In this document: positions 1-64,000 of the stretch, piece by piece | How the letters are laid out: each line of letters begins with the position of its first letter | How positions within the stretch are numbered: the stretch's first letter is position 1 | DNA from: Phytoactinopolyspora halotolerans | Lineage (GTDB): Bacteria > Actinomycetota > Actinomycetes > Jiangellales > Jiangellaceae | DNA length: 64,000 nt | Direction: 5' to 3' | NCBI RefSeq assembly: GCF_010550675.1 | Contig: NZ_JAAGOA010000002.1 | Coordinates: forward strand, 248,001 to 312,000 | Program-made: the position numbers and the translations under genes | Notes under the pieces: model-generated | Databases searched by the model: none | Seen by the model: only the letters and a program-made list of their open reading frames with translations | What the model was told of the DNA's origin: nothing

Positions 1-1
1 C

Positions 2-1144
2 GGAGTCGACGGCGTCACGATGGGCGGCGCGTACCTGTACGGCATGGGGCTGGGCCTGATCGGCGTGGTGTTCGCCACCGTCGCGGCCGTGACGGCACAG
101 ATCACCGAGTACGCGCGGGGGGCGTCCGGAATGGCGCTGGCCGTGCTCGGTGCCGCCTACGCCGTGCGCAGCGTCGGCGACGTCGGGGAGAACTTCCTCT
201 CGTGGTTGTCGCCGCTGCACTGGGCTAGAGAGACCAGGCCGTTCTCCGACGATCAGCGCGCCTGGCCGCTGCTGCTCCTCGTCGTGCTGGCCGCGGTGCT
301 GATCGTGGTCGCGGGGCGGTTGAGCGACAAGCGGGATGTGGGGGCAGGGCTGCGCCCGCCCCGCCTCGGCAGCGCTACCGCGTCGCCGCTGCTCTCCAGC
401 CCGTTGGGGCTGGCCGTGCGGCTGCAGCGGTCCAGCGTGATCGCGTGGGCCGTCGGCCTCGCCGTGTTCGGTGCGTTCTACGGCGCGCTCATCAGCGCGG
501 CGGACGAGATGTTCGACCAGATCAGTGCCTTGGAGGATATGTGGGCTTTCGAAGGCGCGAGCTTCGCCGACCGGTGGATTGTGAGCTTCATCGGCATGCT
601 GGGCGTGCTCGCGGCCGTGCCGGCCATCCTCGCGGTGCAGCGGCTGCGGTCCGAGGAGACCGCTGGTCGCGCGGAACCAGTGCTGGCGACCGCGGTGTCT
701 CAAACGCGCTGGGCGGCCAGCCACTTGACCGTCGCGCTGGCGGGCAGCGCGGGTGTCATCGTCATCGGCGGGTTCGGATTCGGGATCGCGGCGGCGATCG
801 ACGGACGTGATATTGGTTACCTCGGCGACTCCGTAGCCGCGGCCGCCGTGTTCATCCCGGCCATCTGGGTGGCCGTCGGATTGGCGGTCGCCTTGTACGG
901 ACTTGTGCCGCGGGCACTGGGTTTGGCCTGGATAATCCCGGTCTACGGTTTCCTGGTCGTGTACCTGGGTGATCTGTTCGGCGTGGATCAGTCGGCGCAC
1001 AATCTGTCCCCGTTCGGGCACGTTCCCGAGCTGCCGGCTGAAGACCTCGAAATAGCCCCGCTGCTCATCATGGCCGTCATCGCCGCGGTGTTAATCTTGG
1101 CAGGGTTGGCCGGCTTCCGTCGGCGCGATCTTCACTCCACGTGA
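2..1144 (+). CDS. ABC-2 type exporter permease (5' truncated)
   Basis: C-terminal part of a multi-spanning exporter permease of the antibiotic/polyketide type, whose family members are usually about 530 residues. The reading frame is open to the first base of the window, so the true start lies outside and the ATG at position 20 is internal. About eight hydrophobic segments are visible, separated by short loops, with a charged end (FRRRDLHST). The motif RSEETAGRAEPVLATAVSQTRW is characteristic of this permease family; it contains the RAEPVLATAVS core that follows the second half's first helices. The partner ATPase would be expected upstream. Export substrate cannot be inferred. Confidence 0.8.
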   Translation, partial: GVDGVTMGGAYLYGMGLGLIGVVFATVAAVTAQITEYARGASGMALAVLGAAYAVRSVGDVGENFLSWLSPLHWARETRPFSDDQRAWPLLLLVVLAAVLIVVAGRLSDKRDVGAGLRPPRLGSATASPLLSSPLGLAVRLQRSSVIAWAVGLAVFGAFYGALISAADEMFDQISALEDMWAFEGASFADRWIVSFIGMLGVLAAVPAILAVQRLRSEETAGRAEPVLATAVSQTRWAASHLTVALAGSAGVIVIGGFGFGIAAAIDGRDIGYLGDSVAAAAVFIPAIWVAVGLAVALYGLVPRALGLAWIIPVYGFLVVYLGDLFGVDQSAHNLSPFGHVPELPAEDLEIAPLLIMAVIAAVLILAGLAGFRRRDLHST

Positions 1145-1188
1145 GGGTCGAGACGATCAGCGTGAACAGTACGAAGTAGGACCACGGC

Positions 1189-2025
1189 GTGGCAGTTCTT
1201 TACAGGGGCGACAGCCCGGCGCAGGAGCTCCCTGCGCCGGGAGGTCCGCTTGGCCCGACCGGGCTGCGCCGTGTCCTGGCCCACATCCGTACCCCTCGGC
1301 GGCCTGTCTTCATCGCGGAGGTGCTGCTGGTCGGGGTGACGTACTGGGTGTACTCGATGATCCGCAACGCGGTGCCGGATCACCAGGCCGGTGCGGTGGA
1401 GCGCGGGTTCGAGTTGTGGCGGTTCCAACAGCAGAACCTCAACATCGATGTCGAGCTGTGGATCAACCGCACGACCCATGGCATCGAGTGGCTCGTCATC
1501 CCGATGAACTACTTCTACGTCAGCATGCATTTCGTGGTGACGGCGGCGGTGCTGGTCTGGCTGTACTGGCGGCATCCGGGTCGTTACCGAGCCGCGCGCA
1601 CGGTACTGGCCTTCACGACGTGCCTGGCGCTGTTCGGCTACTTCCTCTTCCCGCTCGCGCCGCCGCGACTGCTCCCGGGCGCCGACTTCGTCGACACGCT
1701 CCGCGTCCACGAGACGTGGGGATCGCTGACCTCGGGCGACATGCAGGAGTTGTCGAACCAGTACGCCGCTATGCCGTCCATGCACGCCGGTTGGTCGCTC
1801 TGGTGCGGCATCTTCATCGTGATGTTCGCGCGCCGGCGCTGGATCCAGGCGCTGGGCGTCCTCTACCCACTGGCGACGCTGGTAGTGATCATGGCGACAG
1901 CCAACCATTTCATCTTGGATGCCGTGGGCGGCTGGACCACGCTGGGCATCGGGTTCCTGCTGCAATGGATGCTCTACGGACGTCCCGTCTATGCGTTCAC
2001 GCGTGAGGTGGCAACTGTTACGTAG
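1189..2025 (+). CDS. PAP2-superfamily membrane phosphatase / inositol phosphorylceramide synthase-like
   Basis: 278-residue polytopic membrane protein of the PAP2_3 (Aur1/Ipt1-like) type. It starts at GTG 1189. The phosphatase motifs are visible: MPSMHAGWS (equivalent of the SGH motif, with the catalytic His) and ANHFILDAVGG (His and Asp of motif 3, near residues 240-250). Five to six transmembrane helices surround them. Family members move or remove phosphate-linked head groups of lipids or polyprenols; the actual substrate here is unknown. It lies 12 nt before the ArsA-like pair and may be cotranscribed with it. Confidence 0.75.
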   Translation: MAVLYRGDSPAQELPAPGGPLGPTGLRRVLAHIRTPRRPVFIAEVLLVGVTYWVYSMIRNAVPDHQAGAVERGFELWRFQQQNLNIDVELWINRTTHGIEWLVIPMNYFYVSMHFVVTAAVLVWLYWRHPGRYRAARTVLAFTTCLALFGYFLFPLAPPRLLPGADFVDTLRVHETWGSLTSGDMQELSNQYAAMPSMHAGWSLWCGIFIVMFARRRWIQALGVLYPLATLVVIMATANHFILDAVGGWTTLGIGFLLQWMLYGRPVYAFTREVATVT

Positions 2026-2036
2026 GCTTTGCCGGT

Positions 2037-3017
2037 ATGGGTGACTGGGAAGGCGTGCGGCTGCACGTCGTTACCGGCAAGGGAGGCACCGGCAAGACGA
2101 CCGTGGCCTCGGCGCTGGCGATCGCTCTGGCGACCGGCGGACGAAAGGTGTTGCTGGTCGAGGTCGAGGAGCGCCAGGGTTTGGCGCAGCTGTTCGACGT
2201 CGCGCCGCTGGAGTACGCCGAGCACCGCATCGTGCCGGCGGCCGGCGGCGGCGAGGTCTACGGACTCGCGATCGACGCCCGCGAGGCGATGTACGAGTAC
2301 CTGGGCATGTTCTACCGCCTGGGGCGGGCCGGACGGGCACTCGATCGGGTCGGGTTCGTCGACTTCGCCACGACGATCGCCCCCGGGCTCCGGGACGTCT
2401 TGCTGACCGGCAAGACCTACGAGGCGGTGCGGCGCCGGAAGGATAACGGTGAGTACGTCTACGACGCGGTCGTGCTGGACGCGCCGCCCACAGGGAGGGT
2501 GACCCGCTTTCTGGACGTGAACACCGCTGTGTCCTCACTGGCGCGGGTAGGGCCGATCCATCGGCAGGCGAGCGCGATCACCTCACTGGTGCACAGCCCG
2601 CGAACGGTCGTGCATGTCGTCACCGTGCTGGAGGAGATGCCGGTGCAGGAGACGGTCGACGCGATCGCCGAGCTGCGTGCGGCGAAGATACCGGTCGGTG
2701 CGGTGGTGATCAACCAGACCCGTACGCCGTTTCTGAGTGCGGATGATCTCGCGGTGGCGAGGTCGGGGCAGCTGAACCGTTCTGCCATTGCGGAGAGCCT
2801 GCGAGCTGCCGCGCTGCCGGACACCGACGCGTTCGTCGACCAGCTCCGCCAGGAGGCCTCCGGGCACGCCAAGCGGATCGACCTGGAGAACGACGCACGG
2901 GCCAGCCTGGAGGGTTTGGGCCGGCCCGTGTACGAGCTGCCGCACCTGACTGGCGCAATCGACCCGACGGCGCTGTACGAGTTCGCCGAGCTGCTGAACG
3001 GACAGGGGGCTTCGTGA
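2037..3017 (+). CDS. ArsA/Get3-family ATPase, first of a pair
   Basis: 326-residue cytoplasmic P-loop ATPase of the ArsA/Get3 (SIMIBI) class. The deviant Walker A motif GKGGTGKTT is at residues 14-22, and LDAPPTGR near residue 150 is the switch/Walker B region. It resembles the first member of the paired anion-transporter ATPases found next to whiB4 and ponA2 in mycobacteria (Rv3679). The stop codon overlaps the start of the next gene by 4 bp, so the two are translationally coupled and probably form a heterodimer. No arsenite-type cysteines or ArsB partner are present, so arsenic transport is unlikely. Confidence 0.85.
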   Translation: MGDWEGVRLHVVTGKGGTGKTTVASALAIALATGGRKVLLVEVEERQGLAQLFDVAPLEYAEHRIVPAAGGGEVYGLAIDAREAMYEYLGMFYRLGRAGRALDRVGFVDFATTIAPGLRDVLLTGKTYEAVRRRKDNGEYVYDAVVLDAPPTGRVTRFLDVNTAVSSLARVGPIHRQASAITSLVHSPRTVVHVVTVLEEMPVQETVDAIAELRAAKIPVGAVVINQTRTPFLSADDLAVARSGQLNRSAIAESLRAAALPDTDAFVDQLRQEASGHAKRIDLENDARASLEGLGRPVYELPHLTGAIDPTALYEFAELLNGQGAS

Positions 3018-4153
3018 CCGCTCGCCGACGCCGGCCGCACCTCGACGTCGACCATCTCATCGACGATCCGCGCACGCACATCGTCGTGTGCTGCGGCTCC
3101 GGGGGCGTCGGCAAGACGACGACGGCGGCGGCACTGGGGCTGCGCGCCGCGGAGCGCGGCCGCCAGGTTGTCGTGCTGACGATCGATCCCGCACGACGGC
3201 TCGCACAGTCCATGGGCTTGAACGAGCTGGACAACGTGCCGCGGAAGGTGACCGGCGTGGATGTCGGGGCGGGTGGCGGGCTGGACGCCATGATGCTCGA
3301 CATGAAGCGGACGTTCGACGAGGTCGTCGAGGCGCACACCACGCCGGACCGGGCTCGGCAGATCCTCGCGAACCCTTTCTACCAGGCGCTGTCGTCGTCG
3401 TTCGCGGGGACGCAGGAGTACATGGCGATGGAGAAGCTGGGTCAGCTGCGTCGCCGCGACCAGTGGGACCTGGTTGTCGTCGACACACCGCCGTCGCGGT
3501 CCGCGCTGGACTTCCTGGACGCGCCGGAACGGCTCGGGTCGTTTCTCGACGGCCGCCTGATCCGGTTGCTCGGTGGGCCGGCCCGGACCGGCGGCAAGGC
3601 GTACCGGAAGGTCTTCCAGGCCGGGTTCAATGTGGTGACGGGCGCACTGACCAAGGTGCTCGGCGGCGAGCTGCTGCGCGATGTGCAGACGTTCGTCAAC
3701 GCCCTGGACACGATGTTCGGCGGGTTTCGGGAGCGGGCGGAACAGACGTACGCGTTACTGCAGCGACCGGAGACGTCCTTCCTGGTGGTGGCCGTTCCTG
3801 AGCAGGACGCGCTACGCGAGGCGTCCTACTTCGTGGACCGTCTGTCCGAGGAGGCGATGCCGCTTGCGGGCCTGGTGCTAAACCGCCTGCACGTCGGGGA
3901 CGCGGGCGGCATCAGCGAGGAGCAGGCCGTCGCCGGAGCGGAACGCCTGGAGGCGCTGGACGGACACGAATTGACCGCCTCGCTGCTGCGGCTGCACGCG
4001 GATCGCCTGGCGGCGGCCGCACACGACCGACGGACGGCTGAGCGGTTCAGCGCGGCTCACCCCGACGTGCCGGTCGCTCCCGTTCAGGCGCTCCCGACCG
4101 ACGTGCACGACCTGGAAGGCCTTAGGGAGATCGGCCGCCTGCTCGCGGGCTGA
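3014..4153 (+). CDS. ArsA/Get3-family ATPase, second of a pair
   Basis: 379-residue ArsA-family ATPase starting at GTG 3014 inside the stop of the preceding gene (GTGA overlap). Walker A is GSGGVGKTT at residues 28-36, followed by LTIDPARRLAQSMG, the switch region typical of the family, and VVVDTPPSRSALDFLD. It is the equivalent of Rv3680 in the conserved mycobacterial pair Rv3679-Rv3680, which is linked to redox and detoxification phenotypes there. Together with the PBP and WhiB genes downstream this reproduces the conserved actinobacterial block. Confidence 0.85.
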   Translation: MTARRRRPHLDVDHLIDDPRTHIVVCCGSGGVGKTTTAAALGLRAAERGRQVVVLTIDPARRLAQSMGLNELDNVPRKVTGVDVGAGGGLDAMMLDMKRTFDEVVEAHTTPDRARQILANPFYQALSSSFAGTQEYMAMEKLGQLRRRDQWDLVVVDTPPSRSALDFLDAPERLGSFLDGRLIRLLGGPARTGGKAYRKVFQAGFNVVTGALTKVLGGELLRDVQTFVNALDTMFGGFRERAEQTYALLQRPETSFLVVAVPEQDALREASYFVDRLSEEAMPLAGLVLNRLHVGDAGGISEEQAVAGAERLEALDGHELTASLLRLHADRLAAAAHDRRTAERFSAAHPDVPVAPVQALPTDVHDLEGLREIGRLLAG

Positions 4154-4191
4154 ACCATACTCCCGATGTGCTCGCTTGCGTCAGGGCAAGC

Positions 4192-4530
4192 TCATCGTCC
4201 TGACGAAGACTCTTCCCGCTCGGCGATACGTTGTCGTGTGGCCTGAGTCCACCTCTGGCCGTCCCACCACCGCTGGAGATCTCGATCGTTGCCGTAGGTA
4301 TACCAGCCGGGAGGCGCGGAGCGCCGACGCGCCGATCGGTACGCCGACCACCCTGCGAGGAGCCCGATCAAGACGGCCACCACCGGCGCGGCATTCTCGG
4401 CATACCACAGCCCCGTAGTGCTCGAATAGCCGAGCCACTCAACAATTCCCATGAATGCGGACGCCAGAATCAGGTGGGCGACGACGTAGCTGACGAGCGT
4501 AGCCGAACCGACCTTGAGCACTCGTTTCAT
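4192..4530 (-). CDS. Small membrane protein with C-terminal DUF2510
   Basis: 112-residue protein. Two transmembrane segments (roughly residues 5-30 and 45-65) are followed by a DUF2510 domain recognisable by PPGWYTYGNDRDLQRWWDG and the final WT. ATG 4530 is preferred over the in-frame GTG at 4557 because AAGAGG lies 5-6 nt upstream of it. It is downstream of the penicillin-binding protein gene on the same strand (99 nt after its stop) and may be cotranscribed. DUF2510 is a short tryptophan-rich module of unknown function common in actinobacterial membrane proteins. Confidence 0.75.
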   Translation of the reverse strand: MKRVLKVGSATLVSYVVAHLILASAFMGIVEWLGYSSTTGLWYAENAAPVVAVLIGLLAGWSAYRSARRRSAPPGWYTYGNDRDLQRWWDGQRWTQATRQRIAEREESSSGR

Positions 4531-4629
4531 TGCGGCCTCTTGCTCATGGGTTCTCACTGATGCTGATGGAGTCGGCGGAGCGGCTCAGCGCGCTAGCCCC
4601 ACGAGGAACGAGTCAGGATGCCGGTCTGG

Positions 4630-7101
4630 TCAGCTCCAGCCCTCGTCGTCGTCATCATCATCATCACCGTTGTCGTTGTCGTTGCCGTTGCCGTTGCCGT
4701 TGCCGTCGGGATCAGGTGGCGACAGAGTCGGGGCAGGCTGCTCCGGGACACGCAAGCCTCCATCATCGTCGTCGTCATCGTCCTCGTCATCCTCGTCGTC
4801 CTCGTCATCGCGCTGGGGCGGAACGCCATTGCTGACGAAGAGCTGGACGGTGGTGCCGGACGCCGTCTCGGAGCCGGCGCCAGGATCGCTGCTGACGACG
4901 ACTCCCTCGGGTAAGTCAGAATTGATCCGAGCCGCCACGGACACCGAAAAACCCTCGTCCTCCAAGGCGTCGATCGCGTCGTCTTCGCTCATACCGCGGA
5001 CGTCGGGAACCGTCGTGGTGACCCCGTTGATCACGCTGCCGTCGGGCTCGTTGAACTCTTCCTGGTCTTTGCCCTCATGGACCTCGTCCATGAACTGCTT
5101 CCAGATGGGACCGGGCACACACCCACCACACGCTTCAGCGATGGTTTCGCCGTTGAAGCTCCGTCCGTCCAGACCTTCCTGCGGTGGGTCCACGTCGGCG
5201 ACCGCCACCGCGGTGGCGATCTGCGGAGTGTAGCCGACGAACCAGACCGCGATGGCATTGTTCGTGGTACCGGTCTTGCCTGCGGCACGGCGCCCGTCCT
5301 CCAGCTGCATCCGGCCACCGGTGGCGCCCGAGTTGTGGATGACACCCTCGAGGACAGAGTTCACCGCGTCGGCGACTTCCTTGTCCAGCACGCGCTCGCA
5401 GTCTGGTTCGGTGTTGTCGACGATGACGTCGCCGTTGCGGTCCCGGACCTTCAGGATGGCGGTGGGTTCGCAGTGAACGCCGCGGTTGGCGAAGGTGCCG
5501 TACGCCTGCGCCATGCCGAGCGGTGAGACCTCGTTCGCGCCGAGCACCATCGACGGGACTTGCTGGAAATCTCCACCGTCTGCCCGCTTGGCTCCCATCG
5601 CTTCGGCGAGCCGGGTGGGCTCGCACAACCCGATATCCTGAGCGAGCTGCGCGTAATAGGTGTTGACGGACTTCTCGGTGGCCTCGCGGATGTCGATGTT
5701 GCCGTAGCCAGTGTCGTAGTTCTTCGGGCTCCACGTCTCCGTGCTACGGATCGAACCGTCGCAGTTGCTGAAGCTGCTGACCTGCAGATCGATCTGAGCG
5801 GGCGAGTTATAGCGCTGGTTCAGGCCGATCCCCTGTTCGAGCGCGGCGGCCAGGAAGAACGCCTTGTATGACGAGCCGGGCTGCATTCCGCCGCCGCCGC
5901 CCATGTTCTTGTCGACGGCGTAGTTGATGTTGCTGACTCCATCCCCGTCGACGCCGTACCGGCGGGAGTTGGCGAGCGCTTGGATGTAGCCGGTCTCGGG
6001 CTCCACGGACGCGAGCGAGGCCACGCTGTCGTCACCGGGCGCGACCCGGTCCGAGACGGCGTCGTCGGCCTCCTCCTGAACGTCGGGGTCTAGCGTGGTC
6101 TCGATGGTCAGACCGTTGTTGTACAGCGCCTGGACCCGATCCTCCGGGGTCTCTCCCAGAGCTTCAAGGTTCTTGATCTCTTCGATCACGTAGTCGCAGA
6201 AGTACCCGTAATCGGACTCGGTGCACCCGTTCGAGATCTCGCTGGTATCGAGGTTCAGATCCCGCTGCCGCGCCTCGGCGGCCTTGGCGTCGGTGATCTT
6301 TCCCGTGTCGGCCATCCGCGTGAGTACGACGTTGCGCCGGCCCAGGGCGGCCTCCGGATTCCGGGTCGGATCGTAGCCGTTGGGGTTCTGGACGAGACCG
6401 GCGAGTGTGGCCGACTGGATGAGGTTCAGGTCCGCGGCGCTCTTGGAGAAGTACGTCTGTGCGGCGGCTTCGACGCCGTACGCGCCGGCGCCGAAGTAGG
6501 CGATGTTCAGGTACCGCTCGAGGATCTCCTCTTTGGTGTACTCGGCCTCGACGTCGATGGCCATCCGCAGTTCGTCCAGCTTGCGCTTGTATCCATCGGT
6601 CCCCTCGCTGGCCAGGACCTCCGCGCGCTCTTCGTCGGTGGTCGCCTGGCTGAGCCGGACCTGCTTCACGTACTGCTGAGTCAGCGTCGAGCCACCGCCT
6701 GTGGTCTCGCCGGCATCGACATTCTGGACCAGCGCGCGCAGAGTTCCCTGGAAGTCGATCGGCCCCCGTTCGAAGAACCGATCGTCCTCGATCGCGAGGA
6801 TCGCGTCGATCATGACGTCGGCGATCTGGTCGAGCCCGACGTACTCTCGGTTCTCTCGGAACACGGTCGCCAGCTCGTCGCCGTCGGCGTCGAGGATGGT
6901 CGAGGTCTCGGAGAGTTCGCCGGGCTCGAAGTCGAGTTCCATCTCCTGGAACCAGTCTGAGCTCTCACGAGCGCCGAGGCCGAGCGCGCCGACCACGGGG
7001 AGTGCTATGCCGGCGATGAGGACACCTGCGAGGGCGCTCACGCCGATGACAAGGAAGAGTCTGCGAAGGCCGGTGATGATGCCAGCGGGACTTAAGGCCA
7101 T
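4630..7101 (-). CDS. Bifunctional penicillin-binding protein (class A PBP, PonA2-like) with PASTA domain
   Basis: 823-residue inner-membrane enzyme that polymerises and crosslinks peptidoglycan. Order: one N-terminal transmembrane helix, glycosyltransferase GT51 domain (catalytic Glu in EDDRFF near residue 105; GGSTLTQQ near 140), transpeptidase domain with SxxK (Ser 410, GSSYK), SVN near 478 and KTGT near 609, one PASTA domain (about 720-780), then a very acidic Asp/Glu and Asn/Gly tail. The start is uncertain: in-frame ATGs also exist at 7155 and 7131, but 7101 places the membrane helix directly at the N-terminus. No strong ribosome site precedes any of them. Synteny with WhiB and the ArsA pair matches mycobacterial ponA2. 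Confidence 0.93.
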   Translation of the reverse strand: MALSPAGIITGLRRLFLVIGVSALAGVLIAGIALPVVGALGLGARESSDWFQEMELDFEPGELSETSTILDADGDELATVFRENREYVGLDQIADVMIDAILAIEDDRFFERGPIDFQGTLRALVQNVDAGETTGGGSTLTQQYVKQVRLSQATTDEERAEVLASEGTDGYKRKLDELRMAIDVEAEYTKEEILERYLNIAYFGAGAYGVEAAAQTYFSKSAADLNLIQSATLAGLVQNPNGYDPTRNPEAALGRRNVVLTRMADTGKITDAKAAEARQRDLNLDTSEISNGCTESDYGYFCDYVIEEIKNLEALGETPEDRVQALYNNGLTIETTLDPDVQEEADDAVSDRVAPGDDSVASLASVEPETGYIQALANSRRYGVDGDGVSNINYAVDKNMGGGGGMQPGSSYKAFFLAAALEQGIGLNQRYNSPAQIDLQVSSFSNCDGSIRSTETWSPKNYDTGYGNIDIREATEKSVNTYYAQLAQDIGLCEPTRLAEAMGAKRADGGDFQQVPSMVLGANEVSPLGMAQAYGTFANRGVHCEPTAILKVRDRNGDVIVDNTEPDCERVLDKEVADAVNSVLEGVIHNSGATGGRMQLEDGRRAAGKTGTTNNAIAVWFVGYTPQIATAVAVADVDPPQEGLDGRSFNGETIAEACGGCVPGPIWKQFMDEVHEGKDQEEFNEPDGSVINGVTTTVPDVRGMSEDDAIDALEDEGFSVSVAARINSDLPEGVVVSSDPGAGSETASGTTVQLFVSNGVPPQRDDEDDEDDEDDDDDDDGGLRVPEQPAPTLSPPDPDGNGNGNGNDNDNGDDDDDDDEGWS
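4669..4704. repeat. Hexanucleotide tandem repeat in PBP tail
   Basis: Six consecutive copies of GTTGYC (two GTTGTC then four GTTGCC) in the 3' end of the PBP gene; on the coding strand they encode alternating Gly/Asn and Asp/Asn residues. A neighbouring trinucleotide-rich stretch (about 4642-4664 and 4760-4810) encodes poly-Asp/Glu. Unit length is a multiple of three, so copy-number change alters tail length without a frameshift. Confidence 0.8.
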
Positions 7102-7321
7102 AGGAAGCACACTAGCGTGTGGCGTTGACATCACAAAGCGAGCGCGCATGCGCACGCGCGTATATCACATGTAACGTTTATCACGCAATGGGTCGACTGG
7201 ACGATTCCATTCGGTTCGATCAGGTCTAGCCTGTGACTAAGGACTTTGCCTATCGTCAAGACATGCAGGTAACAAGGCGGGTGTTCCGGTATCCCGCCCA
7301 GGTCACGGGGGTGGTCGAGGT

Positions 7322-7615
7322 ATGACAGTACTCAATGACTGGATGAGTCAAGCGGCATGCCGCAGCGCTGAGCCCGATGAGCTGTTCGTGCCCGGGGCAG
7401 CGCAGAACAGGGCCAAGGCGGTGTGTTTCGGCTGTCCGGTGCGGACGGAATGTCTCGCCGACGCGTTGGACAATCGGACCGAGTTCGGTATCTGGGGCGG
7501 CATGACCGAACGTGAGCGCCGTGCGTTGCTGCGCCGCCGGCCGAACGTCACGTCGTGGAAAGCCCTGCTGGAGGCCGCGCGGGACCAGTACGAGGACATG
7601 CGCGTAGCCGGCTGA
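7322..7615 (+). CDS. WhiB-family iron-sulfur transcription factor (WhiB4-like)
   Basis: 97-residue regulator. The four cluster-binding cysteines are C13, C35, C38 and C44 (CFGCPVRTEC), followed by the GIWGG turn (56-60) and a basic Arg-rich helix after TERERRALLRRRP that contacts DNA or sigma factor. WhiB proteins bind a [4Fe-4S] cluster and respond to redox state. Position opposite the PBP gene and near the ArsA pair corresponds to mycobacterial whiB4 (Rv3681c). It is divergent from the PBP; the 220 bp between them must hold both promoters. Confidence 0.93.
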   Translation: MTVLNDWMSQAACRSAEPDELFVPGAAQNRAKAVCFGCPVRTECLADALDNRTEFGIWGGMTERERRALLRRRPNVTSWKALLEAARDQYEDMRVAG

Positions 7616-7619
7616 CCAG

Positions 7620-8747
7620 TCACCGGGTAAGGTCGCCTTCCTTGTCGTTGAGGGCGGCGAAGTAGCCGAGCTTGTCCTCGTCGACGTTTACGCCGAGACC
7701 TGGTCCGGTGGGAACGGTGAGTGACCCGTCAGCGAGTTCGAGCGGCTCGATGATGTCGTCGGCGTGGAGGTAATACATGCTGTCGATGGCGCGATCGAGT
7801 ATCGGGGTACTGCCCACTACCGCGAGGTGAGCTGCGGTAGCGATCCCAAGCTCGCCGCCGCTGTGCAGGTTCATGCCCAGCCCGAACGTCGAACAGTGCG
7901 CGGCCAGGTTCTTCGTCACGGTGATCCCGCCCCACTTGTAGACGTCGCCGTGGATGATGTCGACGGAGCCGAGCCGGACCGCTGGGGCGAAGTCCTCGAA
8001 CCGGACCACGCACATGTTGGTGCAGAGCGGGATGCGCACCTTGCTCCGCACCTGGGCCATACCCTCCAGGCCGGTGCAGGGGTCCTCCAGGTACTCCAAG
8101 TCGACGTCTTCGAGCTGAACGCCGGCCCGGATCGAGTCGGGTACCGACCAGGCCGCGTTCGGGTCGACCCGCAGGTTCACCTCGGGCAGGCGGTCCCTGA
8201 TGGCGCGCAGGATCGCCACGTCGCCGAAGACGTCACGCGTGCCCTTGAGCTTCACCGCCGTGAATCCGCCTCCGTCGACGACGGCGGCCGCGTGCTCGGC
8301 CAGCGCCCGTGGGAGGTCTCGGTCGGCCGCGTCGGGGGCGTCCGCGCGGGTGACCAGGGCGGTGAGCGGAACTCGGTCGCGGACCCTGCCGCCCAGAAGG
8401 TTCACCAGCGGCTGTGCAGTGATCTTGCCGATGGCGTCCCAGCAGGCTACATCCAGCGCCGCGAGTGCGGCATATCCGAGATACCCGTGGAAGAACGGCA
8501 CCATGGCGTTTCTGGCGTGGAACGCCTCCAGGTCGAACGGACTGGTGCCGACGAGCTCGTCCCCGAGCCTGCGCGCCAAGGCGGCCACCGGCTGCCCCCA
8601 CATAGTCTCGCCCCAGCCTTCGATGCCGTCGTCGAGCCTGATCCGCACCACCGTCCGCGTCTCTCCGGTCTTGGTCTCGAACGAGCTGGTGAACGGGTTG
8701 GTCAGCGGCAGGTTGACGACCCACACGTCGACCGATCTGATCTGCAT
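7620..8747 (-). CDS. Mandelate racemase/muconate-lactonizing (enolase superfamily) enzyme
   Basis: 375-residue enolase-superfamily enzyme. The KxK catalytic pair is seen in TAVKLKGTRD, the metal ligands in RVDPNAAW (Asp) and LEYLEDP (Glu), and a His in NLHSGGELG that would be the partner base in the mandelate racemase subgroup. Such enzymes dehydrate or epimerise sugar acids or cycloisomerise aromatics; the substrate is not predictable here. Start ATG 8747 is chosen because AGAGG lies 7 nt upstream and homology begins there. It is downstream of the creatininase-like gene (46 nt) in a two-gene operon. Confidence 0.88.
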   Translation of the reverse strand: MQIRSVDVWVVNLPLTNPFTSSFETKTGETRTVVRIRLDDGIEGWGETMWGQPVAALARRLGDELVGTSPFDLEAFHARNAMVPFFHGYLGYAALAALDVACWDAIGKITAQPLVNLLGGRVRDRVPLTALVTRADAPDAADRDLPRALAEHAAAVVDGGGFTAVKLKGTRDVFGDVAILRAIRDRLPEVNLRVDPNAAWSVPDSIRAGVQLEDVDLEYLEDPCTGLEGMAQVRSKVRIPLCTNMCVVRFEDFAPAVRLGSVDIIHGDVYKWGGITVTKNLAAHCSTFGLGMNLHSGGELGIATAAHLAVVGSTPILDRAIDSMYYLHADDIIEPLELADGSLTVPTGPGLGVNVDEDKLGYFAALNDKEGDLTR

Positions 8748-8793
8748 GGTGTTGCCTCTCGTGAACGTACTGGCCGCGCTGGTGGTGCCGGGG

Positions 8794-9606
8794 TCAGCTC
8801 GGGCCATGGCTGTCCTCGGTGGCCTCGGCGAAGGCGACGATCGCGGCGGCCAGCACGCGCACCCGCGTCGCCAGCAGCCGGTCACCCGCGTCCGCCGAGG
8901 CTTCACGCGGGTCATCGGTGACACCGCCCACCCGGGCCCATTCGCCGTGGCGCTCGGCCACCAGGCCAGGATGCGGAGGCCGGTCGAACAGCGGCGGCGT
9001 CCCTTGCCGGTCCTCCCATCGGCGGGCGCGCACGAGTTCCGGATGAGCGGCGAGCATCAACGACGTCTCGAACCAGCCGGCGTGCCCCGGCACCCGTCGG
9101 CCGCCCTGACCGGCGTCGCGATCGGCGGCGCCGTCAGCGTCCCCGCCGACTCCGTCCCCGGCGTCGCGCACGTTCCAGTAATTACAGGCGCCGACGGCGA
9201 CATCAGCGCGCAACGCGGCCTCCTTGACCGCCAGCCGCATCGCCTCGTCGTTGCCGCCGTGGCCGTTGACGATCATCATCCGCCGAAAACCCACGCCGGC
9301 GAGGCTGTCGAGGATCTCGCCGAGCACGCTGACCAGCGTGGACGACGACAGCGTGACCGCCGCCGCGAACATGTGATGCGGGCTGAACCCGTACGGCAGA
9401 CTGGGCAGCAGGACGACGTCGGGGGCGGATGCGTTCAGCTCGCGCATCGCCCCGGCCACGACCGTCTCGGCGAGCAGCTGGTCGGTGCCGAGCGGAAGAT
9501 GACCGCCGTGCTGCTCCTGCGAGCCGATCGGGAGCAGCGCCAGCGAATTCGGCGCCGCCGCGCGCAGCTCCAGCCACGTGAGCTCGCTCAGCTGTCGTAC
9601 AGTCAT
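8794..9606 (-). CDS. Creatininase-family metal-dependent amidohydrolase
   Basis: 270-residue creatininase-family protein. GSQEQHGGHLPLGTD (residues 28-42) supplies the Glu/His/Asp metal ligands, VNGHGGND is the second metal-binding loop and HAGWFETS holds the further catalytic Glu. The family hydrolyses cyclic or linear amides (creatinine, formamides of biosynthetic intermediates). An acidic Asp/Gly-rich insertion (about residues 148-168) interrupts the usual core. GGGAG sits 7 nt before ATG 9606. It shares a 62 bp divergent promoter region with the ROK-like gene. Confidence 0.87.
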   Translation of the reverse strand: MTVRQLSELTWLELRAAAPNSLALLPIGSQEQHGGHLPLGTDQLLAETVVAGAMRELNASAPDVVLLPSLPYGFSPHHMFAAAVTLSSSTLVSVLGEILDSLAGVGFRRMMIVNGHGGNDEAMRLAVKEAALRADVAVGACNYWNVRDAGDGVGGDADGAADRDAGQGGRRVPGHAGWFETSLMLAAHPELVRARRWEDRQGTPPLFDRPPHPGLVAERHGEWARVGGVTDDPREASADAGDRLLATRVRVLAAAIVAFAEATEDSHGPS

Positions 9607-9668
9607 GCCCGTCTCCCTGCCTGGGTGCTCCGCCCGGTCCGGTTGTCTGCTGCGGAAGGACGGCTGCG

Positions 9669-10601
9669 ATGCACGACTCGCCGGTGGCGAACGACGGTCC
9701 CACCGCGCTGGGCGCGGTCGAGCTGCTTCCCGGGCTCGTGCGCGCCGCTGTGGTCGACGGCGACGGTGCCATCCGTCACCTGATCGAGCGCGAGTTCGAC
9801 ACGTCCGGGGATGTCGGCGCCGTCGAGGCCGTGATCTCCGACGTGATCCAGCAATGTTTCACCTTTCACCGCGTGCGCGGGATCGGTGTGGCAAGCCCGG
9901 GCTTGGTCGATACGACCTCCGGCGTCGTCGTGGAATCGCTGGACCTGCCCCAGTTGAACGGACTCTCGCTCGCGGCGCTGATCGCCGGGCAGGGCAGGGC
10001 GCCCGCGTTCGTGGAGCATCGGGCCCGGCTGCAGGCGCTGGGCGATCGCTGGTTCGGGCACGGCCGGGGCCGCCGCTCGTTCGCCTCGGTCAGCACCGGC
10101 GAGACGCTCGGCGTCGGGATCCTGTTCGAAGGCCAGATCATCGCTCCGCCGGGTGGCCGCAGCGGTGCGCACATGATCGTGGCCGCGCACGGTGAGGTCT
10201 GCACCTGCGGCAGCGCGGGCTGCTGGAAGACCGTCGCGACGACGGCCTGGCTGCGGCAGCAGGCCACCGGCGCAGGGATGGCCACTGCCGACGTCGCCGG
10301 CCTGGCGTCGCTCGCGGAGACGGGCGACGCTCCCGCCACCCGGCTGCTCAGCGGCTACGCGGACAACATCGCGCTGGGCCTGATCAACATCCAGCACCTG
10401 TTCGCCCCCGGGCGGTTCATCCTGCACGGCGACGCCCGATGGGCAGGCCGTGAGTTCTGCGACCGGATCGAGCGACGCCTCCTCGAGGTGACGTCCTGGA
10501 ACGTGGAGGCGGAACGCCCTCAGGTCGTCGTGGCCGACGTCGACGAGGACGCCTCCACGCTGCTCGGCGGGGCTGGCCTGGTGCTGACTCGGCTCGGCTG
10601 A
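9669..10601 (+). CDS. ROK-family protein, apparently catalytically degenerate
   Basis: 310-residue protein with the ROK (repressor/ORF/kinase) fold but no N-terminal helix-turn-helix. The zinc motif is recognisable (CTCGSAGCW, near residue 180) and the GAHM segment corresponds to the GHM zinc His. However, the N-terminal phosphate-binding DxGxT loop reads AVELLPG, and the NDAN catalytic motif reads HRAR (EHRARLQALGD), so the catalytic Asp is missing. I infer it is not a sugar kinase; it may be a sensor or regulator for the adjacent transport and catabolic genes. It ends 5 nt from the convergent transporter ATPase gene. Confidence 0.75.
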   Translation: MHDSPVANDGPTALGAVELLPGLVRAAVVDGDGAIRHLIEREFDTSGDVGAVEAVISDVIQQCFTFHRVRGIGVASPGLVDTTSGVVVESLDLPQLNGLSLAALIAGQGRAPAFVEHRARLQALGDRWFGHGRGRRSFASVSTGETLGVGILFEGQIIAPPGGRSGAHMIVAAHGEVCTCGSAGCWKTVATTAWLRQQATGAGMATADVAGLASLAETGDAPATRLLSGYADNIALGLINIQHLFAPGRFILHGDARWAGREFCDRIERRLLEVTSWNVEAERPQVVVADVDEDASTLLGGAGLVLTRLG

Positions 10602-10606
10602 TCGCA

Positions 10607-11473
10607 TCAGGCGTCCGTCTTCTCCGTCCGGTCACGGCGGGCACGCAGCCGGGACCGGGTCGGGTCGGGTTCCGGAACGGCGTCGATGAGCGCCCGCGTG
10701 TAGGCATGCGACGGCGCGCTGAACAGCTCGTGGGTGTCGGCGACCTCGACAAGACCGCCGTCCTTCATCACGGCCACGCGGTCGGCGATGCGGCTCACCA
10801 CGGCCAGGTTGTGCGAGACGAAGACGTAGGTCAGGCGCAGCTCTCGCTTCAGCTGCGCGAGCAGGTCCAGGACCTGTGCCTGTACCGAGACATCCAGGGC
10901 GCTGGTCGGCTCGTCGAGGACGACGATGCTGGGCTTGAGCACCAGCGCACGGGCGATCGAGATCCGCTGCCGCTGACCGCCGGAGAACTCGTGCGGGTAG
11001 CGGTGCGCCACGTCGGCATCGAGGCCGACCGCCTCCAGCAGCTCGCCGACCCTGGTCCGGCGGAGCCGCCGCCCGGAGCGGCCACGAGCCCGGGGCTCAT
11101 GGGTCACCAGCGGCTCGGCCACGATGTCCGCGACCCGCAGCCGGGGATTCATGCTGGAGTACGGGTCCTGGAAGACCACTTGCATCCGCCGGCGAAGCTC
11201 CTTGAGCTGCTGCGGCGTGCCGGCCGCGAGGTCGGCTCCGTCCACCCGGACCCGGCCGGACGTGGGCTTCAGCAGTCCGAGCAGAAGCCGGGTGAGGGTG
11301 GTCTTGCCCGATCCGGATTCGCCGACGACCGCCATGGTCTCGTTCGTCCGCACAGTCAGCGACACGTCGTCGACGGCGACCGTGGTGCGCCGCCCTCCCG
11401 CCGTGGTGAACTCCTTGCGCAGGTTCTCCAGTTCGATCGTCGCCGGCGTGGCGTCGTTTGTCGTCGTGCTCAT
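10607..11473 (-). CDS. Oligopeptide/dipeptide-type ABC importer ATPase (DppF-like)
   Basis: 288-residue ABC ATPase, last gene of the importer operon. Walker A GESGSGKTT, Q-loop VVFQDPYSSMNP, signature FSGGQRQR and Walker B VVLDEPTSALD are all intact; the C-terminal segment (HAYTRALIDAVP) is the oligopeptide-type extension. It overlaps the preceding ATPase gene by 4 bp. With its partner it forms the heterodimeric motor of a peptide- or opine-type importer. Confidence 0.92.
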   Translation of the reverse strand: MSTTTNDATPATIELENLRKEFTTAGGRRTTVAVDDVSLTVRTNETMAVVGESGSGKTTLTRLLLGLLKPTSGRVRVDGADLAAGTPQQLKELRRRMQVVFQDPYSSMNPRLRVADIVAEPLVTHEPRARGRSGRRLRRTRVGELLEAVGLDADVAHRYPHEFSGGQRQRISIARALVLKPSIVVLDEPTSALDVSVQAQVLDLLAQLKRELRLTYVFVSHNLAVVSRIADRVAVMKDGGLVEVADTHELFSAPSHAYTRALIDAVPEPDPTRSRLRARRDRTEKTDA

Positions 11474-12288
11474 CCGTCCACCTCCGTCGTGGCGGCCGGG
11501 GCCAGCCGGGGTGTGGCCGCATGCAGCCGCCGGGTGTAGTCGTGGCCAGGCGCGGCGAAGATCGGGCCGACGTCGCTCTCCTCCACCACCTCGCCGGACT
11601 TCATCACGGTGACCCGGTCGGCGACGTCGGCGACGACGCCGAAATCGTGCGTGATCAGCAGGATCGCCATGTGATGCCGCTGCTGGAGATCGACCAGGAG
11701 TTCCAGGATCTGTGCCTGGACAGTGACGTCGAGCGCGGTGGTCGGCTCGTCGGCGATGAGCAGCCGGGGGCGGGTCACCAGTGCCATGGCGATCATCACC
11801 CGCTGCCGGAGCCCACCGGAGAGCTCGTGCGGGTACTGGTCGGCCCGCTGCTCGGGCCTCGGCACTCCGGCCTCGGCCAGTGCCTCGATCACCGCCGGGC
11901 GCCCGTCGCGCCGGGACGTTCCTCGGTGCAGCCGGAGCGCCTCGCCGATCTGAATCCCCACCTTCTTAAGCGGGTTCAGGCTGGTCATCGGGTCCTGGAA
12001 GATCATGGCGATCTGGTCGCCGCGGACGCTGCGCAGGCCGCGTTGACCAAGGCTCAACAACTCTCGCCCGTCGAAGGTGATCGAGCCGGAGCGGTAGACG
12101 CACGGCGGGACGGGGTTGAGCTGCAGGATGGACAGCGCCGTCACGGTCTTGCCGCTGCCGGACTCGCCGACCACGGCCAGGGTCTCGCCCTCGGCGATGT
12201 CGAGGGAGACACCGCGGACCGCGTGCGCCGTCTGGTGTCCGAGCTCGAAGTCGACGGTCAGGTCTGAGATGCGCAGCAGTGGGGTCAT
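11470..12288 (-). CDS. Oligopeptide/dipeptide-type ABC importer ATPase (DppD-like)
   Basis: 272-residue ABC ATPase. Walker A GESGSGKTV, Q-loop MIFQDPMTSLNP, signature LSGGLRQR, Walker B LLIADEPTTALD and the C-terminal oligopeptide extension (HDYTRRLHAATP) are present. ATG 12288 overlaps the stop of the permease gene (ATGA), which identifies the start; the longer upstream frame is only the shadow of that permease. Partner of the DppF-like ATPase. Confidence 0.92.
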   Translation of the reverse strand: MTPLLRISDLTVDFELGHQTAHAVRGVSLDIAEGETLAVVGESGSGKTVTALSILQLNPVPPCVYRSGSITFDGRELLSLGQRGLRSVRGDQIAMIFQDPMTSLNPLKKVGIQIGEALRLHRGTSRRDGRPAVIEALAEAGVPRPEQRADQYPHELSGGLRQRVMIAMALVTRPRLLIADEPTTALDVTVQAQILELLVDLQQRHHMAILLITHDFGVVADVADRVTVMKSGEVVEESDVGPIFAAPGHDYTRRLHAATPRLAPAATTEVDG

Positions 12289-13202
12289 CCGCGGTAGGCC
12301 TTCGGGTCGGTGGCATCCCGGATGGCGTCTCCGGTGATGTTGATGGACAGCGACGTCAGCATCAGCGCGAGCCCGGGAAAGACGGCGATCCACCACGACG
12401 TGCCGAGGTAGAGCTGACCGTCGGCGAGCATGCTTCCCCAGGTGGGGACCGACGCCGGCACGCCGAGCCCAAGGAAGCTCAGCGCGCTCTCGGCCACGAT
12501 CACCGACGCCACCTGGAGCGTGCCGATGGTGGCGATCGGAGCCGTGACGTTGCGAAGCAGGTGCCGGGTGATGATGGTTCGGTCGCCGACGCCGATCGCA
12601 CGCGCCTCCGTGACGAACTCTCTGGTCTTCAGGCTGAGCACCTCGGATCGCACGACGCGTGCGTAGGCGACCCAGCCGGTGATGCCGAGGACGATGATGA
12701 CGATCCACAGGCCGTTGCCGAGGAACGCCACCACCGCCAGGGCGAGCAGGATGGACGGGAACGCGAGCTGGACGTCGGCCAGCCGCATCAGGATCCGGTC
12801 GGCCCAGCCGCCGTAGTAGCCGGCGACCAGCCCGACAGTGGCGCCGAGCACCCCGGCGAGCAGCGCGGCGCAGACACCGACGAGCAGTGAGACCCGGCTG
12901 CCGTAGATCAGCCGGCTCAGCACGTCCCGGCCCAGATGGTCGGTGCCGAGGAGGTGCGCGGCGCTGCCGTCGGCATCCCAGAACGGCGGCGCCAGCCGGC
13001 CGAGAAGATCCTGTGTCTGTGGGTCGTGCGGAGCGAGCATCGGTGCCAGCAGCGCGGCGATCACCACCAGCCCGAGGAAGCTCAGCGCCGCCATGCCCCA
13101 GCGGTTGCGCCGCAGTGCACGCCACGCGCTGTGGCCGGTGCGACGGGTCGTCGTCGTGCTGTCGCCGTCGGCGGTGGTGGTGATCGAGACGGTGGCCATC
13201 AC
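12285..13202 (-). CDS. Dipeptide-type ABC importer permease (DppC-like)
   Basis: 305-residue inner-membrane permease. After a cytoplasmic Thr/Arg-rich N-terminus and a first helix, the periplasmic loop contains HLLGTDHLGRDVLSR, diagnostic of DppC/OppC. The EAA coupling loop is EARAIGVGDRTIITRHLLRN. About six transmembrane helices. It overlaps the DppB-like gene and the DppD-like gene by 4 bp each. Confidence 0.92.
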   Translation of the reverse strand: MMATVSITTTADGDSTTTTRRTGHSAWRALRRNRWGMAALSFLGLVVIAALLAPMLAPHDPQTQDLLGRLAPPFWDADGSAAHLLGTDHLGRDVLSRLIYGSRVSLLVGVCAALLAGVLGATVGLVAGYYGGWADRILMRLADVQLAFPSILLALAVVAFLGNGLWIVIIVLGITGWVAYARVVRSEVLSLKTREFVTEARAIGVGDRTIITRHLLRNVTAPIATIGTLQVASVIVAESALSFLGLGVPASVPTWGSMLADGQLYLGTSWWIAVFPGLALMLTSLSINITGDAIRDATDPKAYRG

Positions 13203-14140
13203 TTCTCCAGCCGGACGCGGGGGTCGAGGGCGCTGTACGAGAGGTCGACCACGAGGTTGATGACGACGAAGATCGCGGCGAACAGCAGGATCGTGCCCTG
13301 CACGAGCGGAAGATCACGGTTCGAGATCGCCTCGACCGTCAGCCGCCCCAGCCCGGGCCAGCCGAACACCTGCTCGGTCAGGATGGCGCCGCCCAGCAGC
13401 GAGCCGGTCTCCAGGCCCACCACCGTGATCACCGGCAGCGAGGCATTGCGCAGCCCGTGCGAGAGTACGGCCCGCGTCGGGCCGTAACCCTTGGCCGTCG
13501 CGGTGCGCATGTAGTCCGAGGAGAGCACGTCGATCAGCGACGACCGCAGCAGCCGGGCGATCACCGCCACCGAGTAGACGGCGAGGGTCACCGCGGGCAG
13601 GACGAGGTTCTGCACCGATCCGTATCCGGCGGCCGGAAGCACCTGCAGCTGCACGGCGAAGATCAGGACCAGCAGGATGCCGACCCAGAACGCCGGCGTC
13701 GACTGGCCGATCAGGATCACCGTGATGATCCCCTTGTCGCCGGCCTTGCCACGGTGCATCGCGGAGAAGATGCCGGCGGGGACGGCGATGAGCAGCGCGA
13801 TCGCCATCGCCGTGACGGCCAGCAGCGCGGTGGCCGGGAGCCGGTCGGCGATCACTGAGCTCACCGGCTCGCCGTAGAAGATGGAGTCGCCCAGGTCGAG
13901 ACGTACCAGCCCGCCGAGATAGTCGAGGTACTGGACGATCAGCGGCTGGTCCAGGCCGAGCGTCGCGGCCATCTCATCGGACTGCTCCTGGGTGGCGTCC
14001 GGCGGCAGCAGCATCGCGAGCGGGTCACCGGAGATCCGCACCAGCAGGAAGGCGACGGTAGCGGCCAGGTAGAGGACGATCAGCGCGGAGAGGGTCTTGG
14101 ACCCGGCCGATCGGAGAACGGCGCGACGGCGGTCGGTCAT
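13199..14140 (-). CDS. Dipeptide-type ABC importer permease (DppB-like)
   Basis: 313-residue permease. The N-terminal half carries the DppB-like LVRISGDPLAMLLPPDAT segment and the membrane part carries an EAA loop (TATAKGYGPTRAVLSHGLRN). It ends with VDLSYSALDPRVRLEK, the usual DppB terminus. ATG 14140 overlaps the binding-protein stop by 4 bp. About six transmembrane helices; forms the channel with the DppC-like protein. Confidence 0.92.
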   Translation of the reverse strand: MTDRRRAVLRSAGSKTLSALIVLYLAATVAFLLVRISGDPLAMLLPPDATQEQSDEMAATLGLDQPLIVQYLDYLGGLVRLDLGDSIFYGEPVSSVIADRLPATALLAVTAMAIALLIAVPAGIFSAMHRGKAGDKGIITVILIGQSTPAFWVGILLVLIFAVQLQVLPAAGYGSVQNLVLPAVTLAVYSVAVIARLLRSSLIDVLSSDYMRTATAKGYGPTRAVLSHGLRNASLPVITVVGLETGSLLGGAILTEQVFGWPGLGRLTVEAISNRDLPLVQGTILLFAAIFVVINLVVDLSYSALDPRVRLEK

Positions 14141-15690
14141 GTCGTCACCTCCGCGCGCTCCATGGCGAGCGAGCCGGTGACGTTGGGCCGCCAGTGCACC
14201 CCCGAGGCGTGCACGAGGATGTTGTCGATCTGGTAGAGGAACACGAAGGGCGCCTCCTCCTTCAACAGCTTCTGCAGCTCGGAGAACGCCGCCAGCCGCG
14301 CCTCCGGGTCGACGGTCAGCTCTTCCCGGTCGATCAGCGCGTCGGCGGCATCGGACGTCCACCGGCTCTGCCGTCGGTCGCGACGGACGTTGGACTGGAC
14401 GTTGCTGGAGCCGTCCAGCGTCCAGCCGGTGCTCGCCGCCAGGTAGATCGGTCCTAGCGCGCGCCGGTTCTCCGACGTCAGGCGGGCGGAGTAGATGGCC
14501 GGGTCCAACAGGTCCACGCGCGCATCGACGCCGACCCGGGCGAGCAGGCCGGAGACGGCCTCGGCGACGAAGGCGTCGTTGTTGGAGGCTGTGAGGGTGG
14601 TGCTGAATCCGTCCGGGTGGCCGGCCTCGGCCAGCAGCGCGCGGGCGCGTTCCAGGTCCCGGGTGTAGGGCTCGATGGTCTCGTCGAAGCCGAACGACTC
14701 CCGGGGGATCATCGTCGGCACTTCCCGGGCGTGGCCGTTGAGCACCGCCTCGATGAGCTGGGGGACGTCGACGGCGTGGTTGAGGGCCTGCCGGACCCGC
14801 TTGTCGCTGAGCACGGGATCCTCGGTGTCGAGGGAGAGGTACGAGGTACGGATTCCCGGGTAGCTGTTGTTCTCGATGCCGTGGTAGCCCTCGAGCTGGA
14901 GCGCGGCGTCGGGCACCATCCCCGTGACCAGGTCGACCTCGTCGCTCTGCAGCGCGGCTAGTGCGGACGCCGCGTTCGGGATGGGCTTGAAGAATAGGAC
15001 GTCGACGGCGGGCGGGCCGGCCCAGTGGTCGGGGTTCGCCTTGAGCTCGGTCTCGACGGCGCGCTGCAGGCGGACGAATTGGAACGGGCCGGTCCCGACG
15101 GGTCGCTCGGCGAACTCGGCGTCGCCCACCTCGCCGATGTACCCGGGCGGCACCATGACGCCGCCGAACAGGGAGAGCTTGGCGGGAATGATCGGGTCCG
15201 GCTGGTCAGTGTTGATGTCGACGGTGTGATCGTCGACGACGGTCACTGAGACGACATACCGCAGTTCGACGATGGGTGACGCGGTCTCCGGGTTCAGCAA
15301 CCGTTCGATACTGAACTTGACCGTCTGCGCGTCGAACGGTTCGCCGTTGTGGAATGTCACCCCTTCGCGAAGCTTGAACCGCCAGGTGAGATCGTCAATC
15401 GGCTCCCAGTTGAGGGCGAGCCGGGGAACGAGTTCGTTGTTCTCGTCTCGGCCGGTCAACGTGTCGAAGATGTTGATCAGCACGTTCATCGAGGGCATGT
15501 CGCCCTGCTTCTGCGGGTCGAGAACGCGTGGGTCATCCGGCTGGGAGACCCGTAGTACGCGGGTGCCTGAGCCGCCCGCGTCGTCCGAGCCGCAGCCGCC
15601 CGCCAACGCCCCCAGCGCCGCGGCCGGTATGCAAGCGCCCATCAATCGCAGCGCAGACCGCCGCGACCAGCGTCGGGCATCCGGTGCCAT
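14137..15690 (-). CDS. Family 5 extracellular solute-binding lipoprotein (peptide/opine importer)
   Basis: 517-residue binding protein, first gene of the importer operon. The N-terminus has a twin-arginine-like motif (SRRSALRLMG) and a lipobox ending LAGGC near residue 33, so it is probably Tat-exported and lipid-anchored. Family 5 features include VTFHNGEPFDAQTVKFSIERLL and the LNHAVD segment. Substrates of the family range from peptides to nickel, sugars and opines. The adjacent MR-type enzyme, creatininase and beta-lactamase-like hydrolase suggest an amide or sugar-acid conjugate, but this is inference. Confidence 0.9.
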   Translation of the reverse strand: MAPDARRWSRRSALRLMGACIPAAALGALAGGCGSDDAGGSGTRVLRVSQPDDPRVLDPQKQGDMPSMNVLINIFDTLTGRDENNELVPRLALNWEPIDDLTWRFKLREGVTFHNGEPFDAQTVKFSIERLLNPETASPIVELRYVVSVTVVDDHTVDINTDQPDPIIPAKLSLFGGVMVPPGYIGEVGDAEFAERPVGTGPFQFVRLQRAVETELKANPDHWAGPPAVDVLFFKPIPNAASALAALQSDEVDLVTGMVPDAALQLEGYHGIENNSYPGIRTSYLSLDTEDPVLSDKRVRQALNHAVDVPQLIEAVLNGHAREVPTMIPRESFGFDETIEPYTRDLERARALLAEAGHPDGFSTTLTASNNDAFVAEAVSGLLARVGVDARVDLLDPAIYSARLTSENRRALGPIYLAASTGWTLDGSSNVQSNVRRDRRQSRWTSDAADALIDREELTVDPEARLAAFSELQKLLKEEAPFVFLYQIDNILVHASGVHWRPNVTGSLAMERAEVTT

Positions 15691-15748
15691 ATGTCACTCC
15701 ATGGATGTGAGGAGGAGCACTGCGAAGTTCTGCCACAGACTAAGGCTA

Positions 15749-15784
15749 TTCTGGAATAGATGTAAAGCTTTCCGTATTTCAGAA
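15749..15784. promoter_or_regulatory. Palindromic operator candidate between importer operon and IclR gene
   Basis: Inverted repeat TTCTGGAATA (15749-15758) and TATTTCAGAA (15775-15784), 9 of 10 positions complementary, with a 16 bp AT-rich spacer. It sits in the 106 bp divergent region between the binding-protein start (15690) and the IclR start (15797), where an IclR dimer of dimers would control both directions. Binding is inferred, not shown. Confidence 0.6.
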
Positions 15785-15796
15785 CGACGGCGTAAT

Positions 15797-16612
15797 ATGA
15801 GCGACATGGCACGATCCCCTGGCGAACCGGTGGCCGATACTGTTCCCATGACAGCGGAAGCGAAGGACACCGGCCTGGGGTCAGTCCACAAGGCCCTGAC
15901 CCTGGTGGCGGAACTTGCCACCGGGGCAGCCCCGCAGCGCCTGGGGGACCTTGCCGCTCGCTCCGGGATGACGAAGCCCACGGTTCATCGGCTGCTCAGG
16001 TCTCTGACGGCGGCCGGTTACGTGCGTGCGCTGGGCGGTGGGCTCTACACCGTCGGCCCAGCCCTGATCGGTGTCTCCGCGGCGACCGTCGGCGGTCTCA
16101 AGGAGCGTCCCTTGATCCAGCGCAGCCTGAACGAGTTGCGCACCCGCACCGGCCTCACCGCGTCGTACGCGATCCGGTGGGGCACGTCGGTGATCGTGAT
16201 CGACAACGTCGAGCCGGATCAGGCCTACCGGGTCTCGCCCCGTCTCGGTGTGCGCACTCCGCTGGCCGAGTGTGCGGCCGGCGTGGCCATGCTCGCTCTC
16301 GACCGACATCCGGGAAGCGACCGCGACGCCGCGCCGGCGGAGGCGGAGGCGGAGGCGGTCGAGCGTGCCCGGCGGCTGGGATACGCCTACGACGACGAGC
16401 CGCGCCAGGGCGTCCGGTCTGTCGCGTCGGGTGTGGCGCGCGCGGGCGATGAGACAGGGGCGCTGATCGTGACCGGTCTCGGGTTCAATCTCAACGCCGA
16501 GACGATCGAGGTCGTCGGGGCACTGCTCGCCGAGCAGGCAGCACTGCTTTCGGCCACGCTGCAGGCCGTTCTCCCGGCGGAGGGCCACGCCGGGAACGTG
16601 GGCATCGCATGA
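15797..16612 (+). CDS. IclR-family transcriptional regulator
   Basis: 271-residue regulator. The winged helix-turn-helix is at about residues 30-90 (LGDLAARSGMTKPTVHRLLR) and the IclR effector domain follows (AYRVSPRLGVRTPLAECAAG, near 140-155). ATG 15797 is chosen as the first good start after the operator; ATG 15806 and 15848 are possible and none has a strong ribosome site. It is divergent from the dipeptide-type importer and overlaps the beta-lactamase-like gene by 4 bp, so it probably controls both in response to the imported compound. Confidence 0.88.
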   Translation: MSDMARSPGEPVADTVPMTAEAKDTGLGSVHKALTLVAELATGAAPQRLGDLAARSGMTKPTVHRLLRSLTAAGYVRALGGGLYTVGPALIGVSAATVGGLKERPLIQRSLNELRTRTGLTASYAIRWGTSVIVIDNVEPDQAYRVSPRLGVRTPLAECAAGVAMLALDRHPGSDRDAAPAEAEAEAVERARRLGYAYDDEPRQGVRSVASGVARAGDETGALIVTGLGFNLNAETIEVVGALLAEQAALLSATLQAVLPAEGHAGNVGIA

Positions 16613-17676
16613 CCGTCACGACCCGAGGCTTCACGAGCATCGAGGAGCTGCTCGGTTGGGGCCGGGAACGGGAGGTGTACTCGGCGGCGGCATGGTCGGT
16701 CGGGACGGCCGAGCGCGAGCTGACGGGGGGCGCCGTCGGCACTCGTTCCTGGGGCGTCGCGCCGCTCACCCGCACCGACCTGTTCGACCTCGCCTCGGTC
16801 ACCAAGCCGCTGGTCGGAATCGTGATCATGGCGCTGCTGGAACGCGGTGTGCTGACGCTGAGCAGCACCGTGGGTGAGCTACTGCCGTCGTTCCAGGACA
16901 CCGACAAGAGCGATCTGACCGTGCGGGACCTGATGCTGCACACCTCCGGGGTTCCCGGCCAGGTGCCGATGTACCGGAGCCATCCGACCCGCGAGGCGAT
17001 GCTGGAGGGGCTGCGGATCCTGCCGCTGCGCCGTCGCCCCGGAGAAGCAGTCGAGTACACCTCACAGGGGTTCATCCTGCTCGGCCTGATGGCCGAGTCG
17101 GCGGCCGGAGTATCACTGAGCGCGCTGATGGACGAGTATGTCTCCGGCCCTCTCGGCTTGGAGTCGACGCGGTTCCGCCCCGGTGAGGAGGATCGGGATC
17201 GGTGCGTCGCCACCGAGGACTGCCGCTGGCGCGGGAGGGTCGTCGTAGGAGAGGTTCACGACGAGAACGCGGTGGTGCTCGGCGGAGTGACCGGGCATGC
17301 CGGCCTGTTCAGCAGCGTCGATGACATGGCTCGCCTGGGCCGCGCTCTGGTCGCCAACCTGGACCGACGAGTGCTTCTGCACCCCGTGACGTTCGCCACC
17401 ATGATCGAGAACCGGACCGCCGCGCTGGGCGAGGCACGCGGGCTGGCCTGGCAGGGGATCGATCCGGACGGTTCGCCCGTGGGTGACCTGCTGAGCCCGG
17501 AGGCGTTCGGTCACACCGGGTTCACCGGGACCAGCCTGTTCGTGGATCCGCGGCTGGGCCGGTATTTCGTGCTGCTCACCAATCGGGTTCACCCCTCGCG
17601 GGAACGCACCGGCATCCGGCACATCCGGCAGGTCTTCCACAACCTTGCCGCGACCACCCTCAACCCCACCCCATGA
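16609..17676 (+). CDS. Serine hydrolase of the beta-lactamase/penicillin-binding (class C) family
   Basis: 355-residue serine hydrolase. SxxK is ASVTK (Ser near residue 63), the YxS-type motif is YTSQG (near 150) and the third motif is GHTGFTGT (near 303) in place of KTG, as in esterase or amidase members. No signal peptide is visible, so it is probably cytoplasmic and acts on an imported ester or amide rather than on antibiotics. The ATG lies in the stop of the IclR gene (ATGA). Its stop codon lies inside the large inverted repeat that follows. Confidence 0.85.
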   Translation: MTVTTRGFTSIEELLGWGREREVYSAAAWSVGTAERELTGGAVGTRSWGVAPLTRTDLFDLASVTKPLVGIVIMALLERGVLTLSSTVGELLPSFQDTDKSDLTVRDLMLHTSGVPGQVPMYRSHPTREAMLEGLRILPLRRRPGEAVEYTSQGFILLGLMAESAAGVSLSALMDEYVSGPLGLESTRFRPGEEDRDRCVATEDCRWRGRVVVGEVHDENAVVLGGVTGHAGLFSSVDDMARLGRALVANLDRRVLLHPVTFATMIENRTAALGEARGLAWQGIDPDGSPVGDLLSPEAFGHTGFTGTSLFVDPRLGRYFVLLTNRVHPSRERTGIRHIRQVFHNLAATTLNPTP

Positions 17677-17725
17677 TCATGAACACTTCGCGTACATATA
17701 GCACGCGTAGTGTTCATGATCATGG
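17671..17725. terminator. Long inverted repeat between convergent genes
   Basis: Arms 17671-17692 and 17704-17725 pair at 21 of 22 positions around an 11-nt AT-rich loop. The core TGATCATGAACACT is itself partly palindromic. It overlaps the stop codon of the hydrolase gene and lies 24 nt before the stop of the convergent sugar-binding protein, so a bidirectional terminator is likely. There is no T-tract, which is usual in high-GC actinobacteria. Confidence 0.7.
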
Positions 17726-17748
17726 AGTGAGTTGCGGTCACGGGAGAG

Positions 17749-19116
17749 CTACTTGAGCAGGTCGTTGACCTGTTCGTTGAGCTGGGTCAGTGTGCTCACG
17801 TCCCGGTCGCCGATGTAGATCTCGTCCATCACCGGCGTCATCAGCGACTGGATCGAGCCGTACTGGTCGGTCACTGGGAAGAGGATGGTGTGGTTGTTCT
17901 CCACCAGGTCGGTGAACGGAGATACGTCGATGCCCTTCTCGGCGAACGCCTCGATGGCGGCCTCCGTACCGGCGGGCCTGGCCGGGAAGACGACAGCGGC
18001 CTCGCCGACGATGGTCTGACACTCGTCCGAGCCGAGGAACTCCACCAGCCTGGCGGCCTCCTCTGGGTGCTCCGACTGCGCGCTGATCGAGTCGGCCAGG
18101 CCGTTGTACATCGACACGGGGTGGCCGACCGGACCGGACGGCACCGACGCGATCCCGAGCTCGATCCCCTCCAGGCCGGCGTAGGTGTTGATCATCCAGG
18201 AGCCGTTGGCCGAGATCGCCGCCCGCCCGGAGCCGAGTGCCTGTTGCGGGTTCGGTTCGGTGCCGACCTCCTGGTACGGCGCCATGTACCCCTTGTCGAC
18301 CAGGCTGAACAGCCACGCCAGTGAATCCTGTAGGCGGGGATCGTCGTAGTTGTACTCGTCCCCCCAGACGTCGGCGTTGGTGAACGTCCAGCCGGTAGAT
18401 CCTGCCAGCCAGGACCAGACGGTCTGCCCGTCGGTGCCGCCGGAGCCGTTGGAGGCAAGGCCGTAGGTGGCGACGTTGTCCGGGTCGAAACCCTCTTCGT
18501 CGCCGCGAACGCCGTTCGCGTCGACGGTCAGCCGGGCGATGACGTCCTCGAAGGAGCCACCGTCCCGCGGGTTCCAGTCGAGGTTCGCCAGGTCCTCGGA
18601 GGTCAAGCCCGCCTCCTCCACCATCTCGGTGTTGTAGAACAGCGCGATGGTGTCGAAGTCCTTGGGCGATCCGTACTGCTTGCCGTCGGGTCCGGTCCAG
18701 AGATCCGCCAGCCCCTCCTGGAAGTCGGCGGGGTCGAAGTCACTGGTGGCGTCGAGGGAACCGAGATCGCGGAGCAGACCTCGCTGGACATATTCCGGAT
18801 ACCGGTTCAGATGGTCGGTGAAGACGTCGGGCCCGGCTCCGGCGACGAATGCGGCGGTGAGCTTCGTCCAGTAGTCGTCCCAGCCGTATTGGCTGATCCG
18901 CACGCTCACATCCGAGTTCTCCTCTTCGAAGGCGTCGACGCATCGCTGATACGCGGGAAGCTGGTTGGCGTCCCACAGCCAGTAGTCCAGGGCCACCGTG
19001 CCGTCGCCCACCACAGGGGCGGAGCCGCAGCCGGCCAGGGCCAGCGCGCCGAGCGTCAGCCCTGTGGCCGGGACAAGCCACCGCCGGCGGCCGATCGAGC
19101 GTGGTGCGTGGGTCAT
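17749..19116 (-). CDS. Family 1 sugar-binding lipoprotein of ABC importer
   Basis: 455-residue extracellular binding protein, last gene of the sugar operon. The signal peptide ends in the lipobox LALAGC; the mature part begins with acidic residues and DYWLWDANQLPAYQRCV, and has the family 1 pattern (FVAGAGPDVFTDH, LFYNTEMVEEAGL). Start ATG 19116 has GAGG 8 nt upstream; GTG 19125 is an alternative. It follows the two permease genes by 10 nt. No dedicated ATPase is encoded, so a shared MsiK-type ATPase elsewhere is expected. Confidence 0.9.
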   Translation of the reverse strand: MTHAPRSIGRRRWLVPATGLTLGALALAGCGSAPVVGDGTVALDYWLWDANQLPAYQRCVDAFEEENSDVSVRISQYGWDDYWTKLTAAFVAGAGPDVFTDHLNRYPEYVQRGLLRDLGSLDATSDFDPADFQEGLADLWTGPDGKQYGSPKDFDTIALFYNTEMVEEAGLTSEDLANLDWNPRDGGSFEDVIARLTVDANGVRGDEEGFDPDNVATYGLASNGSGGTDGQTVWSWLAGSTGWTFTNADVWGDEYNYDDPRLQDSLAWLFSLVDKGYMAPYQEVGTEPNPQQALGSGRAAISANGSWMINTYAGLEGIELGIASVPSGPVGHPVSMYNGLADSISAQSEHPEEAARLVEFLGSDECQTIVGEAAVVFPARPAGTEAAIEAFAEKGIDVSPFTDLVENNHTILFPVTDQYGSIQSLMTPVMDEIYIGDRDVSTLTQLNEQVNDLLK

Positions 19117-19126
19117 CGTCGTCACC

Positions 19127-20104
19127 TCACTTGATTCCGCTGAAGCCGATGGAGTTGACGATGCGTCTCGCGAACGCCATGAAGAGGATGATCATGGGTA
19201 GCGCGGCCACCAGCGTGGCCGCCATCAGACCCGCCCAGTCCGGCCCGGTCTGCGGGGCCTGAGACTTGAACGTCCCCAGCGCCACGGTCAGCACCCTGGA
19301 CTCGTCGGTGTAGGAGACCATGAGCGGCCAGAGGTAGTCGTTCCACGCGGTGATGTAGGTGAGGATCGAGATGGTAGCGATCGGTCCGGCGGACATCGGG
19401 ATGATCAGGTTGAAGAAGACCCGGATCTTCCCGGCTCCGTCGATGAGCACCGCCTCCTCGACCTCGGTGGAGATGTTCATGAAGAACTGCCGCAGGAAGA
19501 AGATGGCGAACGGCGTCATGAACAGGCTCGGCAGCATGATCCCGAGTAGCGAGTCGATCAGCCCGAGCTCCCGGACCAGGACGAAGTTCGGTAGCAACGT
19601 GAAGATCATCGGGACCATCAGCGACAGCAGGAACAGGCTGAACACCAGGTCCCGCCCGCGCCAGCGCAGCCGGGAGAAGGCGTAGGCCGCCATCGCCGAG
19701 AAGAACACCTGACAGACCGTGATGCAGGTGGCCACCACGACCGAGTTCATCAGGTAGCGCCAGAAGTCGATGGAGGCGCCGGAGCCGCCCTGGGCGATCG
19801 CCTCCTCGGTCGATTGCAGCCCGAAGACCCGCTCGAAGCCGCCCCAGCTGAAGTCCACCGGGAGCGGCGAGCTCGAGTTCGCGTACAGCGCGTCGTTGCT
19901 GGACAGCGCGGTTCGAAGCATCCAATAGAAGGGGAAGATGGTGATCAGCAGCAGGGCAACGAGGACCACCCACGCGAAGATCCTCCCCGGGGAGAGGCGT
20001 CGGCGGCGCGCCGGTGGCGTGCCGGGCGGGGGCGTGCCGGGTGGGGCCGCGTCGACGGCGGCGGTCTCGGCGTGGTGCTCGGCTGGTGCGGTCGGATTAG
20101 CCAT
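19127..20104 (-). CDS. Sugar ABC importer permease (MalG-like)
   Basis: 325-residue permease with a proline- and alanine-rich cytoplasmic N-terminus and six transmembrane helices. The EAA loop is EEAVLIDGAGKIRVFFNLIIP near residues 218-238. GGAGG lies about 9 nt before ATG 20104. It pairs with the MalF-like permease directly upstream (18 nt gap). Confidence 0.92.
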   Translation of the reverse strand: MANPTAPAEHHAETAAVDAAPPGTPPPGTPPARRRRLSPGRIFAWVVLVALLLITIFPFYWMLRTALSSNDALYANSSSPLPVDFSWGGFERVFGLQSTEEAIAQGGSGASIDFWRYLMNSVVVATCITVCQVFFSAMAAYAFSRLRWRGRDLVFSLFLLSLMVPMIFTLLPNFVLVRELGLIDSLLGIMLPSLFMTPFAIFFLRQFFMNISTEVEEAVLIDGAGKIRVFFNLIIPMSAGPIATISILTYITAWNDYLWPLMVSYTDESRVLTVALGTFKSQAPQTGPDWAGLMAATLVAALPMIILFMAFARRIVNSIGFSGIK

Positions 20105-20122
20105 GAGAACTCACCTCCGTCG

Positions 20123-21055
20123 TCAGTTCAGATCGGTCTGGCCGGCCCGGGTGGCCCGGTATTGCAGGAAGGTCACCGCGATGAGAATGAGCAGGAGTGC
20201 GACGCTCAACGCCGACGCGTAGCCGAAGTCGAACTGGCCGAACGCGTTGTCGTAGATGTAGAGCTGCAGCACGCGGCTGGAGTCCACCGGCCCGCCGTTG
20301 GTGGTGACCGACACGGTGTCGAACACCTGGAACGAGCCGATCACGGAGATGATCAGCACGAGGCCGAGGATGGGGCGGAGCAGCGGCAACGTGATCCGGA
20401 AGAACATCCGCAGCTCGGATGCCCCGTCCACGCGTGCCGCCTCGTACATCGTGTGGGGGATGGTCTGCAGGCCGGCGAAGAGCAGTAGGGCGGTGTAGCC
20501 CATGTGCCGCCACACGTTGATCAGGGCGATGGTCGGTATCACCCAGGTTTCGTCGGTCAGGAACGGGATGCGGTCGGTGCCGAGCCATTCCAGCGCCTGG
20601 TTGCCGATGCCGAGCTGGTAGTCGAGGATCCACAGGAACACCAGCGCCGCGACGACGTTGGAGACCAGGTATGGAGCGAGCACGACCGATCGCAGCACGG
20701 TGGAGTTGCTCAGCCGCTGCATGAGCACGGCGATCACCAGCGCGACGACGGTCTGCACACCGATGTTGATCACGACGTAGAGCAGGGTGACCCGCACGGC
20801 GTTCCAGAAGACGGGGTCGTCGATCATCCGGCGGTAGTTGTCCAGCCCGACGAACTCGGCCGAGGTGAGCAGATCCCAGGAGGTGAAGCTCAACCCGATC
20901 CCGCGCACCAGCGGCCAGAAGTAGAACACCACCAGGCCGATGGTGGCGGGAAGGATGAAGAGCAGGGCGAGACGCGTGTCGTCACGTCGCCGTGGACGCG
21001 TCGCCGGTTGCGATGACGCGCCCCGGGACTTCGGGGTTGTGGGGACGGTGGCCAT
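20123..21055 (-). CDS. Sugar ABC importer permease (MalF-like)
   Basis: 310-residue permease; six helices begin after RRDDTRLALLFILPA. The EAA loop is YEAARVDGASELRMFFRITLP near residue 225. AAGGAGGA lies 6-7 nt before ATG 21055. The gene lies between the dehydrogenase and the MalG-like permease in one operon, all on the minus strand. Confidence 0.92.
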   Translation of the reverse strand: MATVPTTPKSRGASSQPATRPRRRDDTRLALLFILPATIGLVVFYFWPLVRGIGLSFTSWDLLTSAEFVGLDNYRRMIDDPVFWNAVRVTLLYVVINIGVQTVVALVIAVLMQRLSNSTVLRSVVLAPYLVSNVVAALVFLWILDYQLGIGNQALEWLGTDRIPFLTDETWVIPTIALINVWRHMGYTALLLFAGLQTIPHTMYEAARVDGASELRMFFRITLPLLRPILGLVLIISVIGSFQVFDTVSVTTNGGPVDSSRVLQLYIYDNAFGQFDFGYASALSVALLLILIAVTFLQYRATRAGQTDLN

Positions 21056-21122
21056 GGTCGTTCCTCCTTGTGCGCCCTTGCAGGGAGGGGGGACAGGTGG
21101 GATACCAGGTGCCGGCGCCGGC

Positions 21123-22376
21123 TCAGTCCTCCGGGCCGACGCCGAAGTCGGGGATCGACATGCGCTCTCCGCCGGCCAGTGCGGAGGCGTGGGCGACGAT
21201 GCCGGGTGCGGTGAACATCGCCGAGCGCCAGGCGTTCACGGGCGGGTGCTCGCCGGTGACGACGGCGCGGACGAAGTCGTCGGCGAGGAAGTGGTGCGAG
21301 CCCTCGTGCCCGTTGGGTGCGTCGGCGTAGACGCCGGGCAGCCGCGATCGATCGTGTACGGGGGCGGAGCCCGACGTGAACGCCTCCCGTAGTGCGGGAT
21401 CCACGTCGGCGAGGTCGTCATCCGCGGCGTCCCGTGCAGGACGGCGGACCGGAACGAACTCGGCGGAGACGTCTCGGGACTCGCTCTTGTCGTGCCAGAC
21501 ACTCTGGTGGGCGAGCTGTTCGAAGCTGGCCTCGGTGCCGAAGAAGCGGAACCGTGACTCGCGGATGTGTGACGGATAACCGACGCGGCGCATCTCGTTG
21601 GTCCGCATCGCCCCGCCGTCGGAGAGCTCGAACAGCGCCGTGGCATTGGAGAAGCTGTTGTTGAACATGCTGACGTCGCGGTCGAAGACGCCGTCGCCGC
21701 GTTGGTCCTCCACTCCCAGACAGCTCACGCTGACGGCCCTGGCCGGAACGGCGCCGAGGACGCCGCCGACGGCGTGGGTCGGGTAGAGCATCGGCGGGTA
21801 GCTGGCGGTGGCCTTCCAGTTCTCTCCGCCGCTGTACTGATACGCGGCGTAGAAGCCGAGGTCCATGTCGTGCACGTAGTCGCCTTCGGAGTAGAAGACC
21901 TGACCGAGGGCGCCTTCGCGGATCTTCTGCCGGATGAAGACGGTCGCCGGGTTGTAGTAGCTCGTCTCGCCCATCATGTAGATCAGGCCGGTGCGTTCGA
22001 CGGCGGAGATGATCGCCTCGATGTCGGTGAGCTCGGTCGCCATCGGGACGGCGGAATAGACATGTTTGCCGGCCTCGAGCGCGGCGAGCACGAGCGGAGC
22101 GTGGGTCCAGCGCTGGGTGAAGATGGCGACGGCGTCGATGTCGGAACTGAGCATCTCCTCGAAGCTGCCGATGGTGGTGGCGGTCTCGTAGCGCTCGGCC
22201 AGCCGCTCGGCGCGTTCCGGCTTCAGGTCGGTGATCTGGATCCGGCTGACGTTCGGATGCAGATCCCATAGCGTGGCGAAGCTCTTCGAGAACTGACCCG
22301 CACCGACGATGCCGACACTGAACGAACCGGCATCCGGATCGAGGGGGGCCTTGGGCTCGAGCGGGAGTGCGTACAT
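21123..22376 (-). CDS. Gfo/Idh/MocA-family NAD(P)-dependent sugar dehydrogenase
   Basis: 417-residue oxidoreductase and first gene of the sugar operon. The Rossmann dinucleotide motif is GIVGAGQFS (near residues 22-30); the catalytic Lys/Pro segment of the family is AGKHVYSAVPMA (near 100), where the usual EKP is altered to SAVP, so the canonical catalytic Lys of the EKP motif is not evident. ATG 22376 has GGAAGGAAC just upstream and matches the homologous start. Members oxidise inositols or sugars; the importer downstream presumably delivers the substrate. Confidence 0.87.
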   Translation of the reverse strand: MYALPLEPKAPLDPDAGSFSVGIVGAGQFSKSFATLWDLHPNVSRIQITDLKPERAERLAERYETATTIGSFEEMLSSDIDAVAIFTQRWTHAPLVLAALEAGKHVYSAVPMATELTDIEAIISAVERTGLIYMMGETSYYNPATVFIRQKIREGALGQVFYSEGDYVHDMDLGFYAAYQYSGGENWKATASYPPMLYPTHAVGGVLGAVPARAVSVSCLGVEDQRGDGVFDRDVSMFNNSFSNATALFELSDGGAMRTNEMRRVGYPSHIRESRFRFFGTEASFEQLAHQSVWHDKSESRDVSAEFVPVRRPARDAADDDLADVDPALREAFTSGSAPVHDRSRLPGVYADAPNGHEGSHHFLADDFVRAVVTGEHPPVNAWRSAMFTAPGIVAHASALAGGERMSIPDFGVGPED

Positions 22377-22909
22377 CTGTTCCTTCCCATCCAATGGAGC
22401 GGCGTCCTTTTGTTTAGTTAAGCAATTATCCGTGTCACGGCCGCCGCGTTGTCGTGTAGACGCGCCGGTGCTGATCATCATGACGACGCTGGGTCACGGT
22501 GCTTCTGTGTTGGCGGAGACGCCCTGGACAAGGGCGTGCAACTAGGACGTCGGGGCTGGTCTCGCGCTGTGCGGCGATAGTGCTCTCGTGGTCTTCGGGG
22601 TGTCTCGACGCCGCGCTGCACGGCACCACAGTGCGGGCTATTCGTTCATTCTGTCAAGTAACTCAACAGAGGAATTTGCTTACTGTCGCGCCGGACCTTG
22701 CCGCCTGAGTCGATGGGCCGCCGTGTCGGCAAGGCGTGCGGACGCCACGACGCCGCCTGATCTGCGGATCCACCGGGCGAGAACGCGGCGGCCCGACCGC
22801 GGTTGCGGTGACGTCGGTGTGCTGGATGCCGATAACAAGGTGATTGCGTCATGGCCGCGGAGGACGGATCTTACTTACTCGTGGCACACGAGCGGCGCAG
22901 GACATGCGA
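22377..22909. other. Non-coding gap upstream of the sugar operon
   Basis: No convincing gene in about 530 bp. The only distinctive sequence is an AT-rich box at 22407-22429 (containing GTTTAGTTAAGCAATTA) just upstream of the dehydrogenase ribosome site, unusual for this GC-rich DNA and a plausible regulator or RNA polymerase site. Open frames here show no family signature. Confidence 0.4.
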
Positions 22910-22942
22910 AAGGCGGGTTCCTCGCGATGAGAAACCCGCCTT
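22910..22942 (-). terminator. Hairpin downstream of tRNA-Pro
   Basis: Perfect 10-bp stem AAGGCGGGTT (22910-22919) with AACCCGCCTT (22933-22942), 13-nt loop, ending 8 nt past the 3' end of tRNA-Pro on the minus strand. Reads as its intrinsic terminator. Confidence 0.75.
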
Positions 22943-22950
22943 GAACTATG

Positions 22951-23024
<74 letters not shown>

Positions 23025-23077
23025 TAACCGCAGTCAGCATAGCCGAGACAGGGCCGATTTCTAAAATCGGATTCGCC

Positions 23078-23992
23078 TCAGCCGGCCGTCAGCGTGAGCA
23101 AGGTCGCCTCCGGCGGGCAGGCGAACCGCACCGGTGCGTAGGGCGAGGTGCCGAGGCCCGCCGAGACATGCAGCCAGGAGGCGTCCGGGCCGCCGTGGGC
23201 GGGGTGCTGGGAGACACCCTTGACCCGTGCGGTGTCGAGATCGCAGTTGGTCACCAGCGCGCCGTAGCCGGGTACGCAGAGCTGTCCGCCGTGGGTATGC
23301 CCGGCCAGCAACAGCCGGTACCCATCCGTCGCCATCGCATCGAGCACGCGCAGGTACGGCGCATGCGCCACGCCGATGGCGAGATCGGCGTCCTTTTCGG
23401 CTGGACCGGCGGGGTAACGGTCGCGGTTCAGGTGCGGATCGTCGACGCCGACGAACGCCAGTAGACGGTCGTCCACGGTCAGCTTCTGATGCGTGTTCGT
23501 CAGGTCTACCCAACCGGATGCGGTCATGCCGTCGCGAAGGTCTCGCCACGGCAGGTCGGGTGCTTCCACGCGAGCGGGCCCCTTGGTGGGTAGCAGGTAC
23601 GACAGGGGATTCTTCGGCCGCGGGCTGTAGTAGTCGTTGGAGCCGAAGACGAACACGCCGGGTATCGACAGCAGCGGTTCGAAGGCGTGCAGGGCTGCCG
23701 GTACGGCGTCGCGGTGAGCGATGTTGTCCCCGGTGTTCACGATCAGATCGGGGGAGAGCGCTGCCAGGCTCCGCACCCATTCGATCTTGCGGTTCTGCCG
23801 TGGCGTGAGGTGCAGGTCGGATAGGTGCAGGATCCGCAGCGGCCTGCTGCCGGGCGCCAGCACCGGGACGTCGAAACGCCGGAGGCGGTACGAGCGAACC
23901 TCGTATCCGGCCGCGTATGCCAGACCGCCCGTGGCGAGCCCAGCGAGGCCGATCATCGTCTTCTTCGCAACCACCCGCCAAGGTTGCCACAC
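23078..23992 (-). CDS. Calcineurin-like metallophosphoesterase
   Basis: About 304 residues, membrane-anchored by one N-terminal helix (LAGLATGGLAYAAGYEV). The metal-binding motifs run in order: SDLHLT, NTGDN, GSNDYYSP (in place of the common GNHD), AHAP and AGHTHGGQ. In mycobacteria a homologue lies next to ponA2 (Rv3683); here the catabolic island separates it from the PBP/WhiB genes. The GTG at 23992 is the longest start; an ATG 12 codons later is also possible. The substrate is unknown. Confidence 0.87.
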   Translation of the reverse strand: MWQPWRVVAKKTMIGLAGLATGGLAYAAGYEVRSYRLRRFDVPVLAPGSRPLRILHLSDLHLTPRQNRKIEWVRSLAALSPDLIVNTGDNIAHRDAVPAALHAFEPLLSIPGVFVFGSNDYYSPRPKNPLSYLLPTKGPARVEAPDLPWRDLRDGMTASGWVDLTNTHQKLTVDDRLLAFVGVDDPHLNRDRYPAGPAEKDADLAIGVAHAPYLRVLDAMATDGYRLLLAGHTHGGQLCVPGYGALVTNCDLDTARVKGVSQHPAHGGPDASWLHVSAGLGTSPYAPVRFACPPEATLLTLTAG

Positions 23993-24124
23993 CCATGCCT
24001 GCCGGCGCTCGCGGGACCGCCGGCCGGGTGAAGGTTCGAATCCAGCCGGGGCCGGCTTCCGTGCACCGCGCCTGTCCGCTCACGGATGCGACGGCAGGCG
24101 TCTTCGGAGGGCAGACTATGCACC

Positions 24125-24580
24125 ATGGCCTCTTTGAAAGATCGAATCAAGGGTGATCTCACCGAAGCGATGCGGGCACGCGACGACGTGCGCAAGGGCG
24201 CACTGCGGATGGTCCTGTCCGCGATCGGCACCGCCGAGGTGGCCGGCGAGTCCGCGAAGGAGCTGTCGGAGGAGGAAACGATCACGGTGCTGACCCGAGA
24301 AGTGAAGCGGCGACGGGAGGCTGCCGAGGCCTTCCGTTCCGGTGGTCGTACCGACAGCGCCGAGCGCGAAGACGCCGAAGCGGCGATCATCGAGGAGTAC
24401 CTGCCGGCGCAGCTTTCCGAGCAGGAGCTCGCCGAACTGGTCGACGCCGCCGTGACGGAGGTCGGTGCGGAATCGCCACGCGACATGGGGAAAGTGATGA
24501 AGGCGCTGCAGCCGAAAGTGGCAGGGCGCGCCGAGGGCCGCGTCGTCGCCGACGCCGTGAAAGCCCGTCTGGCTTCCTGA
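24125..24580 (+). CDS. yqeY: GatB/YqeY domain protein
   Basis: 152-residue soluble protein. The YqeY signature is present: SLKDRIKGDLTEAMRARDDVRKGALRMVL at the N-terminus (first part MASLKDRIKGDLTEAM), EEYLPAQLSEQEL near residue 97 and DMGKVMKAL near 123. It resembles the tail domain of amidotransferase subunit GatB, which binds tRNA. It is divergent from the metallophosphoesterase, an arrangement conserved in actinobacteria. Confidence 0.92.
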   Translation: MASLKDRIKGDLTEAMRARDDVRKGALRMVLSAIGTAEVAGESAKELSEEETITVLTREVKRRREAAEAFRSGGRTDSAEREDAEAAIIEEYLPAQLSEQELAELVDAAVTEVGAESPRDMGKVMKALQPKVAGRAEGRVVADAVKARLAS

Positions 24581-24587
24581 CATCACA

Positions 24588-24633
24588 ACGTCCTGCAGAC
24601 CGCGGGCCATCGGCCACACGGTCTGCAGGACGT
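24588..24633. terminator. Bidirectional terminator between yqeY and asd
   Basis: Perfect 15-bp stem (24588-24602 with 24619-24633) with a 16-nt loop, centred between two convergent genes. Stem begins ACGTCCTGCAGACCG. Confidence 0.85.
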
Positions 24634-24646
24634 CGCGGTGTGGCGT

Positions 24647-25705
24647 CTAGAGTTCGGCGGCGACCAGCTCGGCGATCTGCGCGGTGTTCAACGCCGCTCC
24701 CTTGCGGAGGTTGTCGCCGCAGACGAACAGCTCGAGCGACTGCGGATCGTCCAGGGAGCGCCGGACCCGGCCGACCCAGGTGGGATCCGTGCCGACGACG
24801 TCTGCCGGGGTGGGGAACTCGCCCCGAGCCGGATCGTCGTACAGGACCACACCGGGTGCGTCACGCAAGATCTCCCAAGCGACATCCGCGGTGACCTCAC
24901 GCTCGAACGTGGCATGCATGGCCACCGAATGGGTGGTGACCACGGGCACCCGTACACATGTCGCCGAGACGGCAAGGTTCGGCAGCTCGAGGATCTTCCG
25001 CGACTCGTTGCGGATCTTGAGCTCTTCGGAGTTCCAGCCGTCATCCTTGAGCGACCCGGCCCATGGAACGACATTCATGGCCAACGGTGCCGGGAACGGC
25101 CCCAGGTCATCTCCGACGACGCGACGCACATCGCCCGGCTGCGAGCCGATGTCCCGGTTGCCGGCGACCTTGCTTAGCTGGTCATGCAGGGTGTCGATGC
25201 CGCTCTGGCCCGCGCCGGAAGCTGCCTGGTACGACGCCGCGAACAGGCGCGTGAGTTCCAGCTCCGCGTGGAGCGCGCCAAGCACGACGATCATGGACAG
25301 GGTCGTGCAGTTCGGGTTGGCGATGATGCCCTTCGGGCGGTTCCGTGCCGCTCGGGCATTGACCTCGGGCACCACCAGCGGCACGTCGGGGTCCATCCGG
25401 AACGACCCCGAATTGTCGACGGCGACGGCGCCACGCTCGGCGGCGATCGGCGCCCACTCGGCGGATACCTCGTCGGGGACGTCGAACATCGCGACGTCGA
25501 CCCCGTCGAACACCTCCGGCGTCAGCGCCTGGACCTCGATCTCTTCCCCGCGCACGGGGAGCTTGCGTCCGGCGGAACGGGCGGACGCGACCAGGCGGAT
25601 CTCACCCCAGACGTTCTGCCGGGTGGAGAGGATCTGCCGCATGACCGTGCCGACCGCCCCGGTGGCTCCGACGATGGCCAGCGAGGGGAGGTCTCTGTCT
25701 GTCAT
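24647..25705 (-). CDS. asd: Aspartate-semialdehyde dehydrogenase
   Basis: 352-residue enzyme converting aspartyl phosphate to aspartate semialdehyde with NADPH, for lysine, methionine, threonine and diaminopimelate synthesis. The N-terminal NADP loop is [11 protein letters not shown], the catalytic Cys is in NPNCTT (near residue 132) and [10 protein letters not shown] follows. The start overlaps the lysC stop by 4 bp, forming the classical lysC-asd operon. Confidence 0.95.
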
Positions 25706-26979
25706 CGGCCTGTCCCTCCGTAGACGACTGCCTCGACCTCCTCGGCGTCGAGGTCGAAGGCACGGTGCAGTGCTCCTACAGCAGTGTCCACATCCTCGCC
25801 ACGTACGACAACAGAAATGCGGATTTCGGATGTAGAGATCATCTCGATGTTCACGCCGGCCTCCGCCAACGCGCCGAAGAACTTCGCGCTGACGCCGGGG
25901 TGACTGCGCATGCCCGCGCCGATCAGCGACACCTTGCCGATGCCGTCGTCGTAGCGGAGTGCTTCAAAGCCCACGGCGGTCTGGACGGCGGTGAGTGCCT
26001 CCATACCGGCCGGGCCGTCGGTGGCGGGCAGGGTGAACGAGATGTCGGTGCGGTTCGTGTCGGCCGCCGAGACGTTCTGCACGATCATGTCGATGTTGAC
26101 GCCGGCGTCGGCGATCGCATGGAAGATCGTGGCGGCCTCGCCGACCTTGTCGGGCACGCCCACCACGGTGATCTTCGCCTCGCTGCGGTCGTGCGCGACC
26201 CCGGAGATGATCGGGTGCTCCATGTCGGTCTGGTCACTTCCTTTGGACTCGTCAGACACCCACGTGCCGTCCAGCGTGGAGAAGCTGGAGCGGACGTGGA
26301 TGGGAATGCCGTAGCGGCGCGCGTACTCGACACAGCGTAGGTGCAGGATCTTCGAGCCGCACGCCGCCATCTCGAGCGTTTCCTCGTAGCTGATCCGAGG
26401 GATCCGGCGGGCGGCCGGCACGATCCGGGGATCTGCCGTGAAGATGCCGTCGACGTCGCTGAAGATCTCGCAGACGTCTGCGCCGAGCGCGGCGGCGAGC
26501 GCTACGGCCGTGGTGTCCGAACCGCCCCGGCCGAGCGTCGTGATGTCCTTGCTGTCCTGGCTGACGCCCTGGAACCCGGCGACGATCGCGATCGCGCCAT
26601 CGTCGAGCGCCTGGCGGATCCGGCTCGGCGTGACGTCGATGATCCGTGCCTTGCCGTGCATCGAATCGGTGATGACCCCGGCCTGGCTCCCGGTGAACGA
26701 CAGCGCCTCGTGACCGAGGTCGCTGATGGCCATAGCCACAACGGCCATGGAGATCCGCTCACCGGCGGTCAACAGCATGTCGAGTTCCCGACCGGATGGA
26801 ACCGGAGAGACCTCTTTGGCTAGGTCAAGCAGCTCATCCGTCGTGTCTCCCATCGCGGAGACAACCACCACGACTTCATGACCGGCCTTCTTGGTATCGA
26901 CGATGCGTCGTGCCACTCGTTTGATAGCCGCGGCATCGGAGACGGAAGATCCGCCGTACTTCTGGACGACCAGGCCCAC
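25702..26979 (-). CDS. lysC: Aspartate kinase (alpha subunit; internal start for beta)
   Basis: 425-residue aspartokinase. KYGGSSV at the N-terminus is the kinase motif, and [14 protein letters not shown] is the substrate/ATP loop. Two ACT domains (about 265-420) bind lysine/threonine for feedback inhibition. GTG 26979 is chosen because AAGGAG lies 6 nt upstream; the longer frame is a shadow of other sequence. An internal ATG at 26223 (residue 253), preceded by AAAGGAAG, would yield the separate beta subunit known from Corynebacterium and Bacillus. Confidence 0.95.
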
Positions 26980-27073
26980 GGCGTACTCCTTGTGTAAGCG
27001 TGTCTCGTGCCCTGGCAGTCTATGCGAGGCGTGGCCGTGACCGGCAGTTGTCCAGATTGCGGAACAATGTGAC

Positions 27074-27673
27074 TCAGGTGTCGACCTCGGCGAGCAGCGA
27101 CCGCTCCTCCGCGTGGCTGGCATCGTTCCGTTCGCGATCGAGGCGCGTGTGCGCGATGAGCGAATGCAGCGCGCGGAGCACGGCGCCGCAGCTGGAACCC
27201 CAGGACGACAAATACGAGAACTGCCACCACCACAGCGCCTCGATCGTCCGCCCATCGCGGTAATGCGACAGCCCATGCAGCAAATCGGCCACGATGCTGG
27301 CGAGATCGTCCGAGATCCGGAACCCGATGACCCCACGGTCCGGCTCGAGCGGATCGACGACCTCGACGTAGGCATCGATCGGATCCAACAGCTTGGCGAG
27401 GCGCTCACGCAGCTCGTCGACGTCCGCGTCCGGGCCTGTGTCGGGTTCGAAACGGTCCTCCGGCACGACGTCGCTGATGGCTCCGAGCCGGCCGCCGGCC
27501 AGCGAGAGCTGGCTGACCTCCAACAGCAGCAGCGACAGCGTGCTGGCCGGATCATCGCCGCGAGCGATCTCCTTGGTCGCCAGCAGGAAACTCTCGATCT
27601 GATCCGCGATCTCCGCGGCGAATTCGGTGTACTCCTCGGAAGCAGTACGTGTGGTGGTCGTGTCGTCAGACAT
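27074..27673 (-). CDS. DUF5063 domain protein
   Basis: 199-residue acidic soluble protein of unknown function. The DUF5063 pattern is visible in [19 protein letters not shown] near the N-terminus and in the C-terminal tryptophan-rich [15 protein letters not shown]. It overlaps the 3' end of recR by 8 bp, and this recR-DUF5063-lysC order is recurrent in actinobacteria. No catalytic motif is recognisable. Confidence 0.85.
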
Positions 27674-28265
27674 CTAGCAGTCTCCTACCCTCGAAAGCGC
27701 GGCCCAGCGTGACCTCGTCGGCGTATTCGAGGTCGCCACCCACCGGCAATCCACTCGCCAAGCGTGTCACATTCAATCCCATCGGTTTGACCAAGCGGGC
27801 CAGATAGGTGGCCGTGGCCTCGCCCTCGAGGTTCGGATCAGTGGCGATGATCAGCTCCGTGATGCTGCCATCCGCGAGGCGCGTCATGAGTTCCTTGATC
27901 CGCAACTCGTCCGGGCCGATGCCTTCGATCGGGCTGATAGCTCCGCCGAGGACGTGGTAGCGGCCACGGAACTCACGGGTGCGTTCGATGGCGACGACGT
28001 CCTTGGACTCTTCCACCACGCAGACGATCGACGGGTCGCGCCGCGGGTCGCGGCAGATCTGGCACTGCTCGTCCTCCGCCACGTTGCCGCAGACGGTGCA
28101 GAACCGCACCTTCTCCTTGACCTCGATGAGAGCCGCAGCGAGGCGGCGCACGTCCTCTGGGTCGGCGGCAAGGATATGGAACGCGATCCGCTGGGCGCTC
28201 TTGGGGCCAACCCCGGGTAGCCGCCCCAATTCATCGATGAGGCCTTGAACCGCGCCTTCGTACAT
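27666..28265 (-). CDS. recR: Recombination mediator RecR
   Basis: 199-residue RecR, the expected length. An N-terminal helix-hairpin-helix ([18 protein letters not shown]), a four-cysteine zinc finger (CTVCG and CQIC, residues 56-71) and a Toprim domain with [10 protein letters not shown] and the [11 protein letters not shown] segment are present. It loads RecA at gaps together with RecF/RecO. It lies downstream of ybaB by 27 nt, as usual. Confidence 0.97.
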
Positions 28266-28292
28266 GAGTCGTACCCCTGGGCCTCTGCGTGC

Positions 28293-28760
28293 CTAACCGC
28301 GGGCGCCGGGCGAGGTTCCGTCCGACTCGTCGTCGGAGTCGTCGGTGTCCTCGACAGCGCCGCTGATCTCCGCCGACGCGGCAGCCTGCTGGCCGCCACC
28401 GCCGAACAGACCTTCCAGCCCGCCCGTCCCGCCGAGCATGCCCTCGACTCCGGCGTTGATCGAACCCAGTTGCTCACTGGCCAGCCGCTGAATCTCTGCG
28501 TGCGCGTCCCGGACGGCGGCGACGATGAGGTCGGAGAGCGTCTCCGTGTCGTCCGGATCAACCACCGACGGATCGATCTGCAGCCCGGTCAGCTCACCGC
28601 CGCCGGTCATGGTGGCCCGCACCAGGCCCCCGCCCGCGGAGCCGGTGACCTCGCTCTCGGCCAGATCCTGCTGCGCGGACATCAACTCTTCTTGCATGCG
28701 CTGGGCCTGCTGGAGCAGCTGACCCATGTCGAAACCTTCCGAACCTCCGGGCGGGAACAT
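28293..28760 (-). CDS. ybaB: YbaB/EbfC nucleoid-associated protein
   Basis: 155 residues. The helical YbaB core spans about residues 10-105 (QLLQQAQRMQEELMSAQQDL, then VRATMTGGGELTGLQIDPSV). A Gly-rich and then Asp/Ser-rich C-terminal extension makes it longer than the usual 105 residues. Family members bind DNA as dimers. It normally sits immediately after dnaX; here a TnpB remnant intervenes. Confidence 0.92.
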   Translation of the reverse strand: MFPPGGSEGFDMGQLLQQAQRMQEELMSAQQDLAESEVTGSAGGGLVRATMTGGGELTGLQIDPSVVDPDDTETLSDLIVAAVRDAHAEIQRLASEQLGSINAGVEGMLGGTGGLEGLFGGGGQQAAASAEISGAVEDTDDSDDESDGTSPGARG

Positions 28761-28890
28761 GGTTGGGAACTCCTATGTGCGGGCGACGTCGAACGTTTCG
28801 AGCCTAGGGTCTGCGCGGGAATAACGTCGTCACTCCTGCATTCGGTCACCAGATGCTGGTGGCCCCGGAGCCGACCCGGCCCCGGTCGTG

Positions 28891-29151
28891 CTACACCAGT
28901 CTAGGCGGGTGCCGGTTCGGGTTCGACGGGGTGTGTTCGCCGTCGTCGTTGCGGGCGCGGTCCGCACTGGGTAACGACGATGTCCCGGCTCTTTTCCAGG
29001 CGGTTTGGCAATCTCGTGCGCGTTCGGCGATGTTCACCGTTGCGCTGAGATCTGCATGGGCGGTGTGTCCGCATCGGCTGCAATTGAACTCGCCGCGGGT
29101 GCGGGAGACTCTGCGGTGCTCTCGGGCGATTCGCCGCGCTAGCCGACGGCC
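28891..29151 (-). pseudogene. TnpB (IS200/IS605-type) C-terminal fragment
   Basis: The minus strand reads an 87-codon open frame without a start codon. It contains EFNCSRCGHTAHADLSATVNIAERA, whose central CSRCGHTAHAD is the second half of the TnpB/OrfB zinc ribbon with the following Asn-rich helix. The preceding residues (RRLARRIAREHRRVSR) resemble the mid-part of TnpB, with the intervening catalytic segment and the first CxxC missing. An in-frame stop lies just upstream (29152-29154). No IS ends or TnpA were found. It is a relic and not a functional nuclease. Confidence 0.7.
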
Positions 29152-29225
29152 CTACTGCTGACCAGCCAGTCTATTTCGTGTGTCCTTGCTGACGCGTTGG
29201 GATCGCCTTGGTCGCCGTGTGGGCG

Positions 29226-31499
29226 TTAGGAGTTCTCGGACTCCGAGATCACCGTCGCGCCGAGCGTCCGTGCCAGTAGCTCCTGTTCGGTCTCACCAGA
29301 GTTGTCCAGATCGTCGTCGTCGAGATTGGCGCCATCATTGGTGACCTCGCGGTGTTCGGGCTGCTCATCGGTCGGTACCGATTCACCCCCGTTGGCCCGC
29401 TGCTGGATGGCCGCTCTGGCCGCCGCTGCCCCGCGCGGCGGCGCGGCGGTCTCGGCGGCCTCGGCGGTGGCGTGGCCCGTGGCTGGAGTACCGGTGTCGG
29501 CCGGGTGGCCAGGCTCGGCCGGGTGGCTCGGCTCGGTCTGCGGGGCTGCGGACGCGGCCGCGGGTGCCGGACTCTGATCCGCCGCCGTACCTGGACGGCT
29601 CTCCGGTGGTGCCTGGCCGGCCGGCTGCACGCCGGCAGACGCTGCACCACCGCTCGCCGCCGGTTGCTGGGCGCTGCCGGCTGGGCGTTGCGCCGACCGG
29701 GCGCCGGCCTGCATGCCGCTCTGAGCGCTCTGACCACCTGCGGACGCCGACGGGTCGACGGACGGATCGACGATCGCTTCGATCCGCACGTCGATGAACA
29801 ACACTTCCTTGACGGCCTGCTGGACGTATCGCTGGAAGTCCTCGCGCCGGGTAAAGGTGTCGCGCAGCGTCGGTTGCCGGAAGGCCAGCGTGAGCACGCC
29901 GTCGGCCACATCGGTGACCACGGACTCCTGCGAGATGAGGCTCCATGGCGTGCGCTTGATCTCACGCAGCCGCGCCAGCACCTCCGGCCACATGCGCCTG
30001 ACATCGGCCACGTTGGTCCCGGGAGTGGCACCGCCGGCCGCCGGGGTGCCGCTCTGGGCCGGTGCGGAGGCGCCGGGTTCCGGTTGCGTGGGCGGCGGCG
30101 GTTCCGCCGGCGGGACGGGCTCGCGGGGCGGCGGTGGCTCGCGCGGCGGAACCGGCTCGGCCGGCGGAGGGGGCTCCGCGGGCGGGACCGGCTCGTTCGG
30201 GCGCGGCGGCTCGACCGGTGGCGCCGGCTCGGTGGCGGCCGGACTCGGCGCCGGTTGCGCGGACGCCGGTTGCGCGGCGGTCGGTTGAACGGGCGGTGCG
30301 GAGGTTGCCACGGGTGCCCCGGTACCCGTCAGCCGTCGTTCCAAGCGGTCGAGCCGGGCCTGAACTCCGGATGTGGCATCGTCAGCGCCCGGGAGCAGCA
30401 GACGCGCGCACACCAGTTCGAGCTGGAGACGGGTGGGTGTGGCGCCCTTCATGGCGGTGATGCCTTCGTCCACGACGTTGGCCAGCCGGATGAGGTCATG
30501 CGGGCCGAACTGCGACGCCTGCGTCGCCATCCGTTCGGCCTGGTCCTCTGCCGCGTCGATCAGGCCGTGACTGACGGCTTCCGGCGCGGCCCGGACGACG
30601 ACGAGGTCGCGGAACCGCTCCAGCAGGTCGGTGAGGAAGCGCCGCGGATCGTGCCCGGAGTCCATCACCCGGTCCACCGCCGCGAAGACGGATGAGCCGT
30701 CGTGGCCGGCGATCGCGTCCACCACCTCGTCGAGGAGTGCGGCGTCGGTGAAGCCCAGCAGCTCGACCGCGAGCTGATAGGTGACGCCCTCCTCACCGGC
30801 TCCGGCGATCAGCTGCCCGAGAACGGACTGGGCGTCTCGCGCGGAGCCCGCACCCGCCCGTGCCACGAGCGCCAGCGCGCCCGGCTCGATCGGTACGCCC
30901 TCCTGCTCGCAGATCCACGCCAGGTTCTGTTGGAGCGTCTTGTTCGGGATGAGCCGGAATGGATAGTGGTGCGTCCGGGAACGGATGGTGCCGAGGATCT
31001 TGTCCGGCGCCGTGGTGGCGAAGATGAACTTCAGGTGTGCCGGCGGCTCCTCGATGAGCTTGAGCAGGGCGTTCGCCGCGCCCGGGCCGAGCTGGTGAGC
31101 CTCGTCGATGACGTAGATCTTGAACCTGGACGAAACGGGGGCGAAGTGTGCCTTCTCGCGGAGTTCGCGTGCGTCGTCGACCAGGCCGTGCGTGGCCGCG
31201 TCGAGTTCCACCACGTCAACGCTGCCGGGGCCGTTCGGGGCTAGATTCTGACAGGACTGACAGGCGCCGCAGGGGCTCGCCGTCGGACCCTGTTCACAGT
31301 TGAGCGAGCGAGCGAGGATCCGGGCCGAGGAGGTCTTCCCGCACCCGCGCGGTCCAGAGAACAGATAGGCGTGGTGGATCCGGTCGTTGTCCAGCGCACG
31401 CATGAGCGGCACCGTGACATGCTCCTGGCCGACCACGTCGGCGAACTGCCCGGGCCGGTATGTGCGGTACAACGCGAGGGACGACACTCTGCGAACCAT
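29226..31499 (-). CDS. dnaX: DNA polymerase III subunit gamma/tau
   Basis: 757-residue clamp-loader subunit. The AAA+ core has Walker A GPRGCGKTS, a four-cysteine zinc module (CEQGPTASPCGACQSC), DEAHQL as Walker B, and SRTHHYPF as sensor 1/arginine finger region. After about residue 390 there is a long Pro/Glu/Ala-rich linker with repeats such as PPPPAEPVPPREP, then a tau-like domain (WPEVLARLREIKRTPWSL) and an Ala/Gln-rich acidic end. The SRP RNA gene is directly upstream, as in many actinobacteria. Confidence 0.96.
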   Translation of the reverse strand: MVRRVSSLALYRTYRPGQFADVVGQEHVTVPLMRALDNDRIHHAYLFSGPRGCGKTSSARILARSLNCEQGPTASPCGACQSCQNLAPNGPGSVDVVELDAATHGLVDDARELREKAHFAPVSSRFKIYVIDEAHQLGPGAANALLKLIEEPPAHLKFIFATTAPDKILGTIRSRTHHYPFRLIPNKTLQQNLAWICEQEGVPIEPGALALVARAGAGSARDAQSVLGQLIAGAGEEGVTYQLAVELLGFTDAALLDEVVDAIAGHDGSSVFAAVDRVMDSGHDPRRFLTDLLERFRDLVVVRAAPEAVSHGLIDAAEDQAERMATQASQFGPHDLIRLANVVDEGITAMKGATPTRLQLELVCARLLLPGADDATSGVQARLDRLERRLTGTGAPVATSAPPVQPTAAQPASAQPAPSPAATEPAPPVEPPRPNEPVPPAEPPPPAEPVPPREPPPPREPVPPAEPPPPTQPEPGASAPAQSGTPAAGGATPGTNVADVRRMWPEVLARLREIKRTPWSLISQESVVTDVADGVLTLAFRQPTLRDTFTRREDFQRYVQQAVKEVLFIDVRIEAIVDPSVDPSASAGGQSAQSGMQAGARSAQRPAGSAQQPAASGGAASAGVQPAGQAPPESRPGTAADQSPAPAAASAAPQTEPSHPAEPGHPADTGTPATGHATAEAAETAAPPRGAAAARAAIQQRANGGESVPTDEQPEHREVTNDGANLDDDDLDNSGETEQELLARTLGATVISESENS

Positions 31500-31553
31500 A
31501 GTCCCCTAGGCCGACGCCGTGCATCTGCCACCGTTACGCCAGAGGCGGACAGT

Positions 31554-31648
31554 AGGGACCCCCCGCGCACCCGGCAGAGCCCACTTACCCTTGCTGCCTT
31601 CCGGCCCTGGGGGAGTTCAGCAGGAATACCGCCGCACGGGGGGTCGGC
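31554..31648 (-). ncRNA. ffs: Signal recognition particle RNA (4.5S-type)
   Basis: Minus-strand RNA of about 95 nt. It contains the universal SRP core CAGGGCCGGAAGGCAGCAAG, and the ends pair through GACCCCCC/GGGGGGTC (31557-31564 with 31638-31645). Exact ends are approximate to a few nucleotides. It scaffolds Ffh in membrane protein targeting. Confidence 0.93.
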
Positions 31649-31808
31649 GACCAGTGTACCCGGATCTGCGCGCAGATCCATCCGCCCACCGCACGGCGGC
31701 TACCTGTCGCCATCAACGCTGCTCAGCGCCGTCGATCACACGTGCCCGTGGTCGGCTCGGCGGGAGCCGATTTCAGGGTCGGCCGGATCGTCGGATACGC
31801 TCTTCGGC

Positions 31809-31893
31809 GGAGGATTCGCCTAGTGGCCTAGGGCGCACGCTTGGAAAGCGTGTTGGGGGCAACCCCTCGCGGGTTCGAATCCCGCATCCTCCG
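31809..31893 (+). tRNA. tRNA-Ser (GGA)
   Basis: 85-nt class II tRNA. Acceptor GGAGGAT/ATCCTCC, discriminator G, anticodon stem CACGC/GCGTG with loop TTGGAAA (anticodon GGA), long variable arm TTGGGGGCAACCCCT and T-arm GCGGGTTCGAATCCCGC. Confidence 0.95.
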
Positions 31894-32104
31894 CCCACCT
31901 GAACAGGACAGACGCCGGGCGACGCCCGATTCGGGCCGCCCCGGCGCCTGCCCGTCCTCAGATGCAGGACTCGCCGCCCTATTGGGTGTCGCCGACGCCC
32001 TGCTTCATTGATCAACCGATTGTGCGCTTGACGTGCTGTCTCCGGATGCTGCGCTTGGTAAGGTTCGGGTCCGTCCTAGTGCGGTACACGGAAAGAGGTC
32101 GCCC

Positions 32105-32917
32105 ATGAATCGGCTCCGGTCGGCACTCTGGCTGCCACTGTTCGACGAAGTCGCCCATCCGCGGGTCGTGGCGCGCCTGGCCGCCGAGGCGGAGGAGGCC
32201 GGCTGGGACGGCCTCTTCGTGTGGGATCACCTGTTGTGGCGGGAGCCGGTGCGGGAGGTCGCCGACCCGTGGATCACGCTGGCAGCGATCGCCACCGCGA
32301 CAGAGCGGCTGCGGCTCGGCCCGATGGTCTCGCCACTCACCCGTCGCCGGCCGACCAAGGTCGCGCGCGAGACCGCGACGATGGACCTGCTCAGCGGCGG
32401 TCGTCTGATCCTCGGCGTCGGCATCGGCGGCGACCGATTCGGCGGTGAGCTGTCCAAGACGGGCGAGCAGCTCGACGACCGGCAGCGCGGACGGATGCTC
32501 GACGAAGCCTTGGAGATTCTCGCCGCCGCCTGGTCCGGTGATCCGGTGCGTCATCGCGGCGAGCACTACATCGTCGACGACATCGCGTTCCTGCCCCGGC
32601 CGGTTCAGCGGCCCGGCGTGCCGGTGTGGGCCGCCGGCTTCCCGGGCAACCTCAAGCCAATACGCAGGGCTGCACGGCTGGATGGCTTTTTCCCGATCAA
32701 TCTCGAGCACCCGGACCAGCTTGCCGAGGTCGTCGGAACCCTCACCGAGCTGCGCCAGGGGGACATGGCCTCATACGAGATCGCCATCAGCCTCCCGCGT
32801 GGTGTCGACCCCGAGCCATACGCCAAGGCCGGCGCGACGTGGTGGCTGCCGGAGCTCGATCCGGGGGTACGTCTCGACACTGTGCGAGGCGTACTCCGCG
32901 ACGGCCCGCTGAGGTGA
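32105..32917 (+). CDS. LLM-class (luciferase-like) flavin or F420-dependent oxidoreductase
   Basis: 270-residue TIM-barrel oxidoreductase. Characteristic segments are GWDGLFVWDH, the RLRLGPMVSPLTRRRP strand-loop, DLLSGGRLILGVGIG and PVWAAGFPGN. It probably uses F420H2 or FMNH2; the substrate is unknown. ATG 32105 is preceded by AGAGG. It is followed after 13 nt by the methyltransferase gene. Confidence 0.87.
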   Translation: MNRLRSALWLPLFDEVAHPRVVARLAAEAEEAGWDGLFVWDHLLWREPVREVADPWITLAAIATATERLRLGPMVSPLTRRRPTKVARETATMDLLSGGRLILGVGIGGDRFGGELSKTGEQLDDRQRGRMLDEALEILAAAWSGDPVRHRGEHYIVDDIAFLPRPVQRPGVPVWAAGFPGNLKPIRRAARLDGFFPINLEHPDQLAEVVGTLTELRQGDMASYEIAISLPRGVDPEPYAKAGATWWLPELDPGVRLDTVRGVLRDGPLR

Positions 32918-32930
32918 AGAGGCGGTCCCA

Positions 32931-33701
32931 ATGTTCGACTACGACGCCGAGCTCCGCCGCTATCACGACCGGCTGTGGGACGCCCTCGACATCCAACCCG
33001 GCGATCGCGTGCTCGACATCGGTTGCGGCTCCGGCAAGACGACCCGGGACGCGGCCCGAGCCGCTGAGCTCGGGAGCGCGCTCGGCATCGACGTCTCCAG
33101 CCCGATGGTGGCGCTGGCCCGCCGACAGGCCGACACGGAAGGGTTGCGCAATGTCAGCTTCGTGCAGGCCGACGCGCAGGCCCATGCCTTCCCGGTGGAG
33201 CATTTCAGCCTCGGGATCAGTCGGTTCGGCACGATGTTCTTCTCCGACCCGGTCGCCGCGTTCACCAACATCGGGCGGGCCCTGCGTCCGGGAGCGCGGT
33301 TCGTACAGCTGATCTGGCAGGCCGGCGATCGTCAGGAGTGGGATGCCACGATCCGAGCGGCACTCACCGGCGGGCACGTGTCATCGATGCCGGCTGGAAC
33401 GGCCGGCGACGCCTTCGCACTGGCCGATCCGGACGTGGTGGCGGACGTCCTGAACGCGTCCGGCTTCACGGACCTGGACGTCGTCGACGTACGCGAACCC
33501 GTCTACTACGGCCCGGACACCGACAGCGCGTGTGCTGCCGTACTCCAGCTGCGAATGGCGGCGGAGCTGGTCACCGACCTGGATGCCGCATCCTCCCAGC
33601 GGGCGCTCGATCGGCTGCGGGCGGTTCTCGCCGCGCACGATACCGGCGACGGCGTGTGGTTCGACTCCCGTGCCTGGCTGGTCACCGCCCGGCGGCGTTG
33701 A
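32931..33701 (+). CDS. Class I SAM-dependent methyltransferase
   Basis: 256-residue methyltransferase. Motif I is VLDIGCGSGKTT (near residue 24), the acidic loop ends in IDVSSPMVALARR, and VQADAQAHAFPVEHFSLGIS is motif II. The C-terminal half lacks a recognisable substrate domain. Cotranscribed with the oxidoreductase; together they may modify a small molecule. Confidence 0.87.
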   Translation: MFDYDAELRRYHDRLWDALDIQPGDRVLDIGCGSGKTTRDAARAAELGSALGIDVSSPMVALARRQADTEGLRNVSFVQADAQAHAFPVEHFSLGISRFGTMFFSDPVAAFTNIGRALRPGARFVQLIWQAGDRQEWDATIRAALTGGHVSSMPAGTAGDAFALADPDVVADVLNASGFTDLDVVDVREPVYYGPDTDSACAAVLQLRMAAELVTDLDAASSQRALDRLRAVLAAHDTGDGVWFDSRAWLVTARRR

Positions 33702-34207
33702 CGGCCATCCTCGACGCCGCGGTCAACGGTGATGTGCTTGCCCCGCGAGCCAGAGATTCTGTGGAGCGATGTCGCCGGAATGCGCACTACTTGGCGCATC
33801 ATTATTTCAATACGCTGCATTCTATAGTCGAGAATACCGTCCGCAACGACCCTCCGACTCTGGTGGCCCGCGGTAGAGGGGCTGCGCGAGGAGTTTTCTG
33901 TTTCTTCTGGGCGGCAGGATAATTGCCGCTACGCGCCGATTTTCTTGGTGACATTCTCCACCCCTCCTTGTTGGATAGCGTTGCTTGTCCCGGGACTCGG
34001 GCTGTCTCATTTTGGTAACGCTGTGCGTCGTCATACGGAAGGTCGCAAAATCAACGAATCGTAAATATCGACGTTGCCGCCGTAAATGAACTGCAAATAT
34101 CTGCCGAAACGGGCTCGACCAGCGCCGTGGCGTCTGTACGCTGCCTGGACACACGGCCGGGACGTGGCCGTGTCTCATGTGGCGCCGTGGCAAGGAGGCA
34201 ACGGAAA
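33702..34207. other. Low-GC intergenic region upstream of a sugar importer
   Basis: About 500 bp without a gene and visibly richer in AT than its neighbours. It holds a small inverted repeat ATTCT-N7-AGAAT (33819-33835) and an 8-bp hairpin ACACGGCC/GGCCGTGT (34151-34158 with 34166-34173) in the probable leader of the binding-protein gene. These are candidate regulator and attenuator sites, without family assignment. Confidence 0.4.
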
Positions 34208-35488
34208 ATGCGTCGTATGTCGTGGTTCGCGAGTGTTGCCGCAGTAGCCCTCGTACTGACGGCCTGTGGTGATGACGACAATGAAAGCACGACCGAAGGC
34301 TCGGGCGGGTCCGAAGAGGAAGCGTCCGGTGAAGTCGAGGTCTTCACCTGGTGGACCGAAGGCGGGGAGAAAGCCGGACTGGACGGTTTGGTTTCCGTTT
34401 TCTCCGAACAGTGCTCTGATTTCGAATTCGTCAATGGTGCGGTGGCCGGCGGTGCGGGGTCCAATGCCAAACAGGTGCTGGCGTCGCGGCTGCAGACCGG
34501 TGAACCGCCGGATACGTTCCAGGCTCACGCGGGCGGTGAGCTGCTGGACTACATCAACGCCGACCAGTTGGAGGACCTGAGCGGCCTGTACGACGAGTGG
34601 GGACTGTCCGATAGCGTGTCGGAGAACCTGCTCGATGCGATCACCCTCGACGGCGCGATCTACTCGGTTCCGGCGAACGTCCACCGCGCCAATGTGGTGT
34701 GGGCGAACCCGACCGTGCTGGAAGACGCCGGCTTGCCGGCTGAAGCGCCCGCCTCCGTCGACGACTGGCTGGCGGACATGCAGACGCTGCGCGACAACGG
34801 AGTGGACGCGCCGCTGGCGATCGCCACCGACTGGACCCAGACCATGCTGCTCGAGGCGGTGCTGATCGCGGAGCTGGGTCCGGAGGCGTATACCGGCCTG
34901 TACGACGGAAGCACCGATTGGGCATCGGCAGAGGTGCCGGCCGCGCTGGAGAAGTATGGCCAGATGCTGGAGTTCGCCAACGCCGACCGGGCGGGCCTGG
35001 ACTGGCCGGACGCGGTGAACAAGGTCACCGCCGGCGACGCGGCGTACACACTGATGGGCGACTGGGCCGCGGGCAAGCTCGACGCGGACGGGCTCGAGCT
35101 GGACACCGACTATGTGTGGTGGCCCTCGCCGGGGACCGACGGTGTGTTCCAGTGGCTGGCGGACTCCTTCGTCCTCCCGGTGGGCGCGCCCAACCGGGCC
35201 GGGACGGAATGCTGGCTCGAGGTCGTCGGCAGCGAAGACGGCCAGCGGGAGTTCAACACGGCCAAGGGGTCGATCCCGGCCCGCACCGACGCAGACCCGT
35301 CGGACTACGGACCCTATGCGCAGGCGGCGATGGAGGATTGGGCCTCGGACGCCCTCGCGCCCTCGCTGGCGCACGGTTCCGCGGCCCCGGTCGGCTGGAT
35401 CGACGCCGTGAACAGCGCGGTGGGACAGTTCAGCACCAGCGGCGACGTAGGGGCCCTGCAAGAGCAGTTGGCGGCTGCCGCCCAGTAA
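34208..35488 (+). CDS. Family 1 sugar-binding lipoprotein of ABC importer
   Basis: 426-residue extracellular binding protein. Signal peptide with lipobox VLTACG (Cys near residue 19), an acidic/Ser linker, then EVFTWWTEGGEKAGLDGLV and the LQTGEPPDTFQAHAGGEL family segment. AAGGAGG lies about 9 nt before ATG 34208. It is the first gene of an importer with two permeases and no local ATPase, so a shared ATPase is presumed. Confidence 0.92.
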   Translation: MRRMSWFASVAAVALVLTACGDDDNESTTEGSGGSEEEASGEVEVFTWWTEGGEKAGLDGLVSVFSEQCSDFEFVNGAVAGGAGSNAKQVLASRLQTGEPPDTFQAHAGGELLDYINADQLEDLSGLYDEWGLSDSVSENLLDAITLDGAIYSVPANVHRANVVWANPTVLEDAGLPAEAPASVDDWLADMQTLRDNGVDAPLAIATDWTQTMLLEAVLIAELGPEAYTGLYDGSTDWASAEVPAALEKYGQMLEFANADRAGLDWPDAVNKVTAGDAAYTLMGDWAAGKLDADGLELDTDYVWWPSPGTDGVFQWLADSFVLPVGAPNRAGTECWLEVVGSEDGQREFNTAKGSIPARTDADPSDYGPYAQAAMEDWASDALAPSLAHGSAAPVGWIDAVNSAVGQFSTSGDVGALQEQLAAAAQ

Positions 35489-35597
35489 GCACGGGCGGTA
35501 GCGGAGTCTCTGACGTACCTCGGCGGCCCGGGCAGGCGTGAACCGCGCCCGGGCCGCCGGCCCAGACAAGCCAGTCGAATCCGTCGAAGGAGTGCGG

Positions 35598-36485
35598 GTG
35601 CGAAGCCGCATCAGAAACTGGGGTCCTGGCCTGCTGATGGTGGCCCCATCGATCGTCGTCATCGCCGTCTTCGTCTATGTGCTGATCGGGGCGACGGTCA
35701 ACGAGTCATTGACCGATCGGCACACTGCGGCGCCGGCGGAGAACTACGTCGGCCTGGAGAACTATGCGAACCTGCTCGACGATGACCGGTTCATCCATTC
35801 ACTGAAAAACCTCGCCGTCCTGACCGTGGTGTTCGTCACCGGCACCCTCGTGTTGGGCGTGTTGTGGGCGTTCTTGCTGGAGAAGGGGGTGAAGGGCGAG
35901 GGGTTCTTCCGCTCGGCGTACCTGTTCCCGATGGCGGTGTCCTTCGTTGCCTCCGGCGTCGTGTGGCGGTGGCTGCTCAACAGCGCAGAAGGTGAGGGCG
36001 CCGGCGGATTGAACGCGCTGTTCGGCATGGCCGGGCTGGATGTCCTGCAGAACCCGTGGTGGTCTCACCCGGACTGGGGGATGGCCGCGATGGCCGTGCC
36101 CGCGATCTGGCAGCTGTCCGGTTACGTGATGGCGCTGTTCCTGGCCGGGTTCCGCGGCATCCCGAATGAGCTGCGCGAGGCCGCGCGCGTCGACGGCGCC
36201 AGCGAGGCGCAGCTCTACCGTCACGTGCTCTTTCCGCAGCTCTCTCCGGTGGCGCTCACCGCGCTGATCATCATCGGCCACATGTCGATGAAGATGTTCG
36301 ACCTGATCATGGCCGTCTCCGGCGCGCAGTACCTGACCGAGGTTCCCGCCGTGTACATGTGGCAGGCGTTGCTGACCAACGACTACGCCAAGGCGGCCGC
36401 GATCGCCATCGTGCTGCTCGTCGTCGTCGCGGTGCTCGTCGTGCCGTACCTGATCCACAACGCGAGAACGGAGCGTCAGCGATGA
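35598..36485 (+). CDS. Sugar ABC importer permease (MalF-like)
   Basis: 295-residue permease with six helices. The EAA loop is REAARVDGASEAQLYRHVLFP near residue 200. GTG 35598 is chosen because AAGGAG lies 5 nt upstream; an ATG-less longer frame reaches 35538. It overlaps the next permease by 4 bp. Confidence 0.88.
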   Translation: MRSRIRNWGPGLLMVAPSIVVIAVFVYVLIGATVNESLTDRHTAAPAENYVGLENYANLLDDDRFIHSLKNLAVLTVVFVTGTLVLGVLWAFLLEKGVKGEGFFRSAYLFPMAVSFVASGVVWRWLLNSAEGEGAGGLNALFGMAGLDVLQNPWWSHPDWGMAAMAVPAIWQLSGYVMALFLAGFRGIPNELREAARVDGASEAQLYRHVLFPQLSPVALTALIIIGHMSMKMFDLIMAVSGAQYLTEVPAVYMWQALLTNDYAKAAAIAIVLLVVVAVLVVPYLIHNARTERQR

Positions 36486-37378
36486 GCGCCGTCGACACCC
36501 GAGTACCGCAGCCGACCACGCCGACACCGCCGTCGCCTCGCCGCATGGGTCCCGACGCCCGGCGCGTCACGGCGCGCACCGTCCGCTACACCCTGCTGTT
36601 CCTGTTCCTGGTCTTCGTACTGATCCCGGTGTACGTGCTGCTCGTCACCAGCTTCAAGCCCGGAACCGAGGCGACGCTGACCGGAGCCTGGGATCTGCCG
36701 CAGAACTGGACGCTGGATGCCTGGCGAGAAGCCTGGGATGCGCTGAGCCCATCATTGTGGCGTTCGTTCGCCATCGCCATACCCGCCTCGATCGTGTCGG
36801 CGATTCTCGGGTCGATGAACGGGTTCGTCTTCTCCCGCTGGCGATTCCCAGGCTCGGACATCGTGTTCACGTTGTTCCTGTTCGGGATGTTCATCCCCTA
36901 CCAGGCCGTGATGATCCCGCTGCGTCAGCTCACCAGCGATCTGGGTCTGGCCAGCGGCGTGCCCACGCTCATCGTGGTGCACATCGCCTACGGCATCCCG
37001 ATCTGCTCGCTGATCTTCCGCGGCTACTACTCCACCACCATCCCCAACGAACTCGTCGAGGCCGGCCGGGTCGACGGCGCCGGGCTGATCCGCACCTACG
37101 CCCTGATCGTCCTCCCGCTGTCCGCCCCTGGCTTCGTCGTCACGCTGATCTGGCAGTTCACGTCGGTCTGGAACGACTTCCTGTTCGCCATCTTCCTGTC
37201 CAACACCCGGAACGGGCCGGTCACCATCGCGCTCAATGCGCTGGCGGGAGGCCAGCTCACCGACTATGCCGCCAGCATGGCCGGCGCGCTCATCGCGTCC
37301 TTCCCGACGCTCATCGTCTACATCGTCCTCGGCCGTTGGTTCATCGGGGGCCTCATGGCCGGCTCCCTCAAGACCTGA
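36482..37378 (+). CDS. Sugar ABC importer permease (MalG-like)
   Basis: 298-residue permease beginning in the stop of the preceding gene. A Thr/Pro-rich cytoplasmic tail precedes six helices; the EAA loop is VEAGRVDGAGLIRTYALIVLP near residue 196. Its last 61 bp overlap, on the other strand, the 3' end of the xylose-type permease gene. Confidence 0.92.
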   Translation: MSAVDTRVPQPTTPTPPSPRRMGPDARRVTARTVRYTLLFLFLVFVLIPVYVLLVTSFKPGTEATLTGAWDLPQNWTLDAWREAWDALSPSLWRSFAIAIPASIVSAILGSMNGFVFSRWRFPGSDIVFTLFLFGMFIPYQAVMIPLRQLTSDLGLASGVPTLIVVHIAYGIPICSLIFRGYYSTTIPNELVEAGRVDGAGLIRTYALIVLPLSAPGFVVTLIWQFTSVWNDFLFAIFLSNTRNGPVTIALNALAGGQLTDYAASMAGALIASFPTLIVYIVLGRWFIGGLMAGSLKT

Positions 37379-38520
37379 ATCGGTCCTCGTGCGCGCCGGG
37401 GCAGCTCGCCCCGGCGCGCGAGGGTGTCCAGGGCGACGGCGACCGCCAGCACCAGTCCGGTCGAGATCGACCGGATGGCGGACGACGCCCCGAGCAGGTC
37501 GAGACCGTTGGCGAGCGACCCGACGACGAGGCTGCCCAGCAGCGCCGACCAGACCGAACCGCGGCCGCCGAACAGGCTCGTGCCGCCGATGACGGCCGCC
37601 GTGATCGCGGTCAGCATGAGATCGGTACCGCCCGAGGACTGGTTGACCGCGAGGAGTCGGGACGCGGCGAGGATGCCGCCCGTGACGGCCAGCACCGAGG
37701 CCAGTGCGAACACCGCCATCCGGATACGGTCGACCGGGATGCCCGCGCGCCGGGCCGCACTCGCGTTGCTGCCGATCGCGACGGCGTGCCGGCCCAGCTT
37801 GGTGCGGCGGGTGACGATGTCGAAGACCGCGAGCACGGCCAGGAACAGCACGACGGCCAGCGGTGTACCGCGGTCGGCGTTGAACACGGCGACCGCGCCC
37901 AGGGCCGCGGCGGCGATCAGCCCGGGTCTCCACATCTCCCATGGCCGGCTCCGGTCCCCGCGCGCGACCTGGAGCACGATCGTCGCGAGCGCCGCGCCCG
38001 CCACGCCGATGGAGAGTATCCAGCCGAGCACGGGAGAGAGGAACGTGCCGGCGATCGCCGTCAGGCCGTCGTCCGTGACGTTCACGCTGCCGGTGTCGCC
38101 GAGCACCAAGAGCAGCGCCCCCTGCCAGGTCAGCAGACCGGCCAGCGTGACGACGAAGGACGGGATCCCGATCCTGGTCACCATCGCCGCGTGGATGAGG
38201 CCGACGACGGCCCCGGTGGCCAATCCGGTCGCGATCGCCAGTCCGGCGGGCCAGCCCTCCTTCATGACCAGCACGGCGGTGATCGACGCGCCCAGGCCGG
38301 AGACCGCGCCCACCGACAGGTCGATCTCGCCGATCAGCAACACCAGGACGACGCCGACGGCGATCGCGCCGACCGCCACGATCTGCAGCATCAGGTTGGT
38401 CAGGTTCACCGCGGAGAGGAACCGCGGATTGAGCGCGGTCATCACGATCCAGATGACCAGCAACGCGAACGGTGACGCCCAGCGCCCGAGGCTCACCGGC
38501 GACACGCGCGGCGCCCTCAC
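37318..38520 (-). CDS. Xylose/ribose-type ABC importer permease (XylH/RbsC-like)
   Basis: 400-residue permease of the BPD_transp_2 family with about ten helices (ILALLVIWIVMTALNPRFLS-like N-terminus, then GEIDLSVGAVSGLGASITAV, the hallmark of RbsC/XylH). GTG 38520 is chosen because it overlaps the binding-protein stop (GTGA). The reading frame runs 61 bp into the convergent permease gene, giving a basic tail (EPAMRPPMNQRPRTM). Last gene of the four-gene operon whose ATPase is the kinase fusion. Confidence 0.9.
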   Translation of the reverse strand: MRAPRVSPVSLGRWASPFALLVIWIVMTALNPRFLSAVNLTNLMLQIVAVGAIAVGVVLVLLIGEIDLSVGAVSGLGASITAVLVMKEGWPAGLAIATGLATGAVVGLIHAAMVTRIGIPSFVVTLAGLLTWQGALLLVLGDTGSVNVTDDGLTAIAGTFLSPVLGWILSIGVAGAALATIVLQVARGDRSRPWEMWRPGLIAAAALGAVAVFNADRGTPLAVVLFLAVLAVFDIVTRRTKLGRHAVAIGSNASAARRAGIPVDRIRMAVFALASVLAVTGGILAASRLLAVNQSSGGTDLMLTAITAAVIGGTSLFGGRGSVWSALLGSLVVGSLANGLDLLGASSAIRSISTGLVLAVAVALDTLARRGELPRRARGPIQVLREPAMRPPMNQRPRTM

Positions 38521-39650
38521 GGCGATGCTCCCATCACGCCCGCGTCGGTGCATTCCCGCTCCATGCCGGCGCAGATCTCCTCGACCGACCAGAACCCGTC
38601 CACGACGACGGTGGAGCCGATCGTCTCGCGGGTCACCGGAATCGGTTCGAGCAGCAGCGCCGGAACCTGCCCGTACCCGTTGTCGATATGGTCGGTGGCC
38701 ACACCCTCGGGCACCTCACCGGTGCGGGCCAGCGTGACGGCGACCTCCGCGGCGATGGTCGCCTGGGTGCGGACCGCCTTGTAGACGGTCATGTGCTGCT
38801 GTCCGGCGAGAATGCGGCGGATCGCGGCCAGCTCGGCGTCCTGGCCGGTGACGGGCGGCGGCGGGTCCAGCCCGGCGGTCGTCATGGCCGCGATCGCCCC
38901 GCCGGCCAGGCCGTCGTTCGCGGCGTACACGCCGACGACGCGGTCCCGGTCGAGCGTCGCGAGCGCGCGCTCCATCGCCTGCTGCGCCTGGTCCGGCGAC
39001 CAGTCCGGCACGTCGACCTCCGCCCCGACGGTGATGCCCGCGGCGTCCAGCACGGACGTCGCACCATCGCGGAACTGCGCGGCGTTGTGGTCGGTGGGGG
39101 AACCGTTCAACACGACGAAGACGTCGCCCTCGCGCGTGTCGCCGACCGCTTCCAGCAGGACCTGCGCCTGCAACGCTCCGACCCGTCGGTTGTCGAATGT
39201 GACGTGGAACGCCACCGGCGCGTCGAGGACCAGCCGGTCGTACGTGACCACGGGTACCCCGGCACTGGCGGCGTGCCGGACGATCACGGCGGCGGCCACC
39301 GAATCCACGGGATCGAGTACCAGCACGTCGGCGCCGTTGGTGATGGCGGCCTCGGCCTGGGCCTGCTGCCGGGCAGCGTCCTGGTTGGCGTTGCCGGTCA
39401 GGGTCTCGCAAGCTGGGCAGATCTCCTCGACGCGGTGCTCGAACGCCGGGCGATCCTGCGACTCGTACCGGGCCGTCTTGCTCTCCGGCAACAGCAGCGC
39501 GATGCGGGCGTCGTCGTCCGTGCCGTCGGAACCGACCGCCGCACAGGCCGGAGCGAGGCCGCACACCATGGTGAGCAGCGCGGCCACGACGACGGGCCGC
39601 AGCCGGGTGGCGCCGCGTCCGTTGGAGTCGTCCGGTCGCGCTCTGTTCAT
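38517..39650 (-). CDS. Xylose-type sugar-binding lipoprotein (periplasmic-binding-protein-like fold)
   Basis: 377-residue binding protein of the LacI/XylF type. The signal peptide has APACA as lipobox-like end; the mature part starts RIALLLPESKTARYESQDRPAFEHR, followed by NANQDAARQQAQAEAAI and VLDPVDSVAAA, characteristic of XylF homologues. Hinge and sugar-contact regions (YAANDGLAGGAIAAM, TGQDAELAAIRRILAGQQ) are intact. It overlaps the response-regulator gene and the permease gene by 4 bp each. Confidence 0.9.
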   Translation of the reverse strand: MNRARPDDSNGRGATRLRPVVVAALLTMVCGLAPACAAVGSDGTDDDARIALLLPESKTARYESQDRPAFEHRVEEICPACETLTGNANQDAARQQAQAEAAITNGADVLVLDPVDSVAAAVIVRHAASAGVPVVTYDRLVLDAPVAFHVTFDNRRVGALQAQVLLEAVGDTREGDVFVVLNGSPTDHNAAQFRDGATSVLDAAGITVGAEVDVPDWSPDQAQQAMERALATLDRDRVVGVYAANDGLAGGAIAAMTTAGLDPPPPVTGQDAELAAIRRILAGQQHMTVYKAVRTQATIAAEVAVTLARTGEVPEGVATDHIDNGYGQVPALLLEPIPVTRETIGSTVVVDGFWSVEEICAGMERECTDAGVMGASP

Positions 39651-40351
39651 GTCGCGTCCGCGGTGAATCGGTAGCCGGCTCGTGGCTCGGTCACGATCAG
39701 CTCGGTCGAGTCCTTACCCTCGAGCTTGGCCCGCAGCCGGGCCACGTACACCCGTGTGTACTCGGTCTGTGTCTCGTAACCCGGCCCCCATACCCGGCGC
39801 AGCAGGGTGGAGTGGGACACGAGCTTCCCGGGCCGGATGGCCAGTTCCCGGAGGAGCGCGTATTCCGTCGGGGTCAGGTGTATGCGCCGTCCGGCCTTGG
39901 TGACGGACTCGGCGTCGAGGTCGATCCGGACATCGCCGGCCGTGATCACGGACGTCGCCTCGGCGTGCTGAGGTTTCGCTGGACGCGAACGACGCAATGT
40001 GGCGTGGATACGGGCGAGCAACTCCTCGATCCCGAACGGCTTCGTCAGATAGTCGTCCGCGCCGAGGTTGAGCGCGCGGATCTTGTCGGTCTCCCCGCGC
40101 CGGGCCGACAGCACGATGATGCCGACGTCCGAGCGCTCCCGCACCGTTTTGCACAGCTCGAAGCCGTCGACGCCGGGCAGCATGAGGTCGAGGAGGACGA
40201 TGTCCGGATCGGCCTCCTCGAGCTGATCCAGTACTCCGGTACCGTCGAGCGACACGAGCACGCGATGCCCCCGTGCCAGCAGGTTGGAGCGGAGCAGGTC
40301 GACGATGTTCCGATCGTCCTCGACGATCAGCACGGCCGTCCGGTCATCCAC
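39647..40351 (-). CDS. OmpR/KdpE-type response regulator
   Basis: 234-residue regulator. The receiver domain has VEDD, the phospho-acceptor Asp in IVLLDLMLPG (near residue 54), LSA and the Lys of LTKPFG. The C-terminal winged helix (about 135-230) ends RVYVARLRAKLE and EPRAGYRFTADAT. GTG 40351 overlaps the kinase stop by 8 bp. Its own kinase is the adjacent fusion protein, and it probably regulates this operon. Confidence 0.9.
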   Translation of the reverse strand: MDDRTAVLIVEDDRNIVDLLRSNLLARGHRVLVSLDGTGVLDQLEEADPDIVLLDLMLPGVDGFELCKTVRERSDVGIIVLSARRGETDKIRALNLGADDYLTKPFGIEELLARIHATLRRSRPAKPQHAEATSVITAGDVRIDLDAESVTKAGRRIHLTPTEYALLRELAIRPGKLVSHSTLLRRVWGPGYETQTEYTRVYVARLRAKLEGKDSTELIVTEPRAGYRFTADAT

Positions 40352-42797
40352 CTGCCTGCCACCCTGCTGGGTCGGAGGTCTCCAACTGTTCAGCATGTCC
40401 CATTTCGTCCTCTTCCTTGCGGGGTTCGACGGGTAGCGTGATCCGGAAGGTCGTGGGAACCCCCGGCAGAAGCTCGCAGGCGCCGCCGTGTGCCTCGGCG
40501 ATGCCCCGGGCGATCGCGAGGCCGAGTCCGGCTCCGCTCCCGCCGTCGCCGCGGACGCGCGGCTCGAAGATGTGCTCGGCGATCTCCGGCGGGATGCCCG
40601 GGCCGTCGTCGCTGACCAGGATCTCGACACTCTCACGGGTCGCCGTCGGACGCGCGACCACCCGGACCGCGCCGTCGGCGGGACCGTGCCGGACAGCATT
40701 CTCCAACAGATTGACGAACACCTGCTCCAGCCGGTCGTGGTCGGCCCAGATCGGCTCCAGCCGGACATCGATCTCCAGCTGGATCGCCTGATGTCTGGGC
40801 ACGCAGCTGCGCGCCGCGGCCAGCAGCGGGCGCAGGTCGGTCCAGTCGGGACGCAGCCGCAGCACGCCGGACTCGATCGCGGACGAGTCGAGCAGGTCGC
40901 TGACCAGACGTTCCATCCGCGCCGACTCGGTCGAGATGGCAGCCAGGAATCGATCCACCGAGTCGGCGTCCCAGGTGAGATCCGGCTGCTGAAGTGTGGA
41001 CGCGTACCCGTGGATGGCGGTCAGTGGCGTACGCAGCTCGTGGCTGAGCTGCTGCAGAAGGTCGCGCTGCAGCGCCTGCGAACGGCGCGCGGCCGACGCA
41101 TCGCGCCGCGCCCGCTCCAGGCCTTCCCGTTCCAGCGCCAGTGCCAGCGACCGGCGCGCGTCGTCCAGCAGCTCCAGAGCGTCGCGACTCGGTTCGCCGG
41201 GGTCGAGCCATCGGCTGGCCAAGACGCCTCGCCCTTCCGGCAGCGGCAGCCCGGCGACGGCGAGGCCGCGGGCCAAGCGTGCGGGTGAACCGACCGTGGG
41301 CGGCGCGGCCTCGGCCGCCTCGCGCACGTCCTGTCCGTCCGTGCCGTCCAGGTCCACCGCGACCCAGCGGCGGCCGGTGCCGTCCTGCGTCGCCGCGGAC
41401 TCCGGGAGCAGCATGCCCACCGCTCGCGCATTGAGTCCCCGGCACAGCGCCAGCAGCGCCGCGGACAGACCGCCGTCGACACGGTCCGGTCCGGCCAGGG
41501 TCTCCAGCATGGCGCGCAACGACTCCAGCACGCCGTTCCGGCGGCGGACCTCGTCCAGCAGGCGCTCGCGTTCGATGGCCGTGGCGGCATGGCCCGCATA
41601 CAGCGACACGAGCTCGATCCGGTCTTGGTCGAGCTGCCCGGCGGACTCGCTGAACGCGGTGATCGCGCCCAGTACACCCTCGCTGCCCACGATCGGAGCG
41701 GACCAGGTACTGCGCACGCCCACGGCGGAGGCCGTCTCCAGGTATCCGGACCAGGCCGGGTCGTCACGGCTGTCGTCGGCGACGACGAACTCGCCGTATT
41801 GCACCGCGGTGCCGGCAGGACCTCCGGCGGTGCCTACCGGAAGCTCGTCGGTGACGGCCATCAGCCTGGGCGGCAGCCCGACCGCCGCGGTCCTACGCAA
41901 CACGGGTCCGCCGGGACGCGTCTCGATCAGGTGGATACAGAGCATGTCCTGGTCCAAGGCGGCGGCGGTGGCCGACATGACGATCGGAAGCGATGCGCCC
42001 GGATCGGCCGACGAGAGCTGCTCGACAAGGCTCTTCAGCCGGTTCAGCTGACGGCGCGCCATCGACTCGGTCTCGATGCCGGACATGAGCGCGGTCACGT
42101 CGTCGGCGTGTACCTCAAGCGGTGAGACGTTCGCCACGAGCGTGCCGTGCCGCAGCACCAGGATCCGGTCGGCCAACGCGAAAACCTCGTCGAGGTCATG
42201 GCTGACCAGCAGGATCGCGCGTCCGTCGTCGCGCATCTCGCGTAACAGGCGTAGGACGCCGGTCCGCTGGATGACGCTCAGCGACGCGGTGGGCTCGTCC
42301 AGCACCAAGATGTCGGCGTCCGTGGTGAGCGCCCGGGCCAGCGCCACCTCCTGCCGCTCGCCGCGGGAGAGAGAGTCGACGCGGGCCCGAAGGTCACTGA
42401 GGCGCGAGCCGAACCTCTCGAAGGTGCTGCGCGCTTCGTCGCTCATCTGCGTTTCGGCCAGCAGGCCACGGCCGCGCTCGCGGCCCAGGAAGACGTTGGC
42501 CACGACGTCGAGGTCCTCACACAGCCCGAGGTCCTGCCAGACCACCGCCACGGCACCGCCGCGCGGGGCGACCTCGACGTGGCCGGCGTCGATCTCCGTA
42601 TCGCCGGCGATGCAGGCGACGAGGGTCGACTTACCGGCGCCGTTCTCGCCGATCACCCCGACGATCTCGCCACCGTGCACGGACAGGGTCACATCGTCGA
42701 GAGCGCGCAGCCTCCCGTAGCGCTTGCTGAGGTTGCGCACGTGCAGCGCCACTGCCGCTCCGCTGCGCCCGGCCTCCGTCTCGGCCACCTGGAACAT
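40344..42797 (-). CDS. ABC ATPase - GAF - histidine kinase fusion protein
   Basis: 817-residue cytoplasmic protein, first gene of the operon. Residues about 18-240 are a single sugar-type ABC ATPase: Walker A GENGAGKS (50-57), Q-loop Q88, signature LSRGERQ (143-149), Walker B ILVLDEPT (163-170), switch His 200. Residues about 250-411 are a GAF domain and about 425-556 a second GAF-like region, then a coiled segment. HisKA has the phospho-acceptor His 586 in SHELRTPL; the ATPase domain has N700, DDGPG (730-734) and GAGLGL (755-760). No membrane helices. All catalytic residues of both machines look intact. No other ATPase is encoded for the importer, so this one should energise it. Confidence 0.93.
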   Translation of the reverse strand: MFQVAETEAGRSGAAVALHVRNLSKRYGRLRALDDVTLSVHGGEIVGVIGENGAGKSTLVACIAGDTEIDAGHVEVAPRGGAVAVVWQDLGLCEDLDVVANVFLGRERGRGLLAETQMSDEARSTFERFGSRLSDLRARVDSLSRGERQEVALARALTTDADILVLDEPTASLSVIQRTGVLRLLREMRDDGRAILLVSHDLDEVFALADRILVLRHGTLVANVSPLEVHADDVTALMSGIETESMARRQLNRLKSLVEQLSSADPGASLPIVMSATAAALDQDMLCIHLIETRPGGPVLRRTAAVGLPPRLMAVTDELPVGTAGGPAGTAVQYGEFVVADDSRDDPAWSGYLETASAVGVRSTWSAPIVGSEGVLGAITAFSESAGQLDQDRIELVSLYAGHAATAIERERLLDEVRRRNGVLESLRAMLETLAGPDRVDGGLSAALLALCRGLNARAVGMLLPESAATQDGTGRRWVAVDLDGTDGQDVREAAEAAPPTVGSPARLARGLAVAGLPLPEGRGVLASRWLDPGEPSRDALELLDDARRSLALALEREGLERARRDASAARRSQALQRDLLQQLSHELRTPLTAIHGYASTLQQPDLTWDADSVDRFLAAISTESARMERLVSDLLDSSAIESGVLRLRPDWTDLRPLLAAARSCVPRHQAIQLEIDVRLEPIWADHDRLEQVFVNLLENAVRHGPADGAVRVVARPTATRESVEILVSDDGPGIPPEIAEHIFEPRVRGDGGSGAGLGLAIARGIAEAHGGACELLPGVPTTFRITLPVEPRKEEDEMGHAEQLETSDPAGWQAGG

Positions 42798-42888
42798 GCT
42801 ACCGGCACGTCACCGTCCGCTCGGCCGCGACGACGCGCGGGTGGGGGCGCTCGACCGTCGGCGGACGGAGGTTAATAGAATCCACGGG

Positions 42889-43179
42889 GTGATTTTCAAG
42901 CGTGTCGGCGAGGGACGTCCGTACCCGGACCACGACACCACCTTGCGCGAATGGGCTGAGCTGTCGCCTCGGCTGCTTCGGCTGGACGAGCTGGTCACCG
43001 TCAAGCGCACGCTCGACCTGGAGACACTGCTGGCGAAGGACTCCACGTTCTTCGGCGACCTCTTCCCCCATGTGGTCGAGTGGGAGGGTGAGTTCTACCT
43101 GGAGGACGGACTGCACCGGGCGCTGCGCGCGGCGCTGCAACAGCGTCCCGTCATCCACGCGCGCGTACTCGAGCTCTGA
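42889..43179 (+). CDS. Conserved small protein of unknown function
   Basis: 96 residues starting at GTG 42889. It contains KRVGEGRPYPDH, a basic/acidic middle (VTVKRTLDLETLLA) and GDLFPHVVEWEGEFYLEDG, followed by HRALRAALQQRPVIHARVL. The pattern is familiar from actinobacterial genomes, where it is sometimes labelled antitoxin-like, but no toxin partner is adjacent here. It is divergent from the kinase-fusion operon and upstream of a LytR_C protein gene. Confidence 0.7.
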   Translation: MIFKRVGEGRPYPDHDTTLREWAELSPRLLRLDELVTVKRTLDLETLLAKDSTFFGDLFPHVVEWEGEFYLEDGLHRALRAALQQRPVIHARVLEL

Positions 43180-43376
43180 CAAGCCCGCCGGACCCGCGCG
43201 TTCGGCGGGGTGTGCGGCGGCCTGTTCTGGGTAGACACGCCCGTCAGACCTCCGCCGCGCAGATCAACCGCGATCCGAGCTAGGCTTCATGGCCGGAACA
43301 CGCTTGCCAAGGTAGAGCTGCCACGGGCGCGGGCTGGGAGCTCCTGCGCGAGCAGGAGAGTTGACGTGGAGGAGCC

Positions 43377-43934
43377 ATGGAGCCGGGAGATCCGACGGAT
43401 CGCTACGAGCTGACCGACGCCGAGGACGACTACCGGCCGAGGCACACGTGGCGCCATGTCCGCACCGCGGTGACGCTGCTCGTTCTGGTGGCGTTCGTGG
43501 TCGGTGCCGCCTGGTACAGCTGGAACAACGTCATGGAACCGACCGACGCCGACGACGCGGGCGACACGGTCGCGACCTGCCCGACGATGGCGCCGACGGA
43601 TGCTCCTCCGCCGGAGGAGATCGAGGTGAACGTCTACAACGCGACCGATCGCGGTGGTCTGGCCCGCGACGTAGCGGGCACGCTGCGGGATCGAGGATTC
43701 GCCGTGCTGGACGTCGCCAACGATCCGCTGGACAAGACCGTCGAAGAGACCGCGGAGATCAGATTGCATCCGGACAGCGAGGCGGCGGCGAGCCTGTTGG
43801 CGTCGATGGTGCCGGACGCGGTCCTGGTGCGGGAGGAGCGAGACTCCCAGGCGGTGGACCTGGTGCTGGGGGAAGCGTTCGACGAGCTCGCGGCGATGCC
43901 AGGACCCGACGCGACCGACGCGGCCTGCCCGTGA
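43377..43934 (+). CDS. LytR C-terminal (LytR_C) domain membrane protein
   Basis: 185 residues. A cytoplasmic acidic N-terminus and one transmembrane helix (about 37-58) are followed by an extracellular LytR_C domain starting EIEVNVYNATDRGGLARDVAGTLRDRGF. Members are envelope proteins related to VirR and to the tail of some LCP proteins. GGAGGAG lies just before ATG 43377. It ends directly against the stop of the convergent antiporter gene. Confidence 0.88.
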   Translation: MEPGDPTDRYELTDAEDDYRPRHTWRHVRTAVTLLVLVAFVVGAAWYSWNNVMEPTDADDAGDTVATCPTMAPTDAPPPEEIEVNVYNATDRGGLARDVAGTLRDRGFAVLDVANDPLDKTVEETAEIRLHPDSEAAASLLASMVPDAVLVREERDSQAVDLVLGEAFDELAAMPGPDATDAACP

Positions 43935-45428
43935 TCAGCGGCCGTCCTCGCCGAACCAACCGGCGAGCCGGCCACGCCTCCCGACCGCCCGGAGCCGTCG
44001 TTCGGTGGCGGCCCGCAGCGCGCGCGGAGCCACGACGAGGATCTCGTCACCGCATCGCAACGTGGTGCGATCGTCCGGTACCGAAGGCCGTGCGTCCCGG
44101 ACCATCAGCGGGACGGTGACACCTTCGGGCAGTCTGAGCTCGCTGATTGTGACGCCGTGCAGCCGTGACTCGGGCGGGATCCGCACCTGGATCAGATCGG
44201 CTTCCACGCGTTCGAGGGGAGCGGATTCCAGTTCCGCGTCTTGCGCCTGCACACCCGGCGCGACGCCGAGCCGATCGGCCAGCCACGGCAACGCCGGAGC
44301 CTGCAGCAGGGTGAACAGCACCGCGACGATGAACACGACGGCGAACAGCCAATCCGCGTCCTCGACGTCCTCCGCCAGCGGAATGGTGGCCAGGACGACC
44401 GGGATCGCGCCGCGCAACCCGGCCAGCGACAGGAAGGTCTGCTCACGCAACCGCAGCTTGAACGGCAACGTCGACACCCATACGGCGATCGGCCGCGCGA
44501 CGAACGTGAGGACGGCGCCGGATGCCAGCGCCGCCAGGAACGCCCCGGGCATCTGAGACGGGGAGGAGAGCAGGCCCAGCATGACGAACAGGCCGATCTG
44601 CGACACCCAGGCCAGTCCTTCGGCGAACGAGCGGGTGGCCGCGCGGTGCGGGAGCCGTGCGTTGCCGAGCACCAACGCACACACGTAGACCGCGGCGAAT
44701 CCACTGGCCTGTGCGAAGGCGCCGCCGGAGTAGGCTAGGACGGCGAGAGTCATGATCATCAGCGGATACAAGCCCGGTGCCGGCAGTGCGATCCGGCGCA
44801 ACATCATCGAGCCCAGCTGCCCGATCGCGAGCCCGATGCCGGCACCGGCGAGCAGCTGGTAGAGCACCATCAGCGCGACCACCACCGGGTGTCCCTCGGT
44901 GGCTTGGTCGGTGCTGATCAGGACGACCAGGACGATGGTGGGGGCGTCGTTCAACCCGGACTCCGCCTCCAGCGTGCTGGACATCCGCTTGGTCAACGGC
45001 ATCCGACGCAAGGTGGAGAACACGGCGGCCGCGTCCGTCGGCGCGAACACCGCACCCAGCAGGATGGCGAGCGTCCAGTCGAGTCCGAACACGTAGTGCC
45101 CGAGCAGGGCCACGACCGCGGTGCTGATGCCGACACCGACGGTGGCGAGGGCCACCCCCGCTCCCAGCGCCGGGCGCACATCGTCCCAGCGTGTGGTCAG
45201 CCCGCCCTCGGCCAGGATGACGATCAGGGCCGCATACGCGAGTGACTGCGCGACGTTCGGATCGTCGAACTGGATGCCCAGTCCGGATTCGCCCAGGGCA
45301 ACCCCGATGAGCAGGTACAACACCAGGGACGGCAAGCCGAAACGGACACTGGCGCGGACGGCGAGCACGGCGGCGATCAGGACCAGAGCACCGGCCAGCA
45401 AGAACACGTTGAGCGATGGGACGTCCAC
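43935..45428 (-). CDS. Cation/proton antiporter of the CPA1 NhaP2/CvrA type
   Basis: 497 residues. About twelve hydrophobic helices include the ion-binding region FAPTDAAAVFSTLRR and EAESGLNDAPTIVLV, typical of NhaP/CvrA potassium or sodium/proton antiporters. A cytoplasmic TrkA-C-like regulatory domain (about 400-480; RIPPESRLHGVTISELRLPEG) follows. It exchanges K+ or Na+ for H+; specificity cannot be decided. Confidence 0.9.
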   Translation of the reverse strand: MDVPSLNVFLLAGALVLIAAVLAVRASVRFGLPSLVLYLLIGVALGESGLGIQFDDPNVAQSLAYAALIVILAEGGLTTRWDDVRPALGAGVALATVGVGISTAVVALLGHYVFGLDWTLAILLGAVFAPTDAAAVFSTLRRMPLTKRMSSTLEAESGLNDAPTIVLVVLISTDQATEGHPVVVALMVLYQLLAGAGIGLAIGQLGSMMLRRIALPAPGLYPLMIMTLAVLAYSGGAFAQASGFAAVYVCALVLGNARLPHRAATRSFAEGLAWVSQIGLFVMLGLLSSPSQMPGAFLAALASGAVLTFVARPIAVWVSTLPFKLRLREQTFLSLAGLRGAIPVVLATIPLAEDVEDADWLFAVVFIVAVLFTLLQAPALPWLADRLGVAPGVQAQDAELESAPLERVEADLIQVRIPPESRLHGVTISELRLPEGVTVPLMVRDARPSVPDDRTTLRCGDEILVVAPRALRAATERRLRAVGRRGRLAGWFGEDGR

Positions 45429-45517
45429 GCGTGTCCTTTCTTCCCCGTCTGCTTAGGGTGCCACGATTTCCGGCTGGGACGCCGCAACGACGCAACTCGG
45501 ACACCGCACAGATACGA

Positions 45518-45553
45518 CGAGCCCGTCCCGGTGGTGTCATCGGAACGGGCTCG
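45518..45553. terminator. Hairpin between antiporter and tRNA-Ser
   Basis: 9-bp perfect stem CGAGCCCGT/ACGGGCTCG (45518-45526 with 45545-45553) with an 18-nt loop. It lies downstream of tRNA-Ser on the minus strand, upstream of the antiporter start. Confidence 0.5.
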
Positions 45554-45601
45554 ACGCATGACGAGTCGTGAGGGCCATTCCTCACCACTCGGCTGAAGCG
45601 A

Positions 45602-45631
45602 CGGGCCGTGTCGGAAGATGCACACGGCCCG
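45602..45631 (-). terminator. Terminator of tRNA-Ser (CGA)
   Basis: Perfect 10-bp stem CGGGCCGTGT/ACACGGCCCG (45602-45611 with 45622-45631), 10-nt loop, 11 nt past the tRNA 3' end. Confidence 0.75.
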
Positions 45632-45642
45632 CTCTTCTCGGG

Positions 45643-45729
45643 CGGTAGCGGTGGGATTTGAACCCACGGAGGAGTTGCCCCCTCACACGCTTTCGAGGCG
45701 TGCTCCTTAGGCCGCTCGGACACGCTACC
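45643..45729 (-). tRNA. tRNA-Ser (CGA)
   Basis: 87-nt class II tRNA on the minus strand. Acceptor GGTAGCG/CGCTACC, discriminator G, anticodon stem CACGC/GCGTG with loop CTCGAAA giving anticodon CGA, extended variable arm, T-arm GTGGGTTCAAATCCCAC. Confidence 0.95.
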
Positions 45730-45795
45730 GTCGTCGAGGGTACCCGAGACGTCCCGCGCACACGAAATCGGATCGGGGCACCGGGTTGGAGGTTC

Positions 45796-46290
<495 letters not shown>

Positions 46291-46361
46291 CTAGAGAGCA
46301 GTGAAACCGCTCACGATGCCGCACGAGGCGCGCTCGAGGGCATACATGGCATGCTGTCCGC

Positions 46362-47003
46362 ATGCGCCTGCTCGACGTCCATCACCCACTCGTCGCCCAC
46401 AAGCTGGCCGTGCTCCGCGACCGGAGCACCAATTCGGCGACCTTCCGCCTGCTGACCGATGAACTGGTGACACTGCTGGCCTACGAGGCCACCAGGGATG
46501 CGCGGGTGGCCGAGATCGTGGTCGAGACCCCGGTGGCCCCGGCGCGTGGTGTGAAACTGTCGTCGCCGAAACCGATCGTGGTGCCGATCCTGCGCGCCGG
46601 CCTGGGCATGCTGGACGGGATGACGCGGCTGTTGCCCACGGCCGAGGTCGGTTTTCTCGGCATGATCCGGGACGAGCAGACCTTGCAGGCCACGACGTAC
46701 GCCAACCGGCTTCCGGAGGACCTGACCGGCCGCCAGTGCTACTTGCTGGATCCGATGCTGGCTACCGGCGGCACGTTGGCGGCCTCGATCAGCTATCTGG
46801 CGGAGAAGGGCGCCGACCACATCACGGCGGTGTGCCTGCTGGCGGCGCCGGAAGGCCTGGAACGGGTGGAACGGGAGACGGCGGAGCTGCAGATCCCGGT
46901 CACCATCGTGACCGCGGCCGTGGACGAGCGGCTGAATGACAAGGGTTACATCGTGCCCGGGCTGGGCGACGCCGGCGACCGACTCTACGGCCTCGCCGAC
47001 TGA
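46362..47003 (+). CDS. upp: Uracil phosphoribosyltransferase
   Basis: 213 residues, full length. The PRPP loop is [12 protein letters not shown] (near residue 130), preceded by [13 protein letters not shown]; the uracil-binding end is [16 protein letters not shown]. It salvages uracil to UMP. Only a short leader with no obvious ribosome site precedes ATG 46362, so translation may be leaderless. Confidence 0.96.
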
Positions 47004-47069
47004 AGAGGACACCGGCCGCTTCGCGGACGTCAGGTCCCTCCGGCCTGGCGCATGGTCGACGGACCGTCT

Positions 47070-48440
47070 CTACAGCGCCTTCACCGCGGTGACCAGTCCG
47101 GTCAGCGAGTCTTTCGCGTCACCGAAGAACAGCGTCGTCCGCGGGTTGTAGAGCAGCTCGTTCTCGATGCCGGCGAAACCGGGCCGCATCGAGCGTTTGA
47201 GGAAGACCACCGCCTGAGCTTGGTCGACGTCGAGGATCGGCATCCCGTAGATCGGCGAGCCCGGCGAATCCCGGGCGGCCGGGTTGACGACGTCGTTCGC
47301 GCCGACCACCAGCGCCACGTCCGTGTTGCGCAGCTGGCCGTTGGCGGTGTCCATCTCGAGCAGCTGCTCGTAAGGGACGTTCGCCTCGGCCAGCAGGACG
47401 TTCATGTGCCCGGGCATCCGCCCGGCGACGGGGTGGATCGCGTAGGAGACCTCGATGCCGCGACCCTCGAGCAGTTCGGCGAGTTCGTGGATGGTGTGCT
47501 GTGCCTGCGCCACGGCGAGGCCGTAGCCGGGGACGATCATGACCTTCTGGGCGTAGTTGAGCATGATGGCGACGTCGTCCGCGCCCGCCGAGCGGACCGG
47601 ACGTTCGGAGACCGCGCCACCGCCGGCGGTGGAACCACCGCGGAACGCGCCGAACAGAATGGAGCTGATGGAGCGTCCCATCGCCTGCGCCATCAACCGG
47701 GTCAAGATCGTACCGCTGGCGCCGACCAGCGTTCCGCCGATCAACAGCAGCGCGTTGCCGAGTACGTAACCGCCGGCCGCGACGGCTATACCGGTGGCGG
47801 CGTTGAGCAGCGAGATCACGATCGGCACGTCGGCTCCGCCGACCGGCAGCACCAGCAGGACGCCGACGATGAGCGCCACCAGGCCCAGCACCGCCGCCAG
47901 CCAGGCGCTCTCGCCGTCACCGGCGTAGAGGAACACGGCCAGCACCAGCGCGGCGACCAGCGAGGCGCCGAACAACGTCGGTCCCGCCGGAGGCGTGACC
48001 GGACGGGTGGTGATCAGCTCCTGCAGCTTCAGGAACGTCACGACCGAGCCGCTGAAGGCGATCGACCCCACCGGCACGGTCAGCACCGCCGCCGCCAATG
48101 GGAAGACGGTCTCGGCCCCGGACAGCTCCAGCGACGCCACGAGCGCGGCCGCACCGCCGCCGACACCGTTGAACAGCGCCACCAGTTGCGGCATCGCCGT
48201 CATCGCCACGCGTCGTGCCGCCGGTATGCCGATGGCGCAGCCGACCACGATCGCGCCGATGATCCACGGCAGGTTGTCCAGCTCGTAGGCGATGAATGTG
48301 ACGATCATCGCGCCCAGCGCCGCCGCGGCTCCGAGCAGGTTGCCCGTACGAGCTGTCTTCGGCGAGGAGAGACCCTTGAGTGCGAGGACGAAGCAGACGG
48401 CGGCGGCGAGGTAGGCGAGCTGTGCCCAGGTGTCGATCAC
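47070..48440 (-). CDS. pntB: NAD(P) transhydrogenase beta subunit
   Basis: 456 residues. About eight or nine membrane helices (domain II) are followed by the NADP-binding domain III (about 275-456) with VPGYGLAVAQAQHTIHELA, GRMPGHMNVLLAEANV and VVGANDVVNPAA. It couples proton entry to NADPH formation from NADH. GTG 48440 overlaps the pntAB stop by 4 bp. Confidence 0.95.
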   Translation of the reverse strand: MIDTWAQLAYLAAAVCFVLALKGLSSPKTARTGNLLGAAAALGAMIVTFIAYELDNLPWIIGAIVVGCAIGIPAARRVAMTAMPQLVALFNGVGGGAAALVASLELSGAETVFPLAAAVLTVPVGSIAFSGSVVTFLKLQELITTRPVTPPAGPTLFGASLVAALVLAVFLYAGDGESAWLAAVLGLVALIVGVLLVLPVGGADVPIVISLLNAATGIAVAAGGYVLGNALLLIGGTLVGASGTILTRLMAQAMGRSISSILFGAFRGGSTAGGGAVSERPVRSAGADDVAIMLNYAQKVMIVPGYGLAVAQAQHTIHELAELLEGRGIEVSYAIHPVAGRMPGHMNVLLAEANVPYEQLLEMDTANGQLRNTDVALVVGANDVVNPAARDSPGSPIYGMPILDVDQAQAVVFLKRSMRPGFAGIENELLYNPRTTLFFGDAKDSLTGLVTAVKAL

Positions 48441-48736
48441 GCGCCGCCTCCCGTCGACTTCTTGCCGCGGAACATCTCCAGCATCCGGTCGGTGACGACG
48501 AACCCGCCCACCAGGTTCAGCGTAGCCAGCACGGTGGCGACCACACCGATCGCCAGTTCCAGGCCGCCGTCCGCGTGGCCGGTGACGAGCACCGCACCCA
48601 CCAGGATGATCCCGTGGATCGCGTTCGCGCCCGACATCAGCGGTGTGTGCAGTGTCGACGAAACCTTGGAGACCACCTCGTATCCGGTGAACGCCGCCAA
48701 CACGAAGATGGTCAGGAGCGCGACCTCCGAGTCCAT
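48437..48736 (-). CDS. pntAB: NAD(P) transhydrogenase alpha subunit, membrane part
   Basis: 99 residues, three to four helices. HTPLMSGANAIHGIILVGA and NLVGGFVVTDRMLEMF are the family markers. ATG 48736 uses the last base of the pntAA stop (TGATG). It forms the channel with PntB. Confidence 0.95.
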   Translation of the reverse strand: MDSEVALLTIFVLAAFTGYEVVSKVSSTLHTPLMSGANAIHGIILVGAVLVTGHADGGLELAIGVVATVLATLNLVGGFVVTDRMLEMFRGKKSTGGGA

Positions 48737-49860
48737 CAGCCCTCCTCTTCGAGCGATGCACGTGTGGGCTCGTGCCGCACCGTGCCGTCGTGGGTGACGC
48801 AGACGCCGTCGATGATCTCGTCGTCCAGATCGACGGTGATCTCTCCTTCGCTGGTCATCAGCAGGATGAGATTGACCAGGTTGGCCGCGTAGAGCCGGCT
48901 GGCGTGCACGGGCAGCTGACTGGGGACGTTCGCTCCACCCCACAGCAGCGTCTGGCCCACGGTCAGCTCTTCGCCCGGCCGGCTACCCTCGACGTTCCCG
49001 CCGGACTCGGCGGCCAGATCGACCACCACGCTGCCCGGCTTCATGGCTTCGACGGCGTCCCGCTCGACCAGCAGGGGAGCCGACCGTCCCGGGACCGCGG
49101 CGGTCGTGATGACGACGTCGGCGGCCGTGACGTAGGGAGCGAGCAGATCTCGCTGCTGCTGGGCCCGCTCCTCGGTCATCTCCCGCGCGTAGCCGCCGGC
49201 GCCTTCGAGGCTGGGCAGGTCGAGCTCGACGAACCGCGCGCCGAGACTGCGGATCTCCTCCGCCGAGGCGGCCCGGACGTCGTAGGCGTCCACGCGTGCG
49301 CCGAGCCGCCGGGCCGTCGCGATCGCCTGCAGACCGGCGACGCCGGCGCCCAGCACCAACGCCTGAGCCGGCGGGACGGTGCCGGCGGCGGTCATCGAGA
49401 GCGGGAAGAACCGGGGCAGCCGTTCGGCGGCGACGAGCACCGCGCGGTAGCCGGCCACCAGCGCCTGGGACGTCAGCGCGTCCATCGATTGTGCGCGAGA
49501 GATCCGCGGGACGAGTTCCATCGCGCATGCGGTCACCCCGGCGTCTCGTGCCTGCCGGACGAACTCCAGCTCGCTCGCGGTAGGGATGAACGAGAGCGTG
49601 ATCGCGCCGGGTTTCAGGTTCGCCACCCGGACCGGGTCGAGGGGCTGGACCGACAAGATGACGTCGGATCCCTCCAGCACGTCGTCCCGGACGTCCGCTC
49701 CGGCGTCGCGATAGGCGTCGTCGGTGTGGAAGGCCGTGAGTCCCGCACCGGTTTCCACGACGACGTCGAGGCCGGCCCCGGTCAACCGGCCGACCAGTTC
49801 GGGCACCAGGGCGACCCGCTTCTCCTGCGGGCGAGTCTCCCGAACGACGGCGACCCTCAT
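48736..49860 (-). CDS. pntAA: NAD(P) transhydrogenase alpha subunit, NAD-binding part
   Basis: 374 residues. The N-terminus MRVAVVRETRPQEKRVALVPE and RISRAQSMDALTSQA are typical; the Rossmann motif is VLGAGVAGLQAIATARRLGA (near residue 170). The soluble NAD(H)-binding domain I. First gene of the pntAA-pntAB-pntB operon, the three-gene form typical of actinobacteria. Confidence 0.95.
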   Translation of the reverse strand: MRVAVVRETRPQEKRVALVPELVGRLTGAGLDVVVETGAGLTAFHTDDAYRDAGADVRDDVLEGSDVILSVQPLDPVRVANLKPGAITLSFIPTASELEFVRQARDAGVTACAMELVPRISRAQSMDALTSQALVAGYRAVLVAAERLPRFFPLSMTAAGTVPPAQALVLGAGVAGLQAIATARRLGARVDAYDVRAASAEEIRSLGARFVELDLPSLEGAGGYAREMTEERAQQQRDLLAPYVTAADVVITTAAVPGRSAPLLVERDAVEAMKPGSVVVDLAAESGGNVEGSRPGEELTVGQTLLWGGANVPSQLPVHASRLYAANLVNLILLMTSEGEITVDLDDEIIDGVCVTHDGTVRHEPTRASLEEEG

Positions 49861-50109
49861 CGCGACCCGAAGCCTGCGGACTTCACTGGCGCCACACGCT
49901 TGTCGGCGCTGGAGCCCTCATGGGCATCTGTACGCGCACCTACGGACACGACGTTCCAACCTCCCACGCTGGAGGACCACTGGCGGGTGCCATTCTGGCA
50001 CATCTCGGGGCCGGCATGGATGGCCCGAATGCCGCTGTCTTGCCGACCTTCGGGGGCGGCATAGACTGGACTTCGGATCTACCGAGCCGACGCGATGAGA
50101 GGTACGGCC

Positions 50110-50304
50110 ATGGCGAAGAACACACCGGTTGTGGTCGGCGGGATCGCCGTCGGCGTCATCTTTTTCCTGCTCTTGCCGGGCTGGCTGAAGCTGCTGGCGA
50201 TCGTCGCCATCATCGGTATCCCGGCCGCCGGTTACCTCATGCTCGACCCGTCCCAGCGCCGCCGCCTCCGCGAGCAGCGTCGTCGTCGGCGGATCGGTCC
50301 CTGA
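50110..50304 (+). CDS. Small membrane protein, hypothetical
   Basis: 64 residues with two hydrophobic helices (VVVGGIAVGVIFFLLL and LLAIVAIIGIPAAGYLML) and a strongly basic tail (RRRLREQRRRRR). Start ATG 50110 is preferred to ATG 50095, which would add five residues. No family recognised. Confidence 0.6.
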   Translation: MAKNTPVVVGGIAVGVIFFLLLPGWLKLLAIVAIIGIPAAGYLMLDPSQRRRLREQRRRRRIGP

Positions 50305-50322
50305 GCGCAGGTGAGACAGGCA

Positions 50323-50353
50323 ACGGCCCCAGCCGGGTCTCGGCCGGGGCCGT
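50323..50353. terminator. Bidirectional terminator
   Basis: 8-bp stem ACGGCCCC/GGGGCCGT (50323-50330 with 50346-50353) extended by GCCG/CGGC, between a plus-strand gene (ends 50304) and a minus-strand gene (ends 50389). Confidence 0.7.
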
Positions 50354-50388
50354 CGAATCGATTCGTGGACGAGACCTGCGCGCCGTCG

Positions 50389-50643
50389 TCAGCGGTCCGT
50401 CTCGACGTCCATGGTGCCGTCGGGCTTGAGGGTGTAATAGGTCTGGTGGCCGCTGGGATACTTCGTGGCGACGGTGAGGTCGCGCTCGAGTCTCTCCGCG
50501 TGGTCCATGAGGATACGCAGGACGGCGATGTTCGTGGCGTCCTCGGCTGCCGGCTCGGAAGAGTCTCCGATGAAGAGTGTGAGTGCTCCTCCGTCATCGA
50601 CGACGATTCTTGCTTGGGCCGCGGTGTCCGTGTCTACTGCCAT
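50389..50643 (-). CDS. Hypothetical acidic protein
   Basis: 84 residues from ATG 50643; a TTG at 50691 would add 16. It contains ARIVVDDGGALTLFIGDSSE and TKYPSGHQTYYTLKPDGT. No family recognised and no signal peptide. It follows the radical SAM gene by about 140 nt on the same strand, but the gap suggests its own promoter. Confidence 0.55.
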   Translation of the reverse strand: MAVDTDTAAQARIVVDDGGALTLFIGDSSEPAAEDATNIAVLRILMDHAERLERDLTVATKYPSGHQTYYTLKPDGTMDVETDR

Positions 50644-50781
50644 GGTTGAGCTGTCCCCCGGGTTCTGCTCGGTCAAACTTTGTTCAGGCAACCGAGGCGC
50701 ACACTATGCGAAGTTTGCCGTGTTGTGTAGTGGTTGATTTGTCAGGTTTATATGCATTTCTCGCGTGGGCTCGCCGGTTCG

Positions 50782-51792
50782 TCAGGCACACGTGAATCGC
50801 TGCGCTGCGAGTTCGCTCTCTCTTCGGTAGTCGGCGAATCGACGTCGTACTTCATCGATCGCATCGGCGAGCGGGAACAGGTCACGGGTGACGAGCTGAT
50901 CGGCATGGTCCGCCGCAACCGGATGCCAGTACACGCCATCCGCCGTGACCGTCACCTCGGGGACCAGCGACTCCACCGTGAGCGTCACCCCGTCGTCGGC
51001 GAAACCGCGCTGGGCGACGGGGCGGATGACCCGGTCCGCGCGTTCGATCCCGAGGCCGTCGAGCAGTCCGTGGAACGCCGCGGTCTCGTCGGTGCCCGCC
51101 GCGCCGGGTGAGACCGTCGCCGCCACCCGCACCCGGAAGCCTTCGTCCCGGGCCGTCCGGATCCCGTCCAATGCGCGCTGCCAGCTGCCGGCCCCGCGGT
51201 GCAGGTCATGCAGGTCCGGCGTCGCGGAGTCGAGACTGATCTGCAGCGCCAGCCCGTCTCGCGGCATGGCCCGCAGCATCCGCAACCGGCGGCCCCGAAA
51301 CAGCATGCCGTTGGTGAGCACCGTGGTCGGCAGCCGCGCCACGCAGTCGCGGACGATCTCGTCCAGGTCGAGCAACAGGAAGGGCTCGCCGCCGGTCAGG
51401 TAGACCTCGGTCACGCCGTGCTCCGCGCCTTCGGCGACCAGCCTGCGGATGCGTTCCGGACCCACCGCCCGACGTTCCGCCTGCGGGGACGAGCGGGCGC
51501 AGCAGTAGTCGCATGCCAGGTTGCAGTCGAAGTTGGTGTAGATCCACAGCCGGGTGCCCGGCTGTCGCTCGGGCGGGATCTCGGCCAGGACGGCGTCGTC
51601 GTCGGGAATCGGTCCGCGCATGATCACCGCGACGCCGTCGTCGATCCGGAGCAGCCGATGGCCCGCACGTTCGCACCAGCGCCCCACCAGCTCCGGGTCG
51701 CTGTCGCCGACCTGGACCGGGACCCGTTCCCCGGCAGCGGCGGCGCCGACACGCGCGACCAGGTCCACGAGGGTTCGCGCGTCGCCTACCAT
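50782..51792 (-). CDS. Radical SAM protein with N-terminal TusA-like domain
   Basis: 336 residues. About residues 1-60 resemble a TusA/SirA fold (GERVPVQVGDSDPELVGRWCERAGHRLL, with a Cys at 40). The radical SAM barrel follows: the [4Fe-4S] motif CNLACDYC (C90, C94, C97), GGEPFLL (134-140) and a C-terminal extension without SPASM cysteine clusters. TusA proteins relay persulfide sulfur, so a sulfur-related reaction is plausible. It overlaps the PhnD-like gene by 7 bp and is the last of the coupled genes. Confidence 0.85.
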   Translation of the reverse strand: MVGDARTLVDLVARVGAAAAGERVPVQVGDSDPELVGRWCERAGHRLLRIDDGVAVIMRGPIPDDDAVLAEIPPERQPGTRLWIYTNFDCNLACDYCCARSSPQAERRAVGPERIRRLVAEGAEHGVTEVYLTGGEPFLLLDLDEIVRDCVARLPTTVLTNGMLFRGRRLRMLRAMPRDGLALQISLDSATPDLHDLHRGAGSWQRALDGIRTARDEGFRVRVAATVSPGAAGTDETAAFHGLLDGLGIERADRVIRPVAQRGFADDGVTLTVESLVPEVTVTADGVYWHPVAADHADQLVTRDLFPLADAIDEVRRRFADYRRESELAAQRFTCA

Positions 51793-52601
51793 CGGGCCGG
51801 GATCCCTTGCTCTTCGACGGCGGTGAACAGCGAGGCATACCCGTCCAGCTCAGGGAGGACCCACTCACGGCGCAGCCCTTCCAGCTCCATGACCGTGCGC
51901 TGCTTCGGATCGTCCCACGACATCGCCAGCAGGTGATCGACGAACAGCTTGCCGACGTCGTCCGGCAGCGAGTCCAGCGCGGTGAAGTTGCAGTGGCAGT
52001 ACTCCGGCGAGCGCCAGAACTCGGTCAGCGCGTCCGGCATCAACTCGTCCGAGCCGATCGCCTCCCAGGTGTTGATGCCGAGGGCGACGGCGTCAGCCTC
52101 CTCGTCCAGCAACGCCCGGACGGCGTCCAGTTCGCTCCGCCCGGTGTCGCCATGTTTGCCGAGATCGGTGTCGATGCGGATCAGTTCGACGTCGTCCGTT
52201 CCCAGGCCGGCGTCGCGCATGTACTTCACCGGCAGAATCGCCGCCTGAGCGGAATCGCGCGAGCCGAGCGCGACCCTGCGCCCCCGCAGGTCGGCCAGGT
52301 CGCCTAGACTCGCCCCGGCGCGGGAGACGAAGACGGTCTGGAAGGTCCGGTCGATGTCGCGCATGGCGAGCGCGCGGCAGCGCCCATCGGTCTGCAGGAC
52401 CGTCCGCACCCAGGCCAGGTTCGTGTTCCAGGCGATGTCGATCGTGCCGTCGATCAGGGCATCCACCTGCCGGCCGTAGTTGGAGAACAGCACGAAGTCC
52501 ATCTCCACCGGGCCGTCGGCGAAGTAGTCCCGGATGCCTTCCCAGATCGGGACGACGTTGGTCGTGTACGCCACCGCACCGACAAGTACGGCTTGTCTCA
52601 T
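51786..52601 (-). CDS. PhnD-like binding protein without signal peptide
   Basis: 271 residues with the phosphonate/phosphite type II periplasmic-binding fold: AYTTNVVPIWEGIRDYF, LIDGTIDIAWNTNLAWVRT, LRGRRVALGSRDSAQAAILPVKYM and TALDSLPDD. Unlike true binding proteins it starts directly in the mature fold (MRQAVLVGAVAY), and no lipobox or signal peptide exists. I infer a cytosolic ligand-binding role. ATG 52601 is 11 nt after the preceding stop. Confidence 0.8.
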   Translation of the reverse strand: MRQAVLVGAVAYTTNVVPIWEGIRDYFADGPVEMDFVLFSNYGRQVDALIDGTIDIAWNTNLAWVRTVLQTDGRCRALAMRDIDRTFQTVFVSRAGASLGDLADLRGRRVALGSRDSAQAAILPVKYMRDAGLGTDDVELIRIDTDLGKHGDTGRSELDAVRALLDEEADAVALGINTWEAIGSDELMPDALTEFWRSPEYCHCNFTALDSLPDDVGKLFVDHLLAMSWDDPKQRTVMELEGLRREWVLPELDGYASLFTAVEEQGIPARW

Positions 52602-52612
52602 CGCCCTGCCCC

Positions 52613-53788
52613 CTATCCGAACACCGGCTGACCGGTGATCGCCTTGCCGTAGAAGTCGTACAGCACGTCGGCCGTCGGCGCCATCACGTGTCCAGCTCGC
52701 GCGTCCCGGAAGAAACGCTCCAGCTGCAGGCGGTTCGAGAACGCCGCTCCGCCGCATACCCGCATCGCCGCGTCGGTGACCCGCAGCGCCGTGTCGTTGG
52801 CGAACGCCTTGACCCCGAGCACGTGGAGCATGGTCTCGTCGCCGGGTGCGGCCAGGCTGCGCGCCGTGAGGTCGATGTACGAGCGAGCCGCGGCCACGTC
52901 GAGTGACATCTTGGCGAGCTGGGCGCGGATCGTCGGCAATTGGGCCAGCGACTGGCCGGTGTGTTCCAGCGTGGATCCGGACGCGTGCGTCACCGCCGCG
53001 CCGACCGCGGCCTGCGACAATCCCGCCGACACCGCGGCGTTGCCGAGGTTGAACCATGGCATGACAGCATCCAGCATCAGTTGGAATCCGCCGCCGGGTG
53101 CGCCGATCCGGTCGTCGTCGGTGACGTCGAGCTGGAACGTCATCGGTGCCGAGGCGTTCCCTCGAAGGCCCAGCCCGCGCCATGCGCCGGCGACGGTGAC
53201 GCCGTCGCGCCCGCCGGGTACCGCGTAGAGGTCCACGGCCGGGGACGCGGCGCCGGCGTCGCCCGTGGCCAGCGTCGAGACGACGTAGACGTCGGCATGG
53301 CCTGCTGAGGTGACGAAGCTCTTCTTCGCATCCAGCGTGACAGCGTTCGTGCCGCCTTTCCCGGGATCGCCCGACGATGCCGGCCGGGCCTGCGAGGTGG
53401 GCGCCCAGAAGTGCGACCGCGAGCCTGGTTCGGAGAAGGCCAGGGTGCCGAGCGTCGTACCGTCGGCCAGCTCTTCCAGCAGTTTCGGATGGCCCGGCGG
53501 AGCGGCCGCGGCGGTGGTCATGGCGGCGCTGAGGTGCATGAGGTAGACCATGGCGGTGGATCCGCACACTGACGCGACCTCGGCCAGCGCCCGGGCGGCT
53601 TCCACCGGCCCGCCGCCCATGCCGCCGATGTCGGCGGGCAGAGTGAGACCGAGCAGGCCGCTTTCGCGGAGCGCGGTCACGGCCTCGTGTGGAAACCGGC
53701 TGTCGGCGTCGACGTCCGGGGCGGCGGCGCGAGCCGCGTCGAGAACCGGCGCGAGCGCGTCGGTGAGGTGTTCGTGGGTGAGATTCAT
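52613..53788 (-). CDS. Acyl-CoA dehydrogenase-family flavoprotein
   Basis: 391 residues with the three-part acyl-CoA dehydrogenase fold: N-terminal helices (LRESGLLGLTLPADIGGMGG), beta domain (LAFSEPGSRSHFWAP, KKSFVTSAGHADVYVV) and C-terminal helical domain (MRVCGGAAFSNRLQLERFFRDARAGHVMAPT). The usual catalytic Glu/Asp position near the C-terminus cannot be confirmed. Relatives include FMN-dependent desulfurisation monooxygenases (DszC/SfnB), so the reaction may be oxygen- and not CoA-based. ATG 53788 overlaps the preceding stop. Confidence 0.8.
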   Translation of the reverse strand: MNLTHEHLTDALAPVLDAARAAAPDVDADSRFPHEAVTALRESGLLGLTLPADIGGMGGGPVEAARALAEVASVCGSTAMVYLMHLSAAMTTAAAAPPGHPKLLEELADGTTLGTLAFSEPGSRSHFWAPTSQARPASSGDPGKGGTNAVTLDAKKSFVTSAGHADVYVVSTLATGDAGAASPAVDLYAVPGGRDGVTVAGAWRGLGLRGNASAPMTFQLDVTDDDRIGAPGGGFQLMLDAVMPWFNLGNAAVSAGLSQAAVGAAVTHASGSTLEHTGQSLAQLPTIRAQLAKMSLDVAAARSYIDLTARSLAAPGDETMLHVLGVKAFANDTALRVTDAAMRVCGGAAFSNRLQLERFFRDARAGHVMAPTADVLYDFYGKAITGQPVFG

Positions 53789-54210
53789 CCCGTTCCCTTC
53801 CAGCTGGTGTCCGATGGTGACTCCGGTTGTGCGGACGGTTCGGCGGCGTCGCGGGGTGTCAGCCCCACGACGAGGAGCCCGGATCCGAGGCCGACCCAGA
53901 ACGATGCGGCGCTGATGTTGCCGCCCAGCCAGTCGTCGCCGGCGGCGGTGGAGATCACCTGCAGGACGGCGGCGATCAGGTAGGCGGTGCCGGCGACGAC
54001 GGCGAGGACCGGGCGGGCGAGCAGCCCTGCTAGGCAGGCGAGAGCGCCGACGCCGAGCGCGATCGCGACGGACACGCCGTCCAGCCAGATGAACCTGAAC
54101 TCCTGCAGACCCTCGGCGACGAAGACCACGCTGACGATGGAGGCCGCCCCCATGACGACGCACGCCCGGTCGAACGGATGCCTCGGGGAGGTGGCGCCGG
54201 GGCCGCTCAT
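53785..54210 (-). CDS. Four-helix membrane protein, unknown
   Basis: 141 residues: a short N-terminal tail, four transmembrane helices (about 20-125) and a Ser/Pro/acidic end. FIWLDGVSVAIALGVGALACLAGLL is helix 2. No family recognised. It overlaps the DoxX-like and the acyl-CoA dehydrogenase-like genes by 4 bp each, so it is certainly part of the operon. Confidence 0.8.
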   Translation of the reverse strand: MSGPGATSPRHPFDRACVVMGAASIVSVVFVAEGLQEFRFIWLDGVSVAIALGVGALACLAGLLARPVLAVVAGTAYLIAAVLQVISTAAGDDWLGGNISAASFWVGLGSGLLVVGLTPRDAAEPSAQPESPSDTSWKGTG

Positions 54211-54749
54211 GACAGCCGCTCCAGCAGCCGGGCGAGCGCGGTGTCGCTCCGTCGCCAGGCGGGACGGAGCACACCGTCGAGGCCGCCGTACCGGCCGGCG
54301 GCCGTCGCGAAGAGCATCAGGTGGACCAGGAACATCAGCAGGTAGGCCCAATACCACTCGTGTGGCGCGTTCAGGGTGGAGAGCGAGATCACGATGCTCT
54401 GGCCCATGCCGACCACGGCCCACGCTCGCGTGGCCAGGCCGACGAGCAGGAACGCGCCGAGCGACGCCTCGACGATGAGGACCAGCCAGCCGAAGAGAGC
54501 GAAGTTCGGCACGACCACGTTCTCCACGAACCACGCGTACGGGGCCAGCACCTCGTGTTCGACCGCCTGAAGCGTCCATCGGTACAGGGTTCGCGGCGGG
54601 TCGCCCTCGCCGAAGTCCGGCGGCTGTTTCCAGGAGACGTTGTCGATCCACAGCAGTGCGACGCCGACCCGGCACGCACCGAGGAGCCAGCCGTTGAGCC
54701 GGGAGGCCGTGAGCGCGGTTCCGACGTCCGTCGGTCTCGATACCGTCAT
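54207..54749 (-). CDS. DoxX/DoxD-like membrane protein
   Basis: 180 residues with four helices. The N-terminal half has GWLLGACRVGVALLWIDNVSWKQPP and the second half has FGWLVLIVEASLGAFLLVGLATR and HLMLFATAAGRYGGLDGVL, typical of DoxX/TQO (thiosulfate:quinone oxidoreductase DoxD) relatives. These are quinone- or thiol-associated membrane proteins. ATG 54749 overlaps the upstream small frame by 4 bp. Confidence 0.8.
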   Translation of the reverse strand: MTVSRPTDVGTALTASRLNGWLLGACRVGVALLWIDNVSWKQPPDFGEGDPPRTLYRWTLQAVEHEVLAPYAWFVENVVVPNFALFGWLVLIVEASLGAFLLVGLATRAWAVVGMGQSIVISLSTLNAPHEWYWAYLLMFLVHLMLFATAAGRYGGLDGVLRPAWRRSDTALARLLERLS

Positions 54750-54862
54750 GGGCACGTCCGCTTCGTCGCGTCGTCGGTGCCGGCCGCGTGCACGGCCACC
54801 GTCTGGGCTGGTCCGCCGGTGAGCGAGCCATTGGTCCGATGGAAGCACGACGCGTGCCGCAT
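54746..54862 (-). CDS. Possible 38-residue peptide ahead of the DoxX-like gene
   Basis: Short frame MRHASCFHRTNGSLTGG...TKRTCP ending in TGA that overlaps the DoxX-like ATG (ATGA). Third-position GC is high in this frame and lower in the alternatives, supporting coding. A weak AAGGATC lies before the ATG with short spacing. Two Cys, a Cys-Pro end and His/Gly/Thr-rich composition. It could be a leader peptide for attenuation, a substrate for the radical SAM protein, or a chance frame. Confidence 0.4.
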   Translation of the reverse strand: MRHASCFHRTNGSLTGGPAQTVAVHAAGTDDATKRTCP

Positions 54863-55026
54863 GATCCTTACAAACTGCGAAAGGACTGGCGGGTTCGCCG
54901 CCGTGCGGGCATCCTGGTACTTGGCATTTCGTTCCAGTACGTCCGGGTTCGTCGTCGTCGCCGCTGTCGTCGTCGAGATGAGGCCGGGACCGGTCGTGTG
55001 GCCGGTCGAAGCTCCAGGGGGAGTCG

Positions 55027-55224
55027 ATGAGCGCACAGGTCGCGATCGTGTGTGACCGATGTGGCGATATCGGGGCAGTCGGGGCGACAGCACCCGAGCT
55101 CCGTGACGGCCTGAACGGCTGGTCCTGGCGGAACGGCCTGGACACGTGTCCGTTGTGCCGGCTGGTGACATCGGACGTGTCGTATGCCGGCCAGGCCCGC
55201 GCCGACGGCGGGTTCCGGTCTTAG
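55027..55224 (+). CDS. Small zinc-ribbon-like protein
   Basis: 65 residues with two CxxC pairs (CDRC near residue 9 and CPLC near 41), likely a structural zinc site. It is divergent from the DoxX operon and shares its promoter region. GGGGAG precedes ATG 55027. No family recognised. Confidence 0.6.
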   Translation: MSAQVAIVCDRCGDIGAVGATAPELRDGLNGWSWRNGLDTCPLCRLVTSDVSYAGQARADGGFRS

Positions 55225-55285
55225 TGTTCTGTCAAGGACACCTGCCGGCGCACCCGAGTCGTCGCGCACATGTGACACTGGTGGT

Positions 55286-55783
55286 GTGAGTCGTACGGTC
55301 TATCGGGCGCCGATCGCGCTCGGCGTGCGCGGCCTCGGATTCGGCGCGGTCGGTCTGGGGGCGTGCGTCGTCGGAGCCACCCTGATCCGTGCCGCGGACG
55401 TGGACGGCCCCCTCGGGGTGGTCCTGTGGGTGACGCTGGGGATTCTCGCCGCGGTGGCGTTGGTCTTCTTCGGCACCGGGACGGCTCGGGCGGCCGGTCT
55501 GCGCAGTCGCCTCGTCCTCGACGAGGACGGCTTCCTGAATGCGACCGGGCCGGGTGCTGGGGTACGCCGGGTGGCCTGGCGGGACGTCCGCAAGGTGCAG
55601 GCCGACGGTTCCGTGGTCTCGGTGGACGTGGCCGGGAGCCGGCAGAGCCTGATCCGGACGTCGGCGCTCGACGTCGACCCACGAGAGCTCGCCCGCGAGC
55701 TACGGTCGCGGCTGAACCGAAACCGCGGGTACACCCCGTTGGGCTCCGCGCAGGCGGAGCGTGTCGACGGCGTGGGAAGGTGA
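55286..55783 (+). CDS. Membrane protein with PH-like C-terminal domain
   Basis: 165 residues from GTG 55286: two transmembrane helices (about 13-65) followed by a beta-rich domain (LRSRLVLDEDGFLNATGPG...VRRVAWRDVRKV) that resembles bacterial PH domains. No enzymatic motif. Upstream of the aminotransferase gene. Confidence 0.65.
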   Translation: MSRTVYRAPIALGVRGLGFGAVGLGACVVGATLIRAADVDGPLGVVLWVTLGILAAVALVFFGTGTARAAGLRSRLVLDEDGFLNATGPGAGVRRVAWRDVRKVQADGSVVSVDVAGSRQSLIRTSALDVDPRELARELRSRLNRNRGYTPLGSAQAERVDGVGR

Positions 55784-55834
55784 ACACACGCGTGGTGCCC
55801 TGAAGACGCGGGTGCTGAGCTGGAGGTCTGGCGC

Positions 55835-56995
55835 ATGACGGTGTCGCGGCTGAAGGACATCCCCGGAATCGGGGTCGACAAGGTGGGCGATGCCGCCGAC
55901 GCGGTCGGCGATCCGGACTTTCTGCGTCTGGAGAACCTCGATACCGATATCCGCCCACCCGAGGTCGCACTCGCCGTGACCCGAACCGCCATCGACAGCG
56001 ACGATGCCAACAGCTATCTGCCGTTCCAGGGGCACGCGACCCTGCGCGAGGCGGCCGCGGCGCACGTCGGGCGGATCGCTGGACGTACGTACGACCCGGC
56101 CACCGAGTGCGTCTCCGTGGCGGGAGGGCTGAACGGCGTGCTCAACGCGTTACTCGCGATGGTCGAGCCGGGTGACGAGGTCGTCATCTGTGACCCTGCA
56201 TACGCCGGCCTGGTCAACCGGATCCGGCTGGCCGGTGGCATCCCGAGATTTGTGCGATCGATCCCGGCGGCTGACGGTTGGCACACCGACCCCGATGCGT
56301 TAGGCGCGGCCGTAGGTCCCCGGACGGCGGCGGTGCTGTTGATGAGCCCGTCGATGCCGACCGGTGCCGTCCTCTCCGACGCGCATTGGGATGCGCTGGC
56401 CGGTGCTCTGGAGCGCTCGGACGCGTGGGTGATTTACGACGCCGCCATGGAACGGATCCGGTTCGACGAGCGTGGACCGAGTCACCCCGCGCTCCATCCC
56501 GGCCTGGCCGACCGGACGGTGACAGTGGGCTCGGCGTCGAAGGAACTGCGGATGATCGGCTGGCGGGTCGGTTGGGTCGTCGGCCCCGCCAGGATCATGT
56601 CCGACATCGGACTCGTCGGCCTGACCAACGTGGTCTGCCAGGTCGGCATCGCCCAGCAAGCCGTCGCCGCGGCTCTGACCGCCGACGATGCGGATGGCGA
56701 CGTGGCGGAGGCCACAGGGGTCTGGCGACGCCGGCGCGACACGGTCCTCGAGCAGCTCGCAGATTACCCGTGCGTCCGGCCGGACGGCGGATGGTCACTG
56801 CTGGTGGACACGACTCAGCTCGGCCTTGCCCCGGCCGAGGCCTCGGCTCGCCTGTTCGACAGAGCCAAGGTTGCCACCACGCCCATGAACGGGTGGGGAC
56901 CCGGCGGCGAGTCCTATCTGCGCATCGTGTTCGCCAACGAACCCGTGGAACGCCTCGCCGAACTGGGGGCGAGATTCCGTACCGCCTTGGGCTGA
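55835..56995 (+). CDS. PLP-dependent class I/II aminotransferase
   Basis: 386 residues of the fold-type I aspartate aminotransferase family. Characteristic residues: SYLPFQGHATLREAAAAHV (substrate/cofactor arm), PAYAGLVN, YDAAMERI and the PLP Lys in SASKELRMIGWRVGW. GGAGG lies about 8 nt before ATG 55835. The substrate is not predictable. Confidence 0.88.
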   Translation: MTVSRLKDIPGIGVDKVGDAADAVGDPDFLRLENLDTDIRPPEVALAVTRTAIDSDDANSYLPFQGHATLREAAAAHVGRIAGRTYDPATECVSVAGGLNGVLNALLAMVEPGDEVVICDPAYAGLVNRIRLAGGIPRFVRSIPAADGWHTDPDALGAAVGPRTAAVLLMSPSMPTGAVLSDAHWDALAGALERSDAWVIYDAAMERIRFDERGPSHPALHPGLADRTVTVGSASKELRMIGWRVGWVVGPARIMSDIGLVGLTNVVCQVGIAQQAVAAALTADDADGDVAEATGVWRRRRDTVLEQLADYPCVRPDGGWSLLVDTTQLGLAPAEASARLFDRAKVATTPMNGWGPGGESYLRIVFANEPVERLAELGARFRTALG

Positions 56996-56998
56996 CGC

Positions 56999-57026
56999 GA
57001 GGTGAGGGCTGTACGAGCCCCACCTC
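56999..57026. terminator. Hairpin after the aminotransferase gene
   Basis: GAGGTGAGGGCT (56999-57010) pairs with AGCCCCACCTC (57016-57026) with one bulged base and a 5-nt loop, starting 4 nt after the stop codon. Confidence 0.65.
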
Positions 57027-57243
57027 ACGGTGTGACGGGTTCGTCGTCAAACCGGAACGGATCTTCGCAACCGTCTGGCGTTCTGCATGGCCATTCTCCG
57101 CACCACCGTGTGGAGGCAACGCCAAGTAGACCAGCGGATACTCCCACGAGAGGCGGAGCTGAGGCCGAGGCCCTTCCGGGAAAGGCACCGACCGGGCACG
57201 ATCGATATGTGGGTGATCGCCAGGACGTGCCTGGTCGGAGTGG

Positions 57244-57332
57244 CGGAGGCGGCGGGATTTGAACCCGCGAGAGGTTTGACCCTCAACCCGCTTAGCAGGC
57301 GGGCGCCATAGACCGGACTAGGCGACGCCTCC
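57244..57332 (-). tRNA. tRNA-Ser (GCT)
   Basis: 89-nt class II tRNA on the minus strand. Acceptor GGAGGCG/CGCCTCC, discriminator G, anticodon stem CCCGC/GCGGG with loop CTGCTAA giving anticodon GCT, long variable arm, T-arm GCGGGTTCAAATCCCGC. Confidence 0.95.
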
Positions 57333-57399
57333 ACACCTCAGGAAAACCTGCGGCGTGGCAAGGGTACCCGTAGAGCGCATGAGAGAGCAAAGTCGAGGT

Positions 57400-58071
57400 A
57401 TGAACGTCACCCGCGAGCCGTGGCGGGACCGGTCCGAGGCCGGTCGGGAGCTGGGCGAGGCGGTGCGCGCGACCCTGGGCAGGCGTCCCCGGGAGCATGG
57501 TGCACCGCTGGTGCTCGGCCTTCCACGTGGCGGCGTGGTGGTCGCTGCGGAGGTGGCCGCCGCCGTCGGCGGTGACCTGGACGTCCTGGTGGTCCGGAAG
57601 GTGGGTGTGCCGTGGCACCGCGAGCTTGCTCTGGGCGCGGTCACCGCATCGGACGTGCGGGTGTACAACTCCGAGGTCATCCGCCGGACGCATCTCGGCG
57701 AACAGGACACTGAGGCCGCCTTCGCCCGGGCGCGGGCCGAGGCCGCCGAGCACGAGCAGCGGTTCCGCACTGGCCGGCCGGCTCTGTCGAAGGCGGACCG
57801 GCCGGTCGTCGTCGTCGACGACGGCATCGCCACCGGCGCCACCACACTCGCGGCTCTGCAGTTACTGCGGAAGGGCGAATCGCCTCCCGAACACGTCACA
57901 CTGGCGGTACCCATCGCACCGGCCGACACGGTGGCCCGGCTGGAGCCGTATACGGACGACGTCGTCGTGCTGCACACGCCGAGGCATTTCGTGGCGGTCG
58001 GCGAGTGGTTCATCAACTTCACGCAGGTGACCGATGAGGAGGTGCAGGAGTTCATGGCCGGTGACAGATGA
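57400..58071 (+). CDS. Phosphoribosyltransferase-family protein
   Basis: 223 residues. The PRPP loop is VVVVDDGIATGATT (near residue 145), with LVLGLPRGGVVVAAEVA near 45. The family is common next to stress genes in actinobacteria; the base or nucleotide acted on is unknown. ATG 57400 is chosen as the first conserved start. It ends in a conserved FINFTQVTDEEV motif. Confidence 0.85.
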   Translation: MNVTREPWRDRSEAGRELGEAVRATLGRRPREHGAPLVLGLPRGGVVVAAEVAAAVGGDLDVLVVRKVGVPWHRELALGAVTASDVRVYNSEVIRRTHLGEQDTEAAFARARAEAAEHEQRFRTGRPALSKADRPVVVVDDGIATGATTLAALQLLRKGESPPEHVTLAVPIAPADTVARLEPYTDDVVVLHTPRHFVAVGEWFINFTQVTDEEVQEFMAGDR

Positions 58072-58323
58072 GCCGTGAGCGCTGTGAGGTGAGCCGCAGG
58101 TCAGTGGGAGTCGAGCCGCGGGCGTCGAGCGTCGCCGGGCACGTTCCACCGGCTCATGGTGGTGCCGAGCGCCTGCTGTGTTGTTGATTTGTGTCACACC
58201 TGGCAACCTTGTCCCGGCGTCGGACGTCATTACATATGAAGTTTGCTTTGCCGGGGCCTGTCTGAGCGATACACCCCTTAGACTGGCTCGCGGCCGGAAT
58301 GATCGTCCAGGAAAGGTGGAATC

Positions 58324-59979
58324 GTGAGTAGAGCGAGGGGCCCACGCGGGGCTCGCACCGCTCGGCTCGCGACGCGCCGCAAGCAGAAGCAGCAGCGTTA
58401 TGGCCGCTTTCTTGGATTCGCCGCATTGGGCTCGTTGCTGCCCGGAGCCGGCCTGATCGCTGCCGGTAGGCGACGCATCGGGACGTTCCTCTTGGTGGTG
58501 CTCGCGATGGCCGCCGCGCTCGCGCTCGCCGTCGTCATCCTGGTTCCGCAGGGCCGGTTGTTGTCGTACGGCGGGGACCGGCAGATGCTGCTGTTGATCG
58601 GTGCGGGCCTGGTCGCGGCATCGGCGATATGGACCGTCGTCGCGATCACCAGCCACCGATTACTCGAACCCGAAGGGCTGCCTGCCGGTAAGCGCCTGAC
58701 CGGCGCGGTTGTGGTGATCGCCGCGACGTCATTGGTCGTAGCGCCGCTGGCGTTCACGGCGAACACCGCGCTTACGCAACGGGACCTCATCGGAGCGATC
58801 TCCTCCAGCGGTCACAGCCACACCACGCCACATATCGCGAACAAACGTGACCCGTGGGCGGACAAGCCGCGCTTGAACGTTCTGCTGCTGGGCAGCGACG
58901 CGGGCGACGGACGCGACGGCGTCCGGCCCGACACGCAGATCGTGGCCAGCATCGACACCAAGACGGGCGACACGACGACCATCTCCATTCCCCGGAACCT
59001 CCAAGGCTTTCCGTTCCCTGATGAGAGCCCGCTCTCCGACATCTATCCGGATGGATGGCTCCAGCCCGCGGGCGCGGACCCGGGCGAATGGATGATCAAT
59101 GCGGTGTACCGGAACGTGCCCGCCACGCACCCAGACATCTTCGAAGGTGTCGGCAACCCGGGCGCGGACGCCACCAAGTGGGCGGTCGAGGGCGCGCTCG
59201 GCATCGACATCGACTACTTCCTGATGGTCAACCTGGAAGGTTTCGCCTATATCGTCGACGCCCTCGGCGGGATCACGCTCGACGTGCCGCGGGACATTCC
59301 TATCGGGAACAAGGAACTCCCCGGTGGCGGCTGCACGACGCCACGCGGCTACATCGAGGAGGGCGAGGACCAGGAACTGAACGGGCATGAAGCCCTCTGG
59401 TTCGCGCGTTCCCGGTGCGGCGCGGACGACTACGACCGGATGGCCCGTCAGCAGTGCGTGATCGACGCGATCGTCACGGAGGCGAATCCCCGGAAGCTCC
59501 TCACCCAGTACCAGAGCCTGGCGTCGGCCACCACGGAGACCGTGGAGACCGACGTCCCGGATGACCTGTTCCCCGCGCTGATCGAGCTTCTGATGACCGT
59601 CAAGGACGGCACGATGGAGAGCCTCACACTCGACCGGGATTTCTTCGGGGAGATGGGCGCCACCTCCGCCAACCCGGACTACGCGCAGGTCCACGAACGC
59701 ATCGCGGAGATCCTTGAACCGTCGAGCGGCGGAGGCTCCGACGAGGAACCGGACGAGCAAGACACCTCTCGCGCCGATGAATCCGACGAAGCCGACGCAT
59801 CGACGGACCCGACAGACTCGAATCACGCCTCCGGCGCCTCGGATACCGATACCGACGACGCTGCCGATGCGGAGATCGTCACCGTGACCGAGGAAGCCCC
59901 GTCCGACGGAACGGACGACGGCGGGGAAGAGGACGAGCCGGCCGGCGACGAACCCGTGGAGACCGAAACCACGTGCTGA
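58324..59979 (+). CDS. LytR-CpsA-Psr (LCP) family protein
   Basis: 551 residues, membrane-anchored. Unusually, about four N-terminal helices (30-165) replace the common single one. The extracellular LCP domain (about 185-420) contains LNVLLLGSDAGDGRDGVRPDT, TTISIPRNLQGFP, YFLMVNLEGFAYIVDALGG and LWFARSRCGADDYDRMARQQ, the Arg/Asp residues binding polyprenyl pyrophosphate. It transfers polymers such as arabinogalactan or teichoic acid to peptidoglycan. A long Asp/Glu/Thr-rich tail follows. GTG 58324 has AAGGTGG upstream. Confidence 0.9.
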   Translation: MSRARGPRGARTARLATRRKQKQQRYGRFLGFAALGSLLPGAGLIAAGRRRIGTFLLVVLAMAAALALAVVILVPQGRLLSYGGDRQMLLLIGAGLVAASAIWTVVAITSHRLLEPEGLPAGKRLTGAVVVIAATSLVVAPLAFTANTALTQRDLIGAISSSGHSHTTPHIANKRDPWADKPRLNVLLLGSDAGDGRDGVRPDTQIVASIDTKTGDTTTISIPRNLQGFPFPDESPLSDIYPDGWLQPAGADPGEWMINAVYRNVPATHPDIFEGVGNPGADATKWAVEGALGIDIDYFLMVNLEGFAYIVDALGGITLDVPRDIPIGNKELPGGGCTTPRGYIEEGEDQELNGHEALWFARSRCGADDYDRMARQQCVIDAIVTEANPRKLLTQYQSLASATTETVETDVPDDLFPALIELLMTVKDGTMESLTLDRDFFGEMGATSANPDYAQVHERIAEILEPSSGGGSDEEPDEQDTSRADESDEADASTDPTDSNHASGASDTDTDDAADAEIVTVTEEAPSDGTDDGGEEDEPAGDEPVETETTC

Positions 59980-59980
59980 A

Positions 59981-60006
59981 CCGGCCGGCTCTCGTCCGGC
60001 GGCCGG
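59981..60006. terminator. Hairpin between convergent LCP and pckG genes
   Basis: 7-bp stem CCGGCCG/CGGCCGG (59981-59987 with 60000-60006), 12-nt loop, placed between the two stops. Confidence 0.45.
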
Positions 60007-60011
60007 CTTGC

Positions 60012-61850
60012 TCAGGCCATCCCTAGCCGGGCCTTGAGGCCGTCGAGTTCGGCCCAGAGCAGGGTAGGCAGCTTGTCACCGAACTTGGCGAACCACTCTT
60101 CGATCCCGGGCACCTCGTCACGCCATTCGGCCGGATCGACGCGCAGGCACGCCTCCAGCTGTTCCCGGGTGAGCGAGAGCCCGTCGATGTCCATTGACTC
60201 CGGCGTCGGCACATGGCCGATCGGCGTTTCCACGGCGGAGGCGTCACCCTCGAGCCGCTCGACCACCCACTTGAGAACGCGCCCGTTCTCGCCGAAGCCA
60301 GGCCAGATGAAACGCCCCTCGTCATTCCGCCGGAACCAGTTGACGTAGAAGATCTTCGGCAGTTTGGCGTCGTCGGCCTCCTTGCCGAGCGAGATCCAGT
60401 GGTCGAAGTAGTCTCCGCCGTTGTAGCCGATGAACGGCAGCATCGCCATCGGGTCGCGCCGCACGACGCCGACCTTGCCGGCCGCGGCGGCCGTCGTCTC
60501 GGAAGAGAGCGTCGCCCCCATGAAGACGCCGTGCGTCCAGTCTCTGGCCTCGGTCACCAGCGGGATCGTCGTCGCCCGGCGGCCGCCGAACAGGATGGCC
60601 GAGATGGGGACGCCGCGCGGGTCGTCGTACTCCGGCGCGATGATCGGGCATTGTGTGATCGGAGTGCAGAACCGCGAGTTCGGATGCGACGACGGCTCGT
60701 CGGAGTGCGGTGTCCAGTCGCGTCCCTTCCAGTCGGTGAGGTGGGCGGGCGGCTCGTCCGTCATGCCCTCCCACCAGATGTCGCCGTCGTCGGTGAGCGC
60801 GACGTTGGTGAAGACGCTGTTGCCGCGCGCGATGGTGCGCATCGCGTTCGGGTTGGTATCCCATCCGGTGCCGGGGGCGACGCCGAACAGGCCGTACTCG
60901 GGGTTGAGTGCGTAGAGCCGACCGTCGTCGCCGAAGCGCATCCATGCGATGTCGTCGCCGAGTGTCTCCACCTTCCAGCCCGGGATGGTCGGTTCCAGCA
61001 TCGCGAGATTGGTCTTTCCGCAGGCGGACGGGAACGCGGCGGCGATGTAGCGGACGACGCCGGTGGGCGAGGTGAGCTTGAGGATGAGCATGTGCTCGGC
61101 GAGCCAGCCTTCGTCGCGGGCCATGACGCTGGCGATCCGCAGCGAGTAGCACTTCTTGCCGAGCAGCGAGTTGCCGCCGTAGCCGGAGCCGTAGGACCAG
61201 ATCATCCGTTCCTCAGGGAACTGGGTGATGTACTTGGTCTGGTTGCATGGCCACGGGACGTCTTCCTGGCCGGGTTCCAGGGGCGCGCCGACGGAATGCA
61301 GGCAGGGAACGAAGTCGGCGGTACTGCCCATCGCCTCCAAGATCCGGGCCCCCATGCGGGCCATGATCCGCATGGACACGACCACGTAGGGGGAGTCGGT
61401 GAGCTCGACGCCGAACATGGGATTGGACGACTCGACCGGGCCCATGCAGAACGGGATGACGTACATGGTGCGGCCGCGCATGCAGCCGCGGTACAGCTCG
61501 GTCATCTCCGCCTTCATCTCGGCCGGATCGCGCCAGTTGTTGGTGGGACCGGCGTCTGCCTGGTCGACGGAGCAGATGAACGTACGCTCCTCGACGCGCG
61601 CCACATCCGTCGGGTCGGTGCGGGCCCAGAAGGAGTCGGGCTTCTTCTCCGGGTTGAGGCGGACGAGTGTTCCGGCGTCAACGAGCTGATCGGTCAGCGC
61701 GTTCCACTCGGCGTCGGATCCGTCGCACCAATGGACCCGGTCCGGCTGAGTGAGTTCGGCCACCTCTCGGACCCAGGCAAGCAGTCCATGGTGGGAGGTC
61801 GGGGCGTTCTCCAGGTCGTGCGCGACGTGCTGGTCGATGATCGCTGTCAT
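60012..61850 (-). CDS. pckG: Phosphoenolpyruvate carboxykinase (GTP)
   Basis: 612 residues, full length for the GTP class. The P-loop/kinase motif is FPSACGKTN (Cys of the hyperactive loop), with [10 protein letters not shown] and [10 protein letters not shown]. It makes PEP from oxaloacetate and GTP for gluconeogenesis. ATG 61850 has GAGGGTGAG upstream; the longer frame to 61973 lacks a ribosome site. The upstream gap carries two large inverted repeats. Confidence 0.96.
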
Positions 61851-62051
61851 GGCGGTCGGCTCACCCTCTCGTGCGGCGTCTTCCGGGCCGGAGTCTTGTA
61901 GCGGGTATGCGAACGTCACCCGGACCAGTCCGTTCTGGAGCGGGTCGATGCTCGCTGGAGTTACCCCGACCATAGGTGGCCTATCTCATCTCGTGGGATG
62001 AACAGAGGGGTGAAGAGTTTCACAAGAGGGGCATTAAATCGGCACAAAATG

Positions 62052-62105
62052 GACATTGGTACGTACGTCATCGGACCATGCCCACGCGAGGTCCGTACCA
62101 ATGTC
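62052..62105. repeat. Inverted repeat A upstream of pckG
   Basis: Perfect 12-bp arms GACATTGGTACG (62052-62063) and CGTACCAATGTC (62094-62105), with an internal GACC/GGTC pair inside the 30-nt loop. The DNA here is AT-richer than the genes. It could be a dimeric regulator site or an RNA hairpin. Confidence 0.7.
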
Positions 62106-62117
62106 GCGCTTCTCTGG

Positions 62118-62183
62118 CTTCTTGAGTGCACGTAACGCACGGAGCCGCTCCACGCCGCCCAAGCGTTACGTAAACTCAAGAAG
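62118..62183. repeat. Inverted repeat B upstream of pckG
   Basis: 21-bp arms (62118-62138 and 62163-62183) pairing at 19 of 21 positions, with a 24-nt loop; the left arm begins CTTCTTGAGTGC. It lies 12 nt from inverted repeat A, giving two hairpins side by side. Confidence 0.7.
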
Positions 62184-62328
62184 TCAGCTCGTGTCCGCGC
62201 CGCCTGAGCGGAGAGGATCACGGTGCTGGAAGGCGGTGACCGGCGGCGCACGTGTCGGCGGACGTGCCGATTTCATCTTCCGGGGTGTGGGCCGGTACAC
62301 TCGTTCCTCGGTCCGGCAAACAGGCCGT

Positions 62329-62401
62329 GCGCCCCTAGCTCAACGGATAGAGCATCTGACTACGGATCAGAAGGTTGGGGGTTCGAATCCCTCGGGGCGC
62401 G
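62329..62401 (+). tRNA. tRNA-Arg (ACG)
   Basis: 73-nt tRNA. Acceptor GCGCCCC/GGGGCGC, discriminator G, anticodon stem TCTGA/TCAGA with loop CTACGGA giving anticodon ACG, T-arm GGGGGTTCGAATCCCTC. CCA is encoded at 62402-62404. The anticodon A34 is the target of TadA (45796-46281). Probable integration site of the element that follows. Confidence 0.95.
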
Positions 62402-62406
62402 CCAAA

Positions 62407-62446
62407 ACGAAGTGGCTGGTCAGATTCATCTGGCCAGCCACTTCGT
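62407..62446 (+). terminator. Terminator-like hairpin after tRNA-Arg
   Basis: Arms 62407-62425 and 62428-62446 pair at 18 of 19 positions (stem begins ACGAAGTGGCTGG), directly after the tRNA. It lies between the tRNA and the integrase stop, where the attachment core may also reside. Confidence 0.7.
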
Positions 62447-62474
62447 CGTTGTGCGACCACTTTACGACCATGAT

Positions 62475-63620
62475 TCACTTTGTCGGGCCGAGCACGGCGG
62501 CGGCGCTGGTGGAGGCGACGCCGCGTCCCATGTAGACGTTTTGGGTCATGCTGGGCTCTTCGTGGCCGAGGTGGTCGGCGATCTCGCGAGCGGTGAGTCC
62601 GGCCTGGTCGAGGCGGGTGGCGACGGTCTTGCGGAACGTGTGGGATGTGACCCAGTCGTAGCCTCCGATCCGGTCGAGGGCTTTGCGCAGGGCGCGATCG
62701 GCGTTGGTGGGCAGCCGCACTCCGCCGGTACGGGTCGGGAAGAGTAGGTCGTGCTCGTTGGCGTGCCGGGTGATGCCCGTGCGTCGGCGGCATAGTTCGA
62801 CGATGTGGTCTGGCAGGGCGATGACGCGCCAACCGGCGGCGGTCTTGGGTCGTTCTTCGAGGACTGCGCCGTGGCCCTTCTTGTAGGTGGCTTTGGCGTT
62901 GACTTCGAGGACGCCGGCGTCGAGGTCGACGACGGTGGCGCGCACGCCGAGGGCCTCGCCGATGCGTAGTCCGGTGCCGAGCATGAACTCGGTCAGGTCG
63001 ACGATGTCGTCAGCTGCGGCGAGCTTGTCGGCGCGGAACTTGGCGAGGACCTCGCTCTCTTCGGCGAGGGTGAGGGCTCTGGGGCGCTTCCTCGTCCCGC
63101 GTGGGATCTTCGCCGTGTTGGTGACCGGATTGGCGGGCAGCGCGCCGTGGCGTACGGCCATGCCGAGCAGCAGCGACGTGACAGTCTTGGCGGTTTTCGC
63201 TGCGGCGGGTCCCTGGTTCGTGCGGACGGCTTTGAGGTACCGGTCGACGGTGGGGACGTCGCATTCGCTGATCTGGAGTGCGCCGAGCGCGGGGAGGACG
63301 TGTGTAGTGAGGGTGCGGCGGTAGAGGTCTTTGGTGCCGTCGGACAGGTCGGCGTCGTCGATCTCGGCCAGCCACATGATGGCGAGGTCGCGGACCCGGG
63401 TGGTGGCGGCAATCTGGTCGTGATCGGTGGGGCTGCGCCGGTCGCGCAGGGCTTCCTTCAGGCGTCGCTCCGCAGCCGCTTTCGACGGACCGTACCGGGT
63501 GACCGGCCGTGTCATGCCGTCGTAGTCGCGGAACAGAGCGCGTGCTCGGATGGTGCCGTTGTTCATCCGGGTGAATCCGATGGTCCCCGCCGTGCCGACG
63601 GGGAGGGGCGGTCGGCCCAT
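62475..63620 (-). CDS. Tyrosine recombinase / integrase
   Basis: 381 residues. The catalytic residues are seen in GTGLRIGEALG (Arg), HTFRKTVATRLDQAG (His-x-x-Arg), LGH and QNVYMGRG (Tyr nucleophile). An N-terminal AP2-like/core-binding arm precedes them. ATG 63620 has AGGAG 6 nt upstream. The gene points towards tRNA-Arg and ends 73 nt from it, the usual arrangement of actinobacterial integrative elements. The excisionase and remaining element lie outside. Confidence 0.93.
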   Translation of the reverse strand: MGRPPLPVGTAGTIGFTRMNNGTIRARALFRDYDGMTRPVTRYGPSKAAAERRLKEALRDRRSPTDHDQIAATTRVRDLAIMWLAEIDDADLSDGTKDLYRRTLTTHVLPALGALQISECDVPTVDRYLKAVRTNQGPAAAKTAKTVTSLLLGMAVRHGALPANPVTNTAKIPRGTRKRPRALTLAEESEVLAKFRADKLAAADDIVDLTEFMLGTGLRIGEALGVRATVVDLDAGVLEVNAKATYKKGHGAVLEERPKTAAGWRVIALPDHIVELCRRRTGITRHANEHDLLFPTRTGGVRLPTNADRALRKALDRIGGYDWVTSHTFRKTVATRLDQAGLTAREIADHLGHEEPSMTQNVYMGRGVASTSAAAVLGPTK

Positions 63621-63724
63621 CAGGAACTCCTGATCGGTGTGGTTCTCATGTTGTGAGGGAGCCCTCCGGGCGCGCACACGCCCCCGGAGGGCTCGTAGTT
63701 CGGAACGCCCTCGCGGCGCACAGT

Positions 63725-63967
63725 TCAGCGGTTCATCAGCTGATGGGCGCGTTGGTAGGAGACGCCGAGGATGGTGCCGATGTCGCGGCAGGTCAGGCCG
63801 AGGTCGTTAAGGAGGCGTACGGCTGAGCGGGTCTCATGGTGGGCGGAGCGACGGGCCCAGGCGGCGGTTTCGCGTAGCACGCGGGCGCGGTCGAGGTGTT
63901 CGTGCACGGCGTCTGGGATGACCGGCTGTACGTCCACGGTGACGTCGTCTTCGGGCACGTCGAGCAT
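63725..63967 (-). CDS. Helix-turn-helix DNA-binding protein (possibly truncated by window)
   Basis: 80 residues from ATG 63967. The C-terminal HTH is LNDLGLTCRDIGTILGVSYQRAHQLMNR; the N-terminal part is acidic. The frame stays open to the window edge, so an upstream start is possible. Position immediately upstream of the integrase suggests a regulatory or excision function in the mobile element, as inferred from context only. Confidence 0.65.
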   Translation of the reverse strand: MLDVPEDDVTVDVQPVIPDAVHEHLDRARVLRETAAWARRSAHHETRSAVRLLNDLGLTCRDIGTILGVSYQRAHQLMNR

Positions 63968-64000
63968 GGCGGCCAGGGCGCGGCGCTGAAGCCGTGCGGT

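What the first reader, a model, noticed from the sequence alone, without database searches (positions are those of the whole stretch)
50782..54862. Unfamiliar coupled operon: DoxX-like, membrane protein, flavoenzyme, PhnD-like and TusA-like radical SAM proteins
Five genes overlap by 4-7 bp or are separated by 11 nt, so they act together. The combination of a thiosulfate-quinone-oxidoreductase-like membrane protein, an acyl-CoA-dehydrogenase-like flavoprotein, a soluble PhnD-like binder and a radical SAM enzyme with a TusA-like arm suggests sulfur, selenium or modified-peptide chemistry. I do not recognise a described pathway with this set.
Basis: partly seen in the sequence, partly recalled or inferred. 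Interest (0 to 1): 0.75.

Follow-up and report, generated by a model that had tools for sequence, protein, structure and literature searches.

The report
Radical-SAM partner of thio-sugar glycosylation genes
This five-gene operon is a soil actinomycete's version of four unexplained tuberculosis-bacillus genes, and in many bacteria it travels with genes like those that make an unusual sulfur-bearing sugar for the cell surface, which gives it a first testable role.

Summary
As families the set is not new: NCBIfam models named after M. tuberculosis Rv1678-Rv1681 cover four of the five proteins, all over cut-off. I found no published function in the library searched.

The new result is the company it keeps. 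All 41 genomes with this radical SAM (rSAM) protein or a relative that I tested also carry a CofC-like protein. In 14 of 14 part-A genomes whose CofC region I opened, it stands beside a GT2 glycosyltransferase, usually with a GalE-like epimerase (13), a membrane glycosyltransferase (10) and MTA phosphorylase (9). That is the layout of the mycobacterial methylthioxylose (MTX) cassette (MtxS/MtxT). In Glycomyces both cassettes form one run.

I read the operon as a partner module of an MTX-type 5-modified pentofuranose pathway, with the rSAM acting on the adenosine or pentose precursor. The reaction is inferred. The "acyl-CoA dehydrogenase" lacks the usual catalytic Glu, the "PhnD" has no export signal, and "MoeX" is not MoaA. 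The sugar cassette often occurs without this operon, so the operon is an add-on.

The parts
54207..54749 (-). DoxD/DoxX-like membrane protein (probably the N-terminal half of Rv1678-type proteins)
   Evidence: PF04173 38.1 bits over cut-off 22.7; homologue in 50 of 80 related loci; in M. simiae one 307-aa ORF, L063:5115-6038, holds the DoxD match and is long enough for both halves
53785..54210 (-). small membrane protein, Rv1678 C-terminal family
   Evidence: NF049986 101.7 bits over cut-off 50; four hydrophobic windows
52613..53788 (-). acyl-CoA-dehydrogenase-fold flavoprotein, Rv1679/FadE16 family
   Evidence: NF049984 626.4 bits over cut-off 600
52679..52681 (-). codon A370 (VMAPT), at the place of the acyl-CoA dehydrogenase IYEGT glutamate
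   Evidence: two of the three PDB alignments shown have IYEGT there, the third has IYTGT; A370-P371-T372 conserved in at least 93% of 60 aligned sequences
51786..52601 (-). PhnD-fold binding-protein-like protein without signal peptide, Rv1680 family
   Evidence: NF049985 495.3 bits over cut-off 400; AF2 model pLDDT 92.5 matches PhnD 7s6g, TM 0.76; no hydrophobic window
51990..51995 (-). His203-Cys204 of the PhnD-like protein, conserved
   Evidence: C204 in 68 of 69 aligned sequences, H203 in at least 93%
50782..51792 (-). radical SAM protein, Rv1681 ('MoeX') family
   Evidence: NF049973 513.7 bits over cut-off 380; AF2 model pLDDT 92.4
51613..51792 (-). TusA-like N-terminal domain of the radical SAM protein (about residues 1-60), without the TusA catalytic Cys
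   Evidence: PF01206 in 14 of 40 homologues; helix-strand-helix-strand-strand in the model; no CPxP Cys in the sequence (TusA motif recalled)
51499..51525 (-). cluster-binding CxxxCxxC plus adjacent Cys98 (residues 90-98)
   Evidence: C90, C94, C97 in 79 of 79 and C98 in 76 of 79 aligned sequences
50788..50790 (-). penultimate C-terminal Cys335 (FxCA tail)
   Evidence: Cys at this column in 79 of 79 aligned sequences; penultimate in 74 of 79 by the tails printed

Best explanation
The operon is the Rv1678-Rv1681 module. It works as a partner ('part A') of a separate cassette ('part B': MTA phosphorylase, CofC-like nucleotidyltransferase, GT2 polyprenyl-phosphate sugar synthase, GalE-like epimerase, GT-C-like transferase) that builds a 5-modified pentofuranose and attaches it to surface glycans. 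In M. tuberculosis that sugar is methylthioxylose on lipoarabinomannan. Shown by sequence: family membership, co-occurrence and physical linkage. Inferred: the radical SAM enzyme acts on the 5'-adenosyl or thio-pentose precursor, upstream of the phosphorylase and CofC steps. The flavoprotein and the PhnD-fold protein handle a small (sulfur) oxyanion or thioether co-substrate. The DoxD/membrane pair links the flavin to the quinone pool.
For: Four of five proteins exceed NCBIfam cut-offs for Rv1678-81. In 396 genomes of the phylum (own genome included) all 15 with an rSAM match of 180 bits or more carry the CofC-like protein at E<=1e-30, against 60 of 381 others (Fisher p 4e-12). Also 17 of 17 genomes reached through loci and 7 of 7 Mycobacteriaceae rSAM genomes; in the window's genus G001-G003 have both and G004 lacks both. 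Linkage: CofC-like in the fetched stretch in 27 of 80 rSAM loci, CofC-like plus GT2 in 24 of 80; one uninterrupted run in Glycomyces L139; mixed or adjacent in L157, L093, L073. M. persicum and M. simiae part B reads MTAP, Epi, GT2, CofC, GT-C; MtxS=Rv0539, MtxT=Rv0541c (PMC8780516 passage). Own genome: part B at G000:C23. The rSAM core resembles, among others, sugar or nucleotide rSAMs: BlsE, viperin, MoaA, AbmM; AbmM is described as swapping sulfur for oxygen with its FeS cluster as donor (PMC12691670 passage).
Against: Part B is common without part A: 60 of 381 genomes have the CofC-like protein without the rSAM match, and 16 of those 60, opened as L165-L180, all look like part B, so part A is not required for it. 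Only 3 of the 15 phylum genomes pass the curated rSAM cut-off of 380; the other 12 (200-279 bits) are relatives, six of them on a long branch. MTX is reported to start from 5'-methylthioadenosine (PMC11127046 passage), which leaves no obvious need for a radical enzyme. In 53 of 80 loci no CofC-like gene lies in the fetched stretch; 12 of 80 lack both SBP- and ACAD-like genes there, and only 2 of those 12 show CofC. In the own genome the two parts lie on different contigs. The rSAM core also resembles peptide maturases (SuiB, SkfB rank first). No reaction was tested; M. tuberculosis itself was not among the named loci.
Confidence: 0.58

Rival explanations
1. Sub-case or rival, ArsS/futalosine logic: the rSAM adds the 5'-deoxyadenosyl radical to an acceptor prepared by the flavoprotein and the PhnD-fold protein, so it makes a new 5'-substituted adenosine. 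The phosphorylase then removes adenine, and CofC-like and GT2 load the new sugar. The product is a third kind of 5-deoxy-5-X-pentofuranose, not MTX.
For: In a divergent rSAM relative (L147, 269.8 bits to NF049973) a metallophosphoesterase-like domain (my reading) is fused to the rSAM (tail YHCA), next to a CofC-like gene, a TIGR04283 glycosyltransferase (185.6 bits over cut-off 182) and an MTAP-like gene. The rSAM and CofC matches are about 10 nt apart in G141 and G172. Adenosylation of arsenic in arsenosugar biosynthesis is catalysed by a radical SAM enzyme (PMC12159101 passage). HpnH, an adenosyl transferase, is among P0005's NCBIfam hits at 62.5 bits.
Against: P0005 is not ArsS or HpnH by cut-off (HpnH 62.5 vs 225; ArsS not among the 25 of 76 families shown). 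MTA already serves as precursor in the reported MTX pathway. MqnA/MqnD are not among the SBP-like model's 50 best folds shown.
Confidence: 0.22
2. Sub-case or rival, sulfur insertion: the rSAM with its TusA-like arm and invariant C-terminal Cys receives persulfide sulfur and installs it in the sugar, in the manner of AbmM; a methyltransferase or other partner finishes the group.
For: TusA-like arm, C335 in 79 of 79, a DsrE-like cluster with members in 4 rSAM loci (only the L107 member was scanned), similarity to AbmM 8wm2, a methyltransferase near the rSAM in five loci without SBP/ACAD (L097, L100, L101, L105, L106).
Against: The arm lacks the TusA sulfur-carrying Cys (motif recalled). No second Cys cluster in the window protein (its Cys are 40, 90, 94, 97, 98, 150, 335). 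MTX sulfur can come intact from MTA. The AbmM match covers about residues 59-250 only.
Confidence: 0.18
3. Sub-case or rival, radical C3 epimerase: the rSAM turns the ribo precursor into the xylo sugar.
For: MTX is a xylo sugar while MTA is ribo; xylofuranose is the C3 epimer of ribofuranose (PMC11127046 passage). EpeE, a radical SAM epimerase, is a structural relative. Cys98 and Cys335 are candidate H donors.
Against: A GalE-like epimerase is in 13 of 14 part B neighbourhoods of part A genomes and in 16 of 16 opened without part A.
Confidence: 0.1
4. Unrelated partners: part A does its own sulfur or redox chemistry and co-occurs with part B only through shared ecology or regulation.
For: In M. 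tuberculosis the nearby rv1676 and dsbF are described as redox genes, and rv1676 is activated in vitro by the redox-responsive regulator Cmr (PMC5499769 passages). Part B alone is common.
Against: Linkage recurs across phyla, with one uninterrupted run in Glycomyces, and both parts are missing together in G004.
Confidence: 0.12

Closest known systems
M. tuberculosis Rv1678-Rv1681 (membrane protein, FadE16, SBP-like, MoeX)
   Same: family models over cut-off for four proteins; same gene order DoxD, ACAD, SBP, rSAM in M. simiae L063 and M. persicum L069
   Different: the Rv1678-type protein appears as two genes here; no DsbF/Rv1676-like ORF noticed directly upstream in the window (read, not searched for)
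Methylthioxylose capping cassette (MtxS Rv0539, MtxT Rv0541c and neighbours)
   Same: a like cassette in the same genome and beside part A in many others
   Different: no radical SAM, flavoprotein or SBP-like match of this kind in the part B neighbourhoods opened without part A (L165-L180); occurs without part A in many genomes
Arsenosugar biosynthesis (ArsS, TIGR04282, TIGR04283)
   Same: logic rSAM + CofC-like + glycosyltransferase, with a phosphorylase near; a divergent rSAM relative sits with a TIGR04283 gene over cut-off
   Different: rSAM is not ArsS by cut-off; no arsenic genes were noticed near part A (not searched for systematically)
AbmM, albomycin thiosugar radical SAM
   Same: radical SAM core similarity (E 1.3e-9; fold rank 24, TM 0.44-0.48)
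   Different: the match covers about residues 59-250 only; no TusA-like arm known to me in AbmM (recalled)
Futalosine menaquinone pathway (MqnA/MqnD with MqnE/MqnC), recalled
   Same: binding-protein fold used as an enzyme beside radical SAM and nucleosidase
   Different: the SBP-like model's 50 best folds shown are mostly PhnD/PtxB/ArrX/AioX/HtxB/SsuA; MqnA or MqnD not among them

Membership tests
Rv1681 family radical SAM (NF049973) | score over curated cut-off 380 | tested here: met
   513.7 bits
Rv1681 family radical SAM (NF049973) | CxxxCxxC cluster motif | tested here: met
   C90, C94, C97 in 79 of 79
Rv1679 FadE16 family (NF049984) | score over cut-off 600 | tested here: met
   626.4 bits
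canonical acyl-CoA dehydrogenase | active-site Glu of the IYEGT motif | tested here: not met
   A370 (VMAPT) in its place (one of the three PDB relatives shown also lacks the Glu); conserved in at least 93% of 60 sequences
Rv1680 SBP-like family (NF049985) | score over cut-off 400 | tested here: met
   495.3 bits
ABC-transporter binding protein (PhnD) | export signal | tested here: not met
   no hydrophobic window in the protein
ABC-transporter binding protein (PhnD) | permease and ATPase genes in the operon | tested here: not met
   none of the five operon proteins matches them; the rest of the window was not searched by family models
MoaA (molybdenum cofactor), as the name MoeX suggests | MoaA score over cut-off | tested here: not met
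   56-66 bits against cut-offs 231-325 in three MoaA models
thiosulfate:quinone oxidoreductase DoxD | NF041179 equivalog cut-off 300 | tested here: not met
   17.4 bits; the general DoxD domain PF04173 passes
TusA sulfurtransferase | TusA domain | tested here: inconclusive
   PF01206 hits 14 of 40 homologues, not the window protein
TusA sulfurtransferase | catalytic Cys in the first CPxP motif | tested here: not met
   the only Cys in residues 1-60 is C40, and there is no CPxP (motif recalled)
ArsS arsenosugar radical SAM (TIGR04167) | score over cut-off 300 | tested here: not met
   not among the 25 of 76 families shown for P0005; two relatives score 51.5 and 53.2
MTX capping pathway | part B cassette in the same genome | tested here: met
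   G000:C23 has MTAP-like, GT2, CofC-like, GT-C-like and GalE-like genes; MTAP 256.2 vs 274.85 and TIGR04282 111.9 vs 134, both just under cut-off
MTX capping pathway | methylthioxylose on a surface glycan | not testable with these tools
   needs glycan analysis

The most novel reading that the evidence does not exclude
A radical-SAM enzyme with a TusA-like arm and an invariant C-terminal Cys is the key step of a third, cross-phylum class of 5-deoxy-5-X-pentofuranose biosynthesis (beside arsenosugars and MTA-derived MTX). It creates the C5'-X bond on adenosine before a phosphorylase, a CofC-like enzyme and GT2/GT-C glycosyltransferases mount the sugar on cell-surface glycans. Mycobacterial 'MoeX' would then be a sugar enzyme, not a molybdenum-cofactor enzyme.
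Probability: 0.27. Interest if true: 0.85.

Novelty: new variant of a known kind. Interest (0 to 1): 0.62.

Why it matters
Four mycobacterial genes for which I found no published function would gain a testable place in the pathway that decorates lipoarabinomannan with methylthioxylose, a diagnostic epitope (PMC6258851, search listing). One of them, Rv1681, carries the misleading name MoeX and occurs in papers on tuberculosis markers (PMC4202705, search listing). It would also suggest that 5-modified-pentose surface glycosylation reaches far beyond mycobacteria, into Bradyrhizobium, Acidobacteria, Myxococcota and one archaeal MAG.

Tried and rejected
MoaA/MoeX role: rejected by cut-offs. Modified-peptide (RiPP) maturase: SuiB and SkfB are the top folds for the rSAM core, but the window protein has no second Cys cluster; precursor peptides were not sought, so this is unlikely rather than excluded. 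Import of phosphonate: not supported (no export signal, no transporter among the operon's genes). The 83-aa ORF downstream (50389-50640) had one Pfam hit at E 0.18 and none in NCBIfam, and is left out. Selenium: nothing beyond the SBP's 79.6 bits to a putative selenate-binding family, cut-off 250.

Literature: searched the held open-access library for Rv1678-81, moeX/fadE16, TIGR04282/04283, methylthioxylose, mtxS/T with Rv0539-41c, AbmM, ArsS and combinations. Lists were capped (30 of 82 papers, 40 of 57, 30 of 97) and I read passages of some papers only. I saw no paper linking Rv1678-81 to methylthioxylose; subscription journals are mostly not held. The key paper of Angala 2017 is not held, so MTX details come from citing papers read as passages, and the rest of the Rv0535-Rv0541c gene order is recalled.

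Weak points: the 180-bit rSAM threshold was chosen after seeing the gap (181.8 to 107.1 bits), and 12 of the 15 genomes above it are below the curated cut-off; the Fisher test treats genomes as independent. G644's rSAM match is partial (residues 159-326). Neighbour calls rest on tblastn and score thresholds that I set. The tree has long branches; absence of SBP and ACAD needs about five changes on it, so it is not one clade.
Full report
Observation. The five ORFs are present on the minus strand and coupled as described: DoxD-like 54749-54207, membrane protein 54210-53785, acyl-CoA-dehydrogenase-fold protein 53788-52613, PhnD-like 52601-51786, radical SAM 51792-50782. Overlaps are 4, 4 and 7 bp and the gap is 11 nt.

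Families. NCBIfam places four of five proteins over curated cut-offs in families named after M. tuberculosis genes: Rv1678 C-terminus (101.7 vs 50), Rv1679/FadE16 (626.4 vs 600), Rv1680 SBP-like (495.3 vs 400) and Rv1681 radical SAM (513.7 vs 380). The fifth matches the general DoxD domain (38.1 vs 22.7). In M. simiae (L063) one 307-aa ORF holds the DoxD match and is long enough for the membrane part too, which my tblastn did not detect there. So the gene set is known as families. One search found no paper with two of Rv1678-Rv1681. Of the papers listed I read passages of five: proximity labelling (PMC13043812), GWAS (PMC6440112), transcriptomics (PMC12889156), proteomics (PMC11250799), and PMC5499769, which reports that the redox-responsive regulator Cmr activates rv1676 in vitro. 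None of these passages gives a function for Rv1678-81.

What the proteins can and cannot be. The flavoprotein aligns over most of its length to acyl-CoA dehydrogenases in the PDB (best 118.2 bits) but has VMAPT where two of the three alignments shown have IYEGT; the third has IYTGT. A370 is conserved in at least 93% of 60 aligned sequences, so it is not a canonical dehydrogenase. The PhnD-like protein has no hydrophobic stretch. Its model (pLDDT 92.5) matches PhnD (TM 0.76), PtxB, ArrX and AioX; GKHGDTG and His203-Cys204 are conserved. The radical SAM protein has one CxxxCxxC, an adjacent Cys98 (76 of 79) and Cys335 at the C-terminus (column 79 of 79; penultimate in 74 of 79; 78 of the 80 loci plus the window). 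Its N-terminal 60 residues are TusA-like: PF01206 hits 14 of 40 homologues, though not the window protein, and the model shows helix-strand-helix-strand-strand. They lack the TusA sulfur-carrying Cys (motif recalled). MoaA models score far below cut-off, so the name MoeX misleads. The closest solved cores are SuiB, SkfB, BlsE, viperin-like enzymes, EpeE, MoaA and, at rank 24, AbmM.

Neighbourhoods. ACAD-like and SBP-like genes both lie with the rSAM in 62 of 80, DoxD-like in 50, the small membrane protein in 19, a CofC-like gene in 27, CofC-like plus GT2 in 24, a GT-C-like gene in 22, a GalE-like gene in 11, a phosphorylase in 8 (59 of the 80 loci are 12 kb or longer, 22 of these with CofC). 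One CofC-like gene in a 5-Mb genome would fall within 8 kb of a given gene in about 0.3% of cases (my estimate, not a run control). Examples: Glycomyces L139 has MTAP, GT2, CofC, response regulator, kinase, GT-C, epimerase, DoxD, membrane protein, ACAD, SBP and rSAM in one run. L157 has MTAP, ACAD, SBP, rSAM, epimerase, GT2, CofC, GT-C and DoxD. Myxococcales L093 mixes the same genes, and in Bradyrhizobium L073 and acidobacterial L075 the two sets lie side by side.

Co-occurrence. In 396 genomes of the phylum (own genome included), 15 have an rSAM match of 180 bits or more, 3 of them over the curated cut-off. All 15 have the CofC-like protein at E<=1e-30, against 60 of 381 others (Fisher p 4.2e-12, genomes treated as independent). 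Seventeen of 17 rSAM genomes reached through loci also have it (16 at 185 bits or more, one at 94). One search found the rSAM at E<=1e-60 in 7 of 201 Mycobacteriaceae genomes (5 over cut-off, one match partial), and all 7 have the CofC-like protein. In the window's genus G001-G003 have both and G004 lacks both; five genomes of another genus of the family (G006, G010, G014, G016, G018) have the CofC-like protein and no full-length rSAM match. In total 41 of 41 rSAM genomes tested. The converse does not hold: part B is common without part A. Of the 60 such genomes I opened 16 (L165-L180): all 16 carry GT2, CofC-like, epimerase and GT-C-like genes, and 8 have MTAP alongside.

What part B is. Around the CofC-like gene of 14 part A genomes (L132-L145), GT2 is adjacent in 14, the GalE-like gene present in 13, a GT-C-like gene in 10 and MTAP in 9. 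In M. persicum (L132) and M. simiae (L133) the order is MTAP, GalE-like, a gap of about 3.7 kb, GT2, CofC-like, GT-C, which is the order I recall for Rv0535-Rv0541c. [quoted passage not shown] PMC11127046 (passage) says that MTX comes from 5'-methylthioadenosine, with a decaprenyl-phosphate donor and a GT-C enzyme. The M. persicum phosphorylase exceeds the MTAP cut-off (296.3 vs 274.85); that of the window genome is just below (256.2). MTX is also found as a sulfoxide (PMC8531672, passages). The window genome's own part B lies at G000:C23.

Interpretation. Part A is an add-on of an MTX-type pathway: in the genomes tested it implies part B, not the reverse. Its components with sulfur connections (DoxD, TusA-like arm, a DsrE-like cluster in four rSAM loci, similarity to AbmM) fit a 5-thio-sugar context. 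Twelve of the 80 loci lack SBP and ACAD near the rSAM; two of these (L099, L105) have CofC and GT2 beside it, the others have no part B gene in the fetched stretch. Of the divergent rSAM stretches fetched, L146/L147, L152 and L154-L156 have CofC-like genes near the rSAM without SBP or ACAD, while L148, L149, L150, L151, L153, L158 and L159 show no CofC nearby, although their genomes have it. I take this to mean that the rSAM is the link to the sugar pathway and the other two are helpers; near five rSAM relatives a methyltransferase stands instead. In L147 the rSAM is fused to a metallophosphoesterase-like domain and followed by CofC-like and TIGR04283 genes with an MTAP-like gene nearby, a layout like arsenosugar genes. 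I therefore place the rSAM reaction on the adenosine or pentose precursor. Which reaction (adenosyl transfer, sulfur insertion, epimerisation) is open; the first three rivals are sub-cases as well as rivals, so their odds overlap with the main one.

Novelty. The families are named, the function is not; I saw no paper linking them to MTX (searches, with capped lists). Hence new variant of a known kind, with a bolder reading kept in the section on the most novel reading.

Noticed in passing
L147:5894-7924: Rv1681-type radical SAM relative fused to an N-terminal metallophosphoesterase-like domain (my reading of the sequence), tail YHCA, followed by CofC-like and TIGR04283 genes, two FAD-oxidoreductase-like genes (my reading) and an MTAP-like gene.
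   Followed up: partly
L073:1536-2612, L086:13518-14603 and other Bradyrhizobium loci: A second radical SAM protein (its L080 homologue is nearest to tungsten-cofactor maturases, far below cut-off) sits between GT-C and GT2 genes where many actinobacteria have a GalE-like epimerase; it could be a radical epimerase.
   Followed up: no
L097, L100, L101, L105, L106: A methyltransferase lies next to or near an Rv1681-type radical SAM in loci without ACAD- and SBP-like genes.
   Followed up: partly
window 54750-55145: The DoxD reading frame stays open upstream and its translation (with a CQVPGCPHGG...FAVCKDH stretch) is 52% identical over 132 aa in L039 but had no such match in the six other relatives searched; could be an upstream extension or a small gene.
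   Followed up: partly
L111:10602-12523: A response regulator and histidine kinase pair is embedded in the sugar cassette of the window genome and of many relatives, a likely dedicated regulator.
   Followed up: no
L092: A Thermoplasmata archaeon MAG carries ACAD, SBP, rSAM, CofC-like, GT2 and epimerase genes within 9 kb; transfer between domains or mis-binning.
   Followed up: no
window 47070-49860: ORFs that resemble NAD(P) transhydrogenase subunits (my reading, no search made).
   Followed up: no
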